This document shows, in pieces, positions 1 through 64,000 of a stretch of DNA of 64,000 nucleotides. Origin of the DNA: Prochlorococcus sp. AG-409-A10 (GTDB lineage: Bacteria > Cyanobacteriota > Cyanobacteriia > PCC-6307 > Cyanobiaceae); the NCBI GenBank assembly GCA_003216175.1, contig QCJG01000001.1, forward strand, positions 248,001-312,000, read 5' to 3'. The notes beneath the pieces were generated by a model. It saw only the letters and a list, made by a program, of their open reading frames with translations. It ran no database searches and was not told the origin of the DNA. Numbering within the stretch: the first letter of the stretch is position 1; each line of letters opens with the position of its first letter. The translations under genes were made by a program, and so were the position numbers.

Positions 1-137
1 GAAATATTGTTGGAGGAATGGTATTTATTGGAATGCTTTTCTATAGCACCCACAAAACTCCTATCTCTAATGTGTTACCAGAAGTAAAAGATGAAAAATT
101 AGAACGAGAGCTCGAAGCACAACTTGGTGCAAGGTAA
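1..137 (+). CDS. focA: Formate/nitrite transporter family protein, C-terminal end (partial)
   Basis: Only the last 44 codons are in the window, reading in frame from base 3 to the TAA at 135-137. The visible peptide begins NIVGGMVFIGMLFY, which looks like the last membrane helix of FNT-family channels, and ends with a short charged tail. FNT proteins carry formate or nitrite across the inner membrane. The context (molybdenum cofactor genes, nitrate permease and nitrate reductase downstream) makes a nitrite transporter, called focA in Prochlorococcus, the likely reading. The nitrite reductase gene nirA would be expected just upstream, outside the window. The assignment rests on a short segment plus context. 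Confidence 0.6.
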   Translation, partial: NIVGGMVFIGMLFYSTHKTPISNVLPEVKDEKLERELEAQLGAR

Positions 138-168
138 AATTAAAAGATTAAAACTCTCAAACAAAATC

Positions 169-203
169 AAGAAAGCCTAGAATACATTTTTCTAGGCTTT
201 CTT
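169..203 (+). terminator. Terminator-like hairpin after the transporter gene
   Basis: AAGAAAGCCTAG at 169-180 and CTAGGCTTTCTT at 192-203 are perfect 12-bp inverted arms around an 11-base AT-rich loop. It lies 31 bases after the transporter stop. The following tract (aatatat) is A/T-rich but not a clean U run, so termination may be leaky or may work in both directions. Confidence 0.65.
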
Positions 204-357
204 AATATATCTACTATTTAATAGCTATAAATAGAATTTGAAAAGACTTTCAATTAATCTCTAGACAAATCATATACTTGACTTGATTAATAGACAAAGA
301 GTAACTTATAAAACTACTTTGATTAATTATTTTCAAATCCCATTCAATTTAAATTTT

Positions 358-1068
358 ATGATTATTGAAGAAAGCAATATATGGGATACCATTAATAACG
401 CAAAAAAAACCAAGCCTAGCGCTGAGTGGCTTAAAAATGCATACAATCCAAATATTAACATTGAACTCAGGCAAGAAATCGCAATTCGCTTAGGACAATT
501 ATCAAAAGTAGGATGGATCAAAATCAAAGATCTAATTCATAAATATGGCAATCAAGATGAACTAATCCTAGCTGCAGGACTTACTTATCAAGATGAAGCC
601 AAAGCATGGCTTTTAAAACATCTTTATAGTGATGACACTATGAATATCAAAGTCGTAGAAGCTTTGGCTTGTTGGGGAGGAACATTACCGATTGAGCTTA
701 TCAAAAAAATATTAGAAGAGAAAAGTGAAAAAATGAAAATAGCGGGTCTAGAATTACTAAAATTTAAAGCTCATTTACTTTCTGATTTTGATTTACTTGA
801 CATAGCAAAATCACCTTTAAATGATTTCAGAGAAGAGATAGTAATCAAAACACTGACAATCATTCAAAGACGTGAAAGCTTAGAAATCTGTATGGCTATA
901 AGCGATGTAATACAAAAAGGCTCGGATAAATCTGCATACTATGGACTAATGGCTCTGGGTTCAATCGGAACTGACATTAGTAAAAATATCCTATTAGATT
1001 TAGTTAAAAATTTGAAGAATTCTCAGCACAAAGAACTTGCAAAAAAACAACTGAACTTAGAAATATAA
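358..1068 (+). CDS. HEAT-repeat-like protein of the nitrite-assimilation locus
   Basis: From the ATG at 358 this gives 236 residues. The frame is open from a TTG at 283, but those extra 25 codons are unlike a protein N terminus, so I prefer 358. The product is soluble and almost entirely alpha-helical. Repeated helix pairs (around LRQEIAIRLGQLSK, ELILAAGLTYQDEAKAWLLKHL, NIKVVEALACWGG, EKMKIAGLELLKFK, SAYYGLMALGSIGTDISKNIL) suggest HEAT or PBS-lyase-type repeats, a protein-binding fold. Such genes lie next to nirA/focA in marine picocyanobacteria, and freshwater nirB, needed for full nitrite reductase activity, is a possible functional parallel. It may be the gene called nirX in Prochlorococcus work. 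The role is inferred from position only. Confidence 0.6.
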   Translation: MIIEESNIWDTINNAKKTKPSAEWLKNAYNPNINIELRQEIAIRLGQLSKVGWIKIKDLIHKYGNQDELILAAGLTYQDEAKAWLLKHLYSDDTMNIKVVEALACWGGTLPIELIKKILEEKSEKMKIAGLELLKFKAHLLSDFDLLDIAKSPLNDFREEIVIKTLTIIQRRESLEICMAISDVIQKGSDKSAYYGLMALGSIGTDISKNILLDLVKNLKNSQHKELAKKQLNLEI

Positions 1069-1174
1069 ACTCCAATGTAAAATAAATATGAATAATATTT
1101 TTTATGAATTAATAGTATATATTTAAATATAAGTAAATTTATCAAAATAAAGATTTACTGAAATTAACTAAATT

Positions 1175-1930
1175 TTAAGCAAAAGCTAATTTAAAGCTTG
1201 CTAAAAATAAGATAAAAGAAATAATTTTTTTAATAAAATTATCATCAAATTTTCTACTACCAAGAGAACTGCCACAAAAAGCAAAAAACAATACAACAAT
1301 TAAATGAAGAAAAATATTAGATGTGAAATCAATTTTTGAAAAATTATTTATTGTTTGCCATGTAATTATTCCAACTAAAGAATTAAAAAAAATAAAAACG
1401 GATGAAGCTGCAGCTGTAGTTTTAAGTGGCATCCACTTAAGTAAAATAGATAGAGGAGTTAAAAATATACCACCTCCTGTCCCAGTAATTCCAGATAGTA
1501 AGCCAAGTATTGAACCAGTAAAAAAAATAACAATTTTTGAGGGCAGCTTATAATCAGTTATAGTATTATTTTTTATGATTAACGATGTAATTAAAAATCT
1601 AATTCCGGAAAGAAACAGTATAAGAGATAAAAAATATCTAAGTAAGGTATCAGTAATATTCAAGTTACCTCCAACAATTGTAGAGGGAATTGAAACTAAT
1701 AGAATTGGTATTAAAAAATTAAATAATGTATATTTTTTCAAATGGCCATCACCACAAAATCTTATTGAATTTAATGTTGATGCTGCCAGATTCAAAATTA
1801 AAGCTGTTGGCTTGATAAGTGAAACTGGCTTATCAAATATAACCATACACGCTATATAACCTGATGCACCAGCATGACCAACAATCGAATAAAGAAAAGC
1901 AATTAATGCTATCCCAATAAAATAAAGCAC
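1175..1930 (-). CDS. TauE/SafE (DUF81) family membrane permease
   Basis: The 251-residue product starts at a GTG and is very hydrophobic, with about eight membrane helices. It shows the duplicated layout of the TauE/SafE family: a glycine-rich first-half motif GHAGASGY (residues 18-25) and a second-half motif GITGTGGGIFLTP (147-159), followed by TTAAASSVFIFFNS (171-184). Characterised relatives move sulfite, sulfonates or sulfoacetate. Here it is followed on the same strand, across a 26-base gap, by its upstream neighbour moaB, so it may be co-transcribed with a molybdenum-cofactor gene. No modABC molybdate transporter is present in the island, which raises an oxyanion role (molybdate, sulfite or nitrite). 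Family assignment is firm; substrate is unknown. Confidence 0.8.
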   Translation of the reverse strand: MLYFIGIALIAFLYSIVGHAGASGYIACMVIFDKPVSLIKPTALILNLAASTLNSIRFCGDGHLKKYTLFNFLIPILLVSIPSTIVGGNLNITDTLLRYFLSLILFLSGIRFLITSLIIKNNTITDYKLPSKIVIFFTGSILGLLSGITGTGGGIFLTPLSILLKWMPLKTTAAASSVFIFFNSLVGIITWQTINNFSKIDFTSNIFLHLIVVLFFAFCGSSLGSRKFDDNFIKKIISFILFLASFKLAFA

Positions 1931-1956
1931 TCTTTTAATCCATATCTTTATTCCAT

Positions 1957-2451
1957 CTATTTTTTTAATCTATTAATTAAATTTATCAAATTACATGGTT
2001 TAGTATCACTATTTAGTTGATATTTTATTATTTGATTCCATGCAGTATTTACTGCATCTAAAGATCCTGGCAAACTAAAGATAAAAGTTCCATTTGCCAC
2101 ACCTGCAATACATCTACTTTGCAAGGTGCTCGTACCAATTTTCTTAAATGATGTATATCTAAAGATTTCCGCAAAACCTTCTATTTCTTTATCTAATAAG
2201 GGTTTTATTGCCTCCGGCGTAACATCAGTAAAAGTAAGCCCTGTACCTCCAGTAGTGATAATAACATCAATCTCATCATCAGCTATCCAATCACTTATAT
2301 ACTTTCTAATAATATAAACATTATCCTTGCATATTATTCTATTACTTATATTATGTTTATCTATTTTTACTGAATCAACTAAAAATTGACCACTATCATC
2401 ATTTTTTATGTCTCGAGTATCAGATACAGTTAACAATGCAATAGAAACCAC
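1957..2451 (-). CDS. moaB: Molybdopterin adenylyltransferase (MoaB/Mog family)
   Basis: This family activates molybdopterin by adenylation before molybdate insertion by MoeA. The 164-residue product starts at GTG and shows the family motifs TTGGTGLT (66-73), DVTPEA (76-81) and FSLPGS (125-130), which form the molybdopterin-binding pocket. Length matches MoaB/Mog single-domain proteins. It is divergent from moaD (38 bases between starts) and lies upstream of the TauE/SafE permease gene on the same strand. MoaB and Mog cannot be told apart with certainty by eye, but as the only such gene in the island it should supply the adenylylation step for NarB cofactor. Confidence 0.88.
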   Translation of the reverse strand: MVSIALLTVSDTRDIKNDDSGQFLVDSVKIDKHNISNRIICKDNVYIIRKYISDWIADDEIDVIITTGGTGLTFTDVTPEAIKPLLDKEIEGFAEIFRYTSFKKIGTSTLQSRCIAGVANGTFIFSLPGSLDAVNTAWNQIIKYQLNSDTKPCNLINLINRLKK

Positions 2452-2489
2452 TTAGTATAAAACAATTAAAATATATGAATTAACTATAC

Positions 2490-2741
2490 ATGAAAAATAA
2501 TGCTAGCCAAATCAAAGTATTATTGTTTGCTGAATTAAGTGAAAAATATGGATGGGATGAAAAATATCTTTCTTTAGACCTAATAGAAGATAAAAAAGCA
2601 AAATCTATACTAAAACATATTAATATCAATGTAGCTCACCAATCAATAATTGTGGCTATTAATAAAGAAATTTCTAGTCTAGAAGCAACTGTTAAAGATA
2701 ATGATGAGGTAGCATTCATGCCGATTTTTACAGGTGGATAA
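2490..2741 (+). CDS. moaD: Molybdopterin synthase small subunit (sulfur carrier)
   Basis: The 83-residue protein has a ubiquitin-like (beta-grasp) pattern and ends in FTGG, the C-terminal Gly-Gly that is adenylated and then thiocarboxylated to donate sulfur to precursor Z. It starts at the ATG at 2490. Its final codons overlap the GTG start of moaE by 8 bases, implying translational coupling of the two synthase subunits. The MoeB-type enzyme that would activate the Gly-Gly tail is not in this window. Confidence 0.9.
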   Translation: MKNNASQIKVLLFAELSEKYGWDEKYLSLDLIEDKKAKSILKHININVAHQSIIVAINKEISSLEATVKDNDEVAFMPIFTGG

Positions 2742-3180
2742 AATTAAGTACAAATTCAAAATAGCAACTGATCCTTTTGATCCATATCGAGAAATTGAAA
2801 AATGGGAAATTAATAATCAAATGGCTGCAATGTCAATTTTTATTGGACGAGTTAGAGAGATAGATCAATTTGGAAGTCAATTAAAACAATTAGAAATCCA
2901 TCACTACAGTGGTTTAACTGAAAAGTTAATCGAAAAGCACTTATCAGAAATTACTAAAAAAATCGAATCTTTTTCTGCGTTAGTTATCCATCGAGTAGGC
3001 TTCATTGATCCACTAGAGCCAATAGTGCTCATAGCAGTTCGTGCTGATAAAAGAGGAATAGCTAATCAATACTGCTCTGAAATTTTAGAGGTAACAAAAT
3101 TCAAAGTACCTTTCTGGAAAAAGGAGTGGACTGACACAGGTTCTTCCTGGGTCAAAAATAATACTGTACTTTCAACGTGA
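2734..3180 (+). CDS. moaE: Molybdopterin synthase catalytic subunit
   Basis: MoaE binds MoaD and converts cyclic pyranopterin monophosphate to molybdopterin by adding two sulfurs. The 148-residue product has the conserved early segment AAMSIFIGRVR (31-41), HRVG (86-89) and the lysine-rich active-site segment VPFWKKE (125-131) that holds the C-terminal tail of MoaD. The GTG start at 2734 overlaps the end of moaD, and the next possible starts would remove conserved sequence. It converges on moeA with one base between the stop codons. Confidence 0.92.
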   Translation: MDKIKYKFKIATDPFDPYREIEKWEINNQMAAMSIFIGRVREIDQFGSQLKQLEIHHYSGLTEKLIEKHLSEITKKIESFSALVIHRVGFIDPLEPIVLIAVRADKRGIANQYCSEILEVTKFKVPFWKKEWTDTGSSWVKNNTVLST

Positions 3181-3181
3181 A

Positions 3182-4459
3182 CTATAAAATTGTTTTTCTG
3201 AAAAGCTGTGCCCAAAGATATGTTCCTTTCTTAAGTAAATCCTGCTCAGGTGGTATCTCTATTAACAGATCAGAATCAATTAAAGAAGAAATTTGTGAGG
3301 ATGATTGCGCAGGTGGAATATCCGCGTATAACTCACCTTGCTGATCTACTTTAAGTTTAGATCTAATCAATTCAGGTCTACCTTTTCTTCTTTTAAGATC
3401 AGAGTTAATTCTGATCTTAAATCTAAGGGGTGTTTCTATGTTCTTCACTCCACTAAAAACTTGAAATACGGGCCACAAAATTTGCAAACAAATTACTACT
3501 GCAGAAACAGGATTACCAGGTAAGCCAAAAAATGGAATATCTTGACCAATAAAACCAAAGGCAAAGGGTCTACCAGGCTTTAAAAAAAGCTTCCAGAACT
3601 TTATTTCTCCAATTTCATTAATAATATTTTTAATATAGTCTTTTTTCCCAACGGAAATTCCACCTATGGAAATTACAATTTGATTATTTTTTGCAAGTTG
3701 AATAAGAGAATTCTTTAATTTGAATTTATCGTCTGCTTGAATTGATATTTCATTGATATCATATCCAAGATTTTTTATAATACTTTTAATTAAAAAACTA
3801 TTACTTTCCCAGATTAATCCAGTTGATTTATCTATACCAGGTTTGATTAATTCATCGCCTGAAATAAGTAATCCTATTTTGAAAGATTTAAACACACTAA
3901 TATAACTTATTCCACAACTAGCAAGTAATCCAATAATACTAGGAGTAATTTTTTGACCCTTCGCTAATACGATATCTCCTTCCGATAATTGATCATTAAC
4001 AGGTCTAATCCAAGTACTATTCGTTAAGTCGTCTATGAGATGTATTTTCTCAAAAGAGCTATCTTTTATCATTTCTGTCTTTATCTGTTCTAAAGGAATA
4101 ACCCAAGAGCATTCATCAGGAACTAATGAACCAGTGCTTATAGCAATGGCTTCACCTTCATAAAGATTTTTAGTGTAAGGTTTACCAGCAGATGAATCTC
4201 CAACAACTTTCCAATATTGTCCTTTCTGAGGTTTGGCAGAATGACTAACCGCGTAACCATCCATGATGGAGGCTCTAAAGCCAGGAATATTCTGTTTTAC
4301 AAAAATATCTGTTGAAGAAATTTTTTCTAAGGAATCTTCTAAAGGAATACTTACGAAAGGAATAGTAAAATTATCTAAAACGTTCTTGATTTCCTTTAAA
4401 ATTTCTTTCCTAGCTTCTTCTACTTTTAATCCCTCCCTTAAAAAAGGCTCTTGAGTCAT
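3182..4459 (-). CDS. moeA: Molybdopterin molybdenumtransferase
   Basis: MoeA inserts molybdate into adenylated molybdopterin. The 425-residue product (ATG at 4459; a TTG directly upstream is an alternative) has the family layout: N-terminal MDGYAV near residue 66, the MoCF-biosynthesis domain motif SIGGISVGKKDY near 265-276, and LPGNPVSAVV near 314-323, then a C-terminal beta domain. Length is normal for MoeA. It follows moaC on the same strand with 7 bases between, so the two are very likely one transcript. Confidence 0.93.
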   Translation of the reverse strand: MTQEPFLREGLKVEEARKEILKEIKNVLDNFTIPFVSIPLEDSLEKISSTDIFVKQNIPGFRASIMDGYAVSHSAKPQKGQYWKVVGDSSAGKPYTKNLYEGEAIAISTGSLVPDECSWVIPLEQIKTEMIKDSSFEKIHLIDDLTNSTWIRPVNDQLSEGDIVLAKGQKITPSIIGLLASCGISYISVFKSFKIGLLISGDELIKPGIDKSTGLIWESNSFLIKSIIKNLGYDINEISIQADDKFKLKNSLIQLAKNNQIVISIGGISVGKKDYIKNIINEIGEIKFWKLFLKPGRPFAFGFIGQDIPFFGLPGNPVSAVVICLQILWPVFQVFSGVKNIETPLRFKIRINSDLKRRKGRPELIRSKLKVDQQGELYADIPPAQSSSQISSLIDSDLLIEIPPEQDLLKKGTYLWAQLFRKTIL

Positions 4460-4466
4460 CAAAAAA

Positions 4467-4952
4467 TTAATTAGTTTCTCTCCTCAGGATACCTTTTTTG
4501 CCTCCTTTTTTTTCTAAAAGTCGAATTGAATTTATTGTTAAAAAAGGATCGATGGCTTTAAGCATATCGTAAATAGTTAGTAATCCTATAGACACCGCCG
4601 TAAGTGCTTCCATCTCTACACCAGTTTGAGCATTAGTTTTACATAATGCAGTGATTTTTATCGCTCTTTTTTTATTACATAGATCTATATCAATCCTGAT
4701 ATTACTTAAACTTAATAAGTGACAAAGTGGGATTAATTCCGAAGTTTTTTTAGATGCATTAATTGCAGCAAATCTTGCAGCAGCAAATAAATCTCCTTTT
4801 TTTATATTGCCGTCTTTAACGTTATCAAATGCTTCCACACTTAAATCAATATATCCTTCAGCGAGAGCTTCTCTAGGAGTGCTTATTTTCTCAGAAATAT
4901 CAACTATAAACATATCGCCCTTCTCATTTAAATGAGTTAGGTTTGAATCCAT
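4467..4952 (-). CDS. moaC: Cyclic pyranopterin monophosphate synthase
   Basis: MoaC works with MoaA to turn GTP into cyclic pyranopterin monophosphate, the first committed step of molybdenum cofactor synthesis. The 161-residue protein has FIVDISEK (15-22), KKGD (51-54), SELIPLCHLLSLS (71-83), GVEMEALTAVSIGLLTIYDM (111-130) and the catalytic-type lysine K132. The length is that of bacterial MoaC. It is the first gene of a moaC-moeA pair and divergent from the nitrate-reductase-associated gene across a 120-base gap. Confidence 0.95.
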   Translation of the reverse strand: MDSNLTHLNEKGDMFIVDISEKISTPREALAEGYIDLSVEAFDNVKDGNIKKGDLFAAARFAAINASKKTSELIPLCHLLSLSNIRIDIDLCNKKRAIKITALCKTNAQTGVEMEALTAVSIGLLTIYDMLKAIDPFLTINSIRLLEKKGGKKGILRRETN

Positions 4953-5072
4953 TTTCTTATTTATGATTAGTTATAATGATAAATAAAAAATAATGATTAA
5001 TTATTATATGTTAGAGAATAGCAAAATTCACAAATAAGTTATTATGGTTAAATTAAATCCGTAGGTTTTGAC
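4953..5072. promoter_or_regulatory. Divergent promoter region moaC / nitrate-reductase-associated gene
   Basis: This 120-base AT-rich gap separates two divergent genes. A perfect TATAAT on the + strand at 4972-4977 is a candidate -10, and TAATGAT occurs twice close by (4974-4980 and 4991-4997). I found no GTA-N8-TAC NtcA box in it. Promoter assignment is by pattern only. Confidence 0.35.
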
Positions 5073-5540
5073 TTGGAACAATCAAGCCACTGTTTTGAAT
5101 TTGAAAATGAATTTATTAGTGATCTAAGATGTATACCTTTATGCGTTCGTAGGAAACTTGATCTTATCGGTTTAAAACTAAAACTTCAACATTGGCAAGA
5201 GTTAAATCACGATGATAAAAGAAAAATAGTTTATTGGTCAGATTCGATTGACGACTTAGATGGATTGAAATCCTATTTGATTAGTAAAACTAGTCGTAGT
5301 CGTATAGGTCAAGCAAAAGAAATTTTAATTGCAAAAGATGAGCCCTGGTTGTTATCGGGTACAGTCCCAGACTTTATTGATGTTGAAGCAAGCAAATATA
5401 CATTTCAGATCTCTCAGAAAATATGGTCTAATTTGAGCGAACTTGAAAGGTTCGCTCTATGTAAACTTGCAAGACCTGGACATGAACACCGAAATCTTAT
5501 TAAAGCTTTTAAAGAAATATTAATCAATAATGATTCTTAG
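5073..5540 (+). CDS. Nitrate reductase associated protein
   Basis: The 155-residue soluble protein matches what I know of the cyanobacterial nitrate-reductase-associated family (PF09655): it opens with FEFENEFISDLRCIPLCVRRKLDLIG-like sequence (about residues 8-34) and continues with LKLQHWQEL and a C-terminal helical part. Members sit beside narB or molybdenum-cofactor genes, but their biochemical role is not known. The start is a TTG at 5073; an in-frame stop at 5049-5051 and absence of ATG/GTG upstream leave little choice. Location inside the Moco cluster supports the family call. Confidence 0.8.
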   Translation: MEQSSHCFEFENEFISDLRCIPLCVRRKLDLIGLKLKLQHWQELNHDDKRKIVYWSDSIDDLDGLKSYLISKTSRSRIGQAKEILIAKDEPWLLSGTVPDFIDVEASKYTFQISQKIWSNLSELERFALCKLARPGHEHRNLIKAFKEILINNDS

Positions 5541-5671
5541 AAATTATAGAGATTTCGAAAAATGAAGATTAGATCAATTAAATTAATATATAGTTTATGT
5601 TTTCATGATAACAAAATAAATATTTATTCATGTTTTATGCTAGTTTTTAAATTAGAGAAAAATAAATTATC

Positions 5672-6280
5672 ATTTTAGATAGTTCTACTAAAAAAGAACT
5701 CAAAGCTTGTATTCTCTCTGGGGGGCAAAGTACCAGAATGGGTAAAGATAAGGCACTATTAAAACATCATGAAGGCGATAGCTGGTTATCACATAAATTA
5801 AATATTCTGAAAAAACTGGACTTAGAAACTATCCTCTTAACTAATCATCAATCCCATATAAATGAAATTAGTGAATTTCATAAAGTAAATATATTATTTG
5901 ATAAAAAACCTTTCCATGGACCACTAAATTGTATGGAGTTTTTATATTCACAATTTTTAGGAAAATATGACTATATACTCTTAATGCCAGTAGATATGCC
6001 TTTCATTAATAGCAAGCATATTGAAGATTTTATAAAGTATTGGCAAAAAAATAGAGATATAGCTCTTATCGCACATAGTAATAAAATGGCTCAACCTCTA
6101 CTTGGTATTTATCCTCTAAATCAAGCTAACTTAAATAAATTAAATGAAAGACTTCAATTAGGTAAAATAAACTTTCAGGGATGGACAAAATCAATTCCTT
6201 TTCATTATTATTTTGCCAAAGACAAAGAATTCATAAATGTCAACTCATTAAAGGAACTAAAATCACTAAATTATTATTAA
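5672..6280 (+). CDS. mobA: Molybdenum cofactor guanylyltransferase, start codon unclear
   Basis: MobA attaches GMP to molybdopterin, giving the bis-MGD form used by NarB. From the ATG at 5738 the protein is only 180 residues and begins at MGKDKALL, in the middle of the GTP-binding loop. The frame continues upstream and encodes the missing part, ELKACILSGGQSTR (5696-5737), exactly the family N terminus, but up to the stop at 5663-5665 it contains no ATG, GTG or TTG. An ATT at 5672 (or ATC at 5669) could start it, or a frameshift may join the ATG at 5637 in another frame. The MPVDMPF metal-binding motif follows (around 83-89 counting from the ATG). The 3' end is 3 bases before moaA. Confidence 0.8.
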   Translation: MLDSSTKKELKACILSGGQSTRMGKDKALLKHHEGDSWLSHKLNILKKLDLETILLTNHQSHINEISEFHKVNILFDKKPFHGPLNCMEFLYSQFLGKYDYILLMPVDMPFINSKHIEDFIKYWQKNRDIALIAHSNKMAQPLLGIYPLNQANLNKLNERLQLGKINFQGWTKSIPFHYYFAKDKEFINVNSLKELKSLNYY

Positions 6281-6283
6281 AGT

Positions 6284-7330
6284 ATGATGAAAGATATTCA
6301 TGATAGAGAGTTAAAAGTTTTAAGACTTTCATTAACTAATAAATGTAATTTTTCATGTCCATATTGTTTGCCAGAAAATAATAGCTGTTTGACTACATTA
6401 ACTAATAAGCAATTCCTATCAATAATTAAGGTTGCTTGCAAATTAGGAGTAAACTCACTCAGATTAACTGGGGGAGAGCCATTAATAAGCAGTCAGTTGA
6501 ATAAGCTGATGGAAGCAATTAATACATTAAAGAAAACAAGAAATCATCCTATTAATAATTTAAAAGACATTGCTATAACTACAAATGGATCATTATTAAC
6601 AAAAGATAGATGTCAAGATTTATTTGCTTATGGACTCAACAGGATCACAGTTAGCCTAGATGCCCTAGATCCAAAAATATTTTCAATAATGACAGGAGAT
6701 AATAATATGATTTCAGCTAAGAATAAGCTGAATCATGTTCTCCAAGGCATTGATAATGCCATCCAAGCAGGCTTTGATCCATTAAAGGGTCAGCTGAAAA
6801 TAAACTGTGTCATCAAAAAGAACATAAATGATAATCAGATCATAAATCTTGTTCGCTTTGCTAAAGCTAAATCTATTGAAATTAGATTCATAGAATATAT
6901 GGATGTAGGAAATAAGAATAATTGGCAAGCTAATGAAGTTCTAACATCTCACGAGTTGATAAATATAATAAAACAACATTTTAAAATTAATGAGGCTGGA
7001 AGATTAAAAGGTAATACAGCCCATAAATGGTATATGAAAGATAGTAATAGCTTCATAAGTACTATATCTTCGATATCTAATCCTTTTTGTTCTGACTGCA
7101 ATAGATTAAGGATTACTAGTGATGGTTTCGCACATACTTGCCTTTTTTCAAACAATGGTTCTGATTTAAAAAAATGGCTCAATCCATCAATTAATGAAAA
7201 AGGCTTAGAAGAATTTCTTGAGACAATATGGCTAATAAGAGATGATAAATATAGTGAAAATAGATTTAATAAATCTGAGAACTCGAAACCACAAAAACCT
7301 CATCCTTCAATGTCGTATTTAGGAGGTTAA
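6284..7330 (+). CDS. moaA: GTP 3',8-cyclase (radical SAM, MoaA)
   Basis: MoaA starts molybdenum cofactor synthesis by radical rearrangement of GTP. The 348-residue protein has the radical SAM cluster motif C21-x3-C25-x2-C28 in LTNKCNFSCPYC, the SAM-binding GGEP (63-66), and the second [4Fe-4S] cluster motif C269-x2-C272-x13-C286 near the C terminus. It ends in SYLGG, the Gly-Gly tail needed for activity in this family. There are two adjacent ATGs at 6284 and 6287. It directly follows mobA, so the two are probably co-transcribed. Confidence 0.96.
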   Translation: MMKDIHDRELKVLRLSLTNKCNFSCPYCLPENNSCLTTLTNKQFLSIIKVACKLGVNSLRLTGGEPLISSQLNKLMEAINTLKKTRNHPINNLKDIAITTNGSLLTKDRCQDLFAYGLNRITVSLDALDPKIFSIMTGDNNMISAKNKLNHVLQGIDNAIQAGFDPLKGQLKINCVIKKNINDNQIINLVRFAKAKSIEIRFIEYMDVGNKNNWQANEVLTSHELINIIKQHFKINEAGRLKGNTAHKWYMKDSNSFISTISSISNPFCSDCNRLRITSDGFAHTCLFSNNGSDLKKWLNPSINEKGLEEFLETIWLIRDDKYSENRFNKSENSKPQKPHPSMSYLGG

Positions 7331-7466
7331 AATCCATATGAACAAAGAAAATGGTATTAACTAGTACATAAATTAAAAAATATTCTTTTGAAAATTTATT
7401 TTCGTATAAATAAAGACAACTGAAGTACTAAAAATCTATGAAATTCGCAATAGTCGTTTCAGAAAA

Positions 7467-7640
7467 GTGCGCTTTGCTATTAGTTTAGGAATGTTAATGG
7501 GTATGATTCATGGGTGGTATGTAAGTAAAGGTTATGCATCTACAAACCAATATAATGATACTTATTTTCAGTCTGAGATTAACCAACTTCCCACCTACTC
7601 TTTTTTGAAATCTAAAAATACAGGATTGAGTTTTAATTGA
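7467..7640 (+). CDS. Small hydrophobic protein of unknown function
   Basis: A 57-codon frame starts at a GTG (7467) and ends at TGA (7638-7640). It reads VRFAISLGMLMGMIHG and on to WYVSKGYAS, then a polar tail ending NTGLSFN. The first part is one short membrane helix or signal-anchor, followed by tyrosine- and asparagine-rich sequence. The frame remains open upstream to 7410 with no better start; ATGs at 7491 and 7497 are alternatives. I do not recognise a family. It stands alone in an otherwise empty gap after moaA. Real coding status is uncertain. Confidence 0.4.
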   Translation: MRFAISLGMLMGMIHGWYVSKGYASTNQYNDTYFQSEINQLPTYSFLKSKNTGLSFN

Positions 7641-7847
7641 TTTAATTTAGAATTATAATAAGTAAAATTTATAAAAGTAACTACAGTCAATACAATTTAC
7701 TTTTCTGTTCATTGATTTTTTTTGTATCAAGCTGAACCACTTTTAAGAGCTTAAAGCATTATTATGTATTAACTAATACAAAATTCTTCTTGTTAGATCA
7801 GCTCGGGTCTTCTTTAGAACTTTTGCATAGTTCATCACTCTATTCTC

Positions 7848-8021
7848 ATGGATCTCCTTACATACAGAGGTCAAAAATATCTACCTGAAGACATTAAAAA
7901 TCTTCACTACTCAAATACGAGTTATCTAGATAGGCAAATCAAAGCCAAAATGACCATCAATGAGACTCTATTTTCTTATAGAGGCATAAATTATAAAAAA
8001 TCAAAACATACAGAAAGGTAA
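7848..8021 (+). CDS. DUF4278-like small protein
   Basis: A 57-residue frame from the ATG at 7848 to the TAA at 8019-8021. It begins MDLLTYRGQKYLP and repeats the pattern near its end as LFSYRGINYKKSK. The tyrosine-arginine-glycine-x-x-tyrosine (YRGxxY) signature at both ends is typical of DUF4278, a cyanobacterial family of very small proteins of unknown function, several of which respond to light or stress in picocyanobacteria. The gene lies alone between moaA and the NtcA-linked leader. Function unknown; the family call rests on the short motif. Confidence 0.6.
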   Translation: MDLLTYRGQKYLPEDIKNLHYSNTSYLDRQIKAKMTINETLFSYRGINYKKSKHTER

Positions 8022-8113
8022 AAGATTAAGCAGTCAAATATTTTGGAAGAATTTTTAAATACTTTTGTATTACGCTGAACAACACTGCTCTTAAAAGATA
8101 ATCATAATAAATA

Positions 8114-8129
8114 TGTAGTCATTACTACA
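8114..8129. promoter_or_regulatory. Perfect palindromic NtcA box upstream of structured leader
   Basis: The sequence TGTAGTCATTACTACA has the NtcA consensus GTA-N8-TAC (8115-8128) and is a perfect palindrome with 6-base arms. NtcA is the cyanobacterial global nitrogen regulator. AT-rich -10-like hexamers (such as TAATAA, 8105-8110) lie just upstream, which would put the box at the start of transcription and immediately before the structured leader at 8134. That position suits repression rather than class II activation. The site is seen directly; the mode of action is inferred. Confidence 0.65.
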
Positions 8130-8133
8130 AAAA

Positions 8134-8193
8134 CGTTCAACTCGCTTCAGCGAGCCGCAAACCGCCTTAAGCCAAGGAACGGGGGACTTAAGC
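8134..8193 (+). ncRNA. Structured leader resembling the Downstream-peptide / glutamine riboswitch motif
   Basis: Pairing seen: P1 CGTTC (8134-8138) with GAACG (8177-8181); P2 CTCGC (8141-8145) with GCGAG (8150-8154) around a TTCA loop; and a possible pseudoknot of CTTAAG (8166-8171) with CTTAAG (8187-8192) just 3' of P1. Cyanobacterial glnA and Downstream-peptide RNAs, known L-glutamine aptamers, share the CGTTC...GGAACG closing stem, a P2 hairpin right after it, an AAG before the closing strand, and in the Downstream-peptide class a pseudoknot with downstream sequence and a short reading frame after it. The purine-rich joining sequence expected after P2 (GGAAGTA-like) is poorly matched here (CCGCAAACCG), so ligand binding is uncertain. 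Confidence 0.42.
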
Positions 8194-8213
8194 TAAAACG
8201 ATCCAAATTAAAC

Positions 8214-8528
8214 ATGCCTACAAGTTCCATACGAAGCACTGAAAAAAGTGCCATTACTGTTTCAGCAGGATTTTTAGGAGCATTCATTATTAGTTCTTTA
8301 GCTGTTCAGCTTTTTAGAAGCTATTCCCCTGCTGTTCAAAATAAATTAACTACTGTTGACCCAGTAATTGCTAGTCCTGCCACTCTTTGGTCTGAACTGG
8401 GGACACGAGATAACATTATTATTGAACAATCAAATACAAAATTAAATACAAATAGTTCAAGTTCTATCAATATTGAACCTGTAATAACCTCTGAGGCAAC
8501 TTTATGGTCTCCTCTTTTTGTTGATTGA
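8214..8528 (+). CDS. Small membrane protein with a duplicated C-terminal motif
   Basis: The 104-residue product starts at the ATG 21 bases after the structured leader. It has a polar N terminus, one membrane helix at about residues 15-34 (around AGFLGAFIISSLAVQLF), and a tail in which the motif DPVIASPATLWS (49-60) is repeated as EPVITSEATLWS (88-99), separated by an Asn/Ser-rich linker. I do not recognise a family. The leader, with a palindromic NtcA box and glutamine-riboswitch-like folding, and the position between moaA and napA point to nitrogen-responsive expression. It is not similar to the small basic glutamine synthetase inactivating factors. Function unknown. Confidence 0.65.
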   Translation: MPTSSIRSTEKSAITVSAGFLGAFIISSLAVQLFRSYSPAVQNKLTTVDPVIASPATLWSELGTRDNIIIEQSNTKLNTNSSSSINIEPVITSEATLWSPLFVD

Positions 8529-8542
8529 TTTTACTCATCTTC

Positions 8543-8566
8543 AATTGATTGATTGATTGATTGATG
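8543..8566. repeat. Short GATT tetranucleotide repeat
   Basis: Directly after the stop of the small membrane protein, the unit GATT occurs about five times in tandem. It is a simple-sequence repeat in the non-coding stretch before the napA promoter. Copy number may vary between isolates. Confidence 0.7.
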
Positions 8567-8761
8567 CAAGTATGATGAATGAGAATTTAGATTATCAGCA
8601 AAAATTTTAAACTGAATTAAAGAAAATCAATACATTCGATATCTAATATTTTGTATTTTTTGCCACATAGTATTCAAGATCTTGAAATCCTCAGACAAAT
8701 AATTCGTTTTAGTAGCAATAACTACTTAATTAAACAAATAGGTATAAAACTCTCATTTTTT

Positions 8762-8805
8762 GTATCGACTACTACTTAGTCGGAGTATGTCGGCTGATTT
8801 AATTT
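8762..8805 (+). promoter_or_regulatory. NtcA-activated promoter of napA
   Basis: GTATCGACTACTAC at 8762-8775 fits GTA-N8-TAC. TAATTT at 8800-8805 fits the -10 pattern TAN3T, with 24 bases between, matching the known class II NtcA promoter layout (22-24 bases). Transcription would start near 8812, about 68 bases before the napA ATG. This is the expected nitrogen-limitation promoter for the nitrate permease and perhaps narB. Confidence 0.75.
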
Positions 8806-8808
8806 TTC

Positions 8809-8834
8809 AAAACGGTTAGATTTTTTACCGTTTT
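8809..8834 (+). other. Hairpin at the 5' end of the napA transcript
   Basis: AAAACGGT (8809-8816) pairs with ACCGTTTT (8827-8834) around a T-rich loop and is followed by a T. It lies immediately after the napA -10 box. It may be a weak terminator for transcription coming from the upstream small-protein gene. The rest of the 8529-8879 gap has only the GATT repeat and the NtcA promoter. Confidence 0.35.
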
Positions 8835-8879
8835 TAATAGGCAAACTTTTTAAGCCTTCTTTCTTACTTTTTAATTTCA

Positions 8880-10421
8880 ATGCTTGGCAATCTTTGGACA
8901 TTTCAAGGGAGATATCGAACACTTCATCTCACTTGGTTTGCGTTCTTTCTAACTTTTGTTGTTTGGTTTAATTTGGCTCCCCTTGCTACGACTGTTAAGG
9001 CAGACTTGGGGCTCACTTTGGGTCAAATTCGAACTGTAGCTATCTGTAATGTTGCATTAACAATTCCAGCGAGAGTCCTCATTGGAATGCTTCTAGATAA
9101 ATTTGGACCACGTAAAACATACTCAAGCCTTCTCATTTTTTCGGTAGTTCCATGCTTACTTTTCGCCTCAGCAGAAACTTTTAATCAATTAGTTATCGCT
9201 CGCTTATTACTTTCAATTGTAGGTGCAGGATTTGTAATTGGTATTCGGATGGTGGCTGAATGGTTCCCACCTAAAGAAATCGGTCTAGCAGAAGGAATAT
9301 ATGGAGGTTGGGGTAATTTTGGCTCAGCTTTCTCGGCTCTGACAATGGTTGCCATTGCTGGGTTACTTTCTTTTTCAGGTGGATTTGAATTACCAACAGG
9401 TGCCGTTCTTAACTGGCGAGGTGCTATCGCTGGCAGTGGTGTGATTTCAGCATTGTATGGCATCTTTTATTTCTTTAATGTCAGAGATACTCCTCCTGGA
9501 AAAATTTATCAGCGTCCAACTAAAACAGCTGGTCTAGAAGTCACTTCTATGCGAGATTTTTGGGGGCTTTTGGGTATGAATGTGCCGTTTGTAGCCATAC
9601 TTTCTGTTTTATGTTGGAGGTTAAAGAAAGTTGGTTTCCTTGATGAGGGAACATATCCATTAGCTCTTTTCGCTGTTTTAATTTGGTTCGCTTTTCAGAC
9701 CTGGGGGATTATTCGTACAAACTCAGAGTTAATTGCAGGAACTAAAATTTATCCAAAAGAAGACCGTTATGAATTTAAACAAGTAGCCATTCTTGAACTC
9801 ACATATATTGTTAATTTTGGTTCTGAGCTGGCAGTTGTTTCAATGTTACCTACTTTTTTTGAGACAACATTTGATTTACCAAAAGCAACAGCAGGTATTC
9901 TCGCCTCCTCCTTTGCTTTCGTTAACCTTGTTGCACGTCCAGCTGGAGGTCTAATTTCTGACAAGCTCGGAAGTAGAAAAAATACTATGAGTTTTCTAAC
10001 CGGAGGACTTGGAATTGGATACCTTGTCATGAGTTGGATCAAACCTGGTACTTTTTCAGGTATAAGTGGAATTATCGTCGCATTGTTCATAACAATGCTT
10101 GCTTCCTTCTTTGTTCAAGCAGGGGAAGGCGCTACTTTTGCTCTAGTACCACTTGTTAAACGAAGAGTTACTGGACAGGTCGCTGGTCTTGTTGGTGCCT
10201 ATGGCAACGTAGGAGCAGTAACTTATCTAACTATTTTTAGTCTTCTACCTATGTGGATGAGTGGAAGTGGAGAAGCGACAGCAGAGATAATTGCTAATTC
10301 CAATAGTGCCTTTTTCCAAATCTTAGGAATAGCAGGGCTGATAGTTGCATTCATGTGCTTTTTCTTTCTTAAAGAACCAAAAGGATCCTTCGATGAATTA
10401 CATGAAGGGGAAATTGCTTAA
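8880..10421 (+). CDS. napA: Nitrate/nitrite permease, major facilitator superfamily
   Basis: The 513-residue, roughly 12-helix protein belongs to the NarK/NrtP group of nitrate-nitrite porters. It has the nitrate-signature-like segments GIRMVAEWFPPKEIGLAEGIYGGWGNFGSAF (about 119-149) and, in the second half, an equivalent region around EGATFALVPLVKRRVTGQVAGLVGAYGNVGA (about 417-447), plus the MFS loop motif LDKFGPRKTY. Marine picocyanobacteria use this single protein (called napA or nrtP) instead of the NrtABCD ABC transporter. It stands directly before narB and behind an NtcA promoter, so it should import nitrate under nitrogen limitation. Confidence 0.93.
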   Translation: MLGNLWTFQGRYRTLHLTWFAFFLTFVVWFNLAPLATTVKADLGLTLGQIRTVAICNVALTIPARVLIGMLLDKFGPRKTYSSLLIFSVVPCLLFASAETFNQLVIARLLLSIVGAGFVIGIRMVAEWFPPKEIGLAEGIYGGWGNFGSAFSALTMVAIAGLLSFSGGFELPTGAVLNWRGAIAGSGVISALYGIFYFFNVRDTPPGKIYQRPTKTAGLEVTSMRDFWGLLGMNVPFVAILSVLCWRLKKVGFLDEGTYPLALFAVLIWFAFQTWGIIRTNSELIAGTKIYPKEDRYEFKQVAILELTYIVNFGSELAVVSMLPTFFETTFDLPKATAGILASSFAFVNLVARPAGGLISDKLGSRKNTMSFLTGGLGIGYLVMSWIKPGTFSGISGIIVALFITMLASFFVQAGEGATFALVPLVKRRVTGQVAGLVGAYGNVGAVTYLTIFSLLPMWMSGSGEATAEIIANSNSAFFQILGIAGLIVAFMCFFFLKEPKGSFDELHEGEIA

Positions 10422-10442
10422 AATATTAATGAATTTCCAATC

Positions 10443-10470
10443 AAAACCTTGGGTAGTTACCCAAGGTTTT
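10443..10470 (+). terminator. Hairpin between napA and narB
   Basis: AAAACCTTGGG (10443-10453) and CCCAAGGTTTT (10460-10470) form a perfect 11-bp stem with a six-base loop, followed by attttctt. It has the form of an intrinsic terminator and begins 21 bases after the napA stop, yet ends only 24 bases before the narB ATG. It probably reduces narB transcript relative to napA, or marks a processing or stability point. Confidence 0.75.
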
Positions 10471-10494
10471 ATTTTCTTATCTCATTAAATTGAG

Positions 10495-12720
10495 ATGACA
10501 GAGAAAATTGAAAATTTAACTACTCAATGTCCATATTGCGGCGTTGGATGTGGTCTAGAAATGCAACCACCAGCTGAAATCGGAAAAGCAGTACGTAGAG
10601 ATGCAGATGGTTATCCAATGTGGAGGTCTAGAGGCGATCGCAATCATCCATCCAACCTTGGACAAATATGTATTAAAGGTGCAACCGTAGGAGAAAGCTT
10701 GTCTCCAGGGAGATTAAAGCAACCTCTGTATCGAGATGATTTAAATGATAAATATCAACCGATTAGCTGGCATGAAGCTACAGATAAGATAGTTTCACAA
10801 ATCAAAAAAAGTTTACTCAAAAAAGGTCCAAACTCTATAGCGATGTATGGTTCTGGACAATTTCATACTGAAGACTACTATATTGCTCAAAAATTACTCA
10901 AAGGAGCTTTAGGTACAAATAATTTTGATGCAAATTCAAGACTATGTATGAGCTCAGCTGTCGCTGGATATAATTTAAGTCTTGGATCAGATGGTCCTCC
11001 CTGTTGTTATGAAGATCTTGATCACTACACCGTTGCATTCCTCATTGGCACTAATACAGCGGAATGCCATCCAGTACTTTTTCAACGTCTACTCAAAAGG
11101 AAAAAACAACATCAAGATAAAGTAAAAATTATTGTTATAGATCCAAGATTAACAGACACTGCAAAAGCTGCTGACATTTATCTACCTATTGCTCCAGGCA
11201 GTGACTTAGCCCTGTTATATGGTATTGCCAATTTAGTTCTGAAAAATAATGGACAAAATGCAGAATTTATTAAAAATCATACAGATAAATATTCAGAATT
11301 CTTAGCGATTATAAAAAATTGGACTCCTAGAAAAGTTGCTCGCTTTTGTGGTATCCCAGAAAAAAAATTAGAAGAAGTAGCTAATATGTTTAATCATCGC
11401 GAAAGGGTACTAAGTCTTTGGTCAATGGGTGTAAATCAACGCAGAGAAGGTACTGCAGTTGTTGGGGGACTTATCAATCTACATCTTCTCACGGGACAAA
11501 TCGGGAAAGAGGGAGCTGGACCTTTTTCGCTTACTGGCCAACCAAATGCTATGGGAGGACGTGAAGCAGGAGGCCTATCTCATCTACTTCCTGGTTATCG
11601 AAATGTTGCCAATAAAAAACATAGACAAGTCGTCGAAAATCACTGGGATTTTCCGGCTGGAAGTATCTCTGAAGAACCAGGTTTAAACGCCTGGCAACAA
11701 ATTGAAGCAATGGAAAAAGGAGAAATAGATCTTTGGTGGGTTGCTGCAACTAACCCACTTGTAAGCATGCCTGATCTAAATCGAGTAAAAGCCGCAATAA
11801 AAAACTGTTCCCTAGTTGTTTTATCCGAAGCATATGAAGATACTGAAACCTCTCATTATGCCCATCTATTATTGCCGGCTGCACAATGGAGTGAGAAAGC
11901 CGGTGTGATGACTAATTCAGAAAGGCGAATCACTTATTGCCCAGCTTTTCGTCCATGCTTTGGTCAAAGTCGTCCCGATTGGGAGATATTTGCTGAAGTA
12001 GGCCAAAAACTTGGATTTATTGATCAGTTTACTTATGATTCTTCTGCTGAGGTATATTCAGAGTTTACAGCTCTGACAAGTGGTCGTCTCTGTGATAGTT
12101 CGGGTCTTAATCATGAATTACTAACAAGTGTTGGTCCCCAACAATGGCCATTTTCAAAAGGAAGTAATCCTACGAAAAAAGCCAAGCGACTTTATGAAAA
12201 TAAAAGGTTTGAGACACCTAATGGTCGAGCCCAGTTTTACACTAAACAACCTCTGGGAATCGCTGAGCCTCCATGCGATATGTACCCGTTAGTCTTAACT
12301 GTTGGGCGTTACCTCGGACAATGGCATACCATGACTCGTACTGGAAAAGTAAATCGACTTAATAAAATGCACCCTGAACCATTACTTGAAATTCATCCTA
12401 TGGATGCAAAAAATATGAATATTAAAGATGGTGAGTTATCTGCTCTTAATTCTCGTCGTGGACATCTTACAGTACGTGTAAAAGAAACTGATCGTATACG
12501 TCGAGGCACAGTTTTTCTCCCAATGCACTGGGGCTTCACTCAAACTAATCATTGTGAGACAAACAACTTGATGCATGAACAATCATGTCCCATATCTAAA
12601 CAGCCTGAACTAAAAGCAAGCGCTGTAATTGTGGCTCCAGTGAATCCAGTCAATCAACCACTTGAAAACAATGAAAAAGGATTTGTTAAATACGTAAAAG
12701 AAATCGTAAATATGAAATAA
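10495..12720 (+). CDS. narB: Assimilatory ferredoxin-nitrate reductase
   Basis: NarB reduces nitrate to nitrite with electrons from ferredoxin. The 741-residue protein has the N-terminal [4Fe-4S] motif C12-x2-C15-x3-C19 with C59 in GQICIKGATVGESL, and the molybdenum-ligand cysteine in NSRLCMSSAVAGY (C151). The molybdopterin oxidoreductase domain and the C-terminal dinucleotide-binding domain (about residue 600 on, FLPMHWGFTQTNHCETNN) follow. No signal peptide is present, as expected for a cytoplasmic assimilatory enzyme. It requires Mo-bis-MGD made by the neighbouring moa/moe/mob genes. A strong hairpin separates it from napA. Confidence 0.97.
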   Translation: MTEKIENLTTQCPYCGVGCGLEMQPPAEIGKAVRRDADGYPMWRSRGDRNHPSNLGQICIKGATVGESLSPGRLKQPLYRDDLNDKYQPISWHEATDKIVSQIKKSLLKKGPNSIAMYGSGQFHTEDYYIAQKLLKGALGTNNFDANSRLCMSSAVAGYNLSLGSDGPPCCYEDLDHYTVAFLIGTNTAECHPVLFQRLLKRKKQHQDKVKIIVIDPRLTDTAKAADIYLPIAPGSDLALLYGIANLVLKNNGQNAEFIKNHTDKYSEFLAIIKNWTPRKVARFCGIPEKKLEEVANMFNHRERVLSLWSMGVNQRREGTAVVGGLINLHLLTGQIGKEGAGPFSLTGQPNAMGGREAGGLSHLLPGYRNVANKKHRQVVENHWDFPAGSISEEPGLNAWQQIEAMEKGEIDLWWVAATNPLVSMPDLNRVKAAIKNCSLVVLSEAYEDTETSHYAHLLLPAAQWSEKAGVMTNSERRITYCPAFRPCFGQSRPDWEIFAEVGQKLGFIDQFTYDSSAEVYSEFTALTSGRLCDSSGLNHELLTSVGPQQWPFSKGSNPTKKAKRLYENKRFETPNGRAQFYTKQPLGIAEPPCDMYPLVLTVGRYLGQWHTMTRTGKVNRLNKMHPEPLLEIHPMDAKNMNIKDGELSALNSRRGHLTVRVKETDRIRRGTVFLPMHWGFTQTNHCETNNLMHEQSCPISKQPELKASAVIVAPVNPVNQPLENNEKGFVKYVKEIVNMK

Positions 12721-12759
12721 AAAATAGAAAACAATACTTCCTATTGAGAAATAACTCCT

Positions 12760-13818
12760 ATGTCGAATAATTACGAAAAATTTAAAACCTATTTAAAAAA
12801 AATAGGTAGTGGAGAATTTACAGGCAAAAGTCTCTCTCGTGAAGAAGCTAAAGCAGCTATCAAACTGATGCTGAAAGAAGAAGCCAGTGCAGCACAAATT
12901 GGTGGCTTCATGATTGCACATAGAATTAGACGTCCTACCCCTGAAGAATTAGCAGGAATGATTGATGCCTATATAGAACTAGGACCTAAAATTCAATCAC
13001 CCAGTAATCAACGTCAACCTATATTTTTTGGGATGCCTTTTGATGGTCGAAAAAAAACAGCACCTATTTATCCTCTAACAACTTTACTATTACTAACTCA
13101 GAAACAACCTGTTATTTTGCATGGTGGGTCTCGTATGCCAGTGAAATATGGTGTTACCCATAACGAACTATTTCAAGCCCTAGGAATAAATTTAACCGGT
13201 CAATCCATAGAACAACTACAAAGTTTTTTCAATCAGAACAATCTTGCCTTAATACATCAGCCAGATCATTTTCCACTAGCTGAAAAATTAATTCCTTACA
13301 GAGATCAAATAGGTAAGCGACCACCTCTAGCAAGTATGGAATTAATTTGGACATGTCATCAAGGAAGTCATCTACATATAAGTGGCTATGTTCATTCTCC
13401 TACTGAAGAAAGACATTGGAAGACCTTAGAGCTTATGGGAGAACAAAATGTGATTACTATCAAAGGACTGGAAGGTGGAATAGATCTCTCAATAAGTCGT
13501 TCATCAACAATTGGACAGTACAAAAATCAACATGGCACTAGAACTGTTTTTCATCCCAAAGACTACGAATGTTCTGGAAAAGATATTGAATGGAACGACA
13601 TCAAAGAATGGAAGAGATTTGCTTTACAAGCTCTTAATGGCGAAGGCCCTTTAACGAAAGCGTTAGAGTGGAATGCTGGTATTTACTTTTTTTATGCAGG
13701 CTTAAGCTCTGATATTAAAGAAGGAATTAATAAAGCTAAAGAAATAATCAATTCAGGATCAGCTATCAAACATTTAGAAAAATTAATTGATTGGAGTGAC
13801 GAAAATATTGATTCCTAA
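12760..13818 (+). CDS. cnaT: Anthranilate phosphoribosyltransferase-like protein (CnaT-like)
   Basis: The 352-residue protein has the glycosyltransferase family 3 fold: an N-terminal helical part (EEAKAAIKLMLKEEASAAQIGGFMIAHRIR, about 28-57) and a phosphoribosyltransferase domain with ILHGGSRMPVKYGVTHNELFQALGI (about 115-139). The canonical TrpD glycine motif is changed, so tryptophan synthesis is unlikely. In Anabaena a related protein, CnaT, is needed for expression of the nitrate assimilation operon. Position 39 bases after narB supports the same kind of role. The ATG is at 12760. Biochemical substrate is unknown. Confidence 0.75.
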   Translation: MSNNYEKFKTYLKKIGSGEFTGKSLSREEAKAAIKLMLKEEASAAQIGGFMIAHRIRRPTPEELAGMIDAYIELGPKIQSPSNQRQPIFFGMPFDGRKKTAPIYPLTTLLLLTQKQPVILHGGSRMPVKYGVTHNELFQALGINLTGQSIEQLQSFFNQNNLALIHQPDHFPLAEKLIPYRDQIGKRPPLASMELIWTCHQGSHLHISGYVHSPTEERHWKTLELMGEQNVITIKGLEGGIDLSISRSSTIGQYKNQHGTRTVFHPKDYECSGKDIEWNDIKEWKRFALQALNGEGPLTKALEWNAGIYFFYAGLSSDIKEGINKAKEIINSGSAIKHLEKLIDWSDENIDS

Positions 13819-13836
13819 GAGCTTTTAAAAATACAT

Positions 13837-14331
13837 TTAATAAAAAGTTTTTTCCATTAAATAACGAGAAAAATGCACACCACCTATTTGGATTTGCTCG
13901 GGAGCAATAATTGTCCATCCATGACGTAAAAGCAATTGATAACTACATAAACTTGCCTCTGTGTTTAAAGTGATGGGTTTATCTTTGAGAGTATCTTCTT
14001 CAATTTGCTGTAATAGAGCCGTAGCATGCCCCTGTCGAGACGAACGCCCTCTGCAATAAAGCAATGCCAAGCGATTATGGGGATATTTTAAAGCAAATGC
14101 TTCAATAGTTTTATCAACACAACTCACCCAGCCCACCCCTTGCTTCAGAGGTTTGTCTAAAATCCCAGGAAGATACGCCAAAGCTGACCAAGCTTCAATC
14201 TGTTCTTGGCTATACAAGGATTCATCACAAGTTCGAATAGCATCTTCATAAACTTCTCTTAGAGCCATTTCATCTGAACTCTCACAAGGTCGCAAATATC
14301 TATTTAGACTGTTGTTATTGAATGAAGCCAA
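13837..14331 (-). CDS. GNAT family N-acetyltransferase
   Basis: The 164-residue protein shows the GNAT layout: an N-terminal helix region (MALREVYEDAIRTCDESLYSQEQIEAW), a central beta strand (VSCVDKTIEAFALKYPHNRLALLYCRG) and the acetyl-CoA loop GRSSRQGHATALLQQIEE (about 94-111), corresponding to RxxGxG/A. The sequence after it (LNTEASLCSYQLLLRHGW) is typical of this family. Start is TTG at 14331, 46 bases from the divergent MFS gene. The acceptor substrate is unknown. It converges on the CnaT-like gene. Confidence 0.8.
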   Translation of the reverse strand: MASFNNNSLNRYLRPCESSDEMALREVYEDAIRTCDESLYSQEQIEAWSALAYLPGILDKPLKQGVGWVSCVDKTIEAFALKYPHNRLALLYCRGRSSRQGHATALLQQIEEDTLKDKPITLNTEASLCSYQLLLRHGWTIIAPEQIQIGGVHFSRYLMEKTFY

Positions 14332-14377
14332 GTTCTCTGACAGTATGAGAGGCTGAATAAATTATGAGCTATTTGCT

Positions 14378-15622
14378 TTGAGAAGGCTAAAAATTCCTAC
14401 ACTTTTAGGAGCTTTCATAACACTTCTAGATGATCGATTAGGTGAAACTATTGTTTTGCCTCTTTTACCTTTTTTATTAGAGCAATTCACCACCAGCGCA
14501 ACTACTCTTGGTTTTCTTACTGGAACTTATGCAATATCCCAGTTTGCGGCAGCCCCATTCATTGGAGCCATGAGTGATCGTTTCGGTCGTAAGCCGATCA
14601 TGATCACATGTGTGTCAGGTTCAGTAATAGGAATATGTCTATTTGCATTAACTGTAAGCCTAAATTGGGATAATTATTTACCTTTATGGGCCTCAACTAT
14701 ACCTTTATGTTTACTATTTTTAGCCAGGATAATTGATGGTATAAGTGGAGGTACGGCAGCTACTGCTACTACAGTACTTGCAGATATATCAACTCCCGAA
14801 AATCGAGCAAAAACTTTTGGCTTAATTGGAGTAGCGTTTGGTTTAGGTTTTATTCTTGGACCAGGATTAGGAACAGCCCTAGCCAAGTTTAGTGTTACTT
14901 TACCGGTATGGGTCGCAAGCGGATTTGCAATATTTAATCTTATTTTTGTCATTTGGTTTTTGCCTGAAACACTGCCCAAAAACAAAAGAAATTTTTTACC
15001 AAGAAAAAGAGATTTAAATCCAATTAGTCAGTTATTAATTGTATTCAAAAACCCGTTAGCTAGAAGACTTTGCTTATCATTTTTTATTTTCTTTATGGCT
15101 TTTAATGGCTTTACAGCTGTTTTAGTCCTGTATTTAAAAGAAAAATTTGAATGGAGTCCTGAATTATGTAGTGCTGCTTTTATTGTCGTTGGCGTCATCG
15201 CTATGATTGTTCAAGGAGGACTAATTGGTCCTCTGGTTAAAAGATTTGGGGAATCAAGATTAACTTTTACTGGTATTGGCTTTGTAATGACAGGGTGTAT
15301 TCTTCTGACGCTCGCAAATATTGACACTTCAGTTCCACTTGTATTTAGTGGCGTCGCAATACTTGCAATGGGAACTGGACTAGTAACTCCTAGTTTAAGA
15401 GCACTAATCTCAAGAAGACTAAGTTCTATTGGTCAAGGAGCCGTATTAGGAAATCTACAGGGTTTACAAAGTCTAGGGACTTTTCTTGGAGCAATCGCAG
15501 CGGGACGCTCATATGATCTTTTTGGTCCAAGAAGTCCATTTTTTGGCACTATTTTTCTTCTGGTATTTGTTATGTTTTTAATTTCAGGTAGAAAAGTTAG
15601 AAATCAAAAAGTAATCACCTAG
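14378..15622 (+). CDS. MFS drug-efflux-type transporter
   Basis: The 414-residue protein has about 12 membrane helices and the MFS loop 2-3 motif GAMSDRFGRKPIMITCV (about 68-84), followed by LFLARIIDGISGGTAATATTVLADIS and GFILGPGLG, a tetracycline/multidrug (DHA1) type pattern. Start is TTG at 14378; an in-frame stop lies just upstream at 14354-14356 with no ATG between. Substrate cannot be read from sequence. It is divergent from the acetyltransferase gene and upstream of ppk. Confidence 0.82.
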   Translation: MRRLKIPTLLGAFITLLDDRLGETIVLPLLPFLLEQFTTSATTLGFLTGTYAISQFAAAPFIGAMSDRFGRKPIMITCVSGSVIGICLFALTVSLNWDNYLPLWASTIPLCLLFLARIIDGISGGTAATATTVLADISTPENRAKTFGLIGVAFGLGFILGPGLGTALAKFSVTLPVWVASGFAIFNLIFVIWFLPETLPKNKRNFLPRKRDLNPISQLLIVFKNPLARRLCLSFFIFFMAFNGFTAVLVLYLKEKFEWSPELCSAAFIVVGVIAMIVQGGLIGPLVKRFGESRLTFTGIGFVMTGCILLTLANIDTSVPLVFSGVAILAMGTGLVTPSLRALISRRLSSIGQGAVLGNLQGLQSLGTFLGAIAAGRSYDLFGPRSPFFGTIFLLVFVMFLISGRKVRNQKVIT

Positions 15623-15661
15623 ACTGATAGTTGATCAAGATATTAAAATAATAATTAGAAA

Positions 15662-17812
15662 TTGAATAAATTGATTATAGATATGACTAATCCAAAAATC
15701 AATAATGAAACTTATATAAATCGTGAACTGAGTTGGATAGATTTTAATAAACGTGTATTAGAACTTGCTATAGAAGAAGAAACACCATTACTAGAAAAAA
15801 TTAAATTCAGTTCAATCTTTAGCAATAATTTAGACGAGTTTTTTATGGTTAGAGTTGCTTCATTAAAATCACAAGTAGAAGGTGGAATCTCAAAAAGAAG
15901 CCAAGATGGAAAATCTCCAGAAGAACAACTTTTTGAAATTCGAAATTATTTAGATCCTATTTTAAAAACGCAACAATATAAAACTAGGAAATATATAGAA
16001 GAGGACTTCAAAAAAGATAATATATTCATACTTGAATATAAAGAATTAAATGAAAGACAAAAGGTTTGGATAGATAATTATTTTACAACTGCAATTTTTC
16101 CGATACTAACCCCCTTAGCAGTTGACCCCTCTCATCCATTTCCATTTATAAGTAATCTTAGTTTAAATTTAGCTGCAATTATCGTCGATAAGGAATCAGA
16201 TAAAGAACAGTTTACCCGCATAAAAATTCCTGGGGAGAGTATTTCTAGATTTATAAGTATTCCAGTTGAACTTAATGATAATGAATCTACAAAATACACA
16301 GGAATTGCCATCGAACAAATCATTGCAAATAATCTATCCATGCTTTTCCCCGGAATGGGTGTTAAAGAATATTCGTTCTTTCGAGTTACAAGAGATGCTG
16401 ATCTAGAACTTCGAGACATTGAAGCTGATGATTTAATGAGCGCACTAGAAGAAGGTTTACGCAAGCGTCGCAAAGGAGGTGAGGTAGTAAGGCTAGAAGT
16501 CTCTATAAATACGCCAAAAGTAATTCTTGATCTGTTACAAGAAGGGATGAATATTGATAAAGAAAATTTATATCAAATTGAGGGGTTATTAGCATTAGAT
16601 GAATTAATAGAATTAACAACTTTCAATCTTCCAAAATTAAAGTTTAAAGAGCATCAAGGTATTACTCATAATTCACTCAAAAATAGTCAATTGCGAGAAC
16701 AAGAAGAATTAGATACTCGAAATAAAAGTAATTTTAAAAGTATTTTCTCCATTATTCGCCGTAATGATTTACTAGTCCATCACCCATACAATCTTTTCTC
16801 GACCTCAGTCGAAGAGTTTATTAATCAAGCTGCGGAAGATCAGCAAGTCATGGGCATCAAAATGACCTTGTATAGAATCTCCAAAGACTCTTTAATTATT
16901 GATGCACTAATAAGAGCTGCTGAGAAAGGAAAACAAGTAATGGCTCTCGTTGAGCTTAAAGCAAGATTTGATGAAGATAATAATATCCAATGGGCAAAAC
17001 AATTAGAGCAAGCTGGTGTACATGTTGTTTATGGAGTCATTGGACTTAAAACTCATACAAAAATTGCTTTGATTATAAGAAAAGAAAAAAACAGATTAAG
17101 AACATACTTTCATATTGGGACTGGTAATTATAATTCAAAAACGTCTAAAACATATACAGATTTTGGCTTATTGTCTTGTCAGCCTGAGCTTGGTCAAGAT
17201 CTTATTGAACTATTTAATTATCTAACTGGATTTGCTAAACAACAAACCTACAGAAAATTATTAGTTGCACCGGTAACTCTTAGAAGTGGAATAGAAAAAC
17301 TAATAAAAAGAGAAATCAATTATTCAAAAAATGGCTTGCCGGCTAGGATAATAGCCAAAATGAATTCCCTAGTAGATCCAGAAATTATAAAACTACTTTA
17401 TATTGCATCACAGGAAGGAGTAAAAATTGAACTTATAATTAGAGGAATGTGCTGCCTATATCCTCAGAAAAAAGGCTTAAGTGAAAATATAAAAGTAACA
17501 AGCATTATTGGTAGGTTTTTAGAACATTCAAGAATCTTTTGGTTTAATAATGATGGCGATGCAGAAGTATTTATTGGTAGTGCAGATTGGATGAGGCGTA
17601 ATTTAGATCGAAGGGTTGAAGCAGTTACACCTATTGAAGACAATAAAATTAAAAAAGAAATTAAACATTTATTAGATTGTTATTTAGAAGAAAATAAAGA
17701 CTCTTGGAACATGCAAAGTGATGGTAGCTACGCCAAAAATCCAATTTTGAATGATAAGAAAAAATATATTCAAGAAAAAATTATTAAGCTATACAAAAAA
17801 GATGAAAATTAA
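15662..17812 (+). CDS. ppk1: Polyphosphate kinase
   Basis: The enzyme reversibly makes polyphosphate from ATP. The 716-residue length is normal for PPK1. The N domain starts NRELSWIDFNKRVLELA (about 20-36). The two catalytic-domain histidines are H465 (LKTHTKIALI) and H622 (LEHSRIFWFN), spaced 157 residues apart as in E. coli PPK1. The start codon is TTG at 15662; an ATG at 15683 is an alternative start upstream of the conserved block. It lies alone between the MFS gene and the sigma factor gene. Confidence 0.96.
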   Translation: MNKLIIDMTNPKINNETYINRELSWIDFNKRVLELAIEEETPLLEKIKFSSIFSNNLDEFFMVRVASLKSQVEGGISKRSQDGKSPEEQLFEIRNYLDPILKTQQYKTRKYIEEDFKKDNIFILEYKELNERQKVWIDNYFTTAIFPILTPLAVDPSHPFPFISNLSLNLAAIIVDKESDKEQFTRIKIPGESISRFISIPVELNDNESTKYTGIAIEQIIANNLSMLFPGMGVKEYSFFRVTRDADLELRDIEADDLMSALEEGLRKRRKGGEVVRLEVSINTPKVILDLLQEGMNIDKENLYQIEGLLALDELIELTTFNLPKLKFKEHQGITHNSLKNSQLREQEELDTRNKSNFKSIFSIIRRNDLLVHHPYNLFSTSVEEFINQAAEDQQVMGIKMTLYRISKDSLIIDALIRAAEKGKQVMALVELKARFDEDNNIQWAKQLEQAGVHVVYGVIGLKTHTKIALIIRKEKNRLRTYFHIGTGNYNSKTSKTYTDFGLLSCQPELGQDLIELFNYLTGFAKQQTYRKLLVAPVTLRSGIEKLIKREINYSKNGLPARIIAKMNSLVDPEIIKLLYIASQEGVKIELIIRGMCCLYPQKKGLSENIKVTSIIGRFLEHSRIFWFNNDGDAEVFIGSADWMRRNLDRRVEAVTPIEDNKIKKEIKHLLDCYLEENKDSWNMQSDGSYAKNPILNDKKKYIQEKIIKLYKKDEN

Positions 17813-17865
17813 AAAATTTCAAAACTTTTTTCAAAATATTTAATCTGTTTTTTTGATGCGCTTTA

Positions 17866-17879
17866 TACCTAATTAGGTA
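17866..17879. promoter_or_regulatory. 14-bp perfect palindrome upstream of the sigma factor gene
   Basis: TACCTAATTAGGTA is perfectly self-complementary and lies about 85 bases before the sigma factor start, in the 152-base gap after ppk. It has the form of a dimeric repressor or activator site. I cannot name the protein. Confidence 0.4.
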
Positions 17880-17964
17880 AAAAGTCATAAATTTTTCGTT
17901 TCAATTAGTCAACTTCTCCTTATAAGTGCTAACTTCTTAATAAATCTAATTTCAAGAGGCCAGG

Positions 17965-18990
17965 GTGATGGGGATCCCGCTGGAATCTGCCAAGGAAGTT
18001 TCTGATGTTTCATCAGGGAAGTCCAATTCGGCAAGCACAAGTCAAAAACTATCTGCATCAACTGTAAGTAGTCAAAAATCTCGAAGTTCAAGAAGACAAA
18101 GTAATCGTCTAGCTACTGATGCGATAGGTTTCTATCTCACAAGTATTGGAAGAGTCCCACTTTTGACACCTGCAGAAGAAATTGAGCTTGCTCATCATGT
18201 CCAACAAATGAAAGATTTGCTGAGCCTTCCTCTTGAACAGCGGTCTACCCGTCAGAAACACAAAATAAAAATGGGTAAACGAGCAAGAGATCGCATGATG
18301 GCTGCAAACCTGAGACTTGTTGTAAGTGTTGCAAAAAAATATCAAAACCAAGGTCTCGAATTACTCGATTTAGTTCAAGAAGGTGCAATTGGATTAGAGA
18401 GAGCAGTTGATAAATTTGATCCTGCAATGGGTTATAAATTCTCAACCTATGCCTACTGGTGGATAAGACAAGGTATGACTCGTGCCATTGATAACAGTGC
18501 TAGAACAATTCGACTGCCAATACATATCAGCGAAAAACTTTCAAAAATGCGCCGTATTTCGCGTGAATTATCTCATCGATTTGGTAGGCAACCAAATCGA
18601 CTAGAGTTAGCAAACGCAATGGGAATTGAACCTCAAGATCTAGAAGATTTAGTGTCGCAAAGCGCGCCATGTGCATCTCTTGATGCTCATGCAAGAGGCG
18701 AAGAAGATCGAAGTACTCTTGGAGAACTCATTCCAGACCCCAATTCCGATGAGCCCATGGAAGGGATGGATAGAAGTATTCAAAAAGAACACCTTGGAGG
18801 GTGGTTATCTCAATTAAATGAGAGAGAGCAAAAAATCATGAGACTTCGGTTTGGCCTCGATGGAGAAGAACCACTTACTCTTGCTGAAATCGGAAGACAA
18901 ATAAATGTTTCGAGAGAACGTGTAAGACAACTTGAAGCAAAAGCAATTTTAAAATTGAGGGTAATGACTACTCATCAAAACGCTGCTTAA
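17965..18990 (+). CDS. Group 2 (RpoD-like, non-essential type) RNA polymerase sigma factor
   Basis: The 341-residue protein has region 1.2 (LATDAIGFYLTSIGRVPLLT, about 49-68), region 2 (AANLRLVVSVAKKYQNQGLELLDLVQEG then YKFSTYAYWWIRQGMTRAI, about 113-177), region 3 and region 4 with the -35-binding helix-turn-helix (LTLAEIGRQINVSRERVRQLEAKAI, about 305-330). It lacks the long region 1.1 of a principal RpoD and has a serine-rich N-terminal tail (about 15-45), which fits a cyanobacterial group 2 sigma factor used in stress, light or nutrient responses. Starts GTG 17965 and ATG 17968 are adjacent. The next gene starts 3 bases after its stop. Confidence 0.9.
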   Translation: MMGIPLESAKEVSDVSSGKSNSASTSQKLSASTVSSQKSRSSRRQSNRLATDAIGFYLTSIGRVPLLTPAEEIELAHHVQQMKDLLSLPLEQRSTRQKHKIKMGKRARDRMMAANLRLVVSVAKKYQNQGLELLDLVQEGAIGLERAVDKFDPAMGYKFSTYAYWWIRQGMTRAIDNSARTIRLPIHISEKLSKMRRISRELSHRFGRQPNRLELANAMGIEPQDLEDLVSQSAPCASLDAHARGEEDRSTLGELIPDPNSDEPMEGMDRSIQKEHLGGWLSQLNEREQKIMRLRFGLDGEEPLTLAEIGRQINVSRERVRQLEAKAILKLRVMTTHQNAA

Positions 18991-18993
18991 ACA

Positions 18994-19647
18994 TTGCCTA
19001 TTCAAATCGCTATTTTTATTATTGCGTTATGGATAGTTTTAATTTTATTAATTGCAGTTTTATGTAAAAGATATTTTCCTAAAAAAGAAGAGTTAAGTAG
19101 AAAAATTATTCATATAGGAACAGGGCCTGTAATTCTTTTAGCCTGGTTATTTGATATTCCAAAAAATATAGCTTTCTCAACTGCATTATTGATCACCATA
19201 TCCTTAGGTGTTAATTATCAATATCGTTTATTACCTGCCATTGAAGATGTCGAGAGAAAAAGTTTTGGAACAATTGCATATGGTATCAGTATCACACTTT
19301 TACTTTTACTATTCTGGCCTCGCTATGCATCATCAATTTCCATAGGAGTTCTATCAATGGCTTTTGGCGATGGATTAGCAGGTTTACTTGGAAGGTCTAT
19401 TAACTCTCCAAAATGGTCAATACTAGGTCAAACGAAATCAACCATTGGAACATTAACAATGGGGTCAGTAGTAGCTATAACGACTTCAATTATCTCTTCA
19501 ACTAATAATTTAAGCATACAGCCTCTAGAAATTTTAATCATCTCGCTAATCGCAACTTTTTTAGAACAAATAAGTCCTTGGGGTATCGACAATTTAACTG
19601 TACCTATTGGAGTAACTTGTATAGGGATCTGGTTAGTAGGAATATAA
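18994..19647 (+). CDS. Phytol/dolichol kinase-like integral membrane protein
   Basis: The 217-residue protein has about six to seven membrane helices and matches the VTE5/SEC59/DGK1 pattern: RKIIHIGTGPVILLAW (about 35-50) and, near the middle, SMAFGDGLAGLLGRSINSPKWSILGQTKSTIGTLTMG (about 120-156). Cyanobacterial members act as phytol kinases, recycling chlorophyll-derived phytol for tocopherol or chlorophyll synthesis. The CTP-binding lysine segment (GQTKSTIG) is present. Start is TTG at 18994, 3 bases after the sigma factor stop, suggesting co-transcription. It converges on the DAHP synthase gene. Confidence 0.78.
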   Translation: MPIQIAIFIIALWIVLILLIAVLCKRYFPKKEELSRKIIHIGTGPVILLAWLFDIPKNIAFSTALLITISLGVNYQYRLLPAIEDVERKSFGTIAYGISITLLLLLFWPRYASSISIGVLSMAFGDGLAGLLGRSINSPKWSILGQTKSTIGTLTMGSVVAITTSIISSTNNLSIQPLEILIISLIATFLEQISPWGIDNLTVPIGVTCIGIWLVGI

Positions 19648-19660
19648 AAACCCACTAAAT

Positions 19661-20731
<1,071 letters not shown>

Positions 20732-20884
20732 TTAAAGCGTGATCATAGATATAAGATTAGAGAAGTATCAGTCATAGGGGGGTAATAAGTTGCATTATCT
20801 GAATGTTTGTTCAAAAAACATGCAGTTGTAAACAATGAAAACAAAAGGCTCTCACTCAAATACATTCTTTATTGAGATTTAAAA

Positions 20885-23485
20885 ATGCTTAAAAATTATT
20901 TATCACATGTTGCAGAAAGAGAAGCGTTAGGGATCCCTCCCCTTCCTTTAGATGCAAAACAGACTCAAGCTCTAACAGAGTTATTAGAAAAGCCAGATAA
21001 AGAACTAGATCAAAACTTCTTACTTGATCTTCTTACCAATCGAATTCCTCCTGGAGTTGATCAAGCCTCTTATGTCAAAGCAACTTGGCTTAGCTCAATT
21101 GCTCAAGAAGAATCAAAAAGTCCATTAGTAAGTCCTTTAAAAGCAACTGAACTTTTGGGTACAATGATTGGCGGATATAATGTAGCAGCATTAATTGAAA
21201 TACTAAAATCTAATAATAAAGAATTAGCAGCTTCAGCCTGTAATGCATTAAGTAATACTCTTTTAGTTTATGACGCTTTAAACGACATTTTAGAACTAGC
21301 AAAAAATAACATATATGCAGAAAAAGTTATAAATAGCTGGTCCAATGGAGAATGGTTTACTAATAAACAACCCTTAGCTGAAGAAATAACATTAACAATA
21401 TTCAAAGTTGAAGGAGAAACAAATACAGACGACCTCTCTCCAGCAACTCATGCCACAACAAGACCAGATATTCCTTTACATGCTCTAGCGATGCTAGAGA
21501 CTCGCGACCCAAATGGCTTAGCCACTATTGAAGAATTAAAAAAGAAAGGATATCCAATCGCATATGTTGGCGATGTCGTTGGAACAGGAAGCTCGAGAAA
21601 ATCAGCAATAAACTCTGTCCTTTGGCATACAGGACAAGACATCCCTTACGTGCCAAACAAAAGAGGGAGTGGGGTTGTAATAGGAGGTAAAATTGCTCCT
21701 ATTTTCTTTAATACTGCTGAAGATTCAGGTGCACTTCCAATTGAATGCGATGTCAGCAATCTAAAGACAGGAGATGTAATTACTATTTTTCCTTACAAAG
21801 GAGAAGTTAGAAGACATGAAAAGGAGAAACACAGTGGAGAACTTTTATCAAAATTTGACTTAAAACCACAAACTATTACTGATGAAATCAGAGCAGGTGG
21901 GCGAATTCCTTTAATGATTGGACGAGCTTTAACAGACAAAGTTAGAACAAAATTAAAACTACCTCCCTCTACTCTTTTTATTCGTCCTGGACAGCCACCT
22001 GCATCAAAGCATGGGTTTACTCAAGCTCAAAAAATGGTTGGAAAAGCTTGTGGCTTAGAAGGCGTTCTCCCTGGTGCAAGTTGTGAGCCAATAATGACAA
22101 CAGTTGGTAGTCAAGATACTACTGGTCCGATGACTAGAGATGAAATGAAAGAATTAGCCTGTTTAGGATTTTCTGCTGATTTAGTTATGCAGAGTTTCTG
22201 TCATACGGCAGCATATCCCAAGCCCGTTGATATCAAAACTCAAAAAGAACTCCCTGATTTTTTTGCTGAAAGAGGAGGAATAGCATTAAAACCCGGTGAT
22301 GGAATTATTCACAGTTGGCTCAATAGGATGCTTTTACCAGACACAGTCGGAACAGGTGGCGATAGTCATACTCGTTTTCCATTGGGTATCTCATTTCCAG
22401 GAGGTTCGGGAGTTGTGGCATTTGCTGCAGCCATTGGTTCCATGCCTTTAGATATGCCGGAGTCAGTTCTTGTACGTTTTAAAGGGTCTTTACAAACTGG
22501 CGTCACATTAAGAGATGTAGTTAATGCTATTCCGTGGATGGCTATTCAACAAGGTCTTCTGACCGTCGCAAAAGAAAACAAAGTTAATGTGTTTAATGGA
22601 AAAATATTAGAAATTGAAGGTCTACCAAACCTAAAATTAGAGCAAGCCTTTGAGTTGACTGATGCAAGTGCAGAAAGATCTTGTGCTGGGTGTTCGATTC
22701 AACTCTCCGAATCAACAATTAGTGAATATTTAACAAGCAATATTGTTTTACTTAAAAATATGATTGCTAGAGGATATAAAGACGCAAGAACAATAAGTAG
22801 AAGAATTAAAGAAATGGAAGATTGGTTAAAAAAACCAAATTTACTATCAGCCGACTCAAATGCTCAATACTCAGAAATCATCGAAATAGATTTAAATGAA
22901 CTTAAAGAACCTGTTTTAGCTTGTCCTAATGATCCTGATAACGTCAAACTTTTAAGCGAAGTCGCAGGCACTCCAATTCAAGAAGTTTTTATTGGTTCGT
23001 GTATGACTAATATTGGTCATTATCGAGCCGCTGCAAAAATTCTAGAAAAAGAAGGGAAGATAGCAGCACGATTATGGGTATGTCCTCCAACACGAATGGA
23101 TGAGGAAATTTTGAAAAAAGAAGGATACTACGAGATCTTTGAAAAAGCTGGTAGCCGAATGGAAATGCCTGGTTGTTCTCTATGCATGGGCAATCAAGCT
23201 CGTGTAGAAGACAATTCAACTGTTTTCTCAACCAGTACAAGGAATTTCAACAACAGATTAGGGAAAGGAGCTCAGGTTTTCTTAGGCAGTGCAGAACTGG
23301 CCGCTGTTTGCGCTTTGTTGGGTCATATCCCTACAACTGATGAATATCTTTCAATCGCTTCCAAAAAAGTTTCCCCTTTAACTGACGAAATATACAGATA
23401 TTTAAACTTTGATGAAATACCGAACTTTATCGAAGATGGCCGTGTAATAACAAAAGAAGAAGAAGCCTCTATTTTACAAGCCTAA
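20885..23485 (+). CDS. acnB: Aconitate hydratase B
   Basis: The enzyme interconverts citrate and isocitrate in the incomplete cyanobacterial TCA pathway and feeds 2-oxoglutarate, the nitrogen-status signal. The 866-residue protein has the AcnB layout: N-terminal HEAT-like domain (about 1-160), the swivel domain (about 165-370) with [10 protein letters not shown] (about 235), and the catalytic core with cluster ligands in [15 protein letters not shown] (about 702-716) and [16 protein letters not shown] (about 759-774). Length is normal. It is followed by the ClC channel gene after 10 bases. Confidence 0.97.
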
Positions 23486-23495
23486 ATTGAGTTAA

Positions 23496-24854
23496 ATGAG
23501 CAAAAGTCACAGTCACAATCCTGTTCAAAAGAAATCAAGTCAAAGCATAAAAAAACTTCTTCAAAAGAAATGGCTAAATGTAATTCTTGCTCTAATCCTT
23601 ACAGGATTAGGAGCAGCATTAACGGGAATATTATTTAAAACTGGAATTCATGCATTAGAAGATTATCGATCAAATCTACTTAGGTATATGCCTAGATGGA
23701 TAGTTTTACCAATCTTAGGGGCATTAGGAGGATTAATTGCTGGATCACTCATTCAAAATTTTGCACCGACAGCAAAAGGAGCTGGAGTTAGTCACATCAT
23801 TGCATTTCTCCGCCATAAACCAGTCCCTATGGGATTAAGAGTTGGAATCGTAAAATTATTTGCTGGAATAATTGCTATTGGCAGTGGGTTCCCACTAGGG
23901 CCAGAAGGCCCCGCAGTGCAAATGGGGGGATCTGTTGCCTGGAAAATGGCACAATGGTTAAAAGCGCCTATTTCATTTCGTAGAGTCATAGTTGCAGCAG
24001 GAGGAGGAGCTGGAATTGCAGCAATTTTTAGTGCGCCTATTGGAGGCTTTATCTATGCAATTGAGGAACTTCTTAATTCAGCTAGACCAGTAGTTCTCTT
24101 ATTAGTAGTTGTTACAACATTCTGGGCTGATAGTTTTGCTGATATTTTGCAAGCGATTGGACTAGATCAAAAAGCTGGTGGATTTGTTAATAATTTAGGT
24201 TTTCAATTAGAGAGAGCATATACACCGGTCATCAAATTCTTTCCGATCGATTTTTTATACCTAATAGCTTTAGGAATCTTACTTGGATTCTTAGCAGAAA
24301 TGTATTGCAAATATGTTTTAAAAATGCAAGTCCTAGGAAACAAGTTGTTTAAAAATAAAACTATTCAAAGAATGAGTTTATCTGGATTATTACTTGGCTC
24401 AATGTATTCAATAATTCCAGAAAGTTTTCACAATATCGAAGGATTGCAAAAGATTATTGTTAATGAAAGTAGTAGTTTTATGGTCGCAATAAGTATATTT
24501 CTTGTTTTATTTTTTGCTTCTGGTTTGGCAGCCGCCTCAGGAGCTCCTGGTGGGTTATTTTATCCAATGCTCACCTTAGGTGGAGCAATAGGATTAGCAA
24601 GTGGTATTGGAGTAGAAACATTGACGGGCCATGTGCCAACAACCTATATTTTTGCGGGGATGGGTGGATTCGTAGCTGGATGCTCAAGAACCCCCTTAAC
24701 AGCCGTGTTTTTAGCCTTCGCCTTAACTAAAAATCTTTTAATACTTAAACCACTTTTGATTACATGTATAGCTAGCTTTTTAACTGCTAGAATACTTAAT
24801 GAACATTCAATTTATGAAAGACAAATTACAATTGAAGAAGAAGAATTAACATAA
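23496..24854 (+). CDS. ClC family chloride channel/transporter
   Basis: The 452-residue membrane protein has the ClC signature GSGFPLGPEGP (129-139). It keeps the gating glutamate (E137), though the usual Arg/Lys before it is proline. A second-half motif, AAASGAPGGLFYPMLTLGGAIG (about 347-368), is also present. No C-terminal CBS domains are seen. It probably moves chloride, or another anion in exchange for protons, across the inner membrane. The ATG at 23496 is 10 bases after the acnB stop, so the two may be co-transcribed. It converges with a 3-base gap on the next gene. Confidence 0.9.
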   Translation: MSKSHSHNPVQKKSSQSIKKLLQKKWLNVILALILTGLGAALTGILFKTGIHALEDYRSNLLRYMPRWIVLPILGALGGLIAGSLIQNFAPTAKGAGVSHIIAFLRHKPVPMGLRVGIVKLFAGIIAIGSGFPLGPEGPAVQMGGSVAWKMAQWLKAPISFRRVIVAAGGGAGIAAIFSAPIGGFIYAIEELLNSARPVVLLLVVVTTFWADSFADILQAIGLDQKAGGFVNNLGFQLERAYTPVIKFFPIDFLYLIALGILLGFLAEMYCKYVLKMQVLGNKLFKNKTIQRMSLSGLLLGSMYSIIPESFHNIEGLQKIIVNESSSFMVAISIFLVLFFASGLAAASGAPGGLFYPMLTLGGAIGLASGIGVETLTGHVPTTYIFAGMGGFVAGCSRTPLTAVFLAFALTKNLLILKPLLITCIASFLTARILNEHSIYERQITIEEEELT

Positions 24855-24857
24855 AAC

Positions 24858-26165
24858 TTATTCAAAAAATTTTAATGAAATATTATTACTTCTAGATTCA
24901 TAAATCATACATCTAAGACCTATCAATAAGATCCACCCTAAGATATTTATTCTGCTATCAAATAGTGGAATATCTGTCGCATGAAAGCAAATTAGAATTA
25001 AAGTGGAGGTCCACCAAGCTCGATCAACTATTATGTTCTTTTTAAGATTTAAATTATTAAATATTTTATAAAAAGAGGAAATTAATAATAAGCTAAATAC
25101 AAATATATTAATCAAAAAAGAAACTACTACGCCATGGCTAATTGCTAATTCTAAAGGCAAATTATGAGAGTGGCCATGAGACAACCCCGTCCTTAAAGGG
25201 TAAATAATTGAGAAAGCTGCGGCTCCCCACCCCAACCATGGTTTTTCAAAAATTAAAGTAACTGCTGTTTTCCATTGACCAATACGTGTTGCTTCAAAAG
25301 GTCTGGTATCTACAAACTGCATATCATTTAGTCTCATCCAAATAGATTCAGGAACAATACTCCTTGCAAATTGTTGAATTCCAAAATCGAAAAATGGCAA
25401 AACAGCAATAAGCACAGGAAGAAAACAAATAAGCATTAAAGGTATTAACCAATTCCATGATGCTGAACCAAGCACGAGAGGTAATGCTAAAAAAATTGAA
25501 CCCCATGCGTTTCGAGAGTCAGTCAAAATCATCGCTGAAACAAAAGCAACTAAAAGAGCAGAGGGAAGAAATCGGTTTCTTCCAAAAATAAAAGGATTTA
25601 AAACCGAAGCCAAACAGAATGGCCATACCCCCGATAACCACGCAGCAGTGATATTCGCGTAATCGAACAAGCCAGACAATCTGCCTAAAGGCTCTCCTCC
25701 TGGAGAAACAAACCAAATTATTAAACCGTCAAAAATCTCCCAAGGCCCCTCCCATCCAAGCCATAACTGACCAAAACCGGTGATTAAAACAGAAAGACTT
25801 CCTAATACAAGCCAAGAAGCACATTTGATTCTTTTTTCAGGAGTTGACAAATATGGTTGTAAACCCCAAAAACACCAAAAGAATGGCAACCAATTAAAAA
25901 GACCAAGCCAGGCTAGCCAGCCGGTATGAGAACGAATACAACCAATTATCATCAAAAAAGTTACAAGCACTAAAGGATAATTCCAATATTCCCTCCAATA
26001 AAGATCCCTTCTTTTACGACTTCCATCAAAAAGAGCTATAAGCAAAAATATATAAGAAATTAAGGCACTAGACGGCAAACAAAGTACACCTAACTGAAAA
26101 CAATTCCAACCAATATTGTCTGAAAAATTATTTTTTAAATTCAAGCAATAAGCATTATTAATCAT
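24858..26165 (-). CDS. O-antigen ligase/polymerase-like membrane protein (IctB family)
   Basis: The 435-residue protein has about ten to twelve membrane helices and a large periplasmic loop containing the Wzy_C-type segment FEKPWLGWGAAAFSIIYPLRTGLSHGHSHNLPLELAISHG (about 309-348). This region is typical of the O-antigen ligase superfamily and of cyanobacterial IctB-like proteins, once proposed as bicarbonate transporters but of unsettled function. Its ATG overlaps the TGA of purU by 4 bases (ATGA, 26162-26165), so translation is probably coupled. Substrate unknown. Confidence 0.78.
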   Translation of the reverse strand: MINNAYCLNLKNNFSDNIGWNCFQLGVLCLPSSALISYIFLLIALFDGSRKRRDLYWREYWNYPLVLVTFLMIIGCIRSHTGWLAWLGLFNWLPFFWCFWGLQPYLSTPEKRIKCASWLVLGSLSVLITGFGQLWLGWEGPWEIFDGLIIWFVSPGGEPLGRLSGLFDYANITAAWLSGVWPFCLASVLNPFIFGRNRFLPSALLVAFVSAMILTDSRNAWGSIFLALPLVLGSASWNWLIPLMLICFLPVLIAVLPFFDFGIQQFARSIVPESIWMRLNDMQFVDTRPFEATRIGQWKTAVTLIFEKPWLGWGAAAFSIIYPLRTGLSHGHSHNLPLELAISHGVVVSFLINIFVFSLLLISSFYKIFNNLNLKKNIIVDRAWWTSTLILICFHATDIPLFDSRINILGWILLIGLRCMIYESRSNNISLKFFE

Positions 26166-27016
26166 GTAAATACAGCTGTTCTACCTCTATAAACAATAAC
26201 TTGTCGTCTTAAATGTAATCTTAAAGCTCTTGCCAAAGCGACTCGCTCTAAATCTCTACCCTTTCTTATTAAATCTGATACTTCATCACGATGACTTACA
26301 TTAGATATAGTCTGTTCAATTATCGGCCCAGCATCGAGATCCTTAGTGACATAATGCGCGGTTGCACCAATTAATTTTACCCCTCTTTCCCAAGCCTGAT
26401 GATATGGTTGAGCACCTTTAAAAGCAGGAAGAAAAGAATGATGAATATTAATGAAATCAGGAAACTTCTCTAAAAATGAACTACTTAAAATCTGCATATA
26501 TTTAGCCAAAACGCCTAAATCAATTTTATAGTCATTTAGCAAATCTAAAATTTTAGCTTCTGAATCCGCTTTATTATTTTTATCTACTTTTATAAGCTTA
26601 AAAGGAATAGAAAAACTTGAGCAAATTTCTTCTAAATCTGAATGATTTGAGATAACTAAAGGAACATTCATACGTAATTCACCTGCCTTAACTCTCCATA
26701 AAAGATCAACTAAACAGTGACTCTGCTTACTGACAAAAATTGCAACATTAGGAAAATTATCTGAGAAACTCAATACAGCTTTTCCATTCAATCTCTGCTC
26801 AAGTAAAATTACTTCTGATTTCATTTCATTTTTATTCAACAGAAATCCATCTAAATCCCACTCAATTCGACTTAAAAACAATTTTGCATCTGCATCTGTA
26901 TGGTGATCCGCATGTCTAATATTCCCATTTTTACTTGCTATCCAAGTTGCCAAATCACTTACAAGTCCAGGCTGATCAGGACAAATGAACTGCAAGATAA
27001 CTGTTTTGACGCTCAC
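26162..27016 (-). CDS. purU: Formyltetrahydrofolate deformylase
   Basis: PurU hydrolyses 10-formyl-tetrahydrofolate to formate and tetrahydrofolate, balancing one-carbon pools. The 284-residue protein has an N-terminal ACT domain (about 5-80, FICPDQPGLVSDLATWIASKNGNI) and a formyltransferase domain with the catalytic Asn-His-Asp pattern in INIHHSFLPAFKGAQPYHQAWERGVKLIGATAHYVTKDLDAGPIIEQ (about 198-244). Start is GTG at 27016, 74 bases from the divergent oxidoreductase gene. The end overlaps the start of the IctB-like gene. Confidence 0.93.
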   Translation of the reverse strand: MSVKTVILQFICPDQPGLVSDLATWIASKNGNIRHADHHTDADAKLFLSRIEWDLDGFLLNKNEMKSEVILLEQRLNGKAVLSFSDNFPNVAIFVSKQSHCLVDLLWRVKAGELRMNVPLVISNHSDLEEICSSFSIPFKLIKVDKNNKADSEAKILDLLNDYKIDLGVLAKYMQILSSSFLEKFPDFINIHHSFLPAFKGAQPYHQAWERGVKLIGATAHYVTKDLDAGPIIEQTISNVSHRDEVSDLIRKGRDLERVALARALRLHLRRQVIVYRGRTAVFT

Positions 27017-27090
27017 TACAGCTATATCCTTAAACTATTCTCTTTTTTAGACCACTCATTCAAAATTAACAAGCAAATTTCATAGCATCT

Positions 27091-28212
27091 GTGCAAATGA
27101 ATCGCCAAAAAGCAGAAAAGAAGCAAACAGAAATCTCAGTTATTGGTAGTGGAATAGCAGGAATTACAACTGCCTTTCATCTAGGGAAAAAAGGTTATAA
27201 AGTAAATTTAATCGACCCAACAGTCAATTCAAAAATAAATAATTTAACTCCAAAAAATGGAACACAGTCTAGTTTGGGTGTTCTCATGGGAAATATCTAT
27301 AAAAGATCAACAGGAAGAGCTTTTTCACTAAGAAATAAAAGTATGAAATTATGGAAAGAATGGATTAATCAAATCAACTATCCTGGCTCAAATTTTTTAT
27401 TTGAAAAACCATTTATTAAATTAGCAAGTTCTGAAAAAGAATATGAATCAATGATTGAATTAAGTAAGAACAAAAAAGAATATGGAATTGAACTTTTAGA
27501 TAAAGATTCTTTAGATTTCTGGAATTCTATATTTGAGACAAAATTGACAGGAGGTTTAATATCTCATGAAGATGGCAGATTAAATCCGATACAATTAATA
27601 AAATTATTAATGCATAGTCTGGACCAAATTAAGATCAATAAAATCGAAAAAAATGTCATTAGAATAAAAAAAAATAGTGGTTCACAAAACAAAAGCTGGA
27701 GAATAAATTTAGAAAATAATCAATCTATTGATCAAGATTACATAATCATTTGTTCTGCATTAAATACTCAAAAATTATTAAAGCCTTTAGGCCATGAAAT
27801 ACTTTTAGAGCCAATATTAGGACAAGTAATTGAATTAGAATTAGAAAATAAAAATGAGAATTGGGAAAAATGGCCTGCAATATTAAATTATCAATCTATA
27901 AACTTTATACACCAACACCACAATCATATGCTTATTGGTGCAACTGTCGAAAGAGGAACTAACCCAAGTCTCCTGTATAAACAAGAAATGTTAAAAATGA
28001 ATAACACAGCTCCAAAATGGATAGCAAAAGCAAAAATAATCCATGAATGGAGTGGAATCAGAGCTAAGCCAATAAACGAACCTGCTCCCTTATTAAAGCA
28101 TTTAGAACCAGGTTTATTAATTAATACTGGTCACTACAGAAATGGTGTTTTATTAGCCCCAGCATGTGCCGAGTGGATTGAACTTAAAATCGAGGAAAAT
28201 AATATTAATTAA
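27091..28212 (+). CDS. FAD-dependent amino-acid oxidoreductase (DadA-like)
   Basis: The 373-residue protein has the Rossmann FAD-binding motif VIGSGIAGITTAFHLGKKGY (about 17-36) and later DAO-family features such as LEPILGQVIELE and a final INTGHYRNGVLLAPACAEWI (about 345-364), typical of glycine/D-amino-acid oxidases. The exact substrate cannot be told. Start is GTG at 27091 with an ATG two codons later. It converges on dnaK with 9 bases between stop codons. Confidence 0.82.
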   Translation: MQMNRQKAEKKQTEISVIGSGIAGITTAFHLGKKGYKVNLIDPTVNSKINNLTPKNGTQSSLGVLMGNIYKRSTGRAFSLRNKSMKLWKEWINQINYPGSNFLFEKPFIKLASSEKEYESMIELSKNKKEYGIELLDKDSLDFWNSIFETKLTGGLISHEDGRLNPIQLIKLLMHSLDQIKINKIEKNVIRIKKNSGSQNKSWRINLENNQSIDQDYIIICSALNTQKLLKPLGHEILLEPILGQVIELELENKNENWEKWPAILNYQSINFIHQHHNHMLIGATVERGTNPSLLYKQEMLKMNNTAPKWIAKAKIIHEWSGIRAKPINEPAPLLKHLEPGLLINTGHYRNGVLLAPACAEWIELKIEENNIN

Positions 28213-28221
28213 TAGTAACTT

Positions 28222-30114
28222 TTATTTTGTCTCAGTGAAATCAGCATCAATAACATCATCTCCATCATTTTTACTATCAGTATTTGAATCTTCAGCAGCT
28301 TGAGAAGCAGCATTTGCTTGTTGATATACAGAAGCGCCTAAGGAATACAACTCTTGTTGAAGCTCCTCAACTAAAGATTTCATGCTTTCATAATCATCTT
28401 TTTCAGTAGCCTCTTTCAGCTTGACACGTTTCTCTTCAACTTTTGCTTTTGCTGTTTCATCAACTTTATCGCCTAGCTCACTTATTTGTTTTTCAGCCTG
28501 ATAAACAAGTGTTTCAGCTTGATTTTTAATATCAATTTTTTCACGCTTTTCTTTATCAGCAGAAGCATTCATTTCTGCATCTTTAACCATTTTATCAACT
28601 TCATTATCAGACAAAGTGGATGCTCCGGTAATAGAGATACTTTGCTCTTTACCACTTCCTTTATCTTTTGCATTAACACTTAGAATTCCATTAGCATCAA
28701 TATCAAAAGTTACTTCAATTTGCGGTACACCACGAGGAGCGGGAGGAATTCCATCTAAACGAAATGTTCCTAAACTTTTATTGTCAGAAGCCATCTCGCG
28801 TTCACCTTGTAAAACGTGAATTTCAACATTCGTTTGGCCATCAACTGCTGTTGAATAAGTTTCAGCTTTTTTAGTGGGAACGGTAGTATTTCTTGAAATC
28901 ATTTTTGTCATCACCCCACCCAAAGTTTCAACCCCAAGAGATAAAGGAGTTACATCAAGTAGCAAAATATCTTTAACTTCTCCGGCAAGAACTCCTCCTT
29001 GGATAGCTGCTCCAACAGCTACTACTTCATCTGGATTAACTGTTTGATTTGGATCCTTAGTAGTTACTCTTTTGACTAACTCTTTAACTGCTGGCATTCG
29101 GGTAGAGCCACCAACCATAACAATTTCATCTATCTCTCCAGTAGATAACTTTGCATCTTTCAAAGCTTGTTCTACAGGGACCCTACAACGATCAATAAGG
29201 TTCGAAGCTAGCTCCTCAAACTTTCCTCGTGTGAGGGTCAAATCAAGATGCTTAGGACCTTCGGGAGTAGCTGTGATGAATGGAAGATTTATTTCACTTT
29301 GAGTAGCATTTGATAATTCAATTTTTGCTTTTTCTGCTGCTTCAGTTAAACGTTGCAGTGCTTGCTTATCCTGACGTAAATCAATACCTTCATTTCCCTT
29401 AAATGTGGAAGCCAAATGATCAACAATAACTCGATCAAAATCGTCTCCACCTAAATGAGTATCGCCGGAAGTAGAAAGTACTTCAAATACCCCATCACCC
29501 ACCTCTAAAACAGATACGTCAAAAGTACCTCCCCCCAAATCAAAAACTAATATTCTTTCATTACTTTTTTTATCCAATCCATATGCTAAGGCCGCAGCAG
29601 TGGGCTCATTGATAATCCTAAGAACTTCTAAACCTGCAATCTTTCCTGCGTCTTTTGTTGCTTGCCTTTGTGAATCATTGAAGTAAGCAGGGACTGTAAT
29701 AACTGCTTGAGTAACTGTTTCACCTAAGTATTTGCCTGCGTCATCAGAAAGTTTTCTTAAAACTTGAGCACTTACTTCTTCAGGAGAAAATTGTTTATCA
29801 AGTATTGGGCATTTTAATTTGACGTTGGAACCTGCTTTTTCTACTCCGTAACTAACTTCCTTTGATTCATCATTTACTTCATCAACTCTACGGCCAACAA
29901 ATCTCTTTGAGGAATAAAAAGTATTTTCTGGATTCATCACCGCTTGACGCTTAGCAATTTGCCCAACCAGTTGATCTTGATTCTTTGTATAAGCGACGAC
30001 AGATGGTGTTGTTCTAAAACCCTCAGCATTTGCTATTACTGTAGGCTTACCACCTTCCATAACAGCAACACAACTATTTGTAGTTCCTAGATCGATTCCG
30101 ACAACCTTCCCCAT
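28222..30114 (-). CDS. dnaK: Molecular chaperone DnaK (Hsp70)
   Basis: The 630-residue protein is a full-length Hsp70: [17 protein letters not shown] (5-21), the phosphate-1/2 and adenosine motifs ([33 protein letters not shown]), [14 protein letters not shown] and the substrate-binding domain ([23 protein letters not shown]), then a lid and an acidic tail ([12 protein letters not shown]). It acts in protein folding with DnaJ and GrpE, which are not here. Cyanobacteria have several dnaK copies; this highly conserved one is probably the main dnaK2. The 117-base leader contains a CCTCG/CGAGG inverted repeat (30154-30158 and 30179-30183). Confidence 0.97.
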
Positions 30115-30231
30115 GAGTGAGTAGCTCCTTTAATTTCTATCTTTAGGTAACATCCTCGTCAGTGAAACCTATTTGAGGCGAGGCGTGGTTCCCGAACAGT
30201 CTCTTAGCAATTTTGAATCAACATCATCAAA

Positions 30232-31119
30232 ATGAGTACTATCACTGGAAAAACTAATCTAGTAGGGCTCCTTGGACAACCAGTAAATCATTCCCTTTCC
30301 CCGATTATGCACAATGCCGCATATGAAGAAATGGGACTTGACTGGTGTTATTTAGCAATGCCCTGCGAAAGTAAAGATCTAGAGAAAGTCGCAAAAGCAT
30401 TAAGATATCTAGATTGCAAGGGGTTAAATATAACAATTCCCCATAAGCAAAAAATATTAAATGCTTGTAATAAATTAACTGAAATTGCAAATGATATTCA
30501 AGCAGTTAATACACTCATACCTGAAAACAATAATCAATGGATAGGCGCAAATACTGACGTAGAAGGATTCTTGATGCCATTGAAAGATTATGATTTAAAA
30601 GATAAAAGTGTGGTTGTAATAGGTTGCGGAGGCAGCGCTAGGGCAGTAATAATGGGATTAAGTAGTTTAAATATAAAAAAAGTAACAATAATTGGTAGGA
30701 ATAACAGTTCTTTAGATATTTTTGTAAGGAGTATGAATCATTTATTATCAAAGAAAGAGATATTAATTGAAGGTATAAATCATAAAAAATTTAATGTTTC
30801 ACCATACATAAAAGAAGCCGATTTAATTATTAATACAACTCCACTAGGGATGAAAAGTAAAAACACTAAACAAGAAAATATTCCTCTTGGTCATGAAATA
30901 TGGGACTGTCTATCAAAAAAAACTATTTTGTACGATTTAATTTATACGCCAAGACCAACAAATTGGTTAAAACTTGGACAACAAAAAAATTGTTTTACTA
31001 TAGATGGTTTAGATATGCTTGTCGAGCAAGGAGCTTTTTCAATAAGACTTTGGAGTGGTTTCAATGACATACCTGTTCAGACAATGAAATCATCTGCAAA
31101 AAAACATTTAATGGTTTAA
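30232..31119 (+). CDS. aroE: Shikimate dehydrogenase
   Basis: AroE reduces 3-dehydroshikimate to shikimate using NADPH. The 295-residue protein has the substrate-binding segment GQPVNHSLSPIMHNAAYEEMGLDW (about 15-38), the catalytic lysine in GLNITIPHKQKI (about 63-74), NTD (near 106-108), the nucleotide-binding VVIGCGGSARAVIMGL (about 127-142) and the C-terminal EQGAFSIRLW. The ATG is at 30232. It precedes the Tic20-like gene by 22 bases. Confidence 0.95.
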   Translation: MSTITGKTNLVGLLGQPVNHSLSPIMHNAAYEEMGLDWCYLAMPCESKDLEKVAKALRYLDCKGLNITIPHKQKILNACNKLTEIANDIQAVNTLIPENNNQWIGANTDVEGFLMPLKDYDLKDKSVVVIGCGGSARAVIMGLSSLNIKKVTIIGRNNSSLDIFVRSMNHLLSKKEILIEGINHKKFNVSPYIKEADLIINTTPLGMKSKNTKQENIPLGHEIWDCLSKKTILYDLIYTPRPTNWLKLGQQKNCFTIDGLDMLVEQGAFSIRLWSGFNDIPVQTMKSSAKKHLMV

Positions 31120-31141
31120 TCTTAAAGAAATAGCTTTAATT

Positions 31142-31600
31142 ATGCCTTCAAAAGGAGCTAGAATATTAGGAATTATTCTATATATGATCCCATGGACTGA
31201 TTCACTTACATTTGGTAACCATTTATTTATAAAATATCCTTTTACTCAGATTATTCAATTACCTGCAATTCCAATAATCTTAATTGAAAGATCAATACCT
31301 TTTGGAAGTTTATTATTATTTTTAGCTATCTTTCTTGGACTAGTCAGAAATAGTAAAATATCTTATTTTTTACGTTTTAATGCACTTCAATCATTGCTAA
31401 TCAATATTGGGATAATAATAGTTAGTTTTATTTTCGAAATTATTTTTAGTCCTTTTTCAAACTCACTAATCATCAGAACCTTCTCGAGTACTTTTTTAAT
31501 CAGTCTTTTTTCAGTAATTGTTTATTGTGTTTGGTCTTGCACACAAGGAAATGAGCCTAATCTGCCAGGAATAAGCCAAGCAACAAAAATGCAATTGTAA
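31142..31600 (+). CDS. Tic20 (Ycf60)-like membrane protein
   Basis: The 152-residue protein has four membrane helices and ends with a cytoplasmic tail. The pattern RILGIILYMIPWTDSLTFG near the N terminus, FLGLVRNSKISYFLRFNALQSLLINIG (about 79-105) and the final GNEPNLPGISQATKMQL resemble cyanobacterial and plastid Tic20/Ycf60 proteins. In chloroplasts Tic20 is part of the inner-envelope protein import channel; the cyanobacterial role is not settled. It lies between aroE and rpsF on the same strand. Confidence 0.78.
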   Translation: MPSKGARILGIILYMIPWTDSLTFGNHLFIKYPFTQIIQLPAIPIILIERSIPFGSLLLFLAIFLGLVRNSKISYFLRFNALQSLLINIGIIIVSFIFEIIFSPFSNSLIIRTFSSTFLISLFSVIVYCVWSCTQGNEPNLPGISQATKMQL

Positions 31601-31609
31601 AAATTACCA

Positions 31610-31667
31610 CTTAGGTACTAAGATAAAAAGTCCGTCGCTCTTAATGAGCCATAAAGTCCTAGTCGGA
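31610..31667 (+). promoter_or_regulatory. Structured leader of rpsF
   Basis: Two inverted repeats occur before the rpsF ATG: CTTAG/CTAAG (31610-31614 and 31618-31622), and a nested pair TCCG/CGGA (31631-31634 and 31664-31667) enclosing GCTC/GAGC (31637-31640 and 31646-31649). Bacterial rpsF leaders often carry an RNA site for the S6:S18 complex. The present fold was not matched to that consensus in detail. Confidence 0.35.
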
Positions 31668-31677
31668 AATCTCATCC

Positions 31678-32109
31678 ATGTCTGAACAACCTTATTACGA
31701 GACCATGTACATTCTTCGTCCGGACATACCGGAAGAAGAAGTTGATAGCCATCTAAAAAAATATAGTGAAATTCTTGAAAAGTCTGGAACTGAAGTATTA
31801 GATAGTCAAATGAGAGGTAAAAGAAGACTTGCTTATCCCATTGCAAAACATAAAGAAGGAATATATGTGCAACTAAGTCACAAAGGCAATGGACAACAAG
31901 TTGCAACCTTAGAGAAAGCTATGAGATTAAGTGAAGACGTTATTCGATACCTCACGGTTAAACAAGATGGTCCTTTACCAACTCCTAAATCCACTTCCAA
32001 AGAGGATGAACCTGAAAAATCTGAAACAGAAAAAGAAGAGATAAAGCCTACTGAAGACAAAACTGAATCACCTTCCAACGACGAGAAGAAAGAAGACGTA
32101 AAAGAATAA
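31678..32109 (+). CDS. rpsF: 30S ribosomal protein S6
   Basis: The 143-residue protein contains the normal S6 domain (about 1-95: [43 protein letters not shown], then RYLTVK) followed by an unusual acidic, Glu/Lys/Ser-rich tail of about 48 residues. Such tails occur in cyanobacterial S6. S6 binds 16S rRNA with S18 in the small-subunit platform; rpsR is not adjacent. The ATG is at 31678. Confidence 0.97.
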
Positions 32110-32137
32110 AGTTTAGAGCTAAAAAAATTTTAATAAT

Positions 32138-33340
32138 TTACTTGTTTATCCAAGACCAAATTCGACTTGGCAATCCCCATATATAAATAAATCCTTCTGC
32201 TGATTTGTGATTAAACTTATCTTCACTTCCATAAGTAGACATATCTGAAATATATAAACTATTTTCTTGTGACTTGCGACCAATAACATCGGCGTTACCC
32301 TTAAAAAGCCTAACCCTTACTGTTCCATTGACTTGCTTTTGAGAATGATTAATAAATCCATCCAAAGCTTCTTTTAAAGGACTAAACCAAAAACCTTTAT
32401 AAACCAAGTCAGCCCATTGACGTTCCAATCTGGATTTAGTATCTAATAAGTCAGCTGGTAAAGTTAAACTCTCCATTTCTTGATGAGCTTTAATTAATAA
32501 AAGCAATCCTGGTGTTTCATAAATCTCTCGACTTTTAATTCCCACGACTCTGTCTTCAATAATATCCAAACGTCCAAAACCATGCTTGCCTGCAAGGGCA
32601 TTAGCCTTTTTAATCAGTGATACTGGATCCATTGGTTCTCCATCAATTGCAACTGGAAAACCATTGTCAAACAAAATGTCCACAATTTCAGGCTCACTAG
32701 GTGAATCAGCTATAGAAGAAGTAATGCCAAAAACTTCATCTGATGGCATCTCAAATGGATCTTCAAGCGGCCCGGCTTCTATACTTCTACCTAAAAGATT
32801 CAAATCAATCGAGTAAGGATTTTTTTTAGTTACAGGAGGGACTATTCCATATTTTTCTCCATAGGCAATCGTTTCTTCACGACTCATACCCCATTCCCGT
32901 GCTGGTGTAAGCAATTGTAAATCAGGAGCTAAAGATGCAATTGTCACGTCAAATCGAACTTGATCATTACCTTTACCTGTACACCCGTGAGCAACTCCAT
33001 CCGCATTTAATTCCCTTGCAATTTCAACAAGTTTTTTTGCAATTAATGGTCTAGCTAATGCTGTTGAAAGAGGATATCTACCTTGATACAAAGCATTAGA
33101 CCTAATTGCTGGAAAAGCATAATCTTCAATAAAAGGTTTTACTAAATTCCCAATTAGTGATTGCGAGGCTCCTGCTGAAATAGCCTTTTTTTTGATTTCA
33201 TCAAGCTCATCGCCTTGACCAAGATCAGCTGCAAACGCAATTACATGCTCAACTCCATACTCCTTCTTCAAGTAAGGGATACAAACACTAGTATCGACCC
33301 CTCCTGAATAAGCCAAAACAACTTTTTTAGCCTTTCCCAT
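32138..33340 (-). CDS. argG: Argininosuccinate synthase
   Basis: ArgG joins citrulline and aspartate using ATP in arginine synthesis. I place the start at the ATG at 33340 (400 residues) because [19 protein letters not shown] is the normal N terminus and AGGAGA lies a few bases upstream. The frame extends nine codons further without homology. The ATP-pyrophosphatase P-loop-like SGGVDTS (about 12-18), [12 protein letters not shown] (about 119-130) and the tetrameric C-terminal domain are present. argH, the next step, is 28 kb away. Confidence 0.96.
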
Positions 33341-33473
33341 ATGGTTCTCTCCTGTAAGGAAATTCAATTTTCTTTATTAAATATAGAGAACTATTGGACA
33401 ATATTTCTGATTTAGAGAATCAATGCTGATTCAAATATTTTCAAAAGTGAAAACTCAAGATAATGATTCAAAA

Positions 33474-33683
33474 TCATTCCCATGGCTGCTTAATAGATTT
33501 TCCTGATTGGCTTTCAGATAAGAATCCGATAAACCATACCGAAACAAAAGCCAAAGATGTTAACCCAAAAAAAATAAGTACATAAATTAACCAAGTTTCA
33601 ATATTATGACCAAAAATCAATAAATCTTGAACATCATTATTAGTAGTAAAAATAAAATAAAGATGTGAAAACTTAAAAATCAC
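33474..33683 (-). CDS. Small membrane protein of unknown function
   Basis: A 69-residue frame (GTG at 33683) ending in SGKSIKQPWE. It has one strong membrane segment at about residues 30-54 (IETWLIYVLIFFGLTSLAFVSVW). The N-terminal 15 residues are hydrophobic and may not be translated, because no ribosome binding site is evident. No family is recognised. It lies 13 bases after another small membrane protein gene on the same strand, and the pair may be one transcript. It could be a picocyanobacterial conserved protein. Confidence 0.55.
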   Translation of the reverse strand: MIFKFSHLYFIFTTNNDVQDLLIFGHNIETWLIYVLIFFGLTSLAFVSVWFIGFLSESQSGKSIKQPWE

Positions 33684-33696
33684 GTGAAATTCAAAA

Positions 33697-33903
33697 TTAA
33701 ATTGAAGGGTTTAAGGCAAAAGATTTCTTAACCAAAAAATAAATTAACAGAAAAAGAGATGGAGCAAAAACCATAAACCATACTAGAAAGTGGTTTATGT
33801 GAAAAGGATCAGGATGAAAAATGCCTGCTGCGCGAAGAAAAATGCTTACCAAGAACGCTAGAGTCCAAGTAAAAGTAATCAATATCAGCTTTGAAGTCAG
33901 CAT
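33697..33903 (-). CDS. Small two-helix membrane protein of unknown function
   Basis: The 68-residue product (ATG at 33903) has two membrane helices, about 5-25 (KLILITFTWTLAFLVSIFL) and 38-60 (HFLVWFMVFAPSLFLLIYFL), with a short loop containing HPDPFH and a basic C terminus. No family is recognised. It is 58 bases from the divergent DUF3134-like gene and upstream of the other small membrane protein on the same strand. Confidence 0.6.
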   Translation of the reverse strand: MLTSKLILITFTWTLAFLVSIFLRAAGIFHPDPFHINHFLVWFMVFAPSLFLLIYFLVKKSFALNPSI

Positions 33904-33961
33904 AAAGATTAGAAAATTAATCCATAATGCATTATGTTAATTCATCGATCATAATCTAGAT

Positions 33962-34237
33962 ATGAGCGAACTAGAAAAAGTCAATTTATCTGATTTAGAC
34001 GGTATTAACCCCGCTCTAACTCGTTATGGCAAAGAAGAACCTGCTCCTGTTCTCCCACTAAGAGAAGAACCCGATTTATTATCTTGGTTAGAAACAAGTG
34101 GAAGATTAGTTTCTGATGAAGATTCAAATGATCAAGAAATAAGTACAGTTGAAGAAGAAGAGCTATCAGCCTTAATGGGCGAGAAAGAAGACTATAAAGC
34201 TGAAGAAGAATCAACTGATGAAGAATGGGAAGAATAA
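33962..34237 (+). CDS. DUF3134-like small acidic protein
   Basis: The 91-residue, strongly acidic protein has the N-terminal pattern NPALTRYGKEEPAPVLPLREEPDLLSWLETSGRL (about 16-49) that I associate with DUF3134, a short cyanobacterial family of unknown role. The remainder is a Glu/Asp-rich tail. The ATG is at 33962. It precedes mraY by 16 bases on the same strand and may be co-transcribed with it. Confidence 0.75.
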   Translation: MSELEKVNLSDLDGINPALTRYGKEEPAPVLPLREEPDLLSWLETSGRLVSDEDSNDQEISTVEEEELSALMGEKEDYKAEEESTDEEWEE

Positions 34238-34253
34238 TTTACTAGCTTAAGTT

Positions 34254-35363
34254 TTGGAAAAATCTCACAAGCTTTCAAATAACAAAAATATATCATTTTT
34301 TAATAAAGCTAATAAGCAAATATTAATTTTCTTTGGATTAATAACAATTACTTGTATCTATTCTGATTGTTATTTTAAAAGTAGCAATTTAACTATTCCT
34401 TTTATAATTACAACTCTTGTATCCTCAATTATTACCTTTATAGGTATACCTAAATTAAAAAAATTTAAAATTAAGCAAATCATTAGAGAAGAAGGGCCAA
34501 AAAATCATTTACTTAAGCAAGGCACTCCAACAATGGGGGGGATTTTCTTTATACCTATTGGAATAATAATAAGCAATATTTTATATTTTAATAAAGAGAA
34601 TTACGAAATTATTGTAACTTTAAGCTTCCTTGTATTATTTTTTATGCTTATTGGTTTTATAGATGATTTTCTTAGTTTAAAAAAACAATTGAATACTGGA
34701 CTAAGAGCTAAACAAAAAATTATTTTACAATCTTTTATTAGTCTTATTTTTATTATTTTTTGTGCATCAAATAATTTAATCCCATACAATGTTCAAATTG
34801 CAAATAAAATTGTTAATATAGGAAACTTTATTTATCCTTTAGGAATATTTGTATTACTAGCTGAAAGTAATTCAACTAATTTAACAGATGGTTTAGATGG
34901 TTTATTGAGTGGCTGTAGTGTATTAATCTTCACAGGACTAGCTATTACTATTTTAATAGATAATCCAAGTAATAATTTGACACTAGCTCCTCTCAGCATA
35001 GTAATGGCTGGAGCTTGCATGGGATTTCTTTTTCTAAACAAATATCCTGCAAAATTATTCATGGGAGATTCAGGTTCCTTAGCTATAGGAGCATCTCTAA
35101 GTGGTATTGCTTTAATATCAAACAATCTTTGGTCTCTTTTCATTATGGGAGGAATACTTGCCGCAGAGTCTATTTCCGTACTGATTCAAGTAAGTATTTT
35201 TAAACTTTCTAAGCGCATAAAAGGAAAAGGTCATAAATTATTTTTAATGACTCCTTTACATCATCATTTTGAACTTAAAGGTAACAATGAAATTCTAATT
35301 GTAAGTACCTTTTGGTTAATTACATTATTGTTAATCATAATAAATCTAATTTTTTTCCATTAA
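34254..35363 (+). CDS. mraY: Phospho-N-acetylmuramoyl-pentapeptide transferase
   Basis: MraY makes lipid I, the first membrane step of peptidoglycan synthesis. The 369-residue protein has about ten membrane helices and the family motifs LKQGTPTMGGIFF (about 87-99), the aspartates in GFIDDFLSLKKQ (about 133-144), NLTDGLDGL (about 209-217), FMGDSGSLAIG (about 268-278) and the histidine cluster PLHHHFELKG (about 336-345). Start is TTG at 34254, giving a polar N terminus; an internal start cannot be excluded. Confidence 0.95.
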   Translation: MEKSHKLSNNKNISFFNKANKQILIFFGLITITCIYSDCYFKSSNLTIPFIITTLVSSIITFIGIPKLKKFKIKQIIREEGPKNHLLKQGTPTMGGIFFIPIGIIISNILYFNKENYEIIVTLSFLVLFFMLIGFIDDFLSLKKQLNTGLRAKQKIILQSFISLIFIIFCASNNLIPYNVQIANKIVNIGNFIYPLGIFVLLAESNSTNLTDGLDGLLSGCSVLIFTGLAITILIDNPSNNLTLAPLSIVMAGACMGFLFLNKYPAKLFMGDSGSLAIGASLSGIALISNNLWSLFIMGGILAAESISVLIQVSIFKLSKRIKGKGHKLFLMTPLHHHFELKGNNEILIVSTFWLITLLLIIINLIFFH

Positions 35364-35387
35364 ATCCTAAATCTCTAAATTAAACAG

Positions 35388-35636
35388 ATGAGCTATTTTA
35401 CCTGGAAAGAAGAAGGACTAACTAATGATTGTGAAACTCTAGATTCTATGGCCGCTCGGTTTGAAGAATCTGCAAGACTTATGAGAAAAATGTCAGCTGA
35501 AGGTTTTAAAGTAGAAAAAAGAAATAAACAACAAATAATCACTCATATTGATTCAAACATTTTTAATGATTGGGGCTTCGTGAGTGAAGAGCCACCATAT
35601 CAACAACTGACATTGATACTTGAAGAAAACATATAA
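35388..35636 (+). CDS. Conserved small protein of unknown function
   Basis: The 82-residue soluble protein (ATG at 35388) begins MSYFTWKEEGLTNDCETLDSM and continues with ARFEESARLMRKMSAEGFKVEK and FVSEEPPYQQLTLILEE. It looks helical at first and then beta-strand rich, and is 24 bases after mraY on the same strand. I recall similar proteins in picocyanobacteria but no function. It converges on the sucrose-phosphate synthase gene. Confidence 0.65.
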   Translation: MSYFTWKEEGLTNDCETLDSMAARFEESARLMRKMSAEGFKVEKRNKQQIITHIDSNIFNDWGFVSEEPPYQQLTLILEENI

Positions 35637-35694
35637 TAAAATTTATCTATTAATTTTTTAAATCAATACTTAAAAGCTATAAGAATATTAAAAA

Positions 35695-37821
35695 TTAATG
35701 ACTTTTAAAAAATCGAAAATGTTTTAAACCTTCTAGGACACCATCTTCAGCATCAGAAAAGAAAGCTCTTTGCTGAGATCTCAATCTATCTAATGATGAA
35801 TCATGATCAAATGGAATAACACTAGTGGTCAATCCCGTTATTAACTCAGCATCACCTTGTTGACTTGCTACAACAAGGATTTTTTCTAAAGGCAAGCCCC
35901 AACGTAAAGTCAAAAATCTAATAGCTTCTGCTCTTGATGCTCGCAAAGGAACAACATCTAAATACCAATGACATTTCAGGTGGGGAGAAGCCGCAAGCCC
36001 AGCTTGTCTAAGTCTTTTTCGTACTAAAGGTAAAATTGCATCACTAGGTTCTTTTAATAAATAACTAATCTTATAAAGACCTTGGTGTTCAGTTGATTGA
36101 AGCTCTAAATAATCTTTTAAATCGAACAAAACCTTTTCCACACCTTTACGGTTCCAATCAACAGTTATTGAGTCTTGCCAAAAAATATCTGATTTATTTT
36201 CATCAGAATAATAAATTTCAGTACCAGCTTGGCATATCCAAACTACAGGCTTGAGTAGTTGTGTTTCTGCATATCGATAACGAGCAGCTTTAATCGATCT
36301 CCCAGTTAAAATTCCCAATTGAATATCGTAATTCAATGAATGATGTTTTAACTTGCTTCTCAATTTTGATAAGCTTTTTGATTGCTCAAGATAGTTATCT
36401 AAATCAAGAAAAATGAGTTTTTGACCAATAGGACTGGTTTCTTTAATATTTCCAAATGTCCAATTTCGAGGTGCAAGAAATTTGAGACGCTGCTGCATCA
36501 ATGCTATGTAGTTACATACATGAGCATCCCAACTAAAATGCCTACTTACTCCCTCGACTCCATTATTACTCCAAGTTTTCCATAAAGAAGAGTTTGAGCC
36601 AGCAGTCTCTAAACCATCTCTAAACGCTTGTAAATCAGTTACATCTACAAGTAGACCATTTTCACAACGAGACAAAATATCCCTTGGGCCACCATCATCA
36701 GTCGTCACCGTCGGCAAGCCACACGCAGCAGATTCCAATAATGTCAAGCCAAATGGCTCAGTTAAAGCAGGATTAACAAATAATCCCTTTTTATTTGCTG
36801 CCCAACGATAAATTGATGGAATTTGCTCTCTTTTATGTTTTTTTGGAAAAGCAACTTTTCCATATAAATTATATTTATCAACCAATTCAAATACTTGCTG
36901 AAATACTTCTCTTTGCTGTTTATCAAGCTGACGTGAATCTTCTCGACAACCTAAAATTAAAATAAGATTATGACGTTGCTGCAAAATTGACGAACGACCA
37001 TAAGTCTCAATCAAAGCAGGAATGTTTTTTCTTCTTACTGCTCTGGATATAGCCAAAAGAGGAGAAAGATGTATATCTCTCAAAAAAGGTTTGAAAAGTT
37101 TGTTTAATTCTTTTTCTTCTTCATTTAAATTAGAATCTATCGAATGAAAACGATTTAAATCGACACCAGGTGGAATTATTTCTACGTTTTTTGAACTAAA
37201 TCGTCCATAACGAGCATACTGTTCTTCAGATTCCTGCTTAGTGCTTGTTATAAGTAAATTTGAATGTGCTAAAGCTAATTCTTCTGCATCAATTCTTTTG
37301 CTAATTGAATAAGTTTGCTCTATTTGATCATGATCTATTCCAGCAGCCAATAATCTTCTAAGTTTTTCACGGCCTAATGAATGGCCCGTAAAAACTAAAG
37401 GTAAACCTAATCTTCTACTCACCAATGCTCCCACATAACCAGCATCAGCGTAATGAGCATGAATCCAATCAGGCAAATATTTTTGTTTTTGCAGTCTTTC
37501 AACTATTTGATCAGCTAAATCATCTAAATAAGGCCACAATAATTCTTTCCTAATATAACGCTTAGGACCAAAAGGTAATCGAATAATTTCCGCACAACTT
37601 GATAACTTTTCAACCGGATTTGAGTAGTCAGAAGACACTCTTCTATCAATAACTAATCTGGTAATAAGTTCAACTTTTTCAACTTCTGGTCTTGCAGCAA
37701 GTCCTTTTACTAATTCTAAAACATATAAAGTTTGCCCGCCTGTGTCTGAATCTCTACCTAACTCAAGATCATGTGAACGGATTAAACCATGCAAATTTAA
37801 ATGTAAAAGTCGTAATCCCAA
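35695..37821 (-). CDS. spsA: Sucrose-phosphate synthase with phosphatase-like C-terminal domain
   Basis: SPS joins UDP-glucose and fructose 6-phosphate, leading to sucrose, a compatible solute. The 708-residue protein begins with the GT-B synthase part: GLIRSHDLELGRDSDTGGQTLYVLELV (about 12-38), WIHAHYADAGYVGALVSRRLGLPLVFTGHSLG (about 119-150) and the nucleotide-sugar site ALTEPFGLTLLESAACGLP (about 350-368). The C-terminal part (about 460-705) is HAD-phosphatase-like, but its first motif reads FLDLDNYLEQ, so the usual DxDxT threonine is tyrosine. It may therefore be regulatory or depend on a separate phosphatase. Start is TTG at 37821. Confidence 0.92.
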   Translation of the reverse strand: MGLRLLHLNLHGLIRSHDLELGRDSDTGGQTLYVLELVKGLAARPEVEKVELITRLVIDRRVSSDYSNPVEKLSSCAEIIRLPFGPKRYIRKELLWPYLDDLADQIVERLQKQKYLPDWIHAHYADAGYVGALVSRRLGLPLVFTGHSLGREKLRRLLAAGIDHDQIEQTYSISKRIDAEELALAHSNLLITSTKQESEEQYARYGRFSSKNVEIIPPGVDLNRFHSIDSNLNEEEKELNKLFKPFLRDIHLSPLLAISRAVRRKNIPALIETYGRSSILQQRHNLILILGCREDSRQLDKQQREVFQQVFELVDKYNLYGKVAFPKKHKREQIPSIYRWAANKKGLFVNPALTEPFGLTLLESAACGLPTVTTDDGGPRDILSRCENGLLVDVTDLQAFRDGLETAGSNSSLWKTWSNNGVEGVSRHFSWDAHVCNYIALMQQRLKFLAPRNWTFGNIKETSPIGQKLIFLDLDNYLEQSKSLSKLRSKLKHHSLNYDIQLGILTGRSIKAARYRYAETQLLKPVVWICQAGTEIYYSDENKSDIFWQDSITVDWNRKGVEKVLFDLKDYLELQSTEHQGLYKISYLLKEPSDAILPLVRKRLRQAGLAASPHLKCHWYLDVVPLRASRAEAIRFLTLRWGLPLEKILVVASQQGDAELITGLTTSVIPFDHDSSLDRLRSQQRAFFSDAEDGVLEGLKHFRFFKSH

Positions 37822-37923
37822 GCAAAACCCTATTAAATATTTGAGATTAATAGTTCATTTTCTGTAAGTTAAATCTAAAGAAATTATTATATTTTATTTA
37901 CATAAAAATAAGGTTTTTAATCC

Positions 37924-37948
37924 CTTGCAATCACAGGATTTTTGCAAG
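37924..37948 (-). terminator. Possible uvrA terminator hairpin
   Basis: CTTGCAA (37924-37930) and TTGCAAG (37942-37948) form a 7-bp stem with an 11-base loop, downstream of uvrA on the minus strand. The T run on that strand is displaced by several bases, so the call is weak. It could instead lie in the 5' region of the next gene, spsA. Confidence 0.35.
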
Positions 37949-38004
37949 AAAAACAAATATATGAATCTTAAAGATTAAGGAATATATACAAAATCAAAAA
38001 TGAA

Positions 38005-40953
38005 TCATGCTTTTCTTGGAGGATGTAATTCCAAAACTTTTTTTAGATAATTACCTGTATGACTATTTGAATTTGTTGCTACTTCTTCGGGAGTTCCCAT
38101 AGAAATAATTTCACCTCCTCGATTACCTCCTTCAGGACCCATATCAATAATCCAATCTGAACATCTAATAACATCCAAATTATGCTCAATAACAATAATT
38201 GAATTTCCTTTATCTACCAATCTCTGGATAACATCCATTAATTTATGAACATCATAAAAACTTAAACCAGTAGTAGGTTCGTCAATTAAATAAAGAGTTT
38301 TACCTGTAGCTCTTCTAGATAACTCAGTAGCAAGTTTTACTCTTTGCGCTTCTCCTCCAGATAATGTTGGTGCAGGTTGGCCAAGCTTAATGTATCCAAG
38401 ACCAACATCTAAAAGTGTCCTTAAGCGATCCGCAGCTTGAGGTATAGCGGAAAAAACATCAACTGCTTGCTCAACAGTCATTTCTAATACATCGGAAATA
38501 GAATAATTTTTGTATTTAACTTGTAATGTCTCTCGATTAAATCGAGCTCCTTTACATACATCACATTGAACATAAACATCAGGAAGAAAATTCATTTCAA
38601 TAACATTTACACCCTGTCCACGACAAGCTTCGCATCTTCCACCTTTAACATTAAAACTAAATTGTCCTGCTTGATATCCTCTCGCCTTTGCTTCAACAGA
38701 AGTAGCAAAAAGTTGGCGTATAGGATCAAATGCACCTGTATAAGTAGCTGTATTAGATCTTGGGGTCCTACCAATTGGGGATTGATCAATAACAATAACT
38801 TTATCTATAGATTTAATACCTTTCAATTCTTTTAATCCTTTTGGAAAAGGAACTTTCAACCCTAGAGAATGATTTAAAGCAGGATGAAGTAATTCATTGA
38901 TCAGCGTACTTTTTCCGCTACCACTAACTCCAGTCACAGCAACTAATCTGCCTAACGGAAAATCAACTGAAACATTTTTTAGATTATTTTTATTACAATC
39001 AATTAAACGTAATTTTCTTTGTACTGAGTCTCTTCTAGTAGGAGGAGTAGGAATAGATGAACGCCCGCTAAGATAAGCACCAGTTAATGATTTTTTTGCC
39101 GTCAACAAACTATCTAAAGATCCCTCAGCGATAATCTCCCCCCCATGAACACCAGCACCAGGACCTATATCTACTAAATGATCAGCCGCTCTTATCGTAT
39201 CTTCATCATGTTCAACAACAACTAAAGTATTACCTAGATCACGTAGTTTTTTTAATGTAGACAATAATCTATCATTGTCTCTTTGATGTAGTCCAATACT
39301 AGGTTCATCTAAAACATAAAGAACTCCTGTTAAACCTGCACCTATTTGAGTGGCAAGTCTAATTCTTTGAGCTTCACCCCCGGACAAAGTCATTGCGGGT
39401 CTATCTAGAGTTAAATAATCAAGTCCAACATCCAGCAAAAATTGAAGACGTAATCGAATTTCTTTTAAAACTAATTCCCCAATTTTCTTTTGTTTATTGG
39501 ATAGTAATTGCTTTGAGTTTTTTGTTATGTGAAGACCCATTAATTCCTCAACATTCTCAAGTGTGGTAGAAACACTTGAGGAAGTAAGGTCAGTAATTGC
39601 AAAAGGTCCAAGTCTTACAGCAAGAGCTTCAGGACGTAATCTCTTGCCATGACAGCTTGCACAAGGAACTAATTCAAGATATTTTTCTAACTTTTGTCGA
39701 ACAGCTTCACCGTTTGCATCCTGTAACTGTCTTTCTAAAATAGGTAAAATACCTTCAAAAGGTCTTTTAAATCCAGAGTCTTGTTTATATCTACTATCTA
39801 CCTTTATTAAAATTGGTTCTTTACTACCATTTAACAAAATATTTTTTTGCTCTTCTTTTAAATCTTTCCAAGGAGTTTTTATTTCAAAACCAAATGCTTC
39901 ACCAACTGAAAATAATAATGAAAAATAATATGAATTATCTTTATCACTCCATGGTGCAACAGCAGCGTAAACCGGTAGTGATGGATCAGGTATAACTCTC
40001 TCGCAAGTGAATTTTTTCAAATGACCCAGACCATGACAGTCAGGACATGCTCCATATGGACTATTAAATGAGAATAATCTTGGAGATAATTCTTCAATCA
40101 CTGCCCCATGAACTGGGCAAGCAAAATTTTCAGAAAATAATCTTTCTCTATCAATACCTTTAGGAAGTTGTTCATTCTTTTTAGGTACTGCTTCAACTAT
40201 CGCTAAGCCATCTCCCCTTTTCAAAGTAGTGCTTAATGAATCAGTTAATCTCTCTTCGATACCCTCTCTCGCAATCAATCTATCAACCACTACTTCAATA
40301 GAATGAACTTGATTTTTATCTAATTCAATATTATCTGACAATTCTCTAACTTCTTTGTTAATTCTTACTCGAACAAACCCCTCTGCAGCAAGTCCAGACA
40401 AAAGTTTTGAGTGTGTTCCTTTTTTCCCTCTAACTACTGGTGCAAGTAATTGATATCGAGTACCTTCTGGAAGAGTCTTAATTTGATCAACCATCTCATC
40501 AATGCTCTGAGGCTTAATTGGCCTAGAACACTCAGGGCAATGAGGTTCTCCTGCTCTTCCAAAAAGCAAACGAAAGTAATCTTGTATTTCTGTAACTGTT
40601 CCAACTGTTGAGCGAGGATTATGACTAGTTGATTTTTGATCAATAGAAATTGCTGGTGATAAGCCTTCGATAGAATCAACATCAGGTTTATCAACCTGAC
40701 CTAAAAATTGTCTTGCATAAGCAGACAAACTCTCAACATAGCGCCTTTGTCCCTCAGCAAAAATAGTATCAAAAGCTAAAGAACTTTTACCACTACCACT
40801 AACACCTGTAAAAACCACCAATTTATTTCTTGGAATAGATAAATCAACGTTTTTTAAATTATGTTGCCTTGCACCACGAATTATTATGACTTCTTCGCTC
40901 GAAGAACCAATATTTAATGCCTTTTTTTTTGAATTAGGTTTTGGACTTCCCAT
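38005..40953 (-). CDS. uvrA: Excinuclease ABC subunit A
   Basis: UvrA finds bulky DNA damage and loads UvrB in nucleotide excision repair. The 982-residue protein has two ABC ATPase halves: Walker A VFTGVSGSGKSSLAFDTIFAEGQRRY (about 48-73) and AVTGVSGSGKSTLINELL (about 676-693), ABC signatures TLSGGEAQRIRLATQIG and TLSGGEAQRVKLATELS, and the zinc-binding cysteines in CPECSRPI, CEACRGQG and CDVCKGAR. Length is normal. The ATG at 40953 fits. recN is 45 bases upstream on the same strand. Confidence 0.98.
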   Translation of the reverse strand: MGSPKPNSKKKALNIGSSSEEVIIIRGARQHNLKNVDLSIPRNKLVVFTGVSGSGKSSLAFDTIFAEGQRRYVESLSAYARQFLGQVDKPDVDSIEGLSPAISIDQKSTSHNPRSTVGTVTEIQDYFRLLFGRAGEPHCPECSRPIKPQSIDEMVDQIKTLPEGTRYQLLAPVVRGKKGTHSKLLSGLAAEGFVRVRINKEVRELSDNIELDKNQVHSIEVVVDRLIAREGIEERLTDSLSTTLKRGDGLAIVEAVPKKNEQLPKGIDRERLFSENFACPVHGAVIEELSPRLFSFNSPYGACPDCHGLGHLKKFTCERVIPDPSLPVYAAVAPWSDKDNSYYFSLLFSVGEAFGFEIKTPWKDLKEEQKNILLNGSKEPILIKVDSRYKQDSGFKRPFEGILPILERQLQDANGEAVRQKLEKYLELVPCASCHGKRLRPEALAVRLGPFAITDLTSSSVSTTLENVEELMGLHITKNSKQLLSNKQKKIGELVLKEIRLRLQFLLDVGLDYLTLDRPAMTLSGGEAQRIRLATQIGAGLTGVLYVLDEPSIGLHQRDNDRLLSTLKKLRDLGNTLVVVEHDEDTIRAADHLVDIGPGAGVHGGEIIAEGSLDSLLTAKKSLTGAYLSGRSSIPTPPTRRDSVQRKLRLIDCNKNNLKNVSVDFPLGRLVAVTGVSGSGKSTLINELLHPALNHSLGLKVPFPKGLKELKGIKSIDKVIVIDQSPIGRTPRSNTATYTGAFDPIRQLFATSVEAKARGYQAGQFSFNVKGGRCEACRGQGVNVIEMNFLPDVYVQCDVCKGARFNRETLQVKYKNYSISDVLEMTVEQAVDVFSAIPQAADRLRTLLDVGLGYIKLGQPAPTLSGGEAQRVKLATELSRRATGKTLYLIDEPTTGLSFYDVHKLMDVIQRLVDKGNSIIVIEHNLDVIRCSDWIIDMGPEGGNRGGEIISMGTPEEVATNSNSHTGNYLKKVLELHPPRKA

Positions 40954-40997
40954 TAGGGAAAATTACTAATAGCTAATTGTATAAAAAAATATGCTCA

Positions 40998-42683
40998 TCA
41001 TGCAGCTTTGTGTTCCAGCAAGCTCGCCGCATAAGCACTAGCTTCTACGATTTCACCCCCAGCCAATAAAGCCAATTCTCTCTGCCTATCAGCGATTTCC
41101 TTTAAATTGATAACGATAGACTTTGTCTTATCAGCAATAACAGCCTTTTTTAAAGAAAAATGATTATCAGCAAATGCTGCAATTAAGGGTTGATGAGTCA
41201 CGCAAAATACTTGCCGATCCTTTGACAAATCAGAAAGCAGATTAGCTACATAACTACTAACTGATCCACTAACACCTGTGTCAATTTCGTCAAAAATCAA
41301 TAGATTAGGTTGATCAAAGGTAGAAAAAATTGCCTTTATTGCAAGAAGAACCCGAGATTTTTCTCCACCCGAAGCTGTTTCTGAAAGAGGCGCTAAGGGT
41401 AGTCCTGGATTTGCTGAAAACACAAAATTAACTTTATCAATTCCATTAACTGTTGGTTCACATTCTTCAAAAACAACTTTAAAACGAACATTTGGAATAC
41501 CTAAGTTTTTTAAAGTCATAATCAATTTATCCTCAAGTTGCAAAGCAATAGTTTTTCTTAAAATCGACAATTCTTTATTAGACTTATCTCTAATAATTCT
41601 CTTTTTATATTCGTAAGAAGAAAGTTGATTGATATTATTAGAACTATCCTGAGATGATAAACAATTAATTAATTCATTTTTATAGTTAATAAGATCTGCT
41701 ATATTTCTATGATATTTTTTTTGATAAAACTTTAATGTAGACAATCTAACTTGTAAATCATTTAAAAAAGATGGGTCAATATCTAATGTTTTTTCGTAAT
41801 CATTAATCTGATAAATCAATTCATTAATATTATTAGTTATTCTATAAAAATTGTCAAAAATCGGTTCTAGAGAAGAATCAATTTTAGACAATGCTTTTAA
41901 TTCGTTAATACAAAAAGTAGTATGGTCTAAAATTGATGGGTACTCATTTAGGCTTTCATTTAAACGAATTAATAAAGATTTAACTCCTTCTTTTAATCTT
42001 AATAGATTTGATAAACGATTCTGATCGATTTCTAATTTGGTTTGCTCATCTGGATCTTCTAATTGTAATTTATCTAAATCTTGGTATATATACTGCATTT
42101 CCTCAAACTCTTTTTTTGAATCAGAGATTTTATTTCTTACATGCTCTAATCTTAAGTTAGATTCATTCCAGATTTTCCAATCTTCCTTTACTTTAGTAAT
42201 AGATTCTTGAATTTTTTTTAATCCTAAAGAATCTAATAGACTTAATTGATAAAAAGAGTTATTCAAAATATAATTGTCTCCTTGGAGAGTAAAATCAAAC
42301 AAAAGTGATCTCAATTCTGATATTTGATCTCTATTAACTAATACACCATTAATTCTAAACCTAGATTTATATTTTTTTTCTTTCAACCGCCATTCTCTAG
42401 TCACAATCAATTCTTCATTAACATCAAATTCATTATCAATTAACCAATCTTTTGTTTTTTGCGAAACAGAAAAAACACCCTCAATTGATGAAAAAGCAGA
42501 TCCTTTCGCTACCAATCGATTGTCTAAAGAAGTTTTTTTATTAGCCAATAAGGCATTCAACGTATCAATAAATATGGACTTACCTGAACCAGTTTGCCCT
42601 GTAAAAACAGTAAACCCCTTATCAAAGTCGATCTCTAAGTTTTCAAATAGAGCTATATTTTGAAAACGAAGGCTGTTTAGCAT
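40998..42683 (-). CDS. recN: DNA repair protein RecN
   Basis: RecN is an SMC-like ATPase used in double-strand break repair. The 561-residue protein has Walker A FTGQTGSGKSIFIDTLNALL (about 27-46), a long central coiled coil (about 150-370), the signature LSETASGGEKSRVLLAIKAIF (about 433-453) and Walker B LLIFDEIDTGVSG (about 460-472), and ends with an alanine-rich tail. It is followed on the same strand by uvrA, giving a DNA-repair pair. It is divergent from the ABC1 kinase gene. Confidence 0.94.
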   Translation of the reverse strand: MLNSLRFQNIALFENLEIDFDKGFTVFTGQTGSGKSIFIDTLNALLANKKTSLDNRLVAKGSAFSSIEGVFSVSQKTKDWLIDNEFDVNEELIVTREWRLKEKKYKSRFRINGVLVNRDQISELRSLLFDFTLQGDNYILNNSFYQLSLLDSLGLKKIQESITKVKEDWKIWNESNLRLEHVRNKISDSKKEFEEMQYIYQDLDKLQLEDPDEQTKLEIDQNRLSNLLRLKEGVKSLLIRLNESLNEYPSILDHTTFCINELKALSKIDSSLEPIFDNFYRITNNINELIYQINDYEKTLDIDPSFLNDLQVRLSTLKFYQKKYHRNIADLINYKNELINCLSSQDSSNNINQLSSYEYKKRIIRDKSNKELSILRKTIALQLEDKLIMTLKNLGIPNVRFKVVFEECEPTVNGIDKVNFVFSANPGLPLAPLSETASGGEKSRVLLAIKAIFSTFDQPNLLIFDEIDTGVSGSVSSYVANLLSDLSKDRQVFCVTHQPLIAAFADNHFSLKKAVIADKTKSIVINLKEIADRQRELALLAGGEIVEASAYAASLLEHKAA

Positions 42684-42758
42684 AACTCAAAGGAATCAAA
42701 AAGACGCAAACTAGGCGTAAAATGAATTAGAAGGGATGTAGTACATCGCCATAAGAGA

Positions 42759-44618
42759 ATGGCCGAAGAACTAAATGATTTTATTGAAGCCTCAGGTCTA
42801 CTTGAGTATGACCCATTGGCTATTGACTTAATCTACAAAAAAAATCCAATTCGTCTACTTCGCAGACTTTGGCAGACACTTTTACCGATTGGATTATTTT
42901 TACTTGGCGTTGGGTGGGAAAAATTAATTGGTTCCTTAGAAAAAAACGAAAGGAAAACTTTTAGAGCCAAAGAATTTACACAATTGCTCGTAGATCTCGG
43001 ACCAGCCTTTATAAAGGCTGGACAAGCATTATCCACCAGACCAGACATTGTTCCGCCAACGGTTTTAGAGGAACTAGCTCAACTTCAAGATCAACTACCG
43101 GGTTTTGAAAGCAAACTAGCGATGGCCTGCATTGAACAAGATTTAGAAAATAAAGTAGAAAACATTTTTCTAAAGATAGATAAAGAACCAATTTCTGCAG
43201 CATCTTTAGGTCAAGTGCATAAAGCAACACTCATAACTGGAGAAAAAGTTGCTGTTAAAATTCAAAGGCCAGGATTAAGAGAACAAATCACTTTAGATCT
43301 ATATATAGTTAGAAATATAGCGATATGGTTTAAAAATAATATTGGAATTATCAGAAGTGATTTAGTCGCCTTAATAGACGAGTTAGGCAAAAGAATATTT
43401 GAGGAAATGGATTACATTAATGAAGCGAATAATGCGGAAAAATTTAAACAACTTCATAGCGAGAATAAAAAAATTGCAGTTCCAAAAATTTATAGAGAAG
43501 CTACAAGTAGAAGAGTACTTACAATGGAATGGATAGATGGCATAAAATTAACAAACATAGAAGCTGTTAAAAATTTAGGAATTGATCCAAATGAAATGAT
43601 AGAAATTGGAGTAAGTTGTAGTCTTCAGCAACTAATTGAGCACGGTTTTTTTCACGCCGATCCTCATCCAGGAAATATTTTAGCAATGGAAGATGGTCGA
43701 TTATGTTACTTAGATTTTGGGATGATGAGCAATGTTACTCAACAATCAAGAGTTGGATTAATTAGAGCCGTTGTACACCTTGTAAATAAACGATTTGATA
43801 AACTTTCTGATGATTTTGTGCAATTAGGATTTCTCTCTGAAGAAGTTGATTTAACGTCAATTGCTCCAGCATTTGAAAGTGTTTTTACTAGCGCTTTAGA
43901 AATAGGAGTAAATAAAATGGATTTTAAAGCAGTAACAGATGATATGTCTGGGATTATGTATAAATTTCCTTTTAAATTGCCACCCTATTACGCACTAATA
44001 ATTAGATCCTTAATTACTTTAGAAGGGATAGCACTTAGTGTTGATCCCAATTTTAAGATTTTAGGAGCTGCATATCCTTACTTCGCAAGAAGACTAATGG
44101 AAGATGAAAATCCAGAACTAAGAAATAGTCTAAAAGAAATGCTTTTTGATGAGAATAATCTTAAATTGGAAAGATTAGATGATCTTCTCACAAGCGCTAC
44201 AAAAGAAAAGCAACTGGATAGTGAAAAAATATTAGATCAAACCATTGATTTTTTATTTTCAGAAAAAGGACTAATTCTTAGAAATGAATTAATTAATATT
44301 TTAGCTTCAAAAATAGACTCCTTTGGATGGAAAACAATAATAAAATTAAATCATAAGCTTCCATCAAAAATACGTTCAAAAACAATAGAAAAATCATCAA
44401 AAATCAATACTAAACAAATTTTTAATACGTCTTCCTTAAATAAAATGTTTAGCATGTCAAAATTAAAACCTGGATTCAAAAGAAAAATATTCTTTAAAAA
44501 ATTACCAAAAATTCTAATTACGAAAGATACTTATAAAATGGGTATTGGGTTAATGAAAAAAACATCTGAAAAGGGAATAATTAGATTAGTTAAAGTTGCT
44601 GCAGGTGTAGAACAATAA
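42759..44618 (+). CDS. ABC1/UbiB (AarF) family atypical kinase
   Basis: The 619-residue protein has the UbiB-family KxGQ motif in GPAFIKAGQALSTRPDIVP (about 84-102), the VAVKIQRPGL lysine (about 162-171), and the catalytic HADPHPGNIL (about 299-308) and LDFGM (about 319-323). Members are linked to quinone or prenyl-lipid metabolism and stress responses in plastids and cyanobacteria. The C-terminal 150 residues are lysine-rich. The ATG is at 42759. The next gene starts on the base after its stop. Confidence 0.9.
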   Translation: MAEELNDFIEASGLLEYDPLAIDLIYKKNPIRLLRRLWQTLLPIGLFLLGVGWEKLIGSLEKNERKTFRAKEFTQLLVDLGPAFIKAGQALSTRPDIVPPTVLEELAQLQDQLPGFESKLAMACIEQDLENKVENIFLKIDKEPISAASLGQVHKATLITGEKVAVKIQRPGLREQITLDLYIVRNIAIWFKNNIGIIRSDLVALIDELGKRIFEEMDYINEANNAEKFKQLHSENKKIAVPKIYREATSRRVLTMEWIDGIKLTNIEAVKNLGIDPNEMIEIGVSCSLQQLIEHGFFHADPHPGNILAMEDGRLCYLDFGMMSNVTQQSRVGLIRAVVHLVNKRFDKLSDDFVQLGFLSEEVDLTSIAPAFESVFTSALEIGVNKMDFKAVTDDMSGIMYKFPFKLPPYYALIIRSLITLEGIALSVDPNFKILGAAYPYFARRLMEDENPELRNSLKEMLFDENNLKLERLDDLLTSATKEKQLDSEKILDQTIDFLFSEKGLILRNELINILASKIDSFGWKTIIKLNHKLPSKIRSKTIEKSSKINTKQIFNTSSLNKMFSMSKLKPGFKRKIFFKKLPKILITKDTYKMGIGLMKKTSEKGIIRLVKVAAGVEQ

Positions 44619-45179
44619 ATGAACTTTAAATATAACTATCTTTTTTTATTATTACTTTTTTTAAATCCAGTTGCCAAAAGCGCTGAAAATCTTTTCCTGT
44701 ATAAAGGAATATTTAGTAGAACCATAGAGATAGAAGACTTATCTAAATTTAAATTAACAAAAACACCTAATAATAAACTAAAAAATATATTTAAAATAAC
44801 TAATCAAAAAGAAAAAGAACTCCATAAAATTTTATCCATAAAAATAGAAGTTCCATTAAAAACTAGCAGCAAATTAATGAATAGTAAAATAGGAGAAGTT
44901 TTTTTAAGCCGGTTATCCAAAATTATTTATCCTAATAAAATATTAAATAAAGAGTTAAGCACTAAAGCAATAAGATCTGGTATTTTATTAAGTTCCTTTA
45001 ATAACAACCAGAAAATTAATCTAATAGATTTTTTAAAAGCATATCCAAATAAAAATATTGCTATAGATCTTAACGCGTTGAGTAAAACTCTTAAAAAAGT
45101 AGAGTCTTTAAAAGAATTAATAGAATTCTATTCAGATTCACCTTTTAAAAAACTGAAAGATGGAAGGTCTAGCACTTAG
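44619..45179 (+). CDS. DUF1400-like exported protein
   Basis: The 186-residue protein starts with a likely signal peptide (hydrophobic YLFLLLLFLNPVAKS, about 6-20, with possible cleavage after AKSAEN-like sequence). The following part matches the pattern of DUF1400, a cyanobacterial domain usually found before alpha/beta hydrolases: a short LYKGIFSRTIEIEDLSKF block, EVFLSRLSKIIYP, AIRSGILLSS and FLKAYPNKNIAIDLNAL. No hydrolase domain follows here. It starts right after the ABC1 kinase stop, so it is probably co-transcribed. Its role is unknown. Confidence 0.7.
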   Translation: MNFKYNYLFLLLLFLNPVAKSAENLFLYKGIFSRTIEIEDLSKFKLTKTPNNKLKNIFKITNQKEKELHKILSIKIEVPLKTSSKLMNSKIGEVFLSRLSKIIYPNKILNKELSTKAIRSGILLSSFNNNQKINLIDFLKAYPNKNIAIDLNALSKTLKKVESLKELIEFYSDSPFKKLKDGRSST

Positions 45180-45205
45180 ATTGTTTAAAATTGATTAGTT
45201 AAGCA

Positions 45206-46312
45206 GTGGCATTCTCTAAAAGATTAAAACAACTTTTTTCTTCTAGCCAGAAAAAAAACAATTGGGATGGGCTTATAGAAGCATACAAACCTTGGCTGCC
45301 AGTAACAAATAAAACACCAATTATTACATTAAAAGAAGGAGCAACTCCTCTTATAGAAGTGCAATCCATCTCTAATCGAATTGGAAAAGGCGTAAAAGTA
45401 TATATCAAATATGACGGTCTAAATCCAACAGGCTCATTTAAAGATAGAGGAATGACAATGGCAATAAGCAAAGCCAAAGAGGTTGGTTGTGAAGCAGTAA
45501 TTTGCGCAAGTACAGGAAATACTTCAGCATCTGCCGCTGCTTATGCAAGTAAAGGAGGAATGAGATCTTTTGTCATTATTCCAGATGGGTATGTAGCTCA
45601 AGGCAAACTAGCTCAAGCTTTAGTCTATGGAGCAGAAGTATTAGCGATCAAAGGAAATTTTGATAAAGCATTAGATATTGTTAGAGAATTATCTGATAAA
45701 TATCCAATAACATTAGTTAACTCGGTTAATCCTTATAGATTGCAGGGACAAAAAACAGCAGCTTTTGAAATAATAGAATATCTTGGAAATGCTCCTGATT
45801 GGTTATGCATTCCAATGGGTAATGCAGGAAATATAAGTGCTTACTGGATGGGATTTCAAGAATTTTTTAATGCTAAAAAATCGAAACATCTTCCTAGAAT
45901 GATGGGATTTCAAGCAAGTGGTTCTGCACCGTTAGTTGAAGGTAAAAGCATAAATAATCCAGAAACAATTGCTACTGCAATAAGAATTGGTAATCCTGTT
46001 AATAAAGAAAAAGCAATTTTAGCAAGAGAATCAAGTAAAGGTAAATTTTCTTCCGTAACAGATTCAGAAATAATCGAAGCATATAAAATTCTTGGAAAAG
46101 AAGAAGGGATTTTTTGCGAACCTGCTAGTGCAGCTTCAGTTGCAGGTTTATTAAAAGTTAAAAACGATATACCAAAAAATTCAACTATTGTTTGTGTTCT
46201 TACTGGTAATGGTCTAAAAGATCCTGATTGTGCAATAAAAAATAATGATTCAATTTTTCATACAGGAATAGATCCAGAAATAAATTCAATAACCAAAATA
46301 ATGGGATTTTAA
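45206..46312 (+). CDS. thrC: Threonine synthase
   Basis: ThrC turns O-phosphohomoserine into threonine using pyridoxal phosphate. The 368-residue protein is of the shorter class: [17 protein letters not shown] (about 76-92) with the PLP lysine, the phosphate-binding [15 protein letters not shown] (about 101-115), [11 protein letters not shown] (about 175-185) and [13 protein letters not shown] (about 205-217). Start is GTG at 45206. Its coding strand is rich in A, unlike dnaN just across the origin. Confidence 0.95.
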
Positions 46313-46374
46313 AACATAGGAAAATCCAAAAAATAAACTGTCTGTTAATTTCATGAGTTTTTCCTTATTCTTAA

Positions 46375-46482
46375 TGTGGAAAAAATATAAAAAGTATGCC
46401 AAATCTACATGGCTTTTTTCCACAGGCCATAAAGTTGGTGGAGAAAAATATTTTTCTCCACACTTACAAAAACTTTTCCACA
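46375..46482. other. Chromosomal replication origin (oriC) with DnaA boxes
   Basis: The 374-base gap between thrC and dnaN contains the DnaA box TTTTCCACA at 46416-46424 and 46474-46482 on + and at 46375-46383 on the minus strand, plus a one-mismatch box TTCTCCACA at 46454-46462. It also has a perfect palindrome of two 12-base arms at 46438-46461. TTTTCCACA is the cyanobacterial DnaA box consensus, and picocyanobacterial chromosomes are numbered from dnaN. The remaining DNA (46483-46686) is AT-rich with short A and T runs, fitting an unwinding region. No gene is visible in this gap. Confidence 0.85.
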
Positions 46483-46686
46483 TAAAAATTATCTAAAATT
46501 GCTGTTGGGAGCTCTAATTATTGAATTAACCACAGAAACCACAATAACTACTACTACTAATTCAATTTCAAATAAGAAATAAAGAACTAGAATAGAAGTG
46601 AAAAGTTTATTTTTTTTTAGCGGTATTGCTTTTTAGAAATAACTATGAAATTCTTATGACAATGGATTTTTATTTGAAATAACAGG

Positions 46687-47847
46687 ATGAAGTTAAATTG
46701 TTCTCAAGCTGAATTAAATACTGCTCTTCAACTAGTTAGCAGAGCCGTTTCTAATCGACCTACTCACCCTGTTTTAGCTAATGTTTTACTAGCTGCTGAT
46801 GAAGTAAGTGGAAAACTACGCTTAACCGGTTTTGATTTAAGTTTAGGAATACAAACTTCAATATCTGCATCGATAGAAAGTAGTGGTGCTATGACTTTGC
46901 CTGCTAAGTTGTTTGGTGAAATTGTTTCTAAATTATCTAATGATTCTCCTTTGATTTTGACTTCTGATGATAATAGTCAACAAATTGAATTAACTAGTAA
47001 AAGTGGGACTTATCAAGTAAAAGGAATGCTTGCTGATGATTTTCCTGATTTACCTTTAGTTGAGAGTGGTACTTCTTTAAAATTAAATCCATTATTATTA
47101 TCTAATGCAATTAAATCAACTTTATTTGCAAGTAGTTCTGATGATGCTAAACAATTACTTACAGGTGTTAATCTAACATTTGACGGTTACGGAATTGAAT
47201 CTGCAGCTACTGATGGACATAGATTAGCTGTTTTAAATTTAAATAATATTTTATATAATTCAAAAGATATAGATACTTCTACTCATCTTGATAATTTTTC
47301 TATTACATTACCTTCTAAGTCATTAAGAGAAGTTGAAAAATTTTTAAGTACTTGTGATATTAGTCAACCAATAAACTTTTTTATTGATAAAGGACAAGTA
47401 GTCTTTATATCTGTTGATGAAATTATAACCATTAGAGCTTTAGAAGGTTCTTATCCAAATTATTCACAATTATTACCTGATACATTTGAAAATATATTAG
47501 AATTTGATAGAAAAGAATTTATTGCTTCATTAGAAAGAATTGCTGTTTTAGCTGATCAACATAATAATGTTATTAAGGTAAGAACGGATGGTTCTGCAAA
47601 TTTAATTAAAATTAGTACAGATGCCCAAGATATTGGAACAGGTTATGAGTCTTTACCTGTTTCTTTTAAAGGTGAATCGTTTGAAATAGCTTTCAATGTT
47701 AGGTATTTATTAGATGGACTTAAAGTTATAGATTCAAATCTGATAAAATTAAGTTGTAATTCTCCGACGACACCTGCAGTTTTTTCACCAGTTAATAGTG
47801 ATGTTGATTTCACTTATTTAGTGATGCCTATTCAAATACGAAATTAA
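46687..47847 (+). CDS. dnaN: DNA polymerase III sliding clamp (beta subunit)
   Basis: DnaN forms the ring that keeps the replicase on DNA. The 386-residue protein has three clamp domains: NRPTHPVLANVLLAAD (about 23-38), the central DGHRLAVLNL (about 177-186) and the C-terminal DGLKVIDSNLIKLSCNSPTTPAVFSPV, ending YLVMPIQIRN, which is close to the usual YLVMPMR end. It is the first gene to the right of the origin, transcribed away from it. Confidence 0.97.
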   Translation: MKLNCSQAELNTALQLVSRAVSNRPTHPVLANVLLAADEVSGKLRLTGFDLSLGIQTSISASIESSGAMTLPAKLFGEIVSKLSNDSPLILTSDDNSQQIELTSKSGTYQVKGMLADDFPDLPLVESGTSLKLNPLLLSNAIKSTLFASSSDDAKQLLTGVNLTFDGYGIESAATDGHRLAVLNLNNILYNSKDIDTSTHLDNFSITLPSKSLREVEKFLSTCDISQPINFFIDKGQVVFISVDEIITIRALEGSYPNYSQLLPDTFENILEFDRKEFIASLERIAVLADQHNNVIKVRTDGSANLIKISTDAQDIGTGYESLPVSFKGESFEIAFNVRYLLDGLKVIDSNLIKLSCNSPTTPAVFSPVNSDVDFTYLVMPIQIRN

Positions 47848-47848
47848 T

Positions 47849-48616
47849 TTGGCTGTTCCTACTAAATTATTATTAAGTGATTTATTAAAACATAACGTAC
47901 GTTGTGAAAATGGGGTTTATCACGGTCCAGTTATTAGTCCATGGATGCATCCTCCTGTTCACAGAATATTGGGATTGATAAGTCGTCCTTCTAATCTAAG
48001 AGTTCAAAGAGAAGTCTGGAGGTTGGATCAACTTAAAGGAATAAATCAAGAAGAAATTTATGTAAAAGGTTCCTGTTCTCTTACTGATGAACAAACTTTA
48101 CAGCGTTTTCCAACTTTAATGTACGCCAATGTTTTTAATCGAATTGGTCAGAAATTAGGTTTAATAGCTGATTTTGTTTTTGAGACTAATAAAGGAAACA
48201 TACAATATTACTTAGTTAGTCGATCTAATCCATTAATTCCAGGAACTAGTCGATGGTGTTTATCTATATCTCAAATCATTGATAAGCAGCCGGGTTCTAT
48301 TTCTTGTGATATTGATACATTTGAGGATTTAACAATACATAAAGCAAGTTTCAAAGAAGAATTTCTTAGTAAGAGCAGAAAATGGAAAAGTCAATTTGAT
48401 GATTTTACTAATATTGCATCTGATAGACTTGAGGGGTGGATTGATGATCAAATTAAAGATAGTGAGAATCAATCTCCGAAAGATTCTTATGATTTTTCGA
48501 ATAATCATGATTCTTATGATGATTGGATAGATAGTTCCGAAGAATTTAATAGAATGAATAAACGTAAAAGAAATAGAACTTCAACGAATGCAAGAGATCT
48601 TGATCCCTGGATTTAA
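47849..48616 (+). CDS. PRC-barrel-like protein conserved next to dnaN
   Basis: The 255-residue protein starts at a TTG one base after the dnaN stop. The middle part, ANVFNRIGQKLGLIADFVFETNKGNIQYYLVSRSN (about 91-125), looks like a PRC-barrel (a small beta domain found in photosystem assembly and RNA-processing proteins). The C terminus is acidic and then basic (RKRNRTSTNARDLDPWI). It is the standard second gene after the origin in marine picocyanobacteria, but its role is unknown. The tight spacing predicts co-transcription with dnaN and purL. Confidence 0.7.
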   Translation: MAVPTKLLLSDLLKHNVRCENGVYHGPVISPWMHPPVHRILGLISRPSNLRVQREVWRLDQLKGINQEEIYVKGSCSLTDEQTLQRFPTLMYANVFNRIGQKLGLIADFVFETNKGNIQYYLVSRSNPLIPGTSRWCLSISQIIDKQPGSISCDIDTFEDLTIHKASFKEEFLSKSRKWKSQFDDFTNIASDRLEGWIDDQIKDSENQSPKDSYDFSNNHDSYDDWIDSSEEFNRMNKRKRNRTSTNARDLDPWI

Positions 48617-48619
48617 TTA

Positions 48620-51031
48620 ATGACATTTTCTTCTGAGACTAATGATTTTAATCAATTCATTAATTCAACAAAATTTTTTGCTGAATACGATGTTTTAGCT
48701 TCTCTTAAAGAAGAAGGATTAAAACAATCTGATTATTTAGAAATTTGTAGAAGACTCGATAGGGCTCCAAATAGAAATGAATTAGGAATGTTTGGTGTTA
48801 TGTGGTCTGAACATTGTTGTTATCGAAACTCTCGTCCTTTATTAAAAAACTTTCCTACAACTGGTAGTCGAATTCTTGTAGGACCTGGTGAAAATGCAGG
48901 AGTGGTAGATATTGGTTCAGGTCAAAAATTAGTTTTTAAAATTGAGAGTCATAATCATCCTTCAGCTGTGGAGCCTTTTCAAGGAGCAGCAACTGGAGTA
49001 GGAGGAATATTGAGGGATATTTTTACCATGGGAGCAAGGCCAATAGCCTTATTAAATGCTTTAAGATTTGGTCCATTAGATGATGAAAAAAATATTAGTT
49101 TATTAGAAGGTGTTGTTGCAGGTATTTCTCATTATGGAAATTGTGTAGGCGTTCCTACTGTTGGAGGAGAAGTTGGTTTTGATAGTAGTTATTCAGGTAA
49201 TCCTTTAGTTAATGCAATGGCACTGGGTTTAATGGAAACAGAAGAAATAGTTTGTTCAGGTGCTAGTGGAATCAATTTTCCAGTTCTTTACGTAGGTAAT
49301 ACAACTGGAAGAGATGGTATGGGAGGAGCAAGTTTTGCAAGTTCTGAACTCTCTAAAACTTCAATAGATGATCGACCTGCAGTACAGGTAGGTGATCCTT
49401 TTCTTGAAAAAGGATTGATAGAGGCTTGTTTAGAGGCATTTAAAACAGGACATGTAATTGCTGCCCAAGATATGGGAGCTGCAGGTTTAACTTGTAGTTG
49501 TTCTGAAATGGCTTCAAAAGGTGAGGTAGGAATTGAATTGAACCTTGATCTTGTTCCAGCTAGAGAAAAGGGAATGACTGCGTATGAATTTTTGTTGTCT
49601 GAATCACAAGAACGAATGTTATTTGTTGTGAAACCTGGTTCAGAAACAGAATTGAGACAATTATTTATGAGATGGGGCTTATATGTTGAAGTTGTGGGAA
49701 AAGTTTTAAAAGAAAAATTTGTTAGAGTGATACATAAAGGAAAAATTGTAGCGAATTTACCAGCAACTGCACTTGCTGATGATACACCTATAGAGCAGCA
49801 TTTATTAATAAATTCTACGCCAGAATATTTACAAGAACATTGGAAATGGAATGAAGAACTACTGCCTAAAAATTTACACAATGGAATTATTAATATAAAA
49901 AATAATTTATTTATTAGTTGGAATAATGTTCTATTAAATTTGTTAAGTACTCCTTCATTAGCTTCAAAAAATTGGGTATATAAACAATATGATTATCAAG
50001 TACAATCTAATACAATTGTTCCTCCTGGAGAAGCAGATGCAGCTGTTATTAGAATTCGTCCTCAAAACGATTTCACAGCTACATCAAATCAGGATAGAGG
50101 AATAGCATCAGTCTTGGATTGCAATGATAGATGGGTTTATTTAGACCCTCAAAGAGGAAGTATTGCTGCAGTTGCCGAAGCTGCTAGGAACTTAAGTTGT
50201 GTAGGAGCTGAACCTATAGCAATTACTAATAATTTAAATTTTTCTTCTCCGGATAAACCAGTAGGTTTTTGGCAATTATCAATGTCCTGTGAAGGTATAA
50301 CTAATGCTTGTAAAGTATTGAATACTCCAGTTACAGGAGGAAATGTCTCTTTATATAATGATACAAAATTGTCAAATAATACAGTTATACCTATACATCC
50401 GACCCCAGTAATTGGCATGGTTGGAATAATAGAAGATATTAATAAAATTTGTAAAAAATCTTGGCGTAAAAGTGGAGATCAAATATGGATGATTGGTTTA
50501 CCTTTAGAAACTAATAAAAATCATGATAAAAGAATTTCATTAGCTGCTTCATCTTTTTTAGAGTATATTCATGATCTAAAAACTGGAAGACCACCAGAAA
50601 TAGATTTATATTTAGAAAAACAAGTTCATTCATTTCTAAGAAAAATAATAAAAAAAGGTATTATTAACTCAGCTCATGATTTAGGTGATGGTGGTTTAGC
50701 AGTAGCTATAGCTGAGTGTTGTATTTCTTCTGGATATGGTGCAAATATTAAACTCCCCCCAAGCGAATCAAGATTAGATAGGCTCCTTTTTGCTGAAGGA
50801 GGCGCAAGAGTTTTAGTTAGTTGTTCAATTGATCAAAGTCTAGAATTAAAAAAATATTATAAAGATAATTCTTCTGAAGAGCCTAATCTTTTTTCAATAT
50901 CACATTTAGGTAGTGTAAATAATCAAAAAAAATTGTCAGTTTATCAATCTAATAATTTAATTATAGATGTTAATATTCCAGAATTAAAAGATATATATAA
51001 AAATACCATCTATAAAAAGATAACTAAATAA
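48620..51031 (+). CDS. purL: Phosphoribosylformylglycinamidine synthase subunit II
   Basis: PurL is the synthetase subunit of FGAM synthase in purine synthesis. The 803-residue protein has the small-type PurL layout: [20 protein letters not shown] (about 62-81), [37 protein letters not shown] (about 110-146), [17 protein letters not shown] and the second-half repeats with [10 protein letters not shown] and [16 protein letters not shown]. Subunits PurQ and PurS are not adjacent. The ATG at 48620 is 3 bases after the previous stop; purF follows. Confidence 0.97.
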
Positions 51032-51095
51032 ATCAATCAATTATGATTTATAATTTTAAAATTAAATTTAGTTTATTTAACCTAGGAATATAATT

Positions 51096-52553
51096 ATGTG
51101 TGGAATTGTAGGTGTTGTCTCAACAGATCAATGTAATCAACAAATCTACGATAGTTTGTTATTACTACAGCATAGAGGGCAAGATTCCACTGGTATAGCA
51201 ACAATGGATGGCAGTGTTTTTCATATTAATAAATCAAAAGGTCAAGTTCGAGAAGCTTATAGAACTAGAGACATGAGAGGTTTGATCGGTCAGACAGGAT
51301 TGGGACATGTACGATATGCAACTAAAGGAGCTGCTCATCGAGAAGAAGAAGCACAACCTTTTTATGTAAATGCTCCTTACGGCATTATTCTTGTTCATAA
51401 TGGAAATTTAACTAATACAAGAGAGTTAGAAAAAGAACTTTTTAAAGTTGATAAAAGGCATACAAATACTTCAAGCGACACTGAAATGTTATTAAATGTT
51501 TTGGCAACTGAATTAAATAGCGCAATCAAAGGAAAAGATATAACTCCTAACGATCTTTTTGATGCAGTTAATACACTTCATGCAAGAGTAGAGGGATCCT
51601 ATGCTTCAATTGCTTTAATAGCAGGTCATGGCCTTTTAGCTTTTAGAGATCCTTTTGGAATTCGTCCTTTGGTTATTGGTAAAAGGATAATAGAAAATAA
51701 TAAACCTGAGTGGGTGATTGCAAGTGAATCACTAGTTATTGAAAATAATGACTATGAAATCGTTAGAGATGTTGAACCAGGCGAGGCGATATTTATAACT
51801 TCAGATGGTGAGTTTTTTTCTAAACAATGTTCAAATAATCCTCAATTATTCCCTTGTTCATTTGAATATGTTTATTTAGCTAGACCAGATTCAATAATGA
51901 ATGGTATTTCTGTTTATGAGTCAAGATTAAGAATGGGAGATTTATTAGCAGAAACCATAAAAAAACAAATTTCACTTGGTGATATAGATGTAGTAATGCC
52001 AATACCTGATTCATCTAGGCCAGCTGCAATGCAAGTAGCAAGACAGTTAGGCATTGAATATAGGGAGGGCTTTTTCAAGAATCGCTATGTTGGTAGAACA
52101 TTTATAATGCCGGGTCAATCTCTAAGAAAACGTTCTGTACGTCAGAAATTAAATGCAATGAGTACTGAATTTAAAAATAAAAATGTATTAATAGTTGATG
52201 ATTCAGTTGTTCGAGGAACAACATCTCAACAAATAGTACAAATGGCAAGAAGTGCAGGGGCTAACAAAGTTACTTTTACGTCTGCTGCTCCACCAATTAG
52301 ATATCCACATGTTTATGGTATTAACATGCCAAGTAGGAATGAATTGATCGCTTATAATAGAAATATAAATGAAATTGAAGATAATTTATTTATTGATAAA
52401 ATGATTTACCAAGAAGTAGATGATCTTACCAAAGCTATCACTAAAGGATCTATAATTAAGGAATTGGATTTATCTTGCTTTACAGGAAAATATGTGACTG
52501 GAACAGTCACTGAAGAATATTTAAGTTGGGTTGAAAAAACATCTTTGTCTTAA
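51096..52553 (+). CDS. purF: Amidophosphoribosyltransferase
   Basis: PurF starts purine synthesis by making phosphoribosylamine from PRPP and glutamine. The 485-residue protein starts MCGIVGVV, with Cys2 as the N-terminal nucleophile after Met removal and no long propeptide. It has [15 protein letters not shown] (about 22-36), RYATKGA (about 73-79) and the PRPP site [26 protein letters not shown] (about 365-390). Its stop codon overlaps the stop of the opposing gyrA-like gene. Confidence 0.97.
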
Positions 52554-55033
52554 TCTTTTTCTGGAATTATCATTGAAAAAGCAGACTTTATAAATTCATT
52601 ATTGTTTAATTTTATGTTTAATTTTTTCTTTTTATTATATAAACTCTTATCAATTTGGTCAATTTTTAATTTTTCATATCTTTCTTTATCGGTTTTAATA
52701 TAAACGTATTTATTATTTATAAAACATGTAATTACCTTATCGCTAAAATTTTGATTATCCTTAAAATCGATTCCCATTGTTCCTAACTCTCCTTTTTTTG
52801 ATATTTTTATTTCTTTCGTTGTATGTTTTACGAAAGAACCTTTTCTAGTTATTAAAATTAAATCTTTAGCTTCCTCTTGCTGAATACTTAAAGCTGTAAT
52901 TATATTCTCACTTGGGAATAACTTCATTATACTGGTTCCTTGAGCTAATTTTCCCATAAATGGTAAATTATTTTCTGTTATTTTAATTTTAATAATTCTG
53001 CCCATATCACTGACTATATATAAATCACTATTTTCTTTACAAAGGATGCAAGACTGAAGCTTGATATTTTCTTTTAATTTTAAAATTGTTGTTGATCTAT
53101 TTGAAATATCACTAATTTCATTAATTGAAATTCTTTTAAACTTTCCATCACTAGTTAATAATCCTAAACTCATATCTTTGATTTCTGTTAATGGAATAAA
53201 ATTAATTATTTTCTCCTTTTCTAAACCCGCTGGTAAAAATTGTTTAAGAGGTCCAGGTTTTTGTCCTGCAAATTCCCATTTAAGAAGACCTATTTTCCCT
53301 TCTTGACTGATGGCTAATATTTTTGGTTCATCTTTAATTGGCCATATTAGTTTTGAAGGTAGAATATCTATTCTTTCTTGATTACTTTCTTTTAATTTTA
53401 ATTTTTTTATTGTTATTGAAGGAATTATTTTTAGTTCATTATTTGATTGGATAATAATCTCAGAATCTTTGGATAATTGTTTTAGAGCATTTATTCTTTG
53501 AAGTTCTTTATTTGGTCTTTGATTTGCCATTCTTTCAGCAATAAGAGCATCTCCACCTTCTATTAATTTTGTTTTTCTTGAACTACCAAATCTTTTTTTA
53601 AGTTCTTTTAGTTCTTTAATCATAACTTTCATTAACTTCTCTCTATCATTAATAATTTCTTCTAGTTCATTTCTCTTAGTTTTTAAATCGCTTATTTCAT
53701 TTTTTAGTGAATTTTTTTCAAGACTAGTAATTTTTTTCAAAGGCATACCTAAAATTCCATCTGCTTGTCTTTCATTTATCTTTAAGTTAACAATCAAATT
53801 ATTTCTTGCTTCAGCTGTATCTTTAGATCTTTCAATCAAATTAATTATTTCTCTAAGATTATTTATCGCTTGGATCAATGCCTCAACTATCTCTTGTCTA
53901 TTTTTAATATTCTTTAGCAAATAATTACTCCTTAATAAAATTGTTTTTTCTCTGAATTCTAAGAAATTATCTAATAATTTTCTTAATGTAAGTTGTATCG
54001 GTTGGCCATTGACCAATGCAAGTAAAATCGCACCAAAATTACTTTGTAAAGCAGTTTTTTGATATAAAAAATCTAGAATCTTTTCTGGATCAGAATCTCT
54101 TTTGACTTCTACAAGAATGCGCATTCCATCTCTATCACTTTCATCTCTAATATCAGCTATGCCTGCAACTTTTCCAGTATTTACAAGGTCAGCTAATTTT
54201 TCAATCCAACTAGCTTTGTTTAATTGATATGGCAGTTCAGTGATAATGATCCCACTTCTTTTGTGCTTTCCCTTACCTGGATTGATTTCCTCAATATGAG
54301 CTATTCCTCTCATAGTTATACTTCCTCTCCCTTTTGTGTAAGTTTCTTTTATTCCATTACTTATTAAAATCTCTCCTCCCGTTGGAAAATCTGGTCCAGG
54401 TATAAGTTCTAATAATTTATCGTCGTTTAATGAGGGTTTTTTGACTATTGCTATTAATGCCTCTACTACTTCGTTCAAATTATGTGGAGGAATGCTTGTT
54501 GCCATTCCAACAGCAATCCCTGCACTTCCATTTAATATGAGGAAAGGCAGTTGAGCCGGTAAGACATCTGGTTCCTGTTGTGAGCCATCAAAATTTGGTG
54601 AGAAATCAACAGTTTCTTGATCTATTTCACTTAAAATTGCTTCGTTAGAGATTGGTGCTAATCGAGTTTCTGTATATCTCATTGCAGCGGGTGGATCATC
54701 GTCAATAGATCCAAAGTTTCCATGGCCATCAAGAATTGGGTATCTAGAACTAAAAATTTGTACTTGTCTTACGAGTGCATCGTAAACAGCTTGATCTCCA
54801 TGTGGATGATATTTTCCAAGAACATCTCCTACCACACGAGCACATTTTCTATAAGGTCTATCGGGCGTAAGCCCTAATTCGTGCATTGCAAAAAGAATTC
54901 TTCTTTGTACAGGTTTCAATCCATCTCTTGCGTCTGGCAATGCTCTTCCAACGATTACGCTCATGGCGTACTCGAGATAAGAACGCTGCATTTCTTGATG
55001 CAACGATATTGGTTTCAGGCGTTCTTTGGCCAT
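52550..55033 (-). CDS. DNA gyrase/topoisomerase IV subunit A
   Basis: This type II topoisomerase A subunit breaks and rejoins DNA. The 827-residue protein starts with [33 protein letters not shown] (about 19-51), then [31 protein letters not shown] and the catalytic tyrosine segment [15 protein letters not shown] (about 114-128). The breakage-reunion domain is followed by coiled coil (about 390-470) and a C-terminal beta-pinwheel with degenerate blades; the GyrA-box is not clear, so ParC-like function is possible. Picocyanobacteria have a second gyrA elsewhere. It is the last of three same-strand genes after queG and a TPR gene. Confidence 0.9.
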
Positions 55034-55050
55034 CTTTAAATTTGTAAGAG

Positions 55051-55072
55051 GCCTAAATTTCTTTATTTAGGC
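55051..55072. other. Inverted repeat in the gap before the gyrA-like gene
   Basis: GCCTAAA (55051-55057) and TTTAGGC (55066-55072) form a 7-bp stem with an eight-base loop in the 83-base gap between the TPR gene and the topoisomerase gene. It may end TPR transcripts or structure the leader of the topoisomerase gene. Confidence 0.4.
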
Positions 55073-55116
55073 TACTAACTAATCTGTTAAAAACCAGTTT
55101 TTTGTTAACCATTAAT

Positions 55117-55986
55117 TCATTGACTTTTTTCTTTAGCTTCTTTAACTGCTTTTTTCATTTCTTTGTTTCTAAATAAAATTTGTGCTGATTTTTGTAAATT
55201 TTGCCCCCATAATTGTTCAGATTGATACTTAATACGGGCATAGCTTGGATTATCTATTAAAGCATTTTTAGCTATATTTAATGCTTCAATAGATTTACCT
55301 TGAGTTGAATAAATCGCGATTGCCAATGCGAGCCTAGGCTCGGCATTATTGCTTATTTTAGCAGCTAATCTGAATTTTGAAAGAGCTTTTTCTTTTTTAT
55401 TCATTTCATAAAGAATAAGACCTTCATTATTAATTACTTGCCAAAAATCTGGATTTAATTTTCTGACCTTACTATAAGTTGTTAACGCTAATGTATAATT
55501 TTTTAATAAAATATATGCGTTTCCAAGTTGAAAATAAGCTCTTTGATTTTTATTGTCTAATAATAATCCTTGCTTAAGCATAAAGATAGCTTTATCAATA
55601 TATTTTGTATTCATATATATAGAAGCTTTTGTAAAATATATTTTTGCTTTTTTTGGATTTAATTTTAAGGCTTTATCTAAAGATATCAGTGCATCATCAA
55701 TATTTTTAGAGATAAATTGTGCCTCACCAAGTGTCATCCAAAGATCTTCATCTTTAGGATTTAATGTAACGGCAAGTTTTAAAAGTTTAATTGCTTCATT
55801 ATTTTGATTAAGTTGCATAAGCTGTACTGCTGTTCGACCTATTATTAATGATTTTTGTTTCAATTCTTGTTGATTAGGCTCGTTAATTTTTGGAATAAAA
55901 CTATATGATTTTTTATTTAGTAATCCATATTCAAATAGGAATATTACAAGTAATAGTTGATGAAAAAACTTTGTTAATTTTTTCAT
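55117..55986 (-). CDS. TPR-repeat protein with N-terminal signal/anchor
   Basis: The 289-residue protein has a hydrophobic segment (LLLVIFLFEYGLL, about 11-23) followed by tandem tetratricopeptide repeats (about 50-250: AVTLNPKDEDLWMTLGEAQF, ALKLNPKKAKIYFTKASIYM, LLLDNKNQRAYFQLGNAYIL, VRKLNPDFWQVINNEGLILY). TPR domains bind proteins, so it is probably an envelope- or thylakoid-associated scaffold. It starts one base after the queG stop on the same strand. Role unknown. Confidence 0.82.
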   Translation of the reverse strand: MKKLTKFFHQLLLVIFLFEYGLLNKKSYSFIPKINEPNQQELKQKSLIIGRTAVQLMQLNQNNEAIKLLKLAVTLNPKDEDLWMTLGEAQFISKNIDDALISLDKALKLNPKKAKIYFTKASIYMNTKYIDKAIFMLKQGLLLDNKNQRAYFQLGNAYILLKNYTLALTTYSKVRKLNPDFWQVINNEGLILYEMNKKEKALSKFRLAAKISNNAEPRLALAIAIYSTQGKSIEALNIAKNALIDNPSYARIKYQSEQLWGQNLQKSAQILFRNKEMKKAVKEAKEKSQ

Positions 55987-55987
55987 A

Positions 55988-56926
55988 TTAAGGATTATTT
56001 GATATTGAATTAATATTTCTACGCCACATCCACGGTTTAATTCTTTTTAATGCTGAGCCTTTTAAATTTTCTTGCCATTTTTTGTCATTCCATGATAAGA
56101 CATCTTGTTTATTCATATTTAATATCCATTCCAATGGTTGAAGATCGGGTTCAGATGTTGTTGGTATGTTTTTTTGATTCCACGGGCAGACCTCTTGACA
56201 TATGTCACAACCTGCAATCCAATTACCCATGTTCTTAATAATATTTTTGGGTAATTCTTTTTCTCTATTCTCTAATGTGTGATAAGCCAAGCATTTATTT
56301 GAGTTGATAATAAATGGTTCTTCTATTGCTTTGGTTGGGCAGGCATCAATACATTTTTCACATTCACCACATATAGGTTTTGAAGGTTCATCAGGTTCCA
56401 AAGCTTCAGTAGACAAAAGATGACCTAAAAACATCCACGAGCCGATTTTAGGATTAATTATATTGCTATGTTTTCCGATCCATCCAATTCCAGCCTCTTC
56501 TGCCCAGGCTTTGTCTAAAAATGCGCTTGTATCGACACATATTTTCCATTTAGAGCCTGGTCTTTCTGTCTCTAAAAATTTAGCAATTTTTTTCAATTTT
56601 TTTTCAATTATTTTGTGATAATCTTTTCCCCATCCATATCTTGCAACTGATATATCTTTAGACATTCTTTTTGTATCTACATAGTAATTAAGTCCAACTG
56701 CAAGAACACTTTGGACGCCTTCAAGCATATTCTCTATCTTTTTTCTTTTTGGGCTTTGCATCCATTCCATTTTTGCTTGATGCCCAGCTTGCAGCCATCT
56801 TTCTAAGGAAGCGGTTCTAAGCTTAATTCTTGAAGATCCAGGAACTTTTGCAATTCCTACTGCATCAAAGCCTTCTCCAAAAGCTTTTTCTTTAATTTTT
56901 TTTGTTAGATCAATAGATTTTTTCAA
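55988..56926 (-). CDS. queG: Epoxyqueuosine reductase
   Basis: QueG makes the final step of tRNA queuosine synthesis using cobalamin and two [4Fe-4S] clusters. The 312-residue protein has the cluster motifs CGECEKCIDACPTKAI (about 186-201) and CDICQEVCPWNQK (about 240-252), plus VDTSAFLDKAWAEEAGIGWIGKHSNIINPKIGSWMFLGHLLS (about 132-173). Start is TTG at 56926. It is the first of a queG-TPR-gyrA-like run on the minus strand. Confidence 0.94.
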   Translation of the reverse strand: MKKSIDLTKKIKEKAFGEGFDAVGIAKVPGSSRIKLRTASLERWLQAGHQAKMEWMQSPKRKKIENMLEGVQSVLAVGLNYYVDTKRMSKDISVARYGWGKDYHKIIEKKLKKIAKFLETERPGSKWKICVDTSAFLDKAWAEEAGIGWIGKHSNIINPKIGSWMFLGHLLSTEALEPDEPSKPICGECEKCIDACPTKAIEEPFIINSNKCLAYHTLENREKELPKNIIKNMGNWIAGCDICQEVCPWNQKNIPTTSEPDLQPLEWILNMNKQDVLSWNDKKWQENLKGSALKRIKPWMWRRNINSISNNP

Positions 56927-57114
56927 GTTCAGAGGCGGCTTTTCATGAATAATTTTTTTCCTTAATTAAAAGGTTTTTTAGTCAATTGCGACTTTATGGG
57001 ATGCTTCAAATGCTGTCTTTTAATGTTTTATTTCTATTAATAGCTTAAATTATTCAATTAATGCACTGAATTTGGTTAGATTATGTATATATACATTTTT
57101 CGGACTCTCTTTAT

Positions 57115-57840
57115 TTGGTGCAGTCCTCTCCCAAGGAAGACCTGACTCTTGGCTCAAGGCTTCAGCAGGATCTTAAAAATGACCTTATAGCTGGTCTGTT
57201 GGTGGTTATTCCCCTAGCTACCACTATTTGGTTGTCCACAATTGTCAGCCGCTTTGTTCTGGCAATCTTAACCTCAATACCAAAACAATTAAATCCCTTC
57301 ATTACTCTTAATCCTCTACTGCAAGATCTGATTAATCTTGCGTTGGGTTTATTTGTTCCACTCCTTGGTATCTTGTTGATAGGTCTTATGGCCAGAAATT
57401 TTGTAGGGAGATGGTTGCTTGAGTTTGGGGAAGGAACACTATCACGAATACCTCTTGCGGGATCAGTGTATAAAACACTTAAACAACTTTTAGAAACTTT
57501 TCTGAGAGATAACTCAACTAGATTTCGTAGAGTTGTTTTAGTTGAATACCCTCGTGAAGGTTTGTTTAGTGTTGGTTTTGTGACTGGTATTGTTGGACCA
57601 TCACTTCAAACGCAACCAGGTCAACCTTTGTTAAGCGTTTTTATACCTACTGCACCTAATCCTACAACCGGTTGGTATACCTTAGTGCCAGAAGAATCTG
57701 TTCAAGATTTAGATATATCTGTTGAAGATGCATTTAGAACTATTATTTCTGCTGGAATAGTAAATCCTGATGATAGGACTAACTCTACGAATACTTCTTT
57801 TTCTAGTTTATTTTCTCAGTTAAGAGCATCATCTTCGTAA
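57115..57840 (+). CDS. DUF502 family membrane protein
   Basis: The 241-residue protein has two membrane helices (about 25-50 and 68-94) in the DUF502 pattern: LKNDLIAGLLVVIPLATTIWL, LVPLLGILLIGLMARNFVGRWLLEFGE, the block IPLAGSVYKTLKQLLETFL and FIPTAPNPTTGW. The function of this family is unknown. The start is TTG at 57115, with GTG at 57118 as an alternative. It heads the nusB-ftsY-PP2C-argH run on the + strand. Confidence 0.85.
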   Translation: MVQSSPKEDLTLGSRLQQDLKNDLIAGLLVVIPLATTIWLSTIVSRFVLAILTSIPKQLNPFITLNPLLQDLINLALGLFVPLLGILLIGLMARNFVGRWLLEFGEGTLSRIPLAGSVYKTLKQLLETFLRDNSTRFRRVVLVEYPREGLFSVGFVTGIVGPSLQTQPGQPLLSVFIPTAPNPTTGWYTLVPEESVQDLDISVEDAFRTIISAGIVNPDDRTNSTNTSFSSLFSQLRASSS

Positions 57841-57860
57841 AGTATTTTTGAATTATAGTT

Positions 57861-58487
57861 ATGCAATTAAAATCAATTTCTAGAGAATTAGCTCTTTTAC
57901 TTTTAGGACAAATCAAGGTAAAAGATATTAATAAAGTTAATGTTGAAAGTTTATTGAGTACAGCTATTGAATCTCTAACTCAACATTGGCGTGAACAATT
58001 AGATTTATGTGCATCAATAGTAGCAAAAGCCAATCAGGAATTATTAGATAGTGAATTGCAAGAAGATGCTGGATTATTAAAAAAATCTCGTAATCATTTA
58101 AAAACTTCTTTGATTGACTCTGAGAATATACTTAATTGCTTGTCTGAAAGTCTTGAGCTACCAAGATTACTAGCACTAGTGGATCAAAAGCAAATTCGTG
58201 ATTTAGCTTTGAAGCGTGTTGATTTGGTTCTTGAAAAGCAAGAAGAGATTGATAAGAATCTTGATAGCGTTATGGAAGGTTGGCGTTTAAAAAGATTACC
58301 TAGAATCGATAGAGATATTTTGAGATTGGCATCGGTTGATTTGATCGATTTTAATACTCCTATGGCTGTAACTTGTAATGAAGCTGTTAATCTGGCTAAT
58401 CGTTATAGCGATGAACAAGGACGCAGAATGATTAACGGAGTTTTAAGGAAACTTCAAAATTCTTCTTTAATACTAAATTTGAAATGA
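57861..58487 (+). CDS. nusB: Transcription antitermination factor NusB
   Basis: NusB with S10 binds boxA RNA to support antitermination, mainly of rRNA. The 208-residue protein is longer than E. coli NusB because of an insertion in the N-terminal half (about 30-110), as in other cyanobacteria. The C-terminal part has RIDRDILRLASVDLIDFNTPMAVTCNEAVNLANRYSDEQGRRMINGVL, which is the typical core. Its stop overlaps the ATG of ftsY by 4 bases. Confidence 0.92.
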   Translation: MQLKSISRELALLLLGQIKVKDINKVNVESLLSTAIESLTQHWREQLDLCASIVAKANQELLDSELQEDAGLLKKSRNHLKTSLIDSENILNCLSESLELPRLLALVDQKQIRDLALKRVDLVLEKQEEIDKNLDSVMEGWRLKRLPRIDRDILRLASVDLIDFNTPMAVTCNEAVNLANRYSDEQGRRMINGVLRKLQNSSLILNLK

Positions 58488-59758
58488 CAGACAATTTTTC
58501 TCAGGATAAAAACATTTCTTCAAATACGAAGCAAAGTGAGGATTCTTTAGACTGGGCAAAACAAGTTTATTTTCAACTAAAGCAAAAGCAAAAAGAGGAA
58601 AAAGAGATACGTCAACAAGAAATTGAAGATACAGAGATATTAAATACTAAAAATAATGTAAACGAAGATTATAAATCAAATATTTCAATTGAAAATACAC
58701 CGCAAGCTAGTAAAGAGTTACAAGTTGAAGATGAACCTCAACTAGGAGATTTTGATGATACATTTACATGGTCAGCGGAAGTTTTAGCTGCACAAGGTAA
58801 AAAAATTGATCAATTTTCATTAGATGACATTGATTGGCTTAGCAGACTAAAACAAGGATTAGAAAAAACTCGTAAAGGTTTTGTTACTGATTTATTAAAT
58901 AAATTAGGTGATGATCCACTTACGCCTGAAGTTCTTGATGATTTAGAGACTCTTTTGCTTAGAGCAGATGCAGGGGTTTCTGCTACTGATGAAATTTTAG
59001 AATCGCTAAGAACTAGGTTAAATGAGGAAGTTGTTGAAGCTTCAGAGGGTTTGCGTTTTTTAAAAGAACAATTAGTTAATATTTTAGAAAAGCCTATAAA
59101 AGATAGCGGTATTGATTTACTTACTCCAAAAAAAGGTTGCTTAAATATTTGGCTGTTAGTAGGTGTGAATGGAGTTGGTAAAACGACGACTTTAGGCAAA
59201 CTAGCAAGTGTTGCAAAAAGAAGTGGTTTTTCTGCAATGATTGCTGCTGCAGATACTTTTAGAGCTGCAGCAGTTCAACAAGTCAAGGTTTGGGGAGACA
59301 GAACAGGGGTTGAAGTTATTGCAAATGAATCTAAGAATGCTGATCCAGCATCGATAGTATTTGATGCTATTGGTGCAAGTAAATCAAAAAATATAGACTT
59401 ACTATTGGTAGATACTGCAGGAAGATTACAAACGAAAAATAATTTAATGGAGGAATTAAAAAAAATTAGAAAAATTATTGATAAGCTTGCTCCTCAAGCA
59501 AACGTTGAATCTTTACTAGTGCTTGATTCTAGTCAAGGTCAAAATGGGCTAAGGCAGGCTTTAGCCTTTGCTGATTCAGCAGAATTAACAGGAGTAATAC
59601 TTACAAAACTTGATGGATCTTCGAGAGGAGGTGTAGCGATGGCTGTTGCATCAGAAGCAAAACTGCCTGTTAGATTTATCGGAGCTGGGGAGACAATTAG
59701 GGACTTGCGACCATTTAATAGCTTTGAATTTATTGAGGCACTTTTAACTAGTCGATGA
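58484..59758 (+). CDS. ftsY: Signal recognition particle receptor FtsY
   Basis: FtsY is the GTPase that docks SRP-ribosome complexes to the membrane. The 424-residue protein has an acidic, glutamine-rich N-terminal domain (about 1-110), a four-helix N domain, and the G domain: WLLVGVNGVGKTTTLGKLAS (about 223-242), DTFRAAAVQQ (about 257-266), LLVDTAGRLQTK (about 306-317), TKLDGSSRGG (about 372-381). It begins within the end of nusB. Confidence 0.97.
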   Translation: MTDNFSQDKNISSNTKQSEDSLDWAKQVYFQLKQKQKEEKEIRQQEIEDTEILNTKNNVNEDYKSNISIENTPQASKELQVEDEPQLGDFDDTFTWSAEVLAAQGKKIDQFSLDDIDWLSRLKQGLEKTRKGFVTDLLNKLGDDPLTPEVLDDLETLLLRADAGVSATDEILESLRTRLNEEVVEASEGLRFLKEQLVNILEKPIKDSGIDLLTPKKGCLNIWLLVGVNGVGKTTTLGKLASVAKRSGFSAMIAAADTFRAAAVQQVKVWGDRTGVEVIANESKNADPASIVFDAIGASKSKNIDLLLVDTAGRLQTKNNLMEELKKIRKIIDKLAPQANVESLLVLDSSQGQNGLRQALAFADSAELTGVILTKLDGSSRGGVAMAVASEAKLPVRFIGAGETIRDLRPFNSFEFIEALLTSR

Positions 59759-59813
59759 TTTTTATAAAAATTTTGTATATGTTGGTAGGTTTTAATTTCT
59801 TTATTGCTGGAGA

Positions 59814-61217
59814 ATGATGAAAGAAATTTCTCCAATTCCAGAACAACAAAATCAACATCTAATTAACCCCTTATCAAGTGAGGCTTCTAAGTCTTTAAGA
59901 GATTTGGTTCATAGTCTTTCTCAAGAGCAAATTGTTAATCAAGATTTATTGCTTTCATTAAGTTTTGCTTTGCGAAGTTTTACTAATTTACAGCGTTTTC
60001 TTGAACTTGTTCCACTTCTTGTAACTCAATTAGTTGGAGTTAAAGGCTCATTGTTAATACCATTTCAAGATAATGGGAGTCTTTGGCGCGAACAATTACA
60101 AATGTTTCCTATCAATGAAGATCAGGAACTCTTTAGACAATTATTTCTTTTTGAGGAAGGGAAGAAAACGGGTTTTGGCATGCTGGAAAAGAATATTTTG
60201 ATGTTGGACCGTTTGGTTCAACGATATTTTGATTCCTCTAATGTAATTGCTACATCTATAGTTTCTCGAGGAAGACAGCGAGGTCGATTGTATGCATTTG
60301 ATAAAAAAGAGGTTGTTTTTGGAAGCAATGTTCATCGAAAACATATTCAATTAGTTGCTGATCTCACTGGAGTAGCCATAGAAAATGATGTTATATTTCA
60401 GGTAATTCGTAATCATGAAAAAGTTGATAGACAAATCAGTATTGGCGCTGAAATTCAATCACAATTATTGCCTGATCAATGTCCAATAATTGAAGGAGTT
60501 GAATTAGCTGCCTGTTGTAGGCCAGCTTTTCAAGTAGGTGGTGATTATTATGACTTTATGCCTACTCGTGCAGATTTGAACGAAACGGCAAAATCTAATA
60601 GCCGATGGGCTTTTGTGATTGGTGATGTTATGGGTAAAGGTGTTCCTGCTGGATTGTTGATGACAATGTTACGAGGAATGCTAAGAGCGGAAGTTCTAAC
60701 AGGATTACCCCCTGATTCTATTTTGCATGACTTGAATCAATTAGCTCTTGAAGATTTGACTCAATCTCATAGGTTTGTCACTTTGTTTTATTCTGACTTT
60801 GACCCGCAATCAAGAAAATTACGGTTTGCTAATGCAGCACATAACCCTCCTTTGCTTTGGAACGCAAATTCAAAATCAATAAATAGATTAGATGCCCCAG
60901 GTTTATTAATAGGTCTTCAACCTGAAGCTCACTATGGATGTGGTGAGATAATTCTTCAACCTGGTGATGTTCTTCTCTATTACACAGATGGTGTTACTGA
61001 GGCACCTGGTATATCGGGTGAACGTTTTGATGAAAATCGTTTGATAACTTTTTTAGATAAATTTGCTAGGGAAGGTTTAGGAGCCAAACAAATATTAAAT
61101 AAACTTTTTGAAAGATTAGATGGTTTTGTTGGTGTGAGTGACCATCATCTTGAAGATGATGCTTCAATGGTGGTTTTAAAAGTTAATGAAGAATCAACGC
61201 TTCCTCAATTAACTTAG
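59814..61217 (+). CDS. PP2C/SpoIIE-type phosphatase (RsbU-like)
   Basis: The 467-residue protein has an N-terminal region (about 30-200) that looks like a GAF-type sensor domain, then a PP2C-like phosphatase: VGGDYYDFMP (about 241-250), FVIGDVMGKGVPAGLLMTML (about 268-287), the LLYYTDGVTEA segment (about 388-398) and DDASMVVL near the end. Such proteins dephosphorylate anti-sigma antagonists. ATGs at 59814 and 59817 are both near a GGAG ribosome binding site. No anti-sigma gene is adjacent. Confidence 0.88.
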   Translation: MMKEISPIPEQQNQHLINPLSSEASKSLRDLVHSLSQEQIVNQDLLLSLSFALRSFTNLQRFLELVPLLVTQLVGVKGSLLIPFQDNGSLWREQLQMFPINEDQELFRQLFLFEEGKKTGFGMLEKNILMLDRLVQRYFDSSNVIATSIVSRGRQRGRLYAFDKKEVVFGSNVHRKHIQLVADLTGVAIENDVIFQVIRNHEKVDRQISIGAEIQSQLLPDQCPIIEGVELAACCRPAFQVGGDYYDFMPTRADLNETAKSNSRWAFVIGDVMGKGVPAGLLMTMLRGMLRAEVLTGLPPDSILHDLNQLALEDLTQSHRFVTLFYSDFDPQSRKLRFANAAHNPPLLWNANSKSINRLDAPGLLIGLQPEAHYGCGEIILQPGDVLLYYTDGVTEAPGISGERFDENRLITFLDKFAREGLGAKQILNKLFERLDGFVGVSDHHLEDDASMVVLKVNEESTLPQLT

Positions 61218-61266
61218 TAAATCCCCTGACAAGTGCTAAGACTCTTGCTTTATTTGTATTAGTAAT

Positions 61267-62658
61267 TTGGACAATGCATTGAGTAAAACTTGGAGCGATA
61301 GATTTGATAAAGGCTTGAATCCTTTTATAGAAAAATTTAATGCTTCAATCGAGTTTGATATTTGTTTATTAGAAGAAGATTTGGATGGATCTATTGCCCA
61401 TGCACGTATGCTTGCAATGCAAGGGATTATTACTAAAGAAGAGGCTATTAAATTAGAAAATGGTCTTCAACAAATCAGGAAAATGGCTTTAGATGGTTTA
61501 TTTCAGCCTGCTATTTCAGATGAAGATGTGCATTTTGCAGTAGAAAAGAAATTAATAGACTTGATAGGTCCGGTAGGCAAAAAACTACATACTGGTCGTA
61601 GTCGTAATGATCAAGTTGGAACAGATCTCAGATTATGGCTTAGAAAGCGTATCGATGAAATTGATATGGACTTGAAACGTTTTCAGAAATCTCTTTTTTT
61701 ATTAGCGGAGAACAATCTTCATACGCTTATTCCTGGATATACGCATTTGCAAAGAGCACAACCTTTGTCTCTAGCGCATCACTTATTGGCATATGTTGAG
61801 ATGGCACAAAGAGACAGAAATAGATTAAAAGATGTAAGAAAAAGAGTTAATATTTCCCCACTTGGAGCAGCGGCTTTAGCAGGTACTTCTATTCCTATAA
61901 ATAGAAAAATAACATCTTCAGAATTACAATTTCAAGATATTTATTCTAATAGTTTAGATGCTGTAAGTGATAGAGATTTTGTCGTAGAATTTTTAGGCGC
62001 TTCAGCGTTAATTATGGCTCATTTAAGTAGATTATCAGAAGAAGTTATCTTATGGGCTTCTGAAGAATTTGCATTTATTCAATTAACGGACAGATGTGCT
62101 ACGGGAAGTAGTCTTATGCCTCAAAAAAAGAATCCTGATGTTCCAGAACTAGTTAGAGGTAAGTCTGGAAGAGTATTTGGACATTTACAAGCTATGTTAA
62201 CTATGATAAAAGGATTACCTTTGGCATATAATAAAGATTTTCAAGAAGATAAAGAAGCAATCTTTGATAGTGTGAAAACAGTTCAGAATTCGTTAGTTGC
62301 CGTATCAATATTGTTTGAGGAAGGCTTAATTTTTAGAAAAGAAAGACTCAATCAAGCTGTTTCATCGGACTTTTCAAACGCTACTGATGTTGCGGATTAT
62401 TTAGTGGCCAAGAATGTACCATTCCGAGAGGCCTATCAATTAGTTGGTCGACTTGTTAAGATCTCTTTAGAGGAAGGGATTTTATTAAAAGATATTCCTT
62501 TGGAAAGATGGAAAACATTTCATAAATTTTTTGAAAAAGATATTTATGAAAAGCTTTTGCCTTCAAGTGTGGTTGAGTCGCGTTTGAGTGCTGGTGGTAC
62601 TGGATTTGAGAGAGTTCAAGAACAGCTTGTTTTGTGGCGAGAGAAATTATTTAAGTAA
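61267..62658 (+). CDS. argH: Argininosuccinate lyase
   Basis: ArgH splits argininosuccinate into arginine and fumarate. The 463-residue protein has the superfamily signature [24 protein letters not shown] (about 281-304), with the catalytic serine just before, and [19 protein letters not shown] (about 105-123). Start is TTG at 61267. It follows the PP2C gene on the same strand; argG is at the other end of the window's housekeeping block. Confidence 0.96.
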
Positions 62659-62785
62659 AAAAATTGTTTTAAATCTTTTTTAGGGCTTTCGGTATTAAAG
62701 TGTTTGATGATAACTCAATTTGGAGTTATTAATTTTGGCTATTCGTAGCCTATTAGTTACATTTTATTTTCAGTCCAATTTTCAA

Positions 62786-63295
62786 GTGAGTATTTTTGTC
62801 GGCAACTTACCCTTCCGCGCTGAGCAGGAAGATGTCATTGAATTGTTTTCTCCTTTTGGGGAGGTGGCAAATTGTTCTTTACCTTTAGAACGAGATACAG
62901 GACGCAAAAGAGGTTTTGCTTTTGTTGAGATGGCTGATGAAGCAGTTGAAGCTTCAGCAATTGAATCTCTTCAAGGCGCTGAGCTTATGGGTCGTCCTTT
63001 AAGAATCAACAAAGCTGAGCCTAGAGGCAGTGCTCCGAGAAGAGGCGGTGGCGGTTACGGCGGTGGCGGCCAAGGTGGCGGTTACGGCGGTGGCGGCTAT
63101 GGCGGTGGCGGCCAAGGTGGCGATCAATTAGCTCAAGATAGGCCTTCTGGAGCTAAGGGTTGGGAAGATCGTAGTCATGGTAATGCTTCTCAAGATGCAA
63201 ATGGCTTTGATCAAGGACGTAGTAGAAGAAGAAGAGGTGCTTCGCCTGAAGGGGGAGACGATTCTACTGCAGATTATGGTGGCGCAGAATCTTAA
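62786..63295 (+). CDS. Glycine-rich RNA-binding protein (RRM)
   Basis: Starting at the GTG at 62786 gives 169 residues beginning VSIFVGNLPFRAEQED, the normal start of cyanobacterial Rbp proteins. The frame opens further upstream, but that sequence (62720-62785) is unlike an RRM. The RRM shows RNP2 IFVGNL and RNP1 RKRGFAFVEM, followed by a glycine-rich segment (GGGGYGGGGQGG repeats) and an acidic/basic tail. Cyanobacterial Rbps help with cold response and with RNA localisation at thylakoids. The glycine segment (63044-63122) is strongly GC-rich compared with the surrounding DNA. Confidence 0.9.
   Translation: MSIFVGNLPFRAEQEDVIELFSPFGEVANCSLPLERDTGRKRGFAFVEMADEAVEASAIESLQGAELMGRPLRINKAEPRGSAPRRGGGGYGGGGQGGGYGGGGYGGGGQGGDQLAQDRPSGAKGWEDRSHGNASQDANGFDQGRSRRRRGASPEGGDDSTADYGGAES
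63044..63122 (+). repeat. GC-rich glycine-codon repeat inside the RNA-binding protein gene
   Basis: The unit GGCGGTTACGGCGGTGGCGG occurs twice, with shorter GGCGGTGGCGG copies between, coding for Gly-Gly-Tyr-Gly-Gly-Gly-Gly. Glycine codons here are almost all GGC or GGT in a genome that otherwise favours GGA/GGT. Confidence 0.85.
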
Positions 63296-63313
63296 AGATT
63301 TTGCTCCTTTTTG

Positions 63314-64000
63314 TTAATGCCCAGCATCTTCGAGTTGCTGGGCAATTTTTTTTAGAATTGAAACTTCAGCTCCCTGGGTTTGAGATTTTTCACTTAATTC
63401 TTGTCTCAATTTTTTTGCATTAGGTATATTTTCTATCAGATTTAAGATGTGTTTAGAAATTTGCCAAAGACGTCCTTCATTTTCAATATGTTTTTGAGCA
63501 AAAGGAATCACTTGTTTAATTATTTTTGATCTAGATAGATATTCTTCTTGTTCTCCATAAATCAATGAGTCTATTTCTTTCCAAATAAATGGATGAGAAT
63601 ATGCAGCTCTACCAACCATTACTCCATCGAATATTTTTAAAGCTTTAATGCAATCATATATTGTCTGTATTCCACCGTTAAGTTCGATAATTAATCCAGG
63701 CCTGTTATTTTTTAATTTTTGAACTCTTTCATATTGAAGAGGGGGAATTGTTCGATTTTCTTTTGGATTTAAGCCATCTAACCAAGCTTTTCTTGCATGA
63801 ATTATAAATCTCTCTGCTCCTGCAACTGAACAATTATCAACAAATTCCATCAGGTAATCATCACTGTCAAGATTATCAATACCAAGTCTCTGTTTGATTG
63901 TTATTGGGATATTGCATGATTTTTTCATTTTCTCTATACAATTTGCCACGATCTTTGGCTTTCCCATCAGACAAGCTCCAAAATTGCCAGATTTTACTTT
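63314..64000 (-). CDS. tRNA-dihydrouridine synthase (DusA-like), N terminus outside window
   Basis: Dus enzymes reduce uridine in tRNA D-loops with FMN. The window holds the C-terminal 228 codons. The reading frame runs through the last base (64000), with KSGNFGACLMGKPKIV before the first internal ATG at 63967, so the gene continues beyond the window. Visible motifs include ITIKQRLGIDN, AERFIIHARKAWLDGLNPKENRTIPPL, ELNGGIQT and DGVMVGRAAYSHPFIW, typical of the DusA type. It is convergent with the RNA-binding protein gene; the stops are 18 bases apart. Confidence 0.9.
   Translation of the reverse strand, partial: KVKSGNFGACLMGKPKIVANCIEKMKKSCNIPITIKQRLGIDNLDSDDYLMEFVDNCSVAGAERFIIHARKAWLDGLNPKENRTIPPLQYERVQKLKNNRPGLIIELNGGIQTIYDCIKALKIFDGVMVGRAAYSHPFIWKEIDSLIYGEQEEYLSRSKIIKQVIPFAQKHIENEGRLWQISKHILNLIENIPNAKKLRQELSEKSQTQGAEVSILKKIAQQLEDAGH
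63319..63352 (+). terminator. Intrinsic terminator of the RNA-binding protein gene, inside the 3' end of dus
   Basis: GCCCAGCA (63319-63326) and TGCTGGGC (63336-63343) form an 8-bp GC-rich stem with a nine-base loop, followed by AATTTTTTTT. It is the clearest intrinsic terminator in the window. It is read from the + strand but lies inside the last codons of the opposing dus gene (QQLEDAGH and stop). Confidence 0.85.

Follow-up and report, generated by a model that had tools for sequence, protein, structure and literature searches.

Type 2 glutamine riboswitches are reported to activate expression in the presence of glutamine (PMC6316151), and ligand-induced stabilisation of a pseudoknot has been proposed as their control event (PMC6698751). 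The Glutamine-II targets described in sequenced genomes are mainly inhibitor-like DUF4278 (IF17-N-like) proteins, the usual products resembling part of a glutamine synthetase inactivating factor (PMC6316151). For a different small protein of the nitrogen pathway, repression of nirP1 by an NtcA site lying over the transcription start has been proposed (PMC10907346). In nitrate uptake, the ABC nitrate transporter is inhibited through PII (PMC6603209), and NrtP has been stated, with citation of work on Nostoc NrtP, to be without post-translational regulation (PMC4390861). How nitrogen assimilation is restrained in marine picocyanobacteria has been described as unclear (PMC6316151).

We analysed a 64-kb stretch of Prochlorococcus DNA (the window) in which a sequence-only reading had proposed an undescribed nitrogen-responsive unit, composed of an NtcA box, a glutamine-riboswitch-like leader and a small membrane protein for which we use the working label X. 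The features of this locus are collected in Table 1. When covariance models were run over the whole window, the sole Rfam match was to RF01704 (Glutamine-II), which aligned end to end with the leader at 60.9 bits (E 2.9e-12; gathering score 33 bits), while the type-1 glnA glutamine riboswitch model (RF01739) reached 22.4 bits, below its cut-off of 35 bits. Of the two types named by the sequence-only reading, the Downstream-peptide one was recovered, and the positions it had given for the perfect palindrome, P1, P2 and the pseudoknot were all exact, those of the three helices coinciding with the RF01704 match. Our own model R1, which was built without the window sequence, scored the window at 59.4 bits. 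The reading had staked its proposal on conservation of the stems among relatives, and they were kept: in 28 related aptamers, 98.2% of the cells in the three helices were paired, against 88.0% in shuffles, with two-sided changes at 8 helix pairs and a covariation score that was reached by none of 500 shuffles. Judged by sequence and pairing, the leader is by class a true Glutamine-II (Downstream-peptide) riboswitch, and we infer that it responds to L-glutamine. The aptamer ends 21 nt 5' of the X ATG in the window, and in all complete Prochlorococcus X loci its position would fit a 5' UTR element controlling the gene that follows. When ligand-bound and ligand-free folding were compared, the X start codon was without clear sequestration in the ligand-free fold, and this comparison gave no sequestering hairpin common to both Prochlorococcus groups.

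Table 1. Features of the X locus, with positions in the window
Feature	Position	Strand	Basis
57-aa ORF (ORF57), hydrophobic N-terminus MRFAxSLGMLxGxxHGW	7467-7640	+	synteny
57-aa DUF4278-like (N-terminal-IF17-like) protein	7848-8021	+	PF14105 E 1e-4, just under curated cut-off
NtcA-like imperfect site TGTATTACGCTGAACA (GTA-N8-AAC), 21 nt before the -10	8066-8081	+	kept in both Prochlorococcus groups, same spacing
Probable -10 hexamer CATAAT	8103-8108	+	aligned -10 consensus of 40 cassettes
NtcA palindrome TGTAGTCATTACTACA (predicted operator over inferred transcription start)	8114-8129	+	position kept in complete Prochlorococcus X loci
Glutamine-II riboswitch aptamer	8131-8192	+	Rfam RF01704; own model R1
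P1 of aptamer, CGUUC / GAACG	8134-8138 / 8177-8181	+	
P2 of aptamer, CUCGC / GCGAG	8141-8145 / 8150-8154	+	
Pseudoknot of aptamer, CUUAAG / CUUAAG	8166-8171 / 8187-8192	+	
X, 104-aa single-pass membrane protein with duplicated PV[IV]-[AGT]-S-x-A-T-L-W motif	8214-8528	+	ORF, purifying selection
NtcA-type site AGTAGCAATAACTACT upstream of napA	8711-8726	+	conserved in related loci
NtcA-type site TGTATCGACTACTACT upstream of napA	8761-8776	+	conserved in related loci
napA/nrtP, MFS nitrate/nitrite permease	8880-10421	+	Pfam MFS_1
narB, nitrate reductase	10495-12720	+	

The palindrome in front of the leader matches the GTA-N8-TAC pattern and directly abuts the riboswitch. The stricter form TGTA-N8-TACA occurs twice in the 64 kb (0.95 sites expected by shuffling), here and at 7765-7780; the looser GTA-N8-TAC form occurs nine times, with one site at 7354 and four within 7766-8762. 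We aligned 40 representative Gln-II loci bearing the palindrome on that element and found it near-invariant (TGTAGCAACnGCTACA), with a consensus -10 of TATAAT at -12 to -7 from it and, in 29 of the 40 promoters, a GTA-N8-AAC element (often GTATC-N6-GAAC) 48-49 nt upstream of it. All three elements are present at X, with the aptamer directly after them. The conserved -10 ends about 5-6 nt short of the palindrome, and the start of the intact aptamer follows 1-3 nt behind the palindrome. Production of an intact aptamer from this -10 requires that transcription start at or before about 8134, so that the palindrome overlaps the inferred start. The NtcA-type site at X thus appears, from this predicted start, to be placed for repression, and we infer that NtcA represses X. 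In the Gln-II promoters the GTA-N8-AAC element is as far from the -10 as a class II activator site would be, and at that spacing NtcA might also activate the X promoter; a dual NtcA site is one possibility.

The napA gene downstream is preceded by a different arrangement, in which the more proximal of its NtcA-type sites lies 22-24 nt upstream of an AT-rich -10. This is the spacing of NtcA-activated promoters. With a palindrome over the putative start of X and an activator-type site before napA, X and napA are predicted, given the start sites assigned here, to be regulated by NtcA in opposite senses. The two napA palindromes are exactly 50 bp apart, and both are kept among relatives.

The DUF4278-like ORF immediately 5' of X shares its promoter layout, with GTA-N8-AAC at 7723-7738, then TATTAT, and an NtcA palindrome at 7765-7780; a search for a riboswitch before this ORF gave no Rfam match, and its promoter would be a sister to that of X under NtcA alone. 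We also observed, elsewhere, a second group of non-typical Gln-II targets (L004 1322-1486, L006 1320-1484, L196, L199 and L180) that encode 54-58 aa with an MNNL or MNTL start. These have weaker aptamers and no clear NtcA palindrome, and in one copy the end is formed by a DUF4278-like YRG segment.

We then ran model R1 over 100 loci around X homologues. Every one of the 23 complete X loci, which belong to two Prochlorococcus genera, had the aptamer and the palindrome with the same spacing. In the window's own genus, the aptamer lay about 20 nt 5' of the X start in 8/8 complete relatives (a ninth is cut by a contig end), and in the second genus (g18) it lay directly 5' of X in 15/15 intact loci, separated from the first in-frame ATG by about 5 nt. 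The pseudoknot is kept between the two groups despite sequence divergence (CUUAAG/CUUAAG versus UUGAAG/CUUCAG), and at one of its pairs both partners have changed. Genome G374 contains two nitrate clusters as well as two copies of X, both of them with the aptamer; MIT0604 is an HLII strain with two nitrate clusters (PMC6370341), and G374 is presumably that strain. The same model gave no aptamer near X in any of the 73 loci from genera other than Prochlorococcus, where the best score was 18 bits, inside moaC. The absence of the riboswitch from Synechococcus X genes suggests that X there may have a role that needs no glutamine signal. Glutamine control of X would appear, on these sequence comparisons, to have been captured specifically in Prochlorococcus, and such a capture is new as far as the literature shows.

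The sequence-only reading had described the product as a membrane protein outside recognised families with a duplicated motif, and both points were upheld. X has one strongly hydrophobic segment (maximum Kyte-Doolittle value 2.02), no cysteine, and two motif copies, PVIASPATLW and PVITSEATLW (PVIxSxATLW). Searches for relatives in Pfam, NCBIfam, PHROG and PDB gave none, with matches at chance level (e.g., CbtB 0.014 and Psb35 0.098), and 25 X relatives likewise matched no Pfam family at a meaningful score; X had no match to PF14105 (DUF4278), and no homologues were found in phages and viral contigs. Relatives were present in 106 of 400 Cyanobiaceae genomes. In this family an N-terminal segment, RSPxxxAAGFLGAFVVGSLAVQLVRS, forms one membrane helix and is joined through a variable linker to the C-terminal motif V-x-PV[IV]-A-[HS]-x-A-[TA]-[LM]-W-x-x-L-G-x-R, which occurs once in forms of 60-75 aa and twice in forms of 99-113 aa, the window's among the latter. 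The dN/dS of X was 0.10-0.16 in Synechococcus, and about 0.5-0.6 in the window's genus and 0.2-0.8 in g18, so that constraint is clear in Synechococcus and relaxed in Prochlorococcus by comparison. In other cyanobacteria we saw single-pass proteins whose C-termini read P[HS][QE]AxxW...G (L217-L221); as these are encoded away from nitrate genes, the X-like family may not be confined to nitrate.

Three described proteins were considered as identities for X. Genome G246, which we take to be that of WH7803, the strain of SynWH7803_1012, has an X gene at 2.3 Mb that encodes about 74 aa, and SynWH7803_1012 is therefore probably a different gene. That gene encodes a 112-aa single-pass protein and is strongly down without ammonium (PMC9430850). 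NirP1 and PirN were rejected since both are reported to be absent from Prochlorococcus (PMC10907346 and PMC13205821, respectively).

The placement of X within a nitrate island, which the sequence-only reading had also noted, holds by synteny well beyond the window: X lies inside the nitrate cluster almost everywhere. The gene order is moaA-ORF57-DUF4278-X-napA-narB in the window, moaA-X in g18, and napA-narB-narM-ORF57-X-moaC in Synechococcus types. ORF57, for which no known family was matched, lies on the 5' side of X in most Synechococcus-type nitrate clusters and is a neighbour of X in most picocyanobacterial ones. In g9 genomes X is beside nirA and focA, and in two distant genomes outside the Cyanobiaceae a clear relative is flanked by nirA and nrtP.

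In a sample of 209 narB-positive picocyanobacterial genomes, X was present in 102/116 genomes that also have napA and in 1/93 that lack it (Fisher p 1.5e-42, a test that counts related genomes as independent, so that p overstates the number of events, although X was found in 15 genera). Several of the apparent exceptions are located at contig ends or belong to g9, where X was recovered by profile search. Truncated copies of X without the riboswitch occur in three g18 genomes that lack both narB and napA (L144, L152 and L155), and are apparently relics of a nitrate cluster since lost. As for X being a universal NrtP subunit, only 1 of the 11 NrtP loci checked outside the family had an X-like ORF next to it, and the 10 loci without one argue that X is not an obligate subunit.

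We consider it somewhat better than an even bet that synthesis of X is confined to nitrogen-replete conditions and that the protein serves as a brake on nitrate assimilation, holding back NapA/NrtP. According to this model, NtcA, active under nitrogen limitation, would bind the palindrome over the start and block transcription of X. The transcript would begin with the Glutamine-II aptamer, and its expression would follow only once L-glutamine stabilises the pseudoknot. Under these two locks X, as a single-pass membrane protein, would accumulate only under nitrogen sufficiency and would there restrain the permease with which it is evolutionarily linked. The contact with NapA and the inhibitory effect are putative steps of this model, and the target could be NarB or another product of the cluster. 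More broadly, and quite tentatively, X might be the founding member of a small membrane family that switches off MFS-type NrtP/NapA permeases when nitrogen is plentiful; we would sooner doubt than assert this wider claim.

The same switch might serve a different target, with X acting at the membrane on NarB or on nitrite handling instead of on the permease. Such a target would suit the position of X next to narB, narM or moaC in most Synechococcus-type clusters, and also its nirA, focA and nrtP neighbours in g9 and the two distant genomes, but X is absent from 92 of the 93 genomes that have narB without napA, which means that the permease, and not the reductase, predicts X; we regard this reading as unlikely. 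The tight co-occurrence of X and napA would also be expected if X were a helper of NapA, needed for its assembly, stability or basal activity in nitrogen-replete growth on nitrate, and the Synechococcus X, which is without the riboswitch, could be made together with its cluster. However, the wiring in Prochlorococcus predicts that X is low exactly during NapA induction, and most NrtP genes outside picocyanobacteria have no adjoining X-like ORF, and a helper role seems to us improbable.

It is also conceivable that the regulation has merely hitch-hiked, the NtcA and Gln-II cassette of a DUF4278 gene having landed before X by chance and with little effect. An identical cassette layout does precede the DUF4278 copy of the same genome (L001) and those of many relatives, but the cassette before X is intact in two divergent Prochlorococcus groups, with changes that preserve pairing, and we consider a chance landing very improbable. 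Restraint of NapA/NrtP by X is the reading we prefer, and a conserved, napA-linked and glutamine-switched membrane protein would be a concrete candidate for the missing control of NrtP.

Measured against the described systems, the claim of an undescribed unit stands for the protein and its link to nitrate but not for the RNA class or for the layout of NtcA site and riboswitch, both of which were already known, the layout recurring before DUF4278 genes (also PMC6316151). What appears to be new, with an earlier mention possible, is the target, a transporter-linked non-DUF4278 membrane protein, together with its family and its near-exclusive tie, among picocyanobacteria, to the MFS nitrate permease. 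The X leader is like other members of the RF01704 class in aptamer sequence, P1, P2 and pseudoknot, in the several copies per genome and in the NtcA palindrome in front; unlike them, it precedes a non-DUF4278 membrane protein in a nitrate cluster, which would carry the regulon of these riboswitches beyond inhibitor-like DUF4278 proteins and into nitrate uptake. The gifB gene for IF17 of Synechocystis and PMM1846 of Prochlorococcus MED4 likewise combine an NtcA-type site and a glutamine riboswitch with a small protein (PMC6316151). However, IF17 inactivates the soluble enzyme glutamine synthetase, whereas X is a membrane protein without DUF4278 that tracks the nitrate permease. NirP1 resembles X as a small nitrogen-pathway protein with an NtcA site over the transcription start (a predicted start in the case of X), but it has a conserved cysteine and is reported to be absent from Prochlorococcus (PMC10907346), whereas X is cysteine-free and spans the membrane with a helix. 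Finally, PII-NrtC/NrtD, like the role proposed for X, stops nitrate uptake when nitrogen is plentiful (PMC6603209), but it acts on the ABC-type nitrate transporter, whereas X is linked to the MFS permease NrtP/NapA instead. If the wider claim of a permease-silencing family is true, X would stand in picocyanobacteria as the counterpart of PII-NrtC/D control, placed in Prochlorococcus under a directly glutamine-sensing RNA.
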